A stretch of 32,621 nt of DNA, taken from the NCBI GenBank assembly GCA_012518595.1, contig JAAYRV010000139.1, positions 1 through 32,621 on the forward strand, read 5' to 3'. The number at the start of each line of letters is the position of its first letter. The stretch's first letter is position 1. The notes beneath the pieces were generated by a model. The model did not search any database and was not told the origin of the DNA. It was given only the letters and a program-made list of their open reading frames with translations. Position numbers and translations under genes: made by a program. Of this stretch, positions 1 to 32,621 are shown piece after piece. The DNA is from Bacillota bacterium. Lineage in GTDB: Bacteria > Bacillota > SHA-98 > UBA4971.

Positions 1-324
1 CTCATTATCCGGTACGGCACGCAGCCTCGATGGGCCCTTCGTGCTTATACCTCCCCGCAGTAACGGGCGGGACCCGTCAAAGCCTACTCTCATAATGGAA
101 CCACAACACAACTTGTGCATGCGACCCGGTTTCGGTTTGCGCTCCGGGGGGTGTTTCAACCGGTACGTGGTGCCGGGCTTTCACCGTCCCCGGCTCGCTT
201 AGACTCTGTAGCCAGTCTACTTATCCCCATCATAGCTTTTTCTTATCATGACATTCGATCGTATCGTCTTCATCCTGCATACTTTTGCACCTGCGCAGGT
301 TCTTTTACCAGGATGTGCCGATTT
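1..324 (-). ncRNA. T-box leader RNA (partial; the T-box/terminator and regulated gene lie beyond the left edge)
   Basis: Minus-strand sequence has Stem I hallmarks: GATGGGGATAAGTA (AGTA bulge, + 211-231), distal stem GCGAGCCGGGGACGGTGAAAGCCCGGC (GGTGAAA loop, + 172-200), a GAAACACC specifier-like segment (+ about 147-162), then ATGAGAGTAGG..GACGGG..CCCGTTAC and ..GGATAATGAG at the edge, just where GGTGGTACC would be expected. A consensus promoter lies immediately upstream. Confidence 0.78.
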
Positions 325-330
325 ACGCAT

Positions 331-359
331 ACTCTAGCATGGACTGCCAGACTTGTCAA
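331..359 (-). promoter_or_regulatory. sigma-A-type promoter for the T-box leader
   Basis: Minus strand TTGACA (354-359), 17 nt spacer, TAGAGT (331-336). Confidence 0.7.
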
Positions 360-2367
360 GGATTTTTCCGGAGCATTGTTCGGAGCATGCCGAGTATGGA
401 CCGACCAAGACACGCGCTTGAAAAGGGCCTAAGTCATGAATCCGCAATCGTCCGCCGGAGATCACGTGAGATTGCCCTGTAAAAGCGTCAACAAAAACCA
501 TACCGTCAGCGACGTTGTCCGGAGAGAGGTCCAATGATGCGCCGGTGTCTCCTGCGCATATTACGACCGCTACAACTTCGCCCTCATAAGCACGGGTGAA
601 CGCGAATGTCCGTGTGGGATCATCAGCCAGTAGCCAACGCATGTTCCCGCGCCTTAGCGCAATACTGCTCTTTCGTAGATAGATTAGGTTTTGATATAAC
701 TGAAGAAGCTCCCGATCCTGTTTAGACTCATCCCAGATCATGGTCCCACGGCACCCGGGATCCTTAGCCCCCGTCATCCCGATTTCGTCGCCATAATAAA
801 TCATAGGGGTGCCTGGATAGGTCATCTGAAACACAATTGCAGGAATAATCTGCTTCTTGCTTCCACAGAAAGCAGTAAGCGCTCGCTCTGTGTCATGGCT
901 GCCCAATAAGTTCAGGAGGACCATTGATGCAGCATCGGGATAATCAGCCCTTGTGGACTCAAGCCTAGTCATTAAATCCGAAGCTTCACACGTCTTTCTT
1001 GCGAAGAAGTCCAAGACTGCGTCACGGAATACATAATTCATGACTGCGTCGAACTGATCCCCTTGAAGCCAAGGACTTCCGTTGTGCCAAATCTCACCTA
1101 CGATATATGCGTCAGGATTGATCTCCTTAACATGGTCGCGAAATTCTCTCCAAAAAAAGTGGCCGATCTCATTGGGAACATCCAATCGCCATCCGTCAAC
1201 CCCTAATTCCATCCAGTATCTGACTACGTTCAAGATGTAACCGCGAACCTCAAGGTTTTCCATGTTAAGCTGAGGCAAGTCCGGAAATCCCCACCATGCC
1301 TCATAATTGGGTTTTGGCGCCCTGCGGATTGGGAAATCGTGAATATGGTACCAGTCCGCATAACGGGAATCTCGACCTTTCTTGACAATATCTTGAAATG
1401 CCCAGAAGGTGTATCCTGTATGATTGAAAACCCCGTCCAGAACAACTCTGATTCCCGCATCATGGAGCGCGGATACCATTTCTTTGAACTTGTCCAGGTC
1501 GCCAAAACTCGGATCAATCTTCATGTAGTCGGACGTATCGTACTTGTGATTTGACGGCGCCTCAAAAATAGGATTAAACCAAATTGCGGTAATCCCAAGC
1601 TCCTCGAGGTAGGGGATATTGTCTATGACTCCCTGGAAGTCACCGCCGAAAAAGTCACCGGTTGTCGGAGTTCCACCCCAGCTACGAACAGCAAATGGAT
1701 CATTGGTCGGGTCGCCGTTTGCGAATCTCTCGGGAAATATCTGATAAAATACAGCATCCTTCACCCACTCCGGGGGCTCGAAGACCGGAACCCCGGCAAG
1801 ATCCAACTCAAATAAGTCATCTGTATCAGGCACATCCTGGCTTACCCCTCCGGCAGTGTACCAAACCTTCGTGTTACCGTCTTTCAGAGCGAATCGATAA
1901 TACAAGAGACCTTCCGAAGCCGGAATCTCTGCTCGATAATACGTAAAACCCCCGACAGTCGCATAAGGCTCCATAAGTGCATTCCGGCAGACGCCGCCGG
2001 CTGCCCTCTTGTCAGAGTTATCGCCAAAACCATCGCGCCCGGATGGGCTCAACACGTACTCCATGCGGACTTCTTCTACATCAGATGTCCTGGCCCGCAG
2101 TCTGATAGCAACGGTTTCACGGTCTTTGCGTTCAACGTACGGGGACGTCTTTTCATGTCGGAACGCTTCCGTCACTATCTCGCCGTCTCCCATGCTACAC
2201 GGAGCTTTTAGCAATTCCAGGTCACCGACTACGGTGACTGACTTCTTTCCCCCGTAAGCGTCGTCACGGAACTCCTCTGCTTTCATGTCTCGAACCCACA
2301 CCGTCCCATCCACGACAAACTTGTTGCATACCCTGTATCTCTCCATGCTAACCCGGGGGCTCCACAC
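334..2367 (-). CDS. GH13 alpha-glycosidase, neopullulanase/cyclomaltodextrinase-like
   Basis: 677 aa ORF; motifs DAVFYQIFPERFANGD, DGVFNHTG, DGWRLDVPNE, GEIWH, LLGSHDTERA; N-terminal beta-rich region consistent with a CBM34-like domain. The start may be the ATG at 2346 (MERYRV). Confidence 0.9.
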   Translation of the reverse strand: MWSPRVSMERYRVCNKFVVDGTVWVRDMKAEEFRDDAYGGKKSVTVVGDLELLKAPCSMGDGEIVTEAFRHEKTSPYVERKDRETVAIRLRARTSDVEEVRMEYVLSPSGRDGFGDNSDKRAAGGVCRNALMEPYATVGGFTYYRAEIPASEGLLYYRFALKDGNTKVWYTAGGVSQDVPDTDDLFELDLAGVPVFEPPEWVKDAVFYQIFPERFANGDPTNDPFAVRSWGGTPTTGDFFGGDFQGVIDNIPYLEELGITAIWFNPIFEAPSNHKYDTSDYMKIDPSFGDLDKFKEMVSALHDAGIRVVLDGVFNHTGYTFWAFQDIVKKGRDSRYADWYHIHDFPIRRAPKPNYEAWWGFPDLPQLNMENLEVRGYILNVVRYWMELGVDGWRLDVPNEIGHFFWREFRDHVKEINPDAYIVGEIWHNGSPWLQGDQFDAVMNYVFRDAVLDFFARKTCEASDLMTRLESTRADYPDAASMVLLNLLGSHDTERALTAFCGSKKQIIPAIVFQMTYPGTPMIYYGDEIGMTGAKDPGCRGTMIWDESKQDRELLQLYQNLIYLRKSSIALRRGNMRWLLADDPTRTFAFTRAYEGEVVAVVICAGDTGASLDLSPDNVADGMVFVDAFTGQSHVISGGRLRIHDLGPFQARVLVGPYSACSEQCSGKILDKSGSPC

Positions 2368-2452
2368 CTCGAGACCACCTGGTTCTTGACCTTAACCCCC
2401 GGGAATTACAGCATGGAGATATCTCAGTCCCTTCCGAGAATAAACAGACTCT

Positions 2453-5400
2453 TCACTTCTCCAAACCATACACCATAGGCACTTCAGCCAGCTTGCCTGT
2501 GTTTACGTCATAGGCGCCCAGAATCTCTTCCTGCGTCATTCCTGGAGGGGCCAGGAGATCCAAGACGTTGGGATTTATGTTTGAATCGTGCCCGCCTCCG
2601 AGCCTCCACTCTTGCGCAGTCTCTTGGACTTCTCTCACCCTAAGGTTACCGGTGGCGGCATAACCTTCCTGACTCAAAATGAATACCTGGTACCCCCAGT
2701 GTGGTTTAGGCTCACCCAGGACAGATTTGGGTACATGGATGGAGATAACGTTGTTTAGCGTATCTACGCTCACTCTTACCGCTCCGTCAAGTTCTCTCCC
2801 GTCAGATGTGAAAATGCTTTGCATCCAGCCTTCCATCCAAATAGCGTACTCCCATGCGCATTCCGGTGAGAACACCACGTTCCGCCCGCCCAAGGCTTTA
2901 GTTTCTCCTGAACTGTGCTTGCCGTCAGTGTCAATGTAAATGTCGATAGTCTGCAGGGCAACTCCAATCGGCGAGTTCCATGGGTTTGTGATTTCACCCG
3001 CAAACTCAACTTGGAATACAATATCGTCCTTTACGTCAACTACTTCAAAGGACAACATATCAAACACGCCTGGCGTAAATACCGGGCTCAGTGGATACGT
3101 GTATGAGCCTGGACCGTAGTCATCACCCTGTGGATCATCCCACCTAAAGAGGGTGGTTCCTACGACGACTTCAGGCACCCTGAACGCACAAGGCCCCTCG
3201 TAAGGAATCATATCCGCATTCTTTCCCTCTCGCGAAGCCACTGCAGCAAGACTTACAACGTCTCCCGGTTTCAGATTGATATCTGTAAACGGCAGCTTTA
3301 TCTCAATAGTGTGATCCACGCCTGATGTGGTTATCGGTCTTGCGTCAACCCATTGCTCGTTGCCGTCGGCAAATGCTAACTTAGCTTTTGCAGTTCCGGG
3401 CCTGGGTATCTCCTGAAAATCCACAAGGATTTCTGTCCCCGGAGAAAATCCGACTACTGTCGCATCCGGCCCTTCCTGACTCCACCGTGGCATGCTGTTG
3501 ACTTCCATCAGTCTGGGATTTGTGAGATACAAAGCCACTGATGAGTCGGTACCATAGAAGTCCTTGAGTCCGCCCTTCAAATCCACACGAACATAGAGGT
3601 TCTCGGCGTCAACTCCCAACCATAAGGCACGCAAAACATTTTCGGCGGCTTCGCCGGGAAGAGGAGCCGCCTCTTGCTTGAAGTAAAGAGCAGCCTGATT
3701 CCACTCACCGGGCCGGATTATGCCGTCAGCCTCAGCCTCCCTCATGAAATCCTTCATCTTCTCGTCAGGTGCCGCAGGCTCTTTCGGAATAATCGGCATG
3801 TATAAGTATGCCGGCACAGGCAGACCTATATAGGAGTAAACATTCTGCAGGTGGACCCTGAAGAGTTCGTCAAAAGCATGATCCTGCCCGGAATCCTGGT
3901 CATCCCCGTACCACCAAAACCAGTCACTTCCTTCAGCTGCATAAAACTCATCCCACGCCTTTTCAACCATACTCATCTCGCCGGCATCCGCTTTCCCGGC
4001 GGCTGCTTCCTGAGTATACTCAGCTAAGACGCGCCTGGCTTTGGCAAGGTAGTCCCATGCCCTGTTCTCTTCAGTCTCACCTATCCAAATCTCAAGATTG
4101 CTGTCAATCCACGATCCTGTGAAAAGCTTGGGGATCTTCGTGGTTGCGGGATGCTCTTTAAGGAATTCGCTTACAGTGACAGGTCGGAACCTAGGATCGC
4201 TATTCAACATCTCATAAAGGGTATGGAGGAACTCCTTACCGTCATTCTCGTAATACTCCCAGCAGTTCTCTCCGTCAAGGGCAATAGTTATAATATGCGG
4301 GCCAGGCTTTCCGGATAAGTCGCGCCTGACTTTCCCCAAATAGTCCATGAAATCCATGGCAGCAGCGCGACCATTCATTCCCGTATAGCTGAACCCAACC
4401 TTATCCGACAGCACGATATCACGGAAAAGGATTGTCACTGTCTTGCCGTTTTCTTCGACGAGATAAGGCTTATACATGAGATCCGGACGAGTCACGTTAC
4501 CTGTGCCGTCCCGCAGACTTATCCCCAGGGAGCGGGCTAGAATTCCTTCGCTGGATACCATCCATTGAAATCCGGCATCATGGATAAGCCCAACAATATC
4601 CTGGCCTACAGCCTGTTCAGACGGCCAAAGGCCCCTGGGCCTCCTTCCGAAATGATCCTCATATGACTCAATCGCCATCTGAAGCTGTGCCTCGACATCT
4701 TCAGGATATGCAAAAGGCTCTCCCGGAAGTTCCAAATTCGGACTCGCAACACGCGCAAGCCTCACATCGTAGAGAAGTGGCATAATTGGATGATAAAATG
4801 GGGTAGTGGTCACTTCAATCTGTCCTGAATCCTGCATCTCCCTGTGAAGCGGGATGACCTTTCCCACAATGTCTATGTGTTTTGCCAAGACCTTTTCTTT
4901 CTCTTCTTCAGTGAAACCTTGCCCTTTTTCTGCAAGGCCTTGCATAACAGGGTCTTCCTCTATGAAGTCCGGATCGAGCCAAGCCAGATTGAACCAGACT
5001 TGGAGATCTCTAAAATCGTCTTCTGTGAATCGCTCAATTGCCGCGGAAATTGAGCTGTCTGAGACAGTCTCACCACGCTTCAGAAGAAGCTGCCAGTACC
5101 TTGGGTACTTCTTAATCATTTGCTCCCAATTGGCGTCAAAGAACCTTCTCAGGATAAAGTCCTTATCTTCCCCGGTCAGATTAGATGCCGGTTTCTCGCT
5201 GAGAATCAATTGAATATCTTTTGCGCCTTCTGAGTACTCATCAAGTTGGAAGATTAATGAAGGGACAAGATTAAATGTAGCATGCACATTCGGGTAATCT
5301 TTTAGAATCGCAGCCATATCATAGTAATCCTTTGCAGCATGCATCCTGACCCACGGCATCATGTACAATCCCGTCGCAGTGTTCTTGTAAAACGGTTGAT

Positions 5401-5524
5401 GATTATGCCAAATAAGAGCCACGTATAACGGCTCATCCTGAGCTGACACAATTGTGGGCGCCAGACCTACTACAACCGCCATGAGCACCAGAACTGCCGA
5501 AGCTCTTAAAACCCACCGTTCCAT
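2453..5524 (-). CDS. Secreted GH57 amylopullulanase-like glycoside hydrolase with C-terminal glucodextranase-like binding domain
   Basis: 1023 aa; signal peptide at N-terminus; LYVALIWHNHQPFYKN, GLWPSEQAVGQDIV, ITIALDGENCWEYYENDG typical of GH57; C-terminal WDDPQGDDYGPGSYTYPLSPVFTPGVFDML typical of glucodextranase C-like modules. Confidence 0.9.
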   Translation of the reverse strand: MERWVLRASAVLVLMAVVVGLAPTIVSAQDEPLYVALIWHNHQPFYKNTATGLYMMPWVRMHAAKDYYDMAAILKDYPNVHATFNLVPSLIFQLDEYSEGAKDIQLILSEKPASNLTGEDKDFILRRFFDANWEQMIKKYPRYWQLLLKRGETVSDSSISAAIERFTEDDFRDLQVWFNLAWLDPDFIEEDPVMQGLAEKGQGFTEEEKEKVLAKHIDIVGKVIPLHREMQDSGQIEVTTTPFYHPIMPLLYDVRLARVASPNLELPGEPFAYPEDVEAQLQMAIESYEDHFGRRPRGLWPSEQAVGQDIVGLIHDAGFQWMVSSEGILARSLGISLRDGTGNVTRPDLMYKPYLVEENGKTVTILFRDIVLSDKVGFSYTGMNGRAAAMDFMDYLGKVRRDLSGKPGPHIITIALDGENCWEYYENDGKEFLHTLYEMLNSDPRFRPVTVSEFLKEHPATTKIPKLFTGSWIDSNLEIWIGETEENRAWDYLAKARRVLAEYTQEAAAGKADAGEMSMVEKAWDEFYAAEGSDWFWWYGDDQDSGQDHAFDELFRVHLQNVYSYIGLPVPAYLYMPIIPKEPAAPDEKMKDFMREAEADGIIRPGEWNQAALYFKQEAAPLPGEAAENVLRALWLGVDAENLYVRVDLKGGLKDFYGTDSSVALYLTNPRLMEVNSMPRWSQEGPDATVVGFSPGTEILVDFQEIPRPGTAKAKLAFADGNEQWVDARPITTSGVDHTIEIKLPFTDINLKPGDVVSLAAVASREGKNADMIPYEGPCAFRVPEVVVGTTLFRWDDPQGDDYGPGSYTYPLSPVFTPGVFDMLSFEVVDVKDDIVFQVEFAGEITNPWNSPIGVALQTIDIYIDTDGKHSSGETKALGGRNVVFSPECAWEYAIWMEGWMQSIFTSDGRELDGAVRVSVDTLNNVISIHVPKSVLGEPKPHWGYQVFILSQEGYAATGNLRVREVQETAQEWRLGGGHDSNINPNVLDLLAPPGMTQEEILGAYDVNTGKLAEVPMVYGLEK

Positions 5525-5709
5525 AGCTTAACGCTACCCCCTCTATATATTTGCCGACTATACCTTGTCAGCCCATACTTAAGGCACTTCAAGCGTCCCA
5601 TGTTTTTGACAGTTCCCCTTGCTTGCACATGGCAGATTTCAAAGGGCGCACGGTAAATCGGCCACAGGCAGCACGACTCTTCCACAACAAACCCGGCTAG
5701 GCGAACAGG

Positions 5710-5723
5710 CTATAACGTTATAG
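5710..5723. promoter_or_regulatory. 14-bp perfect palindrome CTATAACGTTATAG, candidate operator
   Basis: Perfect self-complementary 14-mer with central CG just downstream of the candidate GH57 promoter. Confidence 0.5.
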
Positions 5724-5736
5724 TGGTGCCGAAAGT

Positions 5737-5765
5737 ATTATTGCATCCCATACTATGCGTGTCAA
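5737..5765 (-). promoter_or_regulatory. Candidate promoter for the GH57 gene
   Basis: Minus strand TTGACA (5760-5765), 17 nt spacer, AATAAT (5737-5742). Confidence 0.55.
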
Positions 5766-5890
5766 GGAAACACGTGCCAAACTAAATATTATGCTAATGA
5801 CATGATTCCGTTGCTGTACAAAAACGCGCGGACGCAGGTTTTCTCGGAGCATTCCATGTGTGATGCTGATATTACCCGGCAGTATATCAC

Positions 5891-5952
5891 GCCCGGGCCT
5901 GATAAGGCCAAACGAAAGCCTTCGTTCTCCGCAAGCCCTCTTCGGCCCGGGC
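5891..5952. terminator. Structured inverted-repeat element downstream of the 5'-nucleotidase gene
   Basis: Outer arms GCCCGGGCC (5891-5899)/GGCCCGGGC (5944-5952) enclosing AACGAA-agcc-TTCGTT (5911-5926); alternative small stem GGCC-tgataa-GGCC. No clear U-tract, so the terminator role is tentative. Confidence 0.35.
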
Positions 5953-5959
5953 CAACATC

Positions 5960-7492
5960 CTATTTTACGACTATCCTTCCTTCAATGTCAGGAGACACCT
6001 TGTTCTGCGCTTTAATGTACCCGGCAAATATATCCCGCAACATCTCGCCGGATTCAAAAGCGACTTTGGCGTCCTTTAGCATGTCATAGCCATCGCCGCC
6101 TGCTGCAACAAAATCATTGGTCGCGACTGTGTAGGCCTTCTGCTCATCCAGTGGCTTATTGTCCACTGACACAGATACCACACGCTCACCGGGAGCTTTC
6201 GCAGGATCGAACTCAAACGAGAGGCCGGACACTTGAAGGAATGCGCCTAACTGATCCGGATACTCACTTACTGACCTTTCCAGAGCAGCCTTAATATTGG
6301 CGCCGGTTACCTCCAACACAACAAGGGTGTTATCAAACGGCAAGACAGTGAATACATCTCCAACAGTGATAGCGCCTGCATTAATCGATGCTCGAATCCC
6401 GCCGCCGTTTGTCAAGGCAATATCTGCGGATCCTGCATCACGCATAACATCAGCTACAAGATTCCCGAGATTGGTCTCTTTCGTTCTGACATTGGCTCGC
6501 TCTCCGTCAAGAGCGACAACAGCCTCACCGATGACCTCTCCGAGCTTCACTTCAAGCTCTTTGTTATAGGCCCTGACAATCTCCCCTATCTTGCTGTCAT
6601 CCACAACCTCAGGAGCGCAAGGAATAAGAGCACCTGCATAGTCAGTGACTTTGCCATCCTGATGACTGACTTCAAGACTACCCAGAGCTTGGGCATGTTC
6701 GCCTGATTGGACTATTATTGTGTCATTGACTCTCTCAGGCTGATCAAGCTTTGTGTGGCTATGTCCGCCGACGATAATATCAATACCTGGGACACTGGCG
6801 GCAAGCAACCTGTCATCATCGTACCCTATGTGTGTAAGTCCGATGACGAGGTCAACCTTCTCTTGGTTTCGGAGGTACGAAACCATCCAGCCTGAGACCT
6901 TGATTGGATCCAAGAATTCCAAGCCCTCAACGTTTTTCGGGTGTGTTACTGTAGGAGTATCAACTGTGGTTAATCCGAATATCCCTACTCTTTTTCCATC
7001 CACAGGCAGGATTACTGCGCCTGGGAACAGAGCGCGCCTGCTATCTGCCTCAATTGTATTTGCAGAAAGAAATACGAATTTCGCCTCTTCAGCCCTCTTT
7101 AGCAATGCAGCCTGACCGAAGTTGAATTCATGGTTACCTACTGCCATGGCATCGATTCCAATGGCTTCCAAAGCCTCGACCATGGGCTTACCTTCGAACA
7201 AATTGACAATGTTGGTCCCATGCAGTGCGTCTCCTGCATTTAGAATAATCACATTGTCGCCTTTCTCTCCGACGATATCTTCCACGAGCGTCGCCAATTT
7301 GATTAATCCACCGATAGGCGCATCGTCCTGTCCTTTAAAAGACTCAAGTCTACCATGGACATCATTCATATAGAGGATGACAACACCGTTCTCAGAAGCA
7401 GCTGCTAAACCTGCATATGCAGCACAAACAACAACCAATGCAACCACAAGAACCGGTAAACGAAGACCCTTCTTCCCTGGCATCCTTAACAT
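5960..7492 (-). CDS. Bifunctional 5'-nucleotidase/2',3'-cyclic-nucleotide phosphodiesterase (UshA family), exported
   Basis: 510 aa; signal peptide; ILYMNDVHGRLE, NAGDALHGTN, VGNHEFNFG, GGHSHTKL, LTNGGGIRASI, ATNDFVAAGGDGY. Confidence 0.9.
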   Translation of the reverse strand: MLRMPGKKGLRLPVLVVALVVVCAAYAGLAAASENGVVILYMNDVHGRLESFKGQDDAPIGGLIKLATLVEDIVGEKGDNVIILNAGDALHGTNIVNLFEGKPMVEALEAIGIDAMAVGNHEFNFGQAALLKRAEEAKFVFLSANTIEADSRRALFPGAVILPVDGKRVGIFGLTTVDTPTVTHPKNVEGLEFLDPIKVSGWMVSYLRNQEKVDLVIGLTHIGYDDDRLLAASVPGIDIIVGGHSHTKLDQPERVNDTIIVQSGEHAQALGSLEVSHQDGKVTDYAGALIPCAPEVVDDSKIGEIVRAYNKELEVKLGEVIGEAVVALDGERANVRTKETNLGNLVADVMRDAGSADIALTNGGGIRASINAGAITVGDVFTVLPFDNTLVVLEVTGANIKAALERSVSEYPDQLGAFLQVSGLSFEFDPAKAPGERVVSVSVDNKPLDEQKAYTVATNDFVAAGGDGYDMLKDAKVAFESGEMLRDIFAGYIKAQNKVSPDIEGRIVVK

Positions 7493-7748
7493 ATACGACC
7501 CTCCTAATTAAGTCCTTGATGAACCTCTTTTAATTATTCTCCGAAAACCAGCTTTTCCCTTCATAGGTTTACTTCACCAGCTGCCTGAGTTGGTTGAGGA
7601 TAGCGCAGAATTGAATCGCAATGCCATTGTCTCTGGAGTAAATAGTGGAGTAAATAGAAAACAGCAGACTCATGGTCGACTGGAGGTTGAAAAAAGAAAG
7701 AGGTCCATAACCGGTTGGTCGCGTGTTGAGAACCAGGTGATAGGCTAA

Positions 7749-7826
<78 letters not shown>

Positions 7827-7960
7827 AATTTGATGTCGAGAAGCAATCGACGGACCGTCGAGGTTATTGACGGACTGACGGACGGACCGTCTTTGGGTGA
7901 CAACGATAGTATACGCGAAGCCGGACTCTATGTCAAACCTCTGAAAGAAGGCATCTTTTT

Positions 7961-8227
7961 GCCCTTAAGAGCCTGAGCTCGACTGTGGTTACAAGCTTCA
8001 TAAACCTCGTTCCGTTTGTCAGCGTGTTAGGAGCGAGAATCTTCCTTGGGGAACCGGTGTCTTTCACTAGACTGCTAGGAGGGATCCTAACAGTCACAGG
8101 CGTATACCTCGTTAGTTCTCAGGATACACCTTCTATACAAGCACCCTGCGTCGAATCTACACAGACAGCCTGCCCCACAGCCACACGTGGATCCTGCCCA
8201 GGATCACATATACGCCATGATTCATAA
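7961..8227 (+). pseudogene. C-terminal remnant of an EamA/DMT-family transporter
   Basis: Reading frame encodes ALKSLSSTVVTSFINLVPFVSVLGARIFLGEPVSFTRLLGGILTVTGVYLVSS, a typical EamA C-terminus; upstream sequence in the same frame has no transporter homology. Confidence 0.7.
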
Positions 8228-8264
8228 CATGCCCCTTAACCGCATGGCACCAATATCGCAGCAG

Positions 8265-8882
8265 CTATGACAACTGAAAAAACTCCTCAATAAGAGGAAG
8301 GGCAGCCTTGAGCGCCACAGCTCTGTGGCTCATGGCATTTTTGACATCCTGAGGCAACGCTGCAAAACTCCTGGTATATCCAAGGGGAATGAAGACCGGA
8401 TCATATCCGAATCCGCCGCACCCGTCCGGCGCAATAGCTATCTTGCCTTCGCATATCCCTTCCGCTAACCTGACTTTCCCGGAAGGGGCGGCAATAGCCA
8501 CAACACACCTGAACCTTGCAGTCCTTTTGGCATCTTCTATACCCTTTAGCAAGGACAAGAGCTTCTCATAGTTGGTCTTGTCCCGCTCCCGACCGCGAGG
8601 GAGATCTTCCCCGGCAAACCTCGCAGAATGAACGCCCGGTGCCCCATGGAGAGCATCAACCTCAAGCCCGCTATCGTCTGCAAGCGCCACCTCTCCTGTG
8701 GCCTTTGCCGTTGCCAGCGCCTTACAGATGGCATTGTCCTCGAAAGTCTCACCATCCTCCTGAATGTCAGGGATATCCCCGTATGCAGAAAGCGCCACAA
8801 CTTCGAGAGGCAGATTCCTTAGAATCTCCTTGATCTCCAAGACTTTCCCTGGATTCTTCGTTGCCAGAACAAGGCGCGACAT
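8265..8882 (-). CDS. rdgB: XTP/dITP diphosphatase (HAM1/RdgB)
   Basis: LVLATKNPGKVLEIKEIL, ADDSGLEVDALHGAPGVHSARFAGE, GFGYDPVFIP, MSHRAVALKA. Confidence 0.95.
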   Translation of the reverse strand: MSRLVLATKNPGKVLEIKEILRNLPLEVVALSAYGDIPDIQEDGETFEDNAICKALATAKATGEVALADDSGLEVDALHGAPGVHSARFAGEDLPRGRERDKTNYEKLLSLLKGIEDAKRTARFRCVVAIAAPSGKVRLAEGICEGKIAIAPDGCGGFGYDPVFIPLGYTRSFAALPQDVKNAMSHRAVALKAALPLIEEFFQLS

Positions 8883-8883
8883 T

Positions 8884-9630
8884 TCACCGCCCCACCTTCA
8901 GGGCAAGATCGCCTAACACCTTTTTTTGCACATCAATGAGGCCGGCAATTCCATGCCCCGCGATCTGAAGCATCTCATCCAACTCAGCCTTTGTAAAGGG
9001 ATTTCCTTCAGCCGTGCCTTGAACCTCAACAAGCCGTCCGTGTCCAGTCATAACTACATTCATATCCACACTTGCCCGTGAGTCCTCTTGAAAACTCAAG
9101 TCCAACATTACCTGTCTGTCAACTATACCTGCGCTGGTCGCAGCAATAAAGTCAATCACAGGAAAACGCCTGTGATTCCCTGGGTTTTCATTGGGAAACA
9201 TGCTGTTTACAGCATCCACCAAAGCCACAAAAGCACCGGTTATCGCGGAAGTCCGCGTCCCACCGTCAGCTTGTATCACATCACAATCCAACCAAACAGT
9301 CCGTTCGCCGAGAGCCTCCAGATCCACTACAGATCTCAGCGCCCGCCCTACCAATCTTTGAATTTCATATGTACGTCCTGACCTGCCTTTTGCGGCCTCC
9401 CTAGGGTTTCGTTCGCCGGTCGCCCGTGGCAGCATGCCGTATTCCGCGGTGACCCAACCTTTGCCCTGCCCTTTCAAAAACTGAGGCACCCTATCTTCAA
9501 CTGACGCTGTGCATACCACCTTCGTGTCACCGACCTCAATCAACACAGACCCTTCTGCGTATTTGGTGAACCCTCTTGTAATTTTCACAGGTCTCATGTC
9601 CGTCAAAGCTCTTCCATCGTGCCTAGCCAT
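8884..9630 (-). CDS. rph: Ribonuclease PH
   Basis: [79 protein letters not shown]; adjacent to rdgB as often seen. Confidence 0.96.
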
Positions 9631-9711
9631 GCAAATTACACCTCCGCTGTCAGCCTATCATCACCGGTGGAAAACAGTCCGATTTCAGCAGTCGAACTTC
9701 AAAAAGATAAA

Positions 9712-10566
9712 TCATATGCCGCGATTGCCTGCAGACATCTTGGCCCTTTCGTCAGACAAGTTCACTTGTCTGACTCCGGTCAAGCTATCACCTAAGAGCT
9801 TCCTTCCTACAGTGGCAAACCGCATAGGGTCTCCACTTACGGCAAATTCATGTTGCCCGGATTTCTCCTGGCTCTGCAAGCCTAACTCCTGAAGAGCTGC
9901 AGCCGTTGCAGTCACGGTCTCTGTCGCAGGATCCACAATCTCAACGTGAGGCCCGGTAATCCGCGCAATATGCTCAATGAGGTAAGGATAGTGAGTGCAG
10001 CCTAAGACGAGAACATCAATATCCTCCTCCATCAACGGGTCAAGGTAATAATGAAGCACGCGAATTGTTTCCGCCGAGTTAAGGTCGCCTCTTTCAATAA
10101 GTGGAACCAGCTCCGGGCAAGCCACGTTGAATACCTTCGCATCAGGCACGTATTCCTTTATCGTCTTCTCATAGGCCGCGCTCCTGGTTGTCCCAACTGT
10201 TGCAATAACACCGATTCTGCCGGTACGCGTAGCTCTTGATGCAGCGTACGCCCCTGGACGCAGAACGCCGATGATGGGAATATCAAACTCTTTCTTCACG
10301 TCATCCAACACTTGTGAAGCGGTAGTATTGCATGCAGCGATAATGTACTTAGAATCTTGGCCTATCAAGAATTCAATGATTTCACGAGAAAACCCAAGGA
10401 GATCACGGGCTGTTTTCTCTCCATATGGAACCCTGGCAGTGTCCCCGAAATACACCACCCGCTCCCAGGGCAACTTGGAGGATATTTCACGGACAACCGT
10501 AAGCCCTCCTACCCCTGAGTCATAAACACCGATTGGTCGCGAATTCAAAAACTTCACCCCCGGCAA
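9712..10566 (-). CDS. murI: Glutamate racemase
   Basis: IGVYDSGVGGLTVVREI, YFGDTARVPYGEK, IIAACNTTAS, LVLGCTHYPYL. Confidence 0.95.
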   Translation of the reverse strand: MPGVKFLNSRPIGVYDSGVGGLTVVREISSKLPWERVVYFGDTARVPYGEKTARDLLGFSREIIEFLIGQDSKYIIAACNTTASQVLDDVKKEFDIPIIGVLRPGAYAASRATRTGRIGVIATVGTTRSAAYEKTIKEYVPDAKVFNVACPELVPLIERGDLNSAETIRVLHYYLDPLMEEDIDVLVLGCTHYPYLIEHIARITGPHVEIVDPATETVTATAAALQELGLQSQEKSGQHEFAVSGDPMRFATVGRKLLGDSLTGVRQVNLSDERAKMSAGNRGI

Positions 10567-10638
10567 CGAATGCTACGATGGTTATTATATGTCATACTTC
10601 AGCCTAAAGCACAAAAAAAATCAGGTTGGGATTGCAGT

Positions 10639-12615
10639 TCAATGCGGGTTCTCAGGGATCTCCGCGGCTCCTGCATCACGCGACTCATCCCCTGCGCCCT
10701 CATCCCAGCTCCTTCCTTCCTGTACCGGGGAAGCCTTCGCATCTCTCGACGCAGGCAATTTCGTGTCCGCCCCTTCTGATGCCCCTGATTGCCGGTCCTT
10801 ACGCCACTGAAAATAAGACGCTATTCCGGCTGTGATGCCTTGGGCAGCTTTCTGCCGGAATGCAGGATCAAGAAGAAGCATCTCTTCTTGGAGATTCGAC
10901 ATGAAAACCACTTCCACAAGACATGCAGGACACTTGACTTCCCGAATCACCATGAGATCGTTCCTCTCACGCGCCCCACGGTCAAATTGTCCGATTCGAC
11001 TTACAAGAGCACCTTGGACGTGCTCAGCCAGGACCTTGCTCATAGGCGCTGTGTTGGCATATAAAGTCTCAGTCCCTGTAGGCCCTCCGCTTCTGGACGC
11101 ATTAGCGTGTATACTGATAAATGCGTCAGCACGCGCATTTGAAGCAGCTCTCACACGTTCAGGCAGGCTGACACTGGTATCATCCGAACGTGTCAGGATA
11201 ACTTCAGCCCCCATTGCCTGAAGCTGCGTTGCAACTCTCTTTGAAATATCAAGGACTACGGCCTTCTCCTGAAGGCCGGTAGAACCAATAGCTCCCGGAT
11301 CCGTCCCCCCATGACCTGGGTCTATTACTATTCTCTCCTTCGCTATAGGTGATTTAAGCACTTCAACTTTTGCCTCTCCCCCATCCTCCCTGCTTGGCAA
11401 AGAATGTCCCACATAGTAATTTAGATCCAGGACTACACGGACAGTCATAGGGTCATGCTGCGCCAGGCGGATCCTCTCTACCGCAGTGTCTCCCACAGGA
11501 ACGACTCTTTCTTTCGTGTCCAAAGTTGAATTCTCAAAATCCATTACGATCCTGGGAGGGTGAGTGAGAACCATTGATTTGACCTCAGCGTGGCCTGTGG
11601 ATAACACACTTACTATCGTTGACTTCTCATCAGATTCAAAGTCAGCCCCAAGAATTCGATAGCCCAAATCAATTATTACTTCCCCCGGCCTGTCCGACGA
11701 TGTAAAGACAGAGTAAGTCGCCGCTTCTGCAAGGTCTAACACCACTCGGACTGTGTCAGGTGTAAACTGGCTTGCTCGAACCCTGGTCGCGTGGGGATGA
11801 GAAACCTCTGTGCTTATGGCATCTGAAACCAAAACCGTTCCGGGTAAATCCACAACAATCCTGGGAGGTGCAGACAGGCTTAAAGTCTCGTATTGCAGAC
11901 TGCCTGTTCCGTAGATAACAGCTTCCCCCCGTCCATCTCTGTCAAAAAACTCCACACCCGTTATTCGCTTGGGAAACGAAACCTCAATAACGTCAGGCTT
12001 GTCCTCTCTTTGAACTACAGTATACGATGCAGACCTCGACAGGTCAAAGACCACCCTCACTACCGAAGGGTTAAACTGACCTACTCGCACTCTTTCAATT
12101 ATCCCGTCATTAATAGGTATCGGCTCAGGCCGTGACATAAGAATCGCGCCTTCTACGTCCAATACAAGCCTCAACGGGTCTGACAGAATGAATGACTTGT
12201 AGGACGCCTTACCGCTAAGTGAGATTTCCACTGTGGTGCATCCATCCTTCTCTGATGCGGCAACCTGAAGCAGAGTGACATGCTCATCATGTCCAACTTC
12301 TGCCGCAATGACCCGGCTTACGCATACGCACACTGAAAAAAGGACAATCCAAAGAATAACAAGAAGGACACGGACCGAAAGGAAGTCTCTCCCTTTCGTC
12401 CCTGTCTCAGCGCTGATAGAACCCTGCTCATAGCTGCTGCTTGTCTCAGAAATCACAAACTGCAAAGATGTACCCCCAGATCTTCGATAGCTGCTAAATC
12501 CTGTTTCGACTCTGTTCCCCAATTTCCTCTTCCAATTAGCAGGAAAGGTTGCGGATTTCTTAGTTTTAGAGAGGATCACTCTTCTGAGGCTCGTCAACAA
12601 GTCACCGACAGGCAA
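10639..12615 (-). CDS. N-acetylmuramoyl-L-alanine amidase (Amidase_3) with repeated AMIN domains
   Basis: C-terminal RIVIDPGHGGTDPGAIGSTGLQEKAVVLDISKRV, FISIHANAS, CLVEVVFMSN; N-terminal repeats of the ..VRVVLDLxxxxxYxV..PPRIVxDxxxTxL type; internal TM segment near the N-terminus. The start may be internal. Confidence 0.9.
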   Translation of the reverse strand: MPVGDLLTSLRRVILSKTKKSATFPANWKRKLGNRVETGFSSYRRSGGTSLQFVISETSSSYEQGSISAETGTKGRDFLSVRVLLVILWIVLFSVCVCVSRVIAAEVGHDEHVTLLQVAASEKDGCTTVEISLSGKASYKSFILSDPLRLVLDVEGAILMSRPEPIPINDGIIERVRVGQFNPSVVRVVFDLSRSASYTVVQREDKPDVIEVSFPKRITGVEFFDRDGRGEAVIYGTGSLQYETLSLSAPPRIVVDLPGTVLVSDAISTEVSHPHATRVRASQFTPDTVRVVLDLAEAATYSVFTSSDRPGEVIIDLGYRILGADFESDEKSTIVSVLSTGHAEVKSMVLTHPPRIVMDFENSTLDTKERVVPVGDTAVERIRLAQHDPMTVRVVLDLNYYVGHSLPSREDGGEAKVEVLKSPIAKERIVIDPGHGGTDPGAIGSTGLQEKAVVLDISKRVATQLQAMGAEVILTRSDDTSVSLPERVRAASNARADAFISIHANASRSGGPTGTETLYANTAPMSKVLAEHVQGALVSRIGQFDRGARERNDLMVIREVKCPACLVEVVFMSNLQEEMLLLDPAFRQKAAQGITAGIASYFQWRKDRQSGASEGADTKLPASRDAKASPVQEGRSWDEGAGDESRDAGAAEIPENPH

Positions 12616-12671
12616 TCGATCGCGCTACGTGCAAGGATATGCCCTGTTACTACATGCTGGTTGCTTCTTCA

Positions 12672-12694
12672 CTTACAAGTTGCCTGCTTGTAAG
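12672..12694. promoter_or_regulatory. Inverted repeat CTTACAAG-7nt-CTTGTAAG, candidate operator of the XRE regulator
   Basis: Perfect 8-bp arms with a 7-nt spacer, directly upstream of the regulator start. Confidence 0.55.
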
Positions 12695-12715
12695 ATTTAC
12701 TAAGAGGTGGTAACC

Positions 12716-13087
12716 ATGGGCGATACCTTCGCCTATGCAGGAGAGCGAATTAGGATCTTAAGACAGCATAAACATCTCACCCAGGAGCAATTAGGGGAAC
12801 TGGCAGGACTGAATCCCAATTACGTAGGTCAGGTGGAAAGGGGTCAACGCACCCCATCAGTAAATGCAATTCACGCTCTGGCGAAAGCCCTCGGAGTAGA
12901 TCCGGGATTTCTTCTCTTGTCGCCAGACAAGGCGGGTTCTTCCATCGACAGCCTCATAGCCCTCATCGCGCTTGCCACACCTGAACAGGTCGAACTCATC
13001 ACAAAAATAGCGGAAACCGTGGTATCCTCGGGGTACCAAGTCAGTGAAAATCATGACCAACATGACGCTCATGATGTTGAAGAATAA
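12716..13087 (+). CDS. XRE-family HTH transcriptional regulator
   Basis: GERIRILRQHKHLTQEQLGELAGLNPNYVGQVERGQRTPSVNAIHALAKALGVDP. ORF track starts at GTG 12707; ATG 12716 follows an AGAGGTGG Shine-Dalgarno. Confidence 0.92.
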   Translation: MGDTFAYAGERIRILRQHKHLTQEQLGELAGLNPNYVGQVERGQRTPSVNAIHALAKALGVDPGFLLLSPDKAGSSIDSLIALIALATPEQVELITKIAETVVSSGYQVSENHDQHDAHDVEE

Positions 13088-13100
13088 CGGTGTTGCTACT

Positions 13101-14276
13101 TCACAAAGCAACAACCTCCTCATAAAGCCGGGCAGTCTTTTCGGCAATCGAATCCCAGCTGAAGGACGTCTCAACTCGCTGCCTACCCGCCTCCCCCATA
13201 GTGCGCGCTAATTCCTCATCGCGTAGAAGCTTGTTGATAGCATGGGCAAGCTCGTCTGATTGCCCGGGCGCCACCAAAAACCCTGTTTCACCGTCTACTA
13301 CGACTTCAGTTATCCCTCCCACTCCGGATGCCACAACCGGAGTCCGACACGCCATGGCTTCCAAGTTAATAATACCGAACGGCTCGTATATGGACGGACA
13401 GCAGAAAACCCGCGCATGGGAGTATAGTTCAATAATCTTATTTTTAGGCACCATTTCCCTTATGAGTCTCACGTTTGGCCATTTTGAAGCCTCATGAACA
13501 ACCTCACGCTCGACCTCTTCCGTGTCAGGGGCGCCTGCACACAGGACTATTTGAACATCCTCAGGAAGACTCGGGACTGCATCGAGTAAGTGGAATATAC
13601 CTTTTTGCCTGCTCATTCTGCCCACAAACAGAATGTAGTCCTCCCAAATCCCGTATTCGTGCCTTGCTATGTCAGTCTCAACATACCTGTACTCATCAAG
13701 GTCAATTCCGTTATGGATCACGCGTACTTTCTCTTCAGCAATGTCATAACACTTCAGGATATCCTTTTTCATTTCGCGAGAGACTGCGATTACACGGTCA
13801 GAAGCCTCAACACCGATCCGCTCCATCCAGCTGCTTAGCCTATATGCGTTTCCGAGCTGCTCCTCCTTCCACGGGCGCAAGGGTTCCAAACTGTGGATGG
13901 TGGTCACAAGGGGTTGTCCATACAGTTTTTTACCATAAAAGCCTGCCATGAACGTATACCATGTATGACAGTGGATAACATCTGAGGTTATAGGCTCTTT
14001 CATCATCGCCAGGCTGACTGAAAGGGGAGAGAGCGCCTTAGCGAAACGCCTCTCTTCCACATCGTTCATTAAGTCCCATGGCTCATATGCCCTTACCCTT
14101 ACCCCTTCCGGCTCAGGTCTCGCCTTGCCAAAACACCTCACCTCCACCCCTAGGATTTTCGCCAGGGATCTGGAGAGATAATCCACGTGAACCCCGGCGC
14201 CCCCGTAGATATCAGGCGGGTATTCGCAAGTCATTATTGTCACGCCTAAGTCTTTTCGCTTCAACCCTTTTACCAT
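13101..14276 (-). CDS. GT4 glycosyltransferase, glycogen synthase/maltose-1-phosphate synthase-like
   Basis: MTCEYPPDIYGGAGVHVDYLSRSLAK, HCHTWYTFMAGFYGKKLYGQPLVTTIHSLEPLRPWKEEQLG, PSIYEPFGIINLEAMACRTPVVASGVGG. ATG 14276 avoids overlap with the upstream gene. Confidence 0.85.
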   Translation of the reverse strand: MVKGLKRKDLGVTIMTCEYPPDIYGGAGVHVDYLSRSLAKILGVEVRCFGKARPEPEGVRVRAYEPWDLMNDVEERRFAKALSPLSVSLAMMKEPITSDVIHCHTWYTFMAGFYGKKLYGQPLVTTIHSLEPLRPWKEEQLGNAYRLSSWMERIGVEASDRVIAVSREMKKDILKCYDIAEEKVRVIHNGIDLDEYRYVETDIARHEYGIWEDYILFVGRMSRQKGIFHLLDAVPSLPEDVQIVLCAGAPDTEEVEREVVHEASKWPNVRLIREMVPKNKIIELYSHARVFCCPSIYEPFGIINLEAMACRTPVVASGVGGITEVVVDGETGFLVAPGQSDELAHAINKLLRDEELARTMGEAGRQRVETSFSWDSIAEKTARLYEEVVAL

Positions 14277-14283
14277 CAGCTCA

Positions 14284-15933
14284 TCACTCTCCACAGTCGA
14301 TACTTGACCGAATTTCGTAAATGCCATCGAGCGTCCCTCGGAGCGCAATATTGACCCATCTCGGCCTGTTACGAAGCTCATATCTTACTTCATAAAGAGC
14401 CTTCTCCAATTTGAAACATAACAGAAGCAGCTGAAAGTCACGGGGATCCTTAGGCAAAAGATGAGCGCAAGACCCACGCATTGCCTCCAGATACCCTTTG
14501 AGGAATCTCTCTCCTGTCCGCCTACCCCACTCTCTGGCGCTTTCCATCAACCGTTCCTCTTGATCAGGGAAATCATCCATACGAAAAGCCGCAGAATAAC
14601 CCGAATAGTCAAAAGACCTTAGCATCCCAGCCACGTCCCTTAAGGGACTGGACTTTCTTAACCTCTCACAGACAGGGCGCAACGGTTCTCCCTCAAAGTC
14701 AATAATCACAAAATCATAGGCGTCGTTCCTTCTTACTTGAAGAAACTGGCCGAGATGAAGATCGCCATGAATTCGAATCTTCATACCAAGATCATCCGAA
14801 TCTCTAAGAGCCTCCTCTACCCGGTGCAGACCCTTGAAAACAGTCCCTTTCCGTTTCAATGATTCATACACGTTGAGGGTTTTTTCGAGGGTCTCAGAAC
14901 ACAGGCTTGCCTGCCTCAATTCCTCAATCGTTATAGGAATTGCAGAAACTATGTTGCTGATCAGATCGGCTACATCCTCAGCCTTCATAGCTTCAGGGAC
15001 GAATTCATCTTCCTTCACACAAGACGAAGCCTGATGCAATCCTGCGGTAACCACTCCGAGACGGTCTTCGCGCAAACCAAAATCACGCCTGTAGTCATGG
15101 ACACCGCCATTATCGTCTCGTTGAGACGAGGAATCCTCCAACCGCATCTCGAGAAATCCCAAAGCATCCTCGCACAATATGTCCCACGCATCTCCTTCAT
15201 TTTCTACGAACTCCTGAATAAAGAAAGCAGGACACGTCACCCCTTGTCGTCCTGAATAGATACCATACCCCAAAGGACGTGGAATATTGGGAAAACCCGC
15301 CCTATCAAGGCTTTTACTTATTTCGATGTCCAAGGATGAGCCTGCCTGCAACCTTCGATATACCTTAATGACGTGGGATGAGTCTACCATTATCACGGTG
15401 TTTGTCGTATCCCTGTCATCGGCTACTACAGTATGCACCTGTGACTCCAAAACACCGGGCCCTGCCCAACTGAACCGAAGATGACCCTGCTTGGAATAAA
15501 TAACAGTCCCTGTCTTGACAGCGCCAAGCAGCGCAGAGGCAAAGGCCCCGGTGCTTGTAGCATCATGGACATACCCCACAAAATCCGAGCCGGTAACAAC
15601 AACAAGAGGCTCACGTTGAATCGCGTCCTCTGACTTGGTCACAAAGAGCGGGACATTGTAGAGATTTCTTTCGGCCTCCTCTTGAAACTCGCCTTCAGCC
15701 CGGGAGGTCGCTCCCATATTGAAGTCCACTGCAATAACGGCAATACCGACAATGGATTCTGCGTCTTGGAACAACGTAGCCCAATCGTATAAGGTCACTC
15801 TACTGATAGAAGCATCTTTTCTCTGAAGCCATCTCGCGCCGGCAAACCAGTCTAAACTGATCGTTGGCACAATAGAAGAGAGATCATGAATAATTTCCTC
15901 AAAAGGACGACGAGTATGCCAGATTCCCGGCAC
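14284..15933 (-). CDS. Maltokinase-like phosphotransferase
   Basis: 549 aa; N-terminal DWFAGARWLQRK; kinase motif IRIHGDLHLGQFLQVRRNDAYDFVIIDFEGEP; C-terminal SFDYSGYSA..; matches Mak/Pep2-type maltokinases. Confidence 0.8.
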   Translation of the reverse strand: MPGIWHTRRPFEEIIHDLSSIVPTISLDWFAGARWLQRKDASISRVTLYDWATLFQDAESIVGIAVIAVDFNMGATSRAEGEFQEEAERNLYNVPLFVTKSEDAIQREPLVVVTGSDFVGYVHDATSTGAFASALLGAVKTGTVIYSKQGHLRFSWAGPGVLESQVHTVVADDRDTTNTVIMVDSSHVIKVYRRLQAGSSLDIEISKSLDRAGFPNIPRPLGYGIYSGRQGVTCPAFFIQEFVENEGDAWDILCEDALGFLEMRLEDSSSQRDDNGGVHDYRRDFGLREDRLGVVTAGLHQASSCVKEDEFVPEAMKAEDVADLISNIVSAIPITIEELRQASLCSETLEKTLNVYESLKRKGTVFKGLHRVEEALRDSDDLGMKIRIHGDLHLGQFLQVRRNDAYDFVIIDFEGEPLRPVCERLRKSSPLRDVAGMLRSFDYSGYSAAFRMDDFPDQEERLMESAREWGRRTGERFLKGYLEAMRGSCAHLLPKDPRDFQLLLLCFKLEKALYEVRYELRNRPRWVNIALRGTLDGIYEIRSSIDCGE

Positions 15934-15977
15934 TATCCTACCCCCTCACGAAATTCGCCCGCATCTGATTCACTGAC

Positions 15978-16586
15978 TTAGTTCTTCCCCGGATGCATGC
16001 CGGCTGATACAGCAACTTCTCGCTTAACTCCATACTTTAGCCATGCAATTACCTGCTTCACTCCGAGCAGGAACCCCATACCCAAGCCAAAGAAAAAGTA
16101 ATCCCAAGAGTGTTCGTAGAGACCCAAGAATATCGCCACCGCTAAACAGCCTGTCACTGAGCTGAGATACTTATGCCTCGTTACTATGTATGCAGCAGCC
16201 CAGAAGATACCCATATATATGAGGGAGCCTGCAGATAACACCAGCAACGTCCCTATGCATGTCGCCAGTCCCCCGCCGCCGTGAAAATCCAACCAAACCG
16301 GCCAATTATGGCCAACAACTGCTGCGAGGGCAGCAATAAAATGCACGACAACAGATTCCGGGGCGATTACTTGTGCAAAAAGTACCGCAGCAACTCCCTT
16401 GCCCAGGTCTCCTATACCCGCCAGAAGTCCCGGGACAAGGCCGGATGACAGAACCACGTTTGTGGTACCTACGTTTCTCGAGCCTACTTGCCTAATGTCA
16501 ATCCCGCTAAATACTCTGGCCCATATATAAGAAAAAGGAATTGAACCCATGAAATAACTTGTAACTGCGACAGAAATGGCTGTCAT
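15978..16586 (-). CDS. plsY: Acyl-phosphate:glycerol-3-phosphate acyltransferase PlsY
   Basis: SYFMGSIPFSYIWARVFSGIDIRQVGSRNVGTTNV, AVVGHNWPVWLDFHGGGGLATCIGTLL; hydrophobic multi-TM. Confidence 0.9.
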   Translation of the reverse strand: MTAISVAVTSYFMGSIPFSYIWARVFSGIDIRQVGSRNVGTTNVVLSSGLVPGLLAGIGDLGKGVAAVLFAQVIAPESVVVHFIAALAAVVGHNWPVWLDFHGGGGLATCIGTLLVLSAGSLIYMGIFWAAAYIVTRHKYLSSVTGCLAVAIFLGLYEHSWDYFFFGLGMGFLLGVKQVIAWLKYGVKREVAVSAGMHPGKN

Positions 16587-16742
16587 ACAATAATCACCTC
16601 ACCGTGAGCACACGCTATTTGTTGTACTGCCAATCCCGCATCCACGCGTCACGTGTCGTACTGTCTTACCTTATTTATTTTCGCTTCTCACTTCTCTATT
16701 TCCTTCTTAGCCGCGTTCAATCAGTAACTCCCAATACGCCTG

Positions 16743-17765
16743 TCACCTTCTCCGAAGAGAGACACCGAGCATGTCAACGACTGTCCTTATTCTATTATAG
16801 ATCGTAGATTTATCAGATCCTGCAAATAGAAGACCTACTGCATTCATCTTCTCATCTACAAGCAGTGAGCCTGAATCTCCCCCTGCACCCATTTTGCCTG
16901 TAAGGATCTGGTCGGTGAAGGTCGCTGTTGCGTTGTCAGAGTAGATAACATTTACCGTGGCGTCAACCACCTGCACTTCTCCCTCGGTTACTCCCGTCGT
17001 TCGTCCGCTCTTCCTTACACGAAGCCCCAGGCCGGCCTCGCCTAAACCTTTTACCTCTCCCAACTCCAGTATGTCCCCGTCAATAAGCCGGGGGTTTGTC
17101 GGGCGGGCAAGCGCTGCATCCACCAGATTCGCAGTTCCGGCTAAGGACCTTGTAACTACCTCCACTCTGACCGGAGATCTGGTTGCGCTTAACCATTTAT
17201 TCATCGCCAGTTCAATAGATCTTGAAGCCATACACGCAGGAACCCGCCCGGTCATCTCGATAGGGATAAACCTTTCGAGATGAGCTATCTTATCCCGCTC
17301 CACTGTACCCCCGTCAGCCGCCCCGGGCTGAAGAATGGGATCTCCTTGCCGAGCCTTGCCGTCCTGTCCGGATGTGGCATTAGCTAACACGTGATTGTTG
17401 GATAGAATAAGCGGTTCACCTGTTTTCACATCCCAGACAACCGCGCCAAAAGTGCCTGCGGTCGTCCTATAATGTCCTAGGCTCACCCCGGGACGAGCAG
17501 GTCTCATCTGGGACTGTCTTTCACTCAGGAACCTAAGCTCACCGACTTCAATAACATCTGTAGGCACACCCCGCAATTCACTGGGCACCATATCCTCGGC
17601 TTTGAGGCGTAGCTTAGGAAGCTTCTTCTTAACCATGACGACTATACATTCACGTGAAGTCCTAACCCCTGCGGTAGTCTTGTAACCTCGTCCTACTCCT
17701 ACCACATTTTCCATGGACATGATCTGCCAGGTAGCATCCTTGAGAACATCAAAGATTTCGTCCAT
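16743..17765 (-). CDS. Trypsin-like serine protease family protein
   Basis: NVVGVGRGYKTTAGVRTSRECIVVMVKKKLP, LILSNNHVLA (catalytic His region), MGAGGDSGSLLVDE (catalytic Ser region). Confidence 0.75.
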   Translation of the reverse strand: MDEIFDVLKDATWQIMSMENVVGVGRGYKTTAGVRTSRECIVVMVKKKLPKLRLKAEDMVPSELRGVPTDVIEVGELRFLSERQSQMRPARPGVSLGHYRTTAGTFGAVVWDVKTGEPLILSNNHVLANATSGQDGKARQGDPILQPGAADGGTVERDKIAHLERFIPIEMTGRVPACMASRSIELAMNKWLSATRSPVRVEVVTRSLAGTANLVDAALARPTNPRLIDGDILELGEVKGLGEAGLGLRVRKSGRTTGVTEGEVQVVDATVNVIYSDNATATFTDQILTGKMGAGGDSGSLLVDEKMNAVGLLFAGSDKSTIYNRIRTVVDMLGVSLRRR

Positions 17766-17796
17766 AGACAGCGATACCTCCTTCTGAATCAGAGTA

Positions 17797-18996
17797 TCAG
17801 AGCCTGTTCTTGATTACTGAAGCCACTGCAGCCCCGGCATTGACCAAACCCGCGCCCTGTTGCTCCCGGGGGAATGCATCCATGATTGTGGCGGTCTCAT
17901 AGATAAGCCCCTCCATTTCTTTCGCTGACAGCCCAGGCGCTATAGAGAGCACCAACGCAGCAACGCCTGCCACATGTGGGCAAGCCATGGAAGTCCCGCT
18001 AAGTGTCTTATACCGTCTTCCCTTATATGTAGAGTAAATGTTCTGTCCGGGTCCTGTTATATCAACTTCCGGTCCGGAGCTGCTAAATTCAGCGATTCGT
18101 CGGTCCTCAGTAGACGCAGCCACTGCCACCACATGTGGATCCCGCGCCGGGTACAAAACAGTGTTTCGGCCGCCTGTATTGCCTGAAGCTGCCACCAAGA
18201 GAATACCGGATTCTGCCGCCTTACTGATGGCGAGCGCAAGGGCTTTGCCTGAGTCGGAAGTCCCGAAACTCATATTGATGATATGGACACCCTGCTCTAT
18301 GCACCACTGGATACCCTGGATAATATCGGATGTCATACCTTTTCCTCTTGAGTCAAAGGATTTCACTGCGTAGATATGGGCTTCCGGGGCAACCCCGACG
18401 ACTCCGAAGCCGTTGTCAAGGGCAGCAATTATGCCTGCCACGTGTGTGCCATGTCCGTTGTCATCTTCTACGCCTTCTGTCTCGGAAATCGCGTCAAACC
18501 CGGCTCTTACGTTCCCTGCCAAATCAGGGTGGCTCACGTTCACTCCGGTATCCACCACCCCGACCCGCACTCCCCTCCCCGTAGCATGTGCCCAAGCCGA
18601 AGGAGCGTTTGTCCCCATCACACCCCATGGTACTTTTTGCTTGGACCACTCCAGGCATCGCACTCTGGAACATCGCGACCTCACTTGTGTGCCGGGCGCC
18701 GATGAGCCCACTATTGTAAGGACGGTATCGTCCTCTATCCATTTCACCTCACTGCGGAGCGCAAGAAGCGCCATAGCCTTGTCCTCTTCCGGGAAGACAC
18801 ATGCGGACGCGTTGATTAGAGGCAGCGCTTTCCTCACACATCCTCCGCAGCTTTTCACTATAGAGCCGTGGTCCTCTGGATCTGTCTCCGCGTCGAATAT
18901 CACAATTTTCCTGCGCTGTGACGCATGGGTAGGTCTCCCTGCCCTACCTGCCACGGCAGCAACTGCCATGATGTAGGCTATGATAACAGAGAGCAT
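17797..18996 (-). CDS. Subtilisin-like S8 serine protease with propeptide
   Basis: VRVGVVDTGVNVSHPDLAGNV, DDNGHGTHVAGIIAA, LSGTSMACPHVAGVAALVLS; signal/TM at N-terminus; SD AAAGGAGG upstream. Confidence 0.93.
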   Translation of the reverse strand: MLSVIIAYIMAVAAVAGRAGRPTHASQRRKIVIFDAETDPEDHGSIVKSCGGCVRKALPLINASACVFPEEDKAMALLALRSEVKWIEDDTVLTIVGSSAPGTQVRSRCSRVRCLEWSKQKVPWGVMGTNAPSAWAHATGRGVRVGVVDTGVNVSHPDLAGNVRAGFDAISETEGVEDDNGHGTHVAGIIAALDNGFGVVGVAPEAHIYAVKSFDSRGKGMTSDIIQGIQWCIEQGVHIINMSFGTSDSGKALALAISKAAESGILLVAASGNTGGRNTVLYPARDPHVVAVAASTEDRRIAEFSSSGPEVDITGPGQNIYSTYKGRRYKTLSGTSMACPHVAGVAALVLSIAPGLSAKEMEGLIYETATIMDAFPREQQGAGLVNAGAAVASVIKNRL

Positions 18997-19078
18997 GTAA
19001 GGCTCCCTCCTTTGCTTCGGTTATCGGATGTTAAATGATATTCCACGGGTTCATAATGGGTGATGAGATGTCTAGGAA

Positions 19079-19106
19079 GAGGCCACGACTCATCCGCCGT
19101 GGCCTC
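19079..19106. terminator. Hairpin between the microprotein cluster and the S8 protease
   Basis: GAGGCCACG-actcatccgc-CGTGGCCTC; perfect 9-bp arms, 10-nt loop; poor U-tract on either strand. Confidence 0.45.
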
Positions 19107-19146
19107 AGGTATGAGGAGGCTGCGAATTGCCAGCCGGGCCACATCG

Positions 19147-19260
19147 TTACATTTGAGGGTTGTAACGTGTTGCGATTACCTTAGCAATAGTAATTAGCTG
19201 AGGTATCATCAAGATGAACAGGAAAACCACCAGCCACCAGTTCTCCAGTTGAAGACTCAC
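19147..19260 (-). CDS. Single-TM microprotein 1 (37 aa, GTG start)
   Basis: Translated by hand: (M)SLQLENWWLVVFLFILMIPQLITIAKVIATRYNPQM*; GAGGAGG Shine-Dalgarno about 8 nt upstream; shares LExWW..LFIL..P with the next two ORFs. Absent from the ORF track (below length cut-off). Confidence 0.65.
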   Translation of the reverse strand: MSLQLENWWLVVFLFILMIPQLITIAKVIATRYNPQM

Positions 19261-19300
19261 TGCTTCGCCCTCCTCTGCATCCCTACCATTTGAGGTCGTC

Positions 19301-19402
19301 TTACACCTTCTTCGACCAGATTGGGAAGAAGACTAAGAATATCGGAACCAGCAAAATGAAGAGTAGTATGATTATCCACCAGAACTCCAATTCCTGTGTC
19401 AT
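19301..19402 (-). CDS. Single-TM microprotein 2 (33 aa)
   Basis: MTQELEFWWIIILLFILLVPIFLVFFPIWSKKV*; SD AAAGGAGG 8 nt upstream; paralogous to 19483-19569. Confidence 0.75.
   Translation of the reverse strand: MTQELEFWWIIILLFILLVPIFLVFFPIWSKKV
19341..19402. repeat. 62-bp imperfect direct repeat, copy A
   Basis: About 57/62 identical to 19508-19569 by eye; encodes the N-terminal parts of microproteins 2 and 3. Confidence 0.85.
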
Positions 19403-19482
19403 TACGTAGCCCTCCTTTCACAGCATGCGTTGCGTGCCGTGATATGCGAAGTCTTTGTTATTTTCGTGATACACTGTGTATC

Positions 19483-19569
19483 CTATATGCACATGAAAAT
19501 CAGGAACAACGGAATCAGCAAAACGAAGAGCAGTATGATTATCCACCAGAATTCCAATTCCTGTGTCAT
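19483..19569 (-). CDS. Single-TM microprotein 3 (28 aa)
   Basis: MTQELEFWWIIILLFVLLIPLFLIFMCI*; SD GAGGAGG 7 nt upstream; first 19 residues differ from microprotein 2 only by I/V exchanges. Confidence 0.75.
   Translation of the reverse strand: MTQELEFWWIIILLFVLLIPLFLIFMCI
19508..19569. repeat. 62-bp imperfect direct repeat, copy B
   Basis: See copy A (19341-19402). Confidence 0.85.
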
Positions 19570-19623
19570 GGACACGCCTCCTCTCTTCATAACCCCAAAC
19601 CCCTGAGAGGCTGTGGTCTGTAC

Positions 19624-19632
19624 TATAATATG
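19624..19632 (-). promoter_or_regulatory. Candidate -10 element CATATTATA upstream of microprotein 3
   Basis: Minus strand CATATTATA fits CATANNNTA (sigma-K-type -10); no convincing -35. Confidence 0.3.
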
Positions 19633-19936
19633 GAGTCATGTTTTGCTTTGCTCCTAGAGTTTCATAGATATTACGTATTGTCCCTTGTCTTTTCATTCAT
19701 GAACTGTGTGTCACGTTCAGGAATGGTAGGACCCGGAGTAAAAAACGCAAGGATAGCGCTTACAAGGAATAAAACGCTCCCAATGAGATTTAGGATATTC
19801 ATAATAGAGGATAAGTTGTTCTGGCTATCTCCGGGACAGCGGACCCACCTTTTAGCAAGAACCATGGCTTTGTCATCCCCCCATACGCATGCCTGCAACA
19901 CCCGGGGAATCGGCTGATGTGCGTCAATCGTCAGTC

Positions 19937-20299
19937 TTACCGGTCATCGTCAGTCCTACCGGGATCCTGGGAAACGTCATTCGCCGTCTCAAACAACCTC
20001 TGAATTTCAGGTGGGACTTCCCCAAGCTCCAGGCTGGAAATGGCTTCTATAGCCATGCTCATAATGTAGTTTCGAGTCTCATCAGGCATCGATGCCAGAA
20101 AATCCTGAGCCACCTTTGCCATTTCATTCACATCTTCCAGCTGAATATCAGTGTAACCAAGGTCATGTAGCATCGAACGGATCTTTTCGGGATCACCGGA
20201 GGATAAACCAAACTCGCGAATCAAGTCATTTAGCGCTTCTCTGTCCAACCGGTTTCCGCCGGCAAGAAATTGGGATATTAGATCGTTAACTTCACTCAT
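19937..20299 (-). CDS. Hypothetical protein, helical (120 aa)
   Basis: Complete ORF MSEVNDLISQFLAGGNRLDREALNDLIREFGLSSGDPEKI..; soluble, acidic; no family recognised. Confidence 0.6.
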   Translation of the reverse strand: MSEVNDLISQFLAGGNRLDREALNDLIREFGLSSGDPEKIRSMLHDLGYTDIQLEDVNEMAKVAQDFLASMPDETRNYIMSMAIEAISSLELGEVPPEIQRLFETANDVSQDPGRTDDDR

Positions 20300-20551
20300 G
20301 GGTCTTACGTCCCACCTTTCAGGCGTCTTGCGCGAACTGATGCCCTGGGTAACCCCAGTGATTTACAGGTCTTATATTATTGATAGATCTTATTCCAACC
20401 AGGTCTCCTTGGTGATATCGGCATTGTGTTAGGCGCACACACAAGTACAGATTCGAATTGGTCTTGCCCTGCACGGAATCGCAACTGAAGGTCATATAAT
20501 ATAATGCTAATTGAAACTCATAGTCCCCAATCTGGATAACGGGGTGGTCTT

Positions 20552-21157
20552 ATGGATCTACAAGCAATCCATGATGCAATATCCCAGCAGAATTTAATTA
20601 TGCAGAGACTGGACCGCAACATGAAGAGAATCGAGGAATCATATAGCCGTGTATCCTCGAGACTCGATGCGCTGGAAGCTAAAGCTGAAACACCTGAAGC
20701 CAATACCGGCGAAAGCCGGCGACAGAAAAGGGCTCAGGCAAGTAGTATTTTAAGCAATAAGAAGACTGATGACACTGAAATGACAAACAACAGAGCAGAA
20801 GACGCACCAGAAGATACTGTGGAAAGAGAAAACAAAGGCCCGGCCCAGACGGCCCCGGCTTTGACTCAACGCGTAAAATCCGCTATCCGTAGTTCTATTC
20901 AAGACGGAAGCGTCACTCACACCCTTGACAAGTTTCAAGCCTCAATAAAACTGACAGACGAGGCGACCGGCGCGCTCTCAGAAATTGCGTCCCTTGTCAA
21001 AGCATCACTGGACCAGGATCAAGACGTCATACAACTGGGATCAGCGCCTATTCCCGGTGGATCACTGGCGCTATTGTTGGAAATGGCGAAGACGCCGCAG
21101 TTTCAGCGTTTCATTGCAAATGTAGTAGCCCAAGCGCTTAGGGAAGCTGAAGCCTAG
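20552..21157 (+). CDS. Hypothetical protein with N-terminal coiled coil, acidic linker and C-terminal helical domain (201 aa)
   Basis: SD GGGGTGG upstream; MDLQAIHDAISQQNLIMQRLDRNMKRIEESYSRVSSRLDALEAK..; no family recognised. Confidence 0.7.
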   Translation: MDLQAIHDAISQQNLIMQRLDRNMKRIEESYSRVSSRLDALEAKAETPEANTGESRRQKRAQASSILSNKKTDDTEMTNNRAEDAPEDTVERENKGPAQTAPALTQRVKSAIRSSIQDGSVTHTLDKFQASIKLTDEATGALSEIASLVKASLDQDQDVIQLGSAPIPGGSLALLLEMAKTPQFQRFIANVVAQALREAEA

Positions 21158-21201
21158 GAACGGCACCAATGATTTGCAGTGCTTATCTTTACGGCATTAG
21201 A

Positions 21202-21253
21202 GTGGCAGGTGCTTGTGTGAGAGGCGCTATCCCCGGAACCAAACACCTGCCAC
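21202..21253. terminator. Inverted repeat between convergent genes, candidate bidirectional terminator
   Basis: GTGGCAGGTGCTTG (21202-21215) pairs with CAAACACCTGCCAC (21240-21253) with one mismatch. Confidence 0.5.
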
Positions 21254-21309
21254 CCTCGTCGTGAGCAAATCCTCTTTCAGATTCATCTCAAAACCTGCAT
21301 TCAACTGCA

Positions 21310-22182
21310 TCAAAGCAGTTCGGAAATAATGTCCACAACCTCATTCACCGTGTCCGCTACAGGGACGCCTGCCTCCTGAAACGCCTTTACCTTGGACTCG
21401 GCCGTCCCCATGGAACCTGATACGATGGCGCCGGCATGTCCCATTCGTTTGCCGGGAGGAGCAGTGCGTCCGGATACAAACGCTACAACGGGTTTTGTCA
21501 TACTACCAATGAAAGCTGCGGCTTCCTCCTCATCACGCCCACCGATTTCACCGATTAACACAATAGCATGCGTGTCATCGTCTTCTTCAAACGCTTCGAG
21601 GGAATCCACAAAAGTCGTGCCGATTATCGGGTCGCCTCCAATCCCTATACATGTAGACTGTCCAATCCCGCGGGATGAAAGAAGGCTTACCACCTCATAA
21701 GTCAGGGTGCCGCTCCTTGAGATCACTCCGATAGGTCCACGTTGGAAGATCTGTCCCGGCATTATTCCCACTGACGCTTCCCCACACGTGATAATGCCTG
21801 GGCAGTTCGGTCCGATTACCCTGCACCTCGACCCTTCCTTCTTTGCCTGATCCAGCATATCAATGACATCGAGGGTGGGAATACCTTCAGTGATACATAC
21901 GACAAGCTCAATTCCGGATGCAAAAGCTTCCACAACTGCGTCTTCGGCAGCTCTTGACGGCACAAAAACACACGAAGTATTGGCGCCTCGTTGTTCGACA
22001 GCCTCAGCCACAGTGTCAAATACGGGGATGCCTTCTACGTCCTGCCCGCCTCTTCCCGGAGTCACTCCTGCAACGACCACGTCAGGGTTATAGTCTCTCA
22101 TACGTAGCGCATGAAACCTTCCCTCGCGACCTGTGATACCTTGAACAACAAGCCTTGTATGCTTATCTACGAATATGCCCAT
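21310..22182 (-). CDS. sucD: Succinate-CoA ligase (ADP-forming) alpha subunit
   Basis: [83 protein letters not shown]. Confidence 0.95.
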
Positions 22183-22183
22183 T

Positions 22184-23323
22184 CTACATCCCTCCCCCTG
22201 CGATTGCCACTATGCGCTTGGCAGCGTCAACCATGGTATCTGCTGTTACCACAGGCGTGTCGCGGAGAAGAGCCCGGCCTTCCTTCTCTCTCGTGCCAAC
22301 GAGTCGGACAACGACCGGGAGATCCAGGTTTACGCTTTCAATGGCTGTAAGGAGCCCTTGCGCTACTTCATCACAGCGAGTTATGCCCCCAAATACGTTA
22401 ATCAGGATTGCCTTTACAGCCTTGTCCATGAGGATCAGTTCCAAGGCGTTTTGGACTACTTCCGCCCTTGCGCCTCCTCCGATATCAAGGAAATTGGCAG
22501 CTTCTCCTCCTTCAGCCTTGATAGCGTCAATTGTCGCCATAACGAGGCCTGCCCCGTTTCCGATGACCCCTATATCCCCACCGAGCTTAACATATGTAAG
22601 CCTTCTCCTTCTTGCCTCCTGCTCCAGCGGGTCATCGCCCTCTGCCTCCCAAAGGCCTCCGTATCCGGGATGCCTGAAAAGAGCATTATCATCCAGGGTG
22701 ATCTTTGCGTCAGCTGCAACTACTTTTCCGTCCTTTGTAAGCATAAGAGGATTGATCTCGGCAAGCTCCGCGTCTTCCTGTTTGAACAAACGGAACAGGG
22801 ACGAAAAATACCCACCCACCTGAGTGATTACGCGTCCGTCGAAACCTGCCGACAAGGCCAAGGCTCTTGCCTGCCACGGCATGAAGCCTTCCCTTGGCGT
22901 CGTCCACACCTTGGCGATTTTCTCAGGGGTTTTAGCAGCGACTTCCTCGATGTCAACTCCACCCTCACTGCTGGCTATGATTGCAATTGATTTTTGCGAC
23001 CTGTCAACGGTCACGCCCAGATAATACTCTTTCACTGCTTCGACAGCCTGTTCTACCAGGACTTTCCCGACGGTAAGCCCTTTTATGTTCATCCCGAGAA
23101 TTCGCGAAGCCGCATCCCTCGCCTCCTCAGGAGTCTTCACCACACTGATACCGCCGGCTTTACCCCGCCCGCCGACATGAACCTGGGCTTTCACCACAAC
23201 ATGTCCCTTGAGCTCAGACGCTATCTCATACGCCTCATCCGGGGTCTCGGCAACCCTTCCGTGAGGAGTCGCAATGCCATAACGCCTCATAATCTCCTTT
23301 GCTTGATATTCATGGAGTTTCAT
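22184..23323 (-). CDS. sucC: Succinate-CoA ligase (ADP-forming) beta subunit
   Basis: [77 protein letters not shown]-like [17 protein letters not shown]. Confidence 0.95.
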
Positions 23324-23876
23324 GCTTAGCTCTTGCCTCCCTCCCTCTCTCGAGACCAATGTTGAACGCTTTCATGTTCAGCTCTTCAGTTCCTCGGGGA
23401 ACCCTGGACGAAATAGCCTTCTCCATGGCATCAGGTGTCACTATACCGGTTACGCCGACAAGCGCGCCGAGGGCTACAACATTAGCCACTACCTGCCTGC
23501 CTACATCGTGCCTTGCTATTTCAGTAATGGGTAGGGTCACAACGCACGCGTCTTCCAGAGAGGGTATGGAACTTACGTTAGTGTCATCCACAAGAACAAT
23601 CCCACCTGGTTTTACGTGCTGTCCGTATCTGTCACATGCTTGCTGAGACATGATTAGAACAACATCAGGAGAAGTAACCTTAGGGAAGTCTATTACGTCA
23701 TCTGCGATGATAACCTCAGCCCGACTTGCTCCTCCGCGTGCCTCAGGCCCGTATGACTGCGTCTGAATCACGTCATAGCCGTCATAGACACCTGCGGCCT
23801 CGGCCAGAATTATGCCTGCAAGAATCAGGCCTTGCCCTCCTGTTCCGGAAAGTCGAATTTCCTTATACATCATCAT
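23310..23876 (-). CDS. korC: 2-oxoglutarate:ferredoxin oxidoreductase gamma subunit
   Basis: EIRLSGTGGQGLILAGIILAEAAGVYDGYDVIQTQSYGPEARGGASRAEVII. Confidence 0.9.
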   Translation of the reverse strand: MMMYKEIRLSGTGGQGLILAGIILAEAAGVYDGYDVIQTQSYGPEARGGASRAEVIIADDVIDFPKVTSPDVVLIMSQQACDRYGQHVKPGGIVLVDDTNVSSIPSLEDACVVTLPITEIARHDVGRQVVANVVALGALVGVTGIVTPDAMEKAISSRVPRGTEELNMKAFNIGLERGREARAKHETP

Positions 23877-24696
23877 CAGTCTCCTTGGTAGCAGCTTCGA
23901 TTATCGATTCGTAGCGCTTAGTATACTCAGGTCGAGCCCTTGTTCCGAGCTCGCCTATGATGAACTTGTCCTCTAATTCGTCAGGCGAAAGCCGGGACGC
24001 AGCCTTCTTGGTCACTGCATGTTCTTTCTGCCAGTCCAACATTACCAAAGCGTTTCTCATTTTGTTCCGGCGTCCGAAATATGTAGGACACTGAGATACT
24101 GCCTCCACAAAAGCAAACCCGTCTTGAGCTATTGCTTTGGCTATCAATCTGGAAAGGGGTGCAGCATGGTACGCAGTTCCTCGCCCCACAAAACTTGCTC
24201 CCGCAGCAAACACCAGCTCACAGAGGTCAAAAGGCTCCTCTATGTGTCCGTAAGGCGCAGTCGTCGCCATTTTCCCTGTTGGAGTCATAGGTGAATACTG
24301 GCCGCTTGTCATCCCATAGATGCTGTTATTGAAGCATATGGTTGTAATGTCGATATTCCGCCTTGCTGCGTGTATTAGGTGGTTCCCGCCGATAGCAGCA
24401 AGGTCCCCGTCCCCGGCCAGTACAATCACGTCGAGGTTAGGTTTCATCATCTTAATGCCTGTGGCAAATGCCAAGGCTCTGCCATGAGTTGTATGAAGCG
24501 TATCAAAATCGAGATAACCCGGCGCTCTTGATGCGCACCCGATTCCCGATACTACACAAACGTTGTTTTTATCCAGATTCAGTGAATCAATGGCCCGAAG
24601 GACAGCGCTCAGTACTATGCCGTGGCCACACCCTTCGCACCATATATGCGGCATCTTGTCCTCCCTGAGATAGTAGGTAATAGGTTTTCTTGCCAT
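23863..24696 (-). CDS. korB: 2-oxoglutarate:ferredoxin oxidoreductase beta subunit
   Basis: PHIWCEGCGHGIVLSAVLRAID, TTHGRALAFATGIKM, AGDGDLAAIGGNHLIHAARRNIDIT, NSIYGMTSGQYSPMTP. Confidence 0.93.
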   Translation of the reverse strand: MARKPITYYLREDKMPHIWCEGCGHGIVLSAVLRAIDSLNLDKNNVCVVSGIGCASRAPGYLDFDTLHTTHGRALAFATGIKMMKPNLDVIVLAGDGDLAAIGGNHLIHAARRNIDITTICFNNSIYGMTSGQYSPMTPTGKMATTAPYGHIEEPFDLCELVFAAGASFVGRGTAYHAAPLSRLIAKAIAQDGFAFVEAVSQCPTYFGRRNKMRNALVMLDWQKEHAVTKKAASRLSPDELEDKFIIGELGTRARPEYTKRYESIIEAATKETDDDV

Positions 24697-24699
24697 GTC

Positions 24700-25842
24700 T
24701 TATACCTCCTTCAGCGCAGAGAGAATCTGTTGGGGAGAAATAGGCTCCGCATCGACCCTGGTAAGGCTTATGACTTTCGTCTTGCCCTTGGAAGCCCGTT
24801 CAACCTCACGAACCAACTGCCCCATATTCATCTCAGGGACAACTATTGCTCTCACTTTTGACGCAATTCTTTCCACATGTTCTTCTGGGAACGGCCACAA
24901 TGTCTTCACTTTCAGAAGGCCTGCGGAAACTCCCGAAGCCCTTGCATCTCGCACCGCTCTTGCACCTGCACGGGCAGTAATGCCATAAGCGAACACTGCG
25001 ATATCCGCATCTTCAGTCAAGACCTCGTCAACAAAGGTCACCTCTTGCTTCGCCTTATCCATCTTGCTGTCGAGACGTCTTATTAAGGCGTCTACCTCCG
25101 GTCTCTTCGTTGTGGGGAACCCTGTCCGGTCATGGGTGAGCCCGGTCAAATGGTACCTGTACCCCGTCCCAAAATCCGCCATAGGGGGAACCACGCCGTC
25201 CCCTGCATCAGCGTCAAACGGAAGATAATCCTCAGGCTTGCAACGAGGACGTGCTCTGTTGACTATATTCAATTCACCGGGATCAGGAATCGCAACCTTC
25301 TCCCGCATGTGTCCGATGACTTCGTCCATAAGAAAGATTACAGGAATTCTCCACCGCTCCGATATGTTGAAAGCCTCCACTATCAAAGTATAAGTCTCTG
25401 CGACTGAAGTCGGGCATAACACAACAACAGGATGGTCTCCGTGTGTTCCCCATCTGGCTTGCATGACATCAGCCTGGGAAGGAGCGGTGGGAACACCGGT
25501 GCTTGGCCCGACCCTCATGACGTTTACAATAACGCAAGGGACCTCTGCGATGGCGGCAAACCCAATACTCTCCTGTTTGAGGGAAAACCCAGGCCCGCTC
25601 GTGGCAGTCATTGATTTCGCTCCTGTGAGTGAAGCCCCGATTATCGCTGATATGCTTGCAATTTCATCTTCCATCTGTATGAATTTTCCGCCGACCTTTG
25701 GGAGTATGAATGCCAGTTCTTCCGCAATTTCCGTTGAAGGAGTTATGGGGTACCCGGCAAAAAACCTCATGCCTGCAGCGACAGCGCCTTCGGCACATGC
25801 CTCATTTCCTTGCATCAATCTTATGCTTGTCTTATTTCCCAT
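24700..25842 (-). CDS. korA: 2-oxoglutarate:ferredoxin oxidoreductase alpha subunit
   Basis: LMQGNEACAEGAVAAGMRFFAGYPITPSTEIAE, TSGPGFSLKQESIGFAAIAEVPCVIVNVMRVGPSTGVPT. ATG 25842 preferred to 25899. Confidence 0.93.
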   Translation of the reverse strand: MGNKTSIRLMQGNEACAEGAVAAGMRFFAGYPITPSTEIAEELAFILPKVGGKFIQMEDEIASISAIIGASLTGAKSMTATSGPGFSLKQESIGFAAIAEVPCVIVNVMRVGPSTGVPTAPSQADVMQARWGTHGDHPVVVLCPTSVAETYTLIVEAFNISERWRIPVIFLMDEVIGHMREKVAIPDPGELNIVNRARPRCKPEDYLPFDADAGDGVVPPMADFGTGYRYHLTGLTHDRTGFPTTKRPEVDALIRRLDSKMDKAKQEVTFVDEVLTEDADIAVFAYGITARAGARAVRDARASGVSAGLLKVKTLWPFPEEHVERIASKVRAIVVPEMNMGQLVREVERASKGKTKVISLTRVDAEPISPQQILSALKEV

Positions 25843-26122
25843 GGACACTACCTCCCCGGGCACCGGATCTCTCTTCCTTCCTGTCACCGGCAGGCACAAC
25901 TTGAATAGCTAAATCCGGGCACATGATCTCGCATATTCCACATCTCGTACAGTCTTCGACGCGCGCTACCTGCGCCTTTCCCCCTTCCGGCCTCTCCAAG
26001 ACATTCTTTGGACAGAATGAGACGCAAATATCGCATCCCTTGCACCATCTGTCGTTGATAATCACCGGCCGGCTGTCTCCGTCCACAACCGGACCGGCAT
26101 TGCCTGATTTTTGCATTGACAC
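25832..26122 (-). CDS. korD: 4Fe-4S ferredoxin-like subunit of the Kor complex
   Basis: CKGCDICVSFCPKNVL and CTRCGICEIMCPDLAI; immediately upstream of korA. Confidence 0.9.
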   Translation of the reverse strand: MSMQKSGNAGPVVDGDSRPVIINDRWCKGCDICVSFCPKNVLERPEGGKAQVARVEDCTRCGICEIMCPDLAIQVVPAGDRKEERSGARGGSVHGK

Positions 26123-26158
26123 TCGCCACCTTTGTCTTATGATTTTCGGATACCTATG

Positions 26159-27796
26159 TCAAACTGCCGGATCAGCGCCGGGAACAGATTGATAACGCGC
26201 ATAGGGGGGCAAGAGGATAGGTGAAACCTTATCTGTCACAAGCCCTGCGTCCTCCAATTCCTTGTGATACCTGGATACATGAGCGAGGGAGAGCGCTCCG
26301 GGCTTTACATGTCGTGCCCTCTCCGCTCCGGCCATGCCTGCTCGTCTGCCAAACACGACAACATCAAGGAGGGAGTTTCCCATGAGCCGGTTCCGCCCGT
26401 GGACTCCGCCGGAAGTCTCGCCTGCCACAAACAGATTCTCCACTGTGGTTACGCTTGTGTCATCCCTTATGTCAACCCCGCCGTTTTGATAATGCAGTGT
26501 AGGAAACACCAGGATAGGTGTTTTTCTCATATCAATGCCAAACCTTGCATACTGACGGTACATTGCAGGCAAGGAGCGTAGAATCGTGCCCTCCCCGTGA
26601 ATGCGTTCTATCATGGGAGAATCCAACCACACCCCGTGTTGACCTGTCTCTGTGACAATCCCCTTCTTCCTATCGAGGCACTCACGGATTATTGCGCTGG
26701 ACACCGCATCTCTGGTTTCCAAGGGGTACACGAACTGTTCACCATGGATATTGACCAATTGTGCCCCGAGGCCCCGCACCTTCTCAGTGATGAGAAGGCC
26801 GACAATTTGCTCAGGATAGGCAGCACCCGTCGGGTGGAACTGGGTCGCGTCAAGAAACACTAAACGTCCGCCCAGTCGATAAGCCATAACCAATCCGTCT
26901 GCAGTCGCGCCATAGTGATTGGTGGTTGGGAAATCGTCAATATGAAGCCTTCCGAACCCCCCTGTGGAAATCACAACTGTTTTGGCCCTGACCACAAAGA
27001 ACTCCTTGGTCTCGAGATTCATAAGGACAGCCCCGCGGCATGCGTATTCACCGTCAGACAAGAGCTCTACAGCGGGGGAGAATTCGAGCACAGGGATTTC
27101 CCTGTTTCTCACTTCGTCCCTCAAAGTGCGCATAATCTCTGCGCCGGAATAGTCCCTTGCAGCGTGCATGCGTTTTCTACATGTGCCGCCTCCGTGTTGA
27201 GTGACCATGGTCCCGTCAGACTCTTTGTCAAACATGCACCCGAGGTCTTCCAGCCACTTTATTACCAAGGGAGCGTCATGGACAAGAGCTTTCACAAGCT
27301 CGGGCTTATTGGCGAAACCTCCTCCTCCCATTACGTCAAGGTAATGGAGGTTCGGCGAATCATTTGCCTTGTCTGCAGCCTGGATCCCACCTTGAGCCAT
27401 CATGGTGTTGGCGTCACCGAGCCTTAGCTTTGTTGCCAAGAGAACGTTTGCGCCTTCGGCGTGAGCCATTAGGGCAGCAGATGAGCCTGCGCCGCCTCCG
27501 CCTATGATCAGCACGTCAACGTCGTAGTCTATCTTGTTTAAGGGAAACTTGTCCGAATCCAGCCTGCTCCGGGACTCCAGAACATCCACAAGTTCATGCG
27601 GCATGACTGATCCTTTAGAGACACCGACTTTGATAGGACGCATTGTGTCAGGACGATAGTCAGGATGAAAATCTTCAAGGAGCTGCTGTTTTTCTTCGGG
27701 ACTGAGCCGTGCATGCCTTTCATCATACCGTTTCTGCCTGGTGGCTTCCACAGCCTGGATGAACTCGTTCATTTTAGGGGTATAAGACACATCCAT
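26159..27796 (-). CDS. FAD-binding fumarate reductase/succinate dehydrogenase-type flavoprotein subunit (soluble type)
   Basis: DVLIIGGGGAGSSAALMAHAEGANVLLATK, NTMMAQGGIQAA, DATQFHPTGAA, LFVAGETSGGVHGRNRLMGNSLLDVVVFGRRAG. ATG 27796 adjacent to GGGAGGGG. Confidence 0.9.
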   Translation of the reverse strand: MDVSYTPKMNEFIQAVEATRQKRYDERHARLSPEEKQQLLEDFHPDYRPDTMRPIKVGVSKGSVMPHELVDVLESRSRLDSDKFPLNKIDYDVDVLIIGGGGAGSSAALMAHAEGANVLLATKLRLGDANTMMAQGGIQAADKANDSPNLHYLDVMGGGGFANKPELVKALVHDAPLVIKWLEDLGCMFDKESDGTMVTQHGGGTCRKRMHAARDYSGAEIMRTLRDEVRNREIPVLEFSPAVELLSDGEYACRGAVLMNLETKEFFVVRAKTVVISTGGFGRLHIDDFPTTNHYGATADGLVMAYRLGGRLVFLDATQFHPTGAAYPEQIVGLLITEKVRGLGAQLVNIHGEQFVYPLETRDAVSSAIIRECLDRKKGIVTETGQHGVWLDSPMIERIHGEGTILRSLPAMYRQYARFGIDMRKTPILVFPTLHYQNGGVDIRDDTSVTTVENLFVAGETSGGVHGRNRLMGNSLLDVVVFGRRAGMAGAERARHVKPGALSLAHVSRYHKELEDAGLVTDKVSPILLPPYARYQSVPGADPAV

Positions 27797-27803
27797 CCCC
27801 TCC

Positions 27804-28493
27804 CTATTCAGGCTCGATGTCCCTCTGGTTGTAGAGGGTTTCAAGTTCCGCCCGGGTGAATTCTGTCATTTCGTCAAGGCTCCGGTCAAATGCCCCATCC
27901 AGGATCTCGCCGACCCGGGACGCAAGATGTTTTGCCCTGGGCGCCACATGCCTCGCATAGAGTCTTCTTATGAGGATCGCAATGTTATACTGGACAGTCT
28001 CCGCGGGGCAGCGCGCTGCGCACAGGCCGCACATTAGGCAGTCAAAAGACATATCTGCAGCCCTCTCAATATCTCCTCTCATTGCGGCTGCCATATAATT
28101 CATGACATCCAGGTCTTGGGGGCATGCTTTGGTGCAAGTATTGCACCCTAAACACCTGGTAAGCTCAGGATATAGCTTTATTATGTCACTTAAGCCGGGA
28201 CGGAGCTTCTCTACGTCATACGTAGCCTTATTTGCAGGGAAAACAGGAATTTGAGTCAGGTACATGCCATCCTCAACCACTGTCTGGCATGCCAGCCCTA
28301 CCATTAGCCTGTAGTCGCCGGGCATTCGGTAGACTGTGCCACATGCGCCGCAGAACCCTCCGCGGCATCCACAACCGCGGATAAACTGATAACCTGCATG
28401 TTCCATGGCCTTCATTATTGTAAGGCCTTTTGGAACCTCATAAGCCTTCCCCATAATGAAGATTCTGACTTTCTCCTTTTCCATCCCCCTCAC
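27804..28493 (-). CDS. Iron-sulfur subunit with N-terminal 2Fe-2S and two 4Fe-4S motifs (fumarate reductase B-like, no CCG domain)
   Basis: CGCRGGFCGACGTVY..C; CLGCNTCTKACP; CLMCGLCAARCP. The start may be ATG 28484. Confidence 0.85.
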   Translation of the reverse strand: MRGMEKEKVRIFIMGKAYEVPKGLTIMKAMEHAGYQFIRGCGCRGGFCGACGTVYRMPGDYRLMVGLACQTVVEDGMYLTQIPVFPANKATYDVEKLRPGLSDIIKLYPELTRCLGCNTCTKACPQDLDVMNYMAAAMRGDIERAADMSFDCLMCGLCAARCPAETVQYNIAILIRRLYARHVAPRAKHLASRVGEILDGAFDRSLDEMTEFTRAELETLYNQRDIEPE

Positions 28494-28498
28494 CCCCT

Positions 28499-29593
28499 CT
28501 ACCTGGGCTCAAGCTCATCTTCTCTAAACGTTGTAAACGGAAGTTGATCTTCTTGACTTCTGCCCGGGACATACTGAAGAAGTCCTTGGGTTCTCCTGGC
28601 CACCCCGGCAAACAACGGGAAAAGCTTAATATCGACAGGGCATGCTTCTTCGCACATACCACATGCAACACAAGACAAAGACATATGGTTCATACGCGTC
28701 AAATGATAAAGAAGGGTCTCGCCGGGAAGCTTAAGGCCGCCTTTCTTCCCCGCGCGTGCCAGAACCTGCCTTGTCTCATACTCGAAAACATCCCCGTCAA
28801 AAATGCACTCCCTGCAATAACAGACCGGACATGCCACTCTGCAATTACGGCAACCGATGCATGCCGCCAAAAGCTTGGCGACACCTTCAATCCCCTCGCC
28901 GTTCAGTTCAGCGCGGGCCTTCTCGAGAAACTCCTGATATTTGCTGTTGCGCTCTTCCTTAAGCACAGCAAGAGCAGCCAGGCGCATGCCGGCTAAGGCG
29001 TCTCCCCTTTCAAACCCCAGCTCTTCTATAATTCCTGCTATACCAGGGTCAAGCCCCGGAGACAAAGAAACTAATAAGCCTCTCGAGTCGCTAAGACCTA
29101 TGTGTCCAATGTTGATACCGGGAAAAGCCGTGTCAGGCGGATTAGGGTTAAGGCAAACCTTGCATGCATCACGGAAAGAAAGATTGTCTAAATCAGAATA
29201 TGCGTCCTTGTATTCCTCTCTGTCAACCGTCCCAACACAATCAATACCGATAACAAAGAGATTGTCGGCCTCAGCTTGCTTAAGCTTTACAAGTTCAACA
29301 AGGGCACGAATTTCACATGGTTTGAGAAGGGCGCCGATTCTGCCTTGAGGTCTCTTTGAGACGGCACGGGCCACAGGAGAAGCTCCGTTAACCGGCATCA
29401 CAGGTGCAAAGGGTTCAGCCCTCTGTCTGATGAGCTCTGCATCTTTCGCCATCAGGTACGTGATAACCCCTGGCACAGGCATTACCGGGACAACCATGGC
29501 ATCCACTACGCCAAGCTCAAGCAACTTCGCGAGAAACTCAGTAAGCGCTCTGCCTCTACCTTCTTCTCCGACAGGGATCACAAGGTTATTCAT
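28499..29593 (-). CDS. FdhB/FrhB-like (coenzyme F420 hydrogenase/dehydrogenase beta) protein with two 4Fe-4S motifs
   Basis: GRIGALLKPCEIRALVELVKLKQAEADNLFVIGIDCVGTV; CIGCRNCRVACPVCYCREC; CVACGMCEEACPVDI. Confidence 0.8.
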   Translation of the reverse strand: MNNLVIPVGEEGRGRALTEFLAKLLELGVVDAMVVPVMPVPGVITYLMAKDAELIRQRAEPFAPVMPVNGASPVARAVSKRPQGRIGALLKPCEIRALVELVKLKQAEADNLFVIGIDCVGTVDREEYKDAYSDLDNLSFRDACKVCLNPNPPDTAFPGINIGHIGLSDSRGLLVSLSPGLDPGIAGIIEELGFERGDALAGMRLAALAVLKEERNSKYQEFLEKARAELNGEGIEGVAKLLAACIGCRNCRVACPVCYCRECIFDGDVFEYETRQVLARAGKKGGLKLPGETLLYHLTRMNHMSLSCVACGMCEEACPVDIKLFPLFAGVARRTQGLLQYVPGRSQEDQLPFTTFREDELEPR

Positions 29594-29632
29594 GGCTCAA
29601 GTCACACCCCGATCTGGTCACCCGGACCGCTT

Positions 29633-30064
29633 TCACGTAAACCATACAGCCTTCGCAGGATTGGGACCCAGTACCTTCAGGGAATCAACCATCTCTCGGA
29701 TGGTTTCTGCAAACAACGCGCCTTCACTTGCGCTGATAAACTTGAACCACACTCTCTCACTGCTAATGCCTAATTCATCCAACACTTCTCGCAAAACCGC
29801 CAAACGACGTCTGGCTTTGTAGTTTCCGCTAACATAATGGCAGTCACCTGCGTGACACCCACCCACCAGGACTCCGTCCGCCCCATCGAGCAGCGCCTTC
29901 ACGATGTACATGGGATCTACTGATCCCGAGCACATGACTCGGATCGGACGTACGTTTGAAGGGTATTGAATCCTGGATACCCCTGCAAGATCAGCCCCGG
30001 TATAAGTGCACCAATTACACAAGAAAGCAACAATTTTCGGCTCGAAGTCCACGGAAGCTTCCAT
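29633..30064 (-). CDS. mvhD: Hydrogenase iron-sulfur subunit, MvhD/HdrD-associated delta type
   Basis: KIVAFLCNWCTYTGADLAGVSRIQYPSNVRPIRVMCSGSVDPMYIVKALLDGADGVLVGGCHAGDCHYVSGNYKARRR. ATG 30064 preferred to 30127. Confidence 0.9.
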   Translation of the reverse strand: MEASVDFEPKIVAFLCNWCTYTGADLAGVSRIQYPSNVRPIRVMCSGSVDPMYIVKALLDGADGVLVGGCHAGDCHYVSGNYKARRRLAVLREVLDELGISSERVWFKFISASEGALFAETIREMVDSLKVLGPNPAKAVWFT

Positions 30065-30153
30065 CTCGGTTCCCCCTCTTCCAATCCTCGGTACACCCCA
30101 TGCACACGGGGAAACAGGCAAAACCATAGTCTAGAATCTCCCAATGGCCGGTA

Positions 30154-32621
30154 TCATAAAACCGCCACATCCAGCGCAGCCAATAGCCTTCGCGCTTCAA
30201 ACCCGCGATGTTCCGCTGCCCCTCCCGGGCAAGCTACCTGGCAAGCACCGCACCCCTGACACCGAAACTCATCCACAACTGCAACGCGGGAGTCCTTATC
30301 AAGAGACCTGGCATCATACGGACATGTTTCTACACAGACTCCGCATCCTCTGCAAAACCTGGTCCTCACATCTGATATATTCTCTTTGGAATGCTCCACT
30401 CCTCTCCGCAACCTGACCGCTGCCCTTACAGCAGCTGCCTCTGCGGAAAGCAAAGCCTCGGTGACAGTGGTCGGAGCTCTCGCGGTTCCACACACATACA
30501 CTCCGGGTGTGAGAAAATCCGTAGGCCTCACCTTTATATCAGCTTCCGTGTAAAAGCCGTGCAGGTCAAAATCCACCCCTAATCCGGAAGCTAATTCAGG
30601 GTCGCCTGAACCTTGAACTCCCACGGACAGAACTACACGATCCGCAGGAATGTGAAGGAGTTCGCCAAGGCCTTCATCGTAAACTTCTACTACGGCGGAC
30701 TTACCACCGTCATCAGCAATAACTCCGGGGACGTTATTCTCCGCGTACCTTATGAATACCACACCCATATCCCTGGCCTGTTCGTAGAAGAGCTCATTGA
30801 ACCCTGAGGCCCTGATATCTCGATGTAGGACATATACTTCAGTTTCAGGACGGCAAGTCTTCATGCGAATAGCGTTCTTCAGCGCCTGCAAGCAGCAAAC
30901 CCGGCTGCAGTAAGGCCTTTCTGTGTCACGCGAGCCTGTGCACTGTATCATTACTACACTTCTAATCTCGCCCTCTAAATCCTCTAAGATAAGGCCGGCC
31001 TGATCAAGCTCTGCCTCAAACTCTGTTTGTGTGACAACCGGTGACATGAGCCTGTGCATGAAGGTCTTGGGCGCTTCACACTGAGTGCCGCCGGTAGCTA
31101 AGATAACCGCTCCGCACTGAATTTCCCCGGCGGGACCCTCTGAACCGGCCTCCTGACTCTGGATTTTTGCCCGAAATCCTCCGTCAGCCCGGGATATATA
31201 GGAAATTTCAGATGACACATGCGCTTCGATGAGAGGATCTTGTCTGATTCTTTCACTCAGTGTACTAACCAGGGCTTGAACATCCATACCTGAGAGAGAA
31301 CGCTTCACTGAGCGAGCCCTTCCCCCCAGTATAGGCGCGTTTTCAACAAGGTGCACCCTATGGCCTAAGTCAGCCAAAGCTTTGGCTGCCCTCATCCCTG
31401 CAATACCCCCGCCGATTACCAATGCACCTTCCAACACAGGCCGTACCTTCTTAGTAAGGGGATTCCCATAACGAGCTTGTTCTATTGCCATTGCCACAAG
31501 ACCCAAGGCTTTTTCCGTAGCGAACCCGCTATCCCTGTGTACCCAGGCGCATTGTTCACGGATGTTGGCGACCTCCAGGAGCCCTCTCTTTATTCCAACC
31601 TCCTGAAGCCTCTCCTCCAAGACCCGGGTAACGTCTCTTGGCGAGCATCCGGCTATTATCACTTTGTCCACAGGCTCCTGTCTAACAGCCGTCTGCAGCG
31701 CCCGAATACCCGCATCCATACAGATATCAGGAATCTCCATTGCAGTTACGACTCGATCTTGCTCCTTTGCCCAGTTGACAATCTTGTCAACATCCAGACC
31801 GTCCAAGGAGGATTTGCACCTGCACACGAAAACACCGATTCTATCCCCGTCTGTCTCTCTTTCGGCGTCGGCGTCGGCGTCACCTGCGATCCGCATAGAT
31901 CCGAACCCTTGCGCCGGCTGACTCTCCAGCGCGTCCTTCAAGGCGTAGAGAGCGCACGCCCCTGACCATATGATTGCAGTTGGAATATCCTGCGGCTCAA
32001 CACCACCGCCACATACGTATATTCCTTCCCTCTCTGTCGAAACCGGAGAAAATCCGGTGGCATCTCTGCCGAGATACCCAAACAGCCCTTTCTCAACCCT
32101 CAAAGCCTGTGATAATTCGTCAATTCCGTCAGGCGGGGTAAAACCTGTTGCGAGCACAGCCAAATCGAACTCTTCAGTTGATACTGCCCCATCCGTCTCT
32201 ACGGGGATATATACATATTCATCCCCGGGCTCGATTGAAGAGACTCTACACGGCACAAATTCCACACCCAGGCCTCTGGCTCTTTCATAGTACTCCTCAA
32301 ACCCTTTCCCACATGCCCTTATGTCCATGAAAAAAATCTTTACAACCGCGTCAGGCATCAACTCCTTAAGTCTCATGGCATCTTTAATCGCATACATGCA
32401 GCACACAACTGAACAATAGGGCGCCTCCCCCGTCCTGTCGCGAGAGCCCACACATTGAACAAAAGCTATTCGCTTTGGAATTCTACGGCGAGACCCACAG
32501 ATCAACATGCCCCCTGTCGGGCCCGACGGACTGATGAGCCTTTCCAGTTCCAGCCCGGTAATGACGTTGTCAGTGAAGCCATATCCATATTCTCTGCGCG
32601 TCAGAGGGTCATAATGGCCCA
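30154..32621 (-). CDS. hdrA: HdrA-like CoB-CoM heterodisulfide reductase A homolog, tandem-fused; 5' end beyond the window
   Basis: ORF continues in frame past 32508 to the edge (..GHYDPLTRREYGYGFTDNVITGLELERLISPSGPTGGMLICG..). Two HdrA-type halves: FVQCVGSRD..PYCSVVCCMYAIKDAM and MIQCTGSRD..PYCSRVCCLQALKNAI; FAD motif ALVIGGGIAGMRAA; C-terminal CRGCGVCVETCP and CQGCGACQVACP. Confidence 0.92.
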   Translation of the reverse strand, partial: GHYDPLTRREYGYGFTDNVITGLELERLISPSGPTGGMLICGSRRRIPKRIAFVQCVGSRDRTGEAPYCSVVCCMYAIKDAMRLKELMPDAVVKIFFMDIRACGKGFEEYYERARGLGVEFVPCRVSSIEPGDEYVYIPVETDGAVSTEEFDLAVLATGFTPPDGIDELSQALRVEKGLFGYLGRDATGFSPVSTEREGIYVCGGGVEPQDIPTAIIWSGACALYALKDALESQPAQGFGSMRIAGDADADAERETDGDRIGVFVCRCKSSLDGLDVDKIVNWAKEQDRVVTAMEIPDICMDAGIRALQTAVRQEPVDKVIIAGCSPRDVTRVLEERLQEVGIKRGLLEVANIREQCAWVHRDSGFATEKALGLVAMAIEQARYGNPLTKKVRPVLEGALVIGGGIAGMRAAKALADLGHRVHLVENAPILGGRARSVKRSLSGMDVQALVSTLSERIRQDPLIEAHVSSEISYISRADGGFRAKIQSQEAGSEGPAGEIQCGAVILATGGTQCEAPKTFMHRLMSPVVTQTEFEAELDQAGLILEDLEGEIRSVVMIQCTGSRDTERPYCSRVCCLQALKNAIRMKTCRPETEVYVLHRDIRASGFNELFYEQARDMGVVFIRYAENNVPGVIADDGGKSAVVEVYDEGLGELLHIPADRVVLSVGVQGSGDPELASGLGVDFDLHGFYTEADIKVRPTDFLTPGVYVCGTARAPTTVTEALLSAEAAAVRAAVRLRRGVEHSKENISDVRTRFCRGCGVCVETCPYDARSLDKDSRVAVVDEFRCQGCGACQVACPGGAAEHRGFEARRLLAALDVAVL

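Follow-up and report, generated by a model that had tools for sequence, protein, structure and literature searches.

A recurrent family of tandem membrane microproteins, probably linked to sporulation, in spore-forming Bacillota

The stretch of Bacillota DNA analysed here (32,621 nucleotides; hereafter the window) carries a cassette of three micro-ORFs, termed A, B and C, on the minus strand between the genes of an S8 subtilase and an uncharacterised protein, H120. The genes of the locus are arranged as follows:

17797-18996, minus strand: S8 subtilase (subtilisin-like), a co-conserved neighbour recognised by library match and locus comparison
19147-19260, minus strand: WW microprotein C, MSLQLENWWLVVFLFILMIPQLITIAKVIATRYNPQM, 37 aa, GTG start (ORF scan, orthologues, pN/pS 0.27)
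19301-19402, minus strand: WW microprotein B, MTQELEFWWIIILLFILLVPIFLVFFPIWSKKV, 33 aa, ATG start (ORF scan, orthologues, pN/pS 0.20)
19483-19569, minus strand: WW microprotein A, MTQELEFWWIIILLFVLLIPLFLIFMCI, 28 aa, ATG start (ORF scan, orthologues, pN/pS 0.15)
19671-19865, minus strand: TM65, a fourth small single-span ORF, MVLAKRW...NILNLIGSVLFLVSAILAFFTPGP..., 64 aa (pN/pS 0.37)
19937-20299, minus strand: H120, an uncharacterised helical protein and frequent partner of the cassette (low-confidence model)
20552-21157, plus strand: H201, an uncharacterised coiled-coil protein with the conserved C-terminus TPEFQxxxAxxLxxxL (locus comparison and model)

The ORF scan recovered exactly the three consecutive minus-strand micro-ORFs of the original prediction, each with the GGAGG Shine-Dalgarno sequence that had been placed 7-8 nt before its start codon. 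When ORFs were required to encode 24-50 aa, to follow a Shine-Dalgarno sequence and to reach a maximal 17-residue hydropathy of at least 2.6, A, B and C were the only ones to pass in the 32.6-kb window. When the interval was shuffled 1000 times with its dinucleotides preserved, 0.002 ORFs passed on average, and three at once never appeared (0/1000). The original prediction had also suggested a dN/dS comparison; pooled over four species, pN/pS is 0.151 for A, 0.199 for B and 0.272 for C, and all three are under purifying selection. That they are real coding genes is virtually beyond doubt. The proteins share an acidic N-terminus, an interfacial Trp-Trp pair, a helix of Leu, Ile, Val and Phe with a central Pro, and a variable, often basic tail; at the search sensitivity used, A, B and C are the only WW copies in their own genome. 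Downstream of C, a GC-rich inverted repeat (GAGGCCAC/GTGGCCTC, 19079-19106, minus strand) forms a possible terminator, which is partially conserved in one congener (G004) and not in two others (G001 and G002).

The conserved TM65 gene, which the original prediction did not include, lies directly upstream of the cassette, and relatives of its product (NILNLIGSVLFLVSAILAFF) occur in four distant loci (G392, G400, G346 and G384). TM65 resembles the YrhK-like domain (PF14145) by a weak match around its span with E values of 0.0011 and 0.011, in which the best score of 19.2 bits stays below the curated cut-off of 26.1. The AlphaFold models of H120 (pLDDT 57) and of H201 (pTM 0.29; a confident N-terminal helix and a poor remainder) were both of too low a quality for a fold search. 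Against defence models, the S8 protein matched just generic subtilase and IetS-type models, and a role in defence was rejected. Directly after the subtilase lies a second, family-conserved serine-protease-like gene (16743-17765, minus strand) with sub-threshold matches to NAL1_N and Trypsin_2. Two further conserved elements, a block strongly conserved in four species upstream of the subtilase (CATTATGANCC...GAATATCATTTANCATCNGATAA, 18997-19060, minus strand) and an element upstream of H120, match no sigma consensus known to us.

Profile searches covering 399 genomes of the phylum, plus one order, revealed further members. Counting all loci of the analysis, WW micro-ORFs occur in 16 genera of eight family-level groups (f1, f15, f23, f30, f93, f109, f122 and f143; f and g labels were assigned by the search tool), with tandem copies in most loci. 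The many weak profile matches inside long frames were taken as chance and left out. Among the relatives of the window are several MAGs that go by the name Firmicutes bacterium or Bacillota bacterium (UBA4981, UBA5449, UBA6811 and others). Three congeners (G001, G002 and G004) keep all three copies in the same order, and three copies are present in 5/6 genomes of the sister genus (G007-G012), with two in G008. Within the family group of the window, M1, W8, W9, L14, F15, L17 and P20 are invariant; W8, W9, L14 and P20 stay so once the first more distant members join the alignment, and the most distant members keep the WW and sometimes lack the Pro. Distant members include MTETIGFWWIFILLLVIFLPLLLIFFIPLSTSK (G228) and the pair MTQELLWWFIIIIPVIIIIPIIFLFFLFPLNAK and MGGHGFNFWWLFIPIIVIIIIPIFFIFFIPLSAANA (genus g17, group f15). 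The sister genus has a further related micro-ORF, MTQEFYTLMWIILLCFIVFIPIIFLFFFFPLGSK, between H201 and sucD (L046:9541, plus strand; L047:10128, plus; L050:8645, minus), as well as solitary relatives outside the cassette, such as MAEITKPKPEWGWGGGFDWWWIIIIAIIVIVPFFFIFFLFPFGK (L136:6774, plus; L137:6607, minus; L138:3396, minus; L090:4859, plus).

No family in Pfam, NCBIfam or PHROGs was matched by the WW microproteins, and a description of them was not found in the literature. A, B and C are three paralogous single-span membrane microproteins of one undescribed family. The proposal of a new multi-copy microprotein family thus holds, given conservation of W8-W9, L14 and P20 across families, tandem copies and the lack of a library match; homologues with the WW and Pro exist, and neither frame disruption in close relatives nor a match to a known family was found.

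In distant groups, the WW ORFs recur with the S8 protein, H120 and H201, and in many cases with a TM65-like protein as well. An independent test, in which H120 was the sole query, led to loci in f30, f23 and f93 with adjoining WW-type micro-ORFs, several of which the WW profile had missed. Such loci, 660 kb in total, contain 77 hydrophobic micro-ORFs preceded by a Shine-Dalgarno sequence, and all except two of them belong to the WW family. Group f39 has S8, H120 and H201 and no WW ORF that passes the filter, so the partners can exist without the WW family, and in G392 a WW gene accompanies TM65 and H201 while S8 and H120 lie elsewhere. A phage or plasmid origin of the cassette was rejected, as no match to it was found on phage or plasmid records. 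We are highly confident that the WW microproteins form an undescribed multi-copy family in a conserved neighbourhood.

Promoter-like elements of the type used by sporulation sigma factors lie upstream of A and of H201:

19624-19632, minus strand: CATATTATA, a sporulation-sigma-type -10 element upstream of A (footprint over eight genomes of two genera)
19647-19651, minus strand: GCAAA box at the -35 position, part of GGAGCAAA (footprint alignment and own-genome pattern search)
20493-20501, plus strand: CATATAATA, a -10 element of the sporulation-sigma type, upstream of H201 (without variation in four species of the genus)

Across the eight genomes, the CATATTATA footprint has one variable base, and in combination with its upstream box it occurs a single time in its own genome. 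The larger footprint, GGAGCAAA-N13-CCATATTATAGTA, is nearly invariant over two genera of the taxonomic family of the window, and group f15 has the footprint TAACC-N15-GCATANNCTA; in both of these mutually distant groups, little else is conserved around the -10 element. Within the 200 bases that precede the first WW gene, the motif CATANNNTA is present in 24/34 loci, which are phylogenetically non-independent and in part come from one genome or genus, compared to 40/823 control ORFs (4.9%) and 224/6800 random windows (3.3%). Its distance to the first WW gene is near-fixed within each genus. Ten of the 34 loci, among them those of groups f23, f109, f122 and f143, have no exact CATANNNTA.

In Bacillus subtilis, the sigma-K consensus is KCACM / GCATANNNTA and the sigma-E consensus is TYATATTT / KCATANANTN (PMC3416734). 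In the WW elements CATATTATA and GCATATGCTA, the second base that follows CATA does not fit sigma-E, whereas both elements agree with sigma-K. The -35 boxes vary from group to group and fit KCACM loosely; in two groups the spacing is 13 instead of 15. The H201 element has counterparts in f93 and f39; no sporulation-type -10 element was found upstream of TM65, NAL1, plsY, sucC or sucD, and most loci lack the same promoter element at the subtilase. A search for a sigma-70 promoter upstream of the cassette found none. Both the share of loci with CATANNNTA and the two footprints correspond, at the level of sequence, to a promoter of the mother-cell sporulation sigma type. Because the loci are non-independent, the -35 boxes differ and ten loci have no exact motif, we regard sporulation control of the WW cassette as likely rather than certain.

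The genomic background agrees with this reading. The genome of the window encodes SpoIVA, as do 49/49 genomes with a credible H120 match, which is a mild excess over the base rate of 338/399 (85%) in the sample; one further H120 match, inside a 1200-aa frame of G155, was left out of the 49. The sigma-K gene was found in 13/13 genomes of the family, of which 12, including that of the window, score over the curated cut-off. SpoIVA and sigma-K thus mark the carriers as sporulating organisms. G003, G005 and G006, three congeners in which sporulation markers are present, yielded no credible match to the cassette, so it is inessential for sporulation, an accessory part. The main text of a study of the Moorella spore proteome reports homologues of known spore proteins only (PMC8745062).

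On balance, we propose that the WW proteins are single-span sporulation microproteins, expressed in the mother cell, that would act at a spore-forming membrane, a reading we hold somewhat more probable than its alternatives taken together. Transcription of the cassette would take place in the mother cell at a late stage of sporulation, by RNA polymerase carrying a factor of the sigma-K (or sigma-E) type. The acidic N-terminus, the interfacial Trp residues, the one span with its central Pro and the often basic tail suggest, by the positive-inside rule, an N-out/C-in topology, and the proteins would insert in this orientation into a membrane of the mother cell or into the outer forespore membrane. 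There, together with the subtilase, H120 and H201, they might take part in assembling the spore envelope as small subunits with a scaffold or adaptor role. This last step is the weakest and is put forward tentatively, by analogy; envelope assembly is our best guess at a role. Small proteins such as SpoVM are assembly factors at the forespore membrane, and SpoVM and CmpA of B. subtilis are made in the mother cell and act at the forespore membrane or coat. The WW proteins share with these two a length below 40 residues and, as proposed, synthesis in the mother cell and the site of action. Unlike SpoVM, which is an amphipathic surface helix, they have fully hydrophobic spans; they also come as tandem paralogues and match no library model.

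Other readings of the locus have to be weighed against this one. The WW proteins could be small accessory subunits of a constitutive vegetative membrane complex, like CydX or KdpF, and have no connection to sporulation. Their size and single span would suit such a role, as would the strong constraint on the helix; however, the neighbourhood has no constant gene for a large membrane complex, each locus has two to three paralogues, and the promoter footprint is of the sporulation type, which leaves this reading unlikely. A late mother-cell lysis device, in which holin-like micro-peptides and the subtilase are released at the end of sporulation, is the most interesting rival to a scaffold or adaptor role. 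The sigma-K-type timing suggested by the promoter footprints would agree with it, and the peptides are hydrophobic and adjoin a subtilase. Nevertheless, no murein hydrolase is constant among the neighbours and the subtilase does not share the promoter element in most loci, and we consider lysis rather improbable.

Short, hydrophobic, single-span ORFs in tandem, each with a strong Shine-Dalgarno sequence, also recall type I toxins of the Ibs, Ldr, TxpA and Fst kinds, whose genes would each be silenced by an antisense RNA. In contrast to such systems, the WW loci are off phage and plasmid records, and one chromosomal neighbourhood is conserved over many families. An RNA family search gave nothing above cut-off, and no sigma-70-type antisense promoter able to silence all three genes was found, the one marginal plus-strand match (19181-19209) lying inside C. 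A toxin-antitoxin system is very improbable. We give equally little credence to leaderless bacteriocin-like or signal peptides that the subtilisin-like S8 protease next to them helps to process or export. The tandem arrangement of similar peptides of 28-37 aa and the adjoining protease fit this idea. Leaderless bacteriocins are usually cationic, whereas the WW peptides are neutral to acidic and uniformly hydrophobic; their core shows strong conservation from one species to another instead of diversification, in some genomes (G392) the WW genes are not next to the subtilase, and neither an ABC exporter nor an immunity gene was found among the neighbours in the ORF list of the window.

Least probable of all, and rejected, is descent from the small sporulation membrane proteins of the YjcZ type (tiny_TM_bacill) by strong divergence: the two groups are alike in being very small, multi-copy, sporulation-linked proteins with one hydrophobic span, an LFILL stretch, Gly near the N-terminus in some distant WW members and sporulation-type promoters at the WW loci, but the YjcZ model TIGR01732 matched neither the window ORFs and six diverse relatives at E values up to 5 nor anything in the genome of the window (G000) at E values up to 0.1, and the profile-profile probability of 8.5 is at the level of column-shuffled controls (up to 8.3), compared to 96.1 between the WW profile and its own distant members. 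The YjcZ proteins have neither the WW nor the Pro, and the WW proteins lack the GFALIVVLFILLIIVGA core and, as the original prediction had recognised, the Gly/Tyr-rich N-terminus, in place of which those of the window have MTQELEFWW and MSLQLENWW; their recurrent neighbours S8, H120 and H201 also set them apart. Of the hint at YjcZ-like sporulation proteins, the link to sporulation gained independent support from the sigma-like promoter footprints, while the homology failed in both the model and the profile tests.

Taken together, the WW family recurs across many spore-forming Bacillota, in a conserved neighbourhood and behind promoter-like sequences of the spore-formation type, and the locus is probably linked to sporulation. 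A possible, though doubtful, further reading is that the subtilase, H120, H201, TM65 and the WW proteins together make up a late-sporulation module, so far undescribed, with which anaerobic Bacillota would remodel a membrane of the sporangium, in envelope maturation or mother-cell lysis; such a module would be absent from the Bacillus model and would therefore have been missed. Sporulation beyond Bacillus and Clostridioides is known mainly via homologues of model genes, and lineage-own modules, above all genes of fewer than 40 codons, consequently stay invisible. The locus described here is recurrent, bears a promoter-like footprint and allows start site, sigma dependence and timing to be predicted exactly; it also provides a first context for four unannotated protein families.
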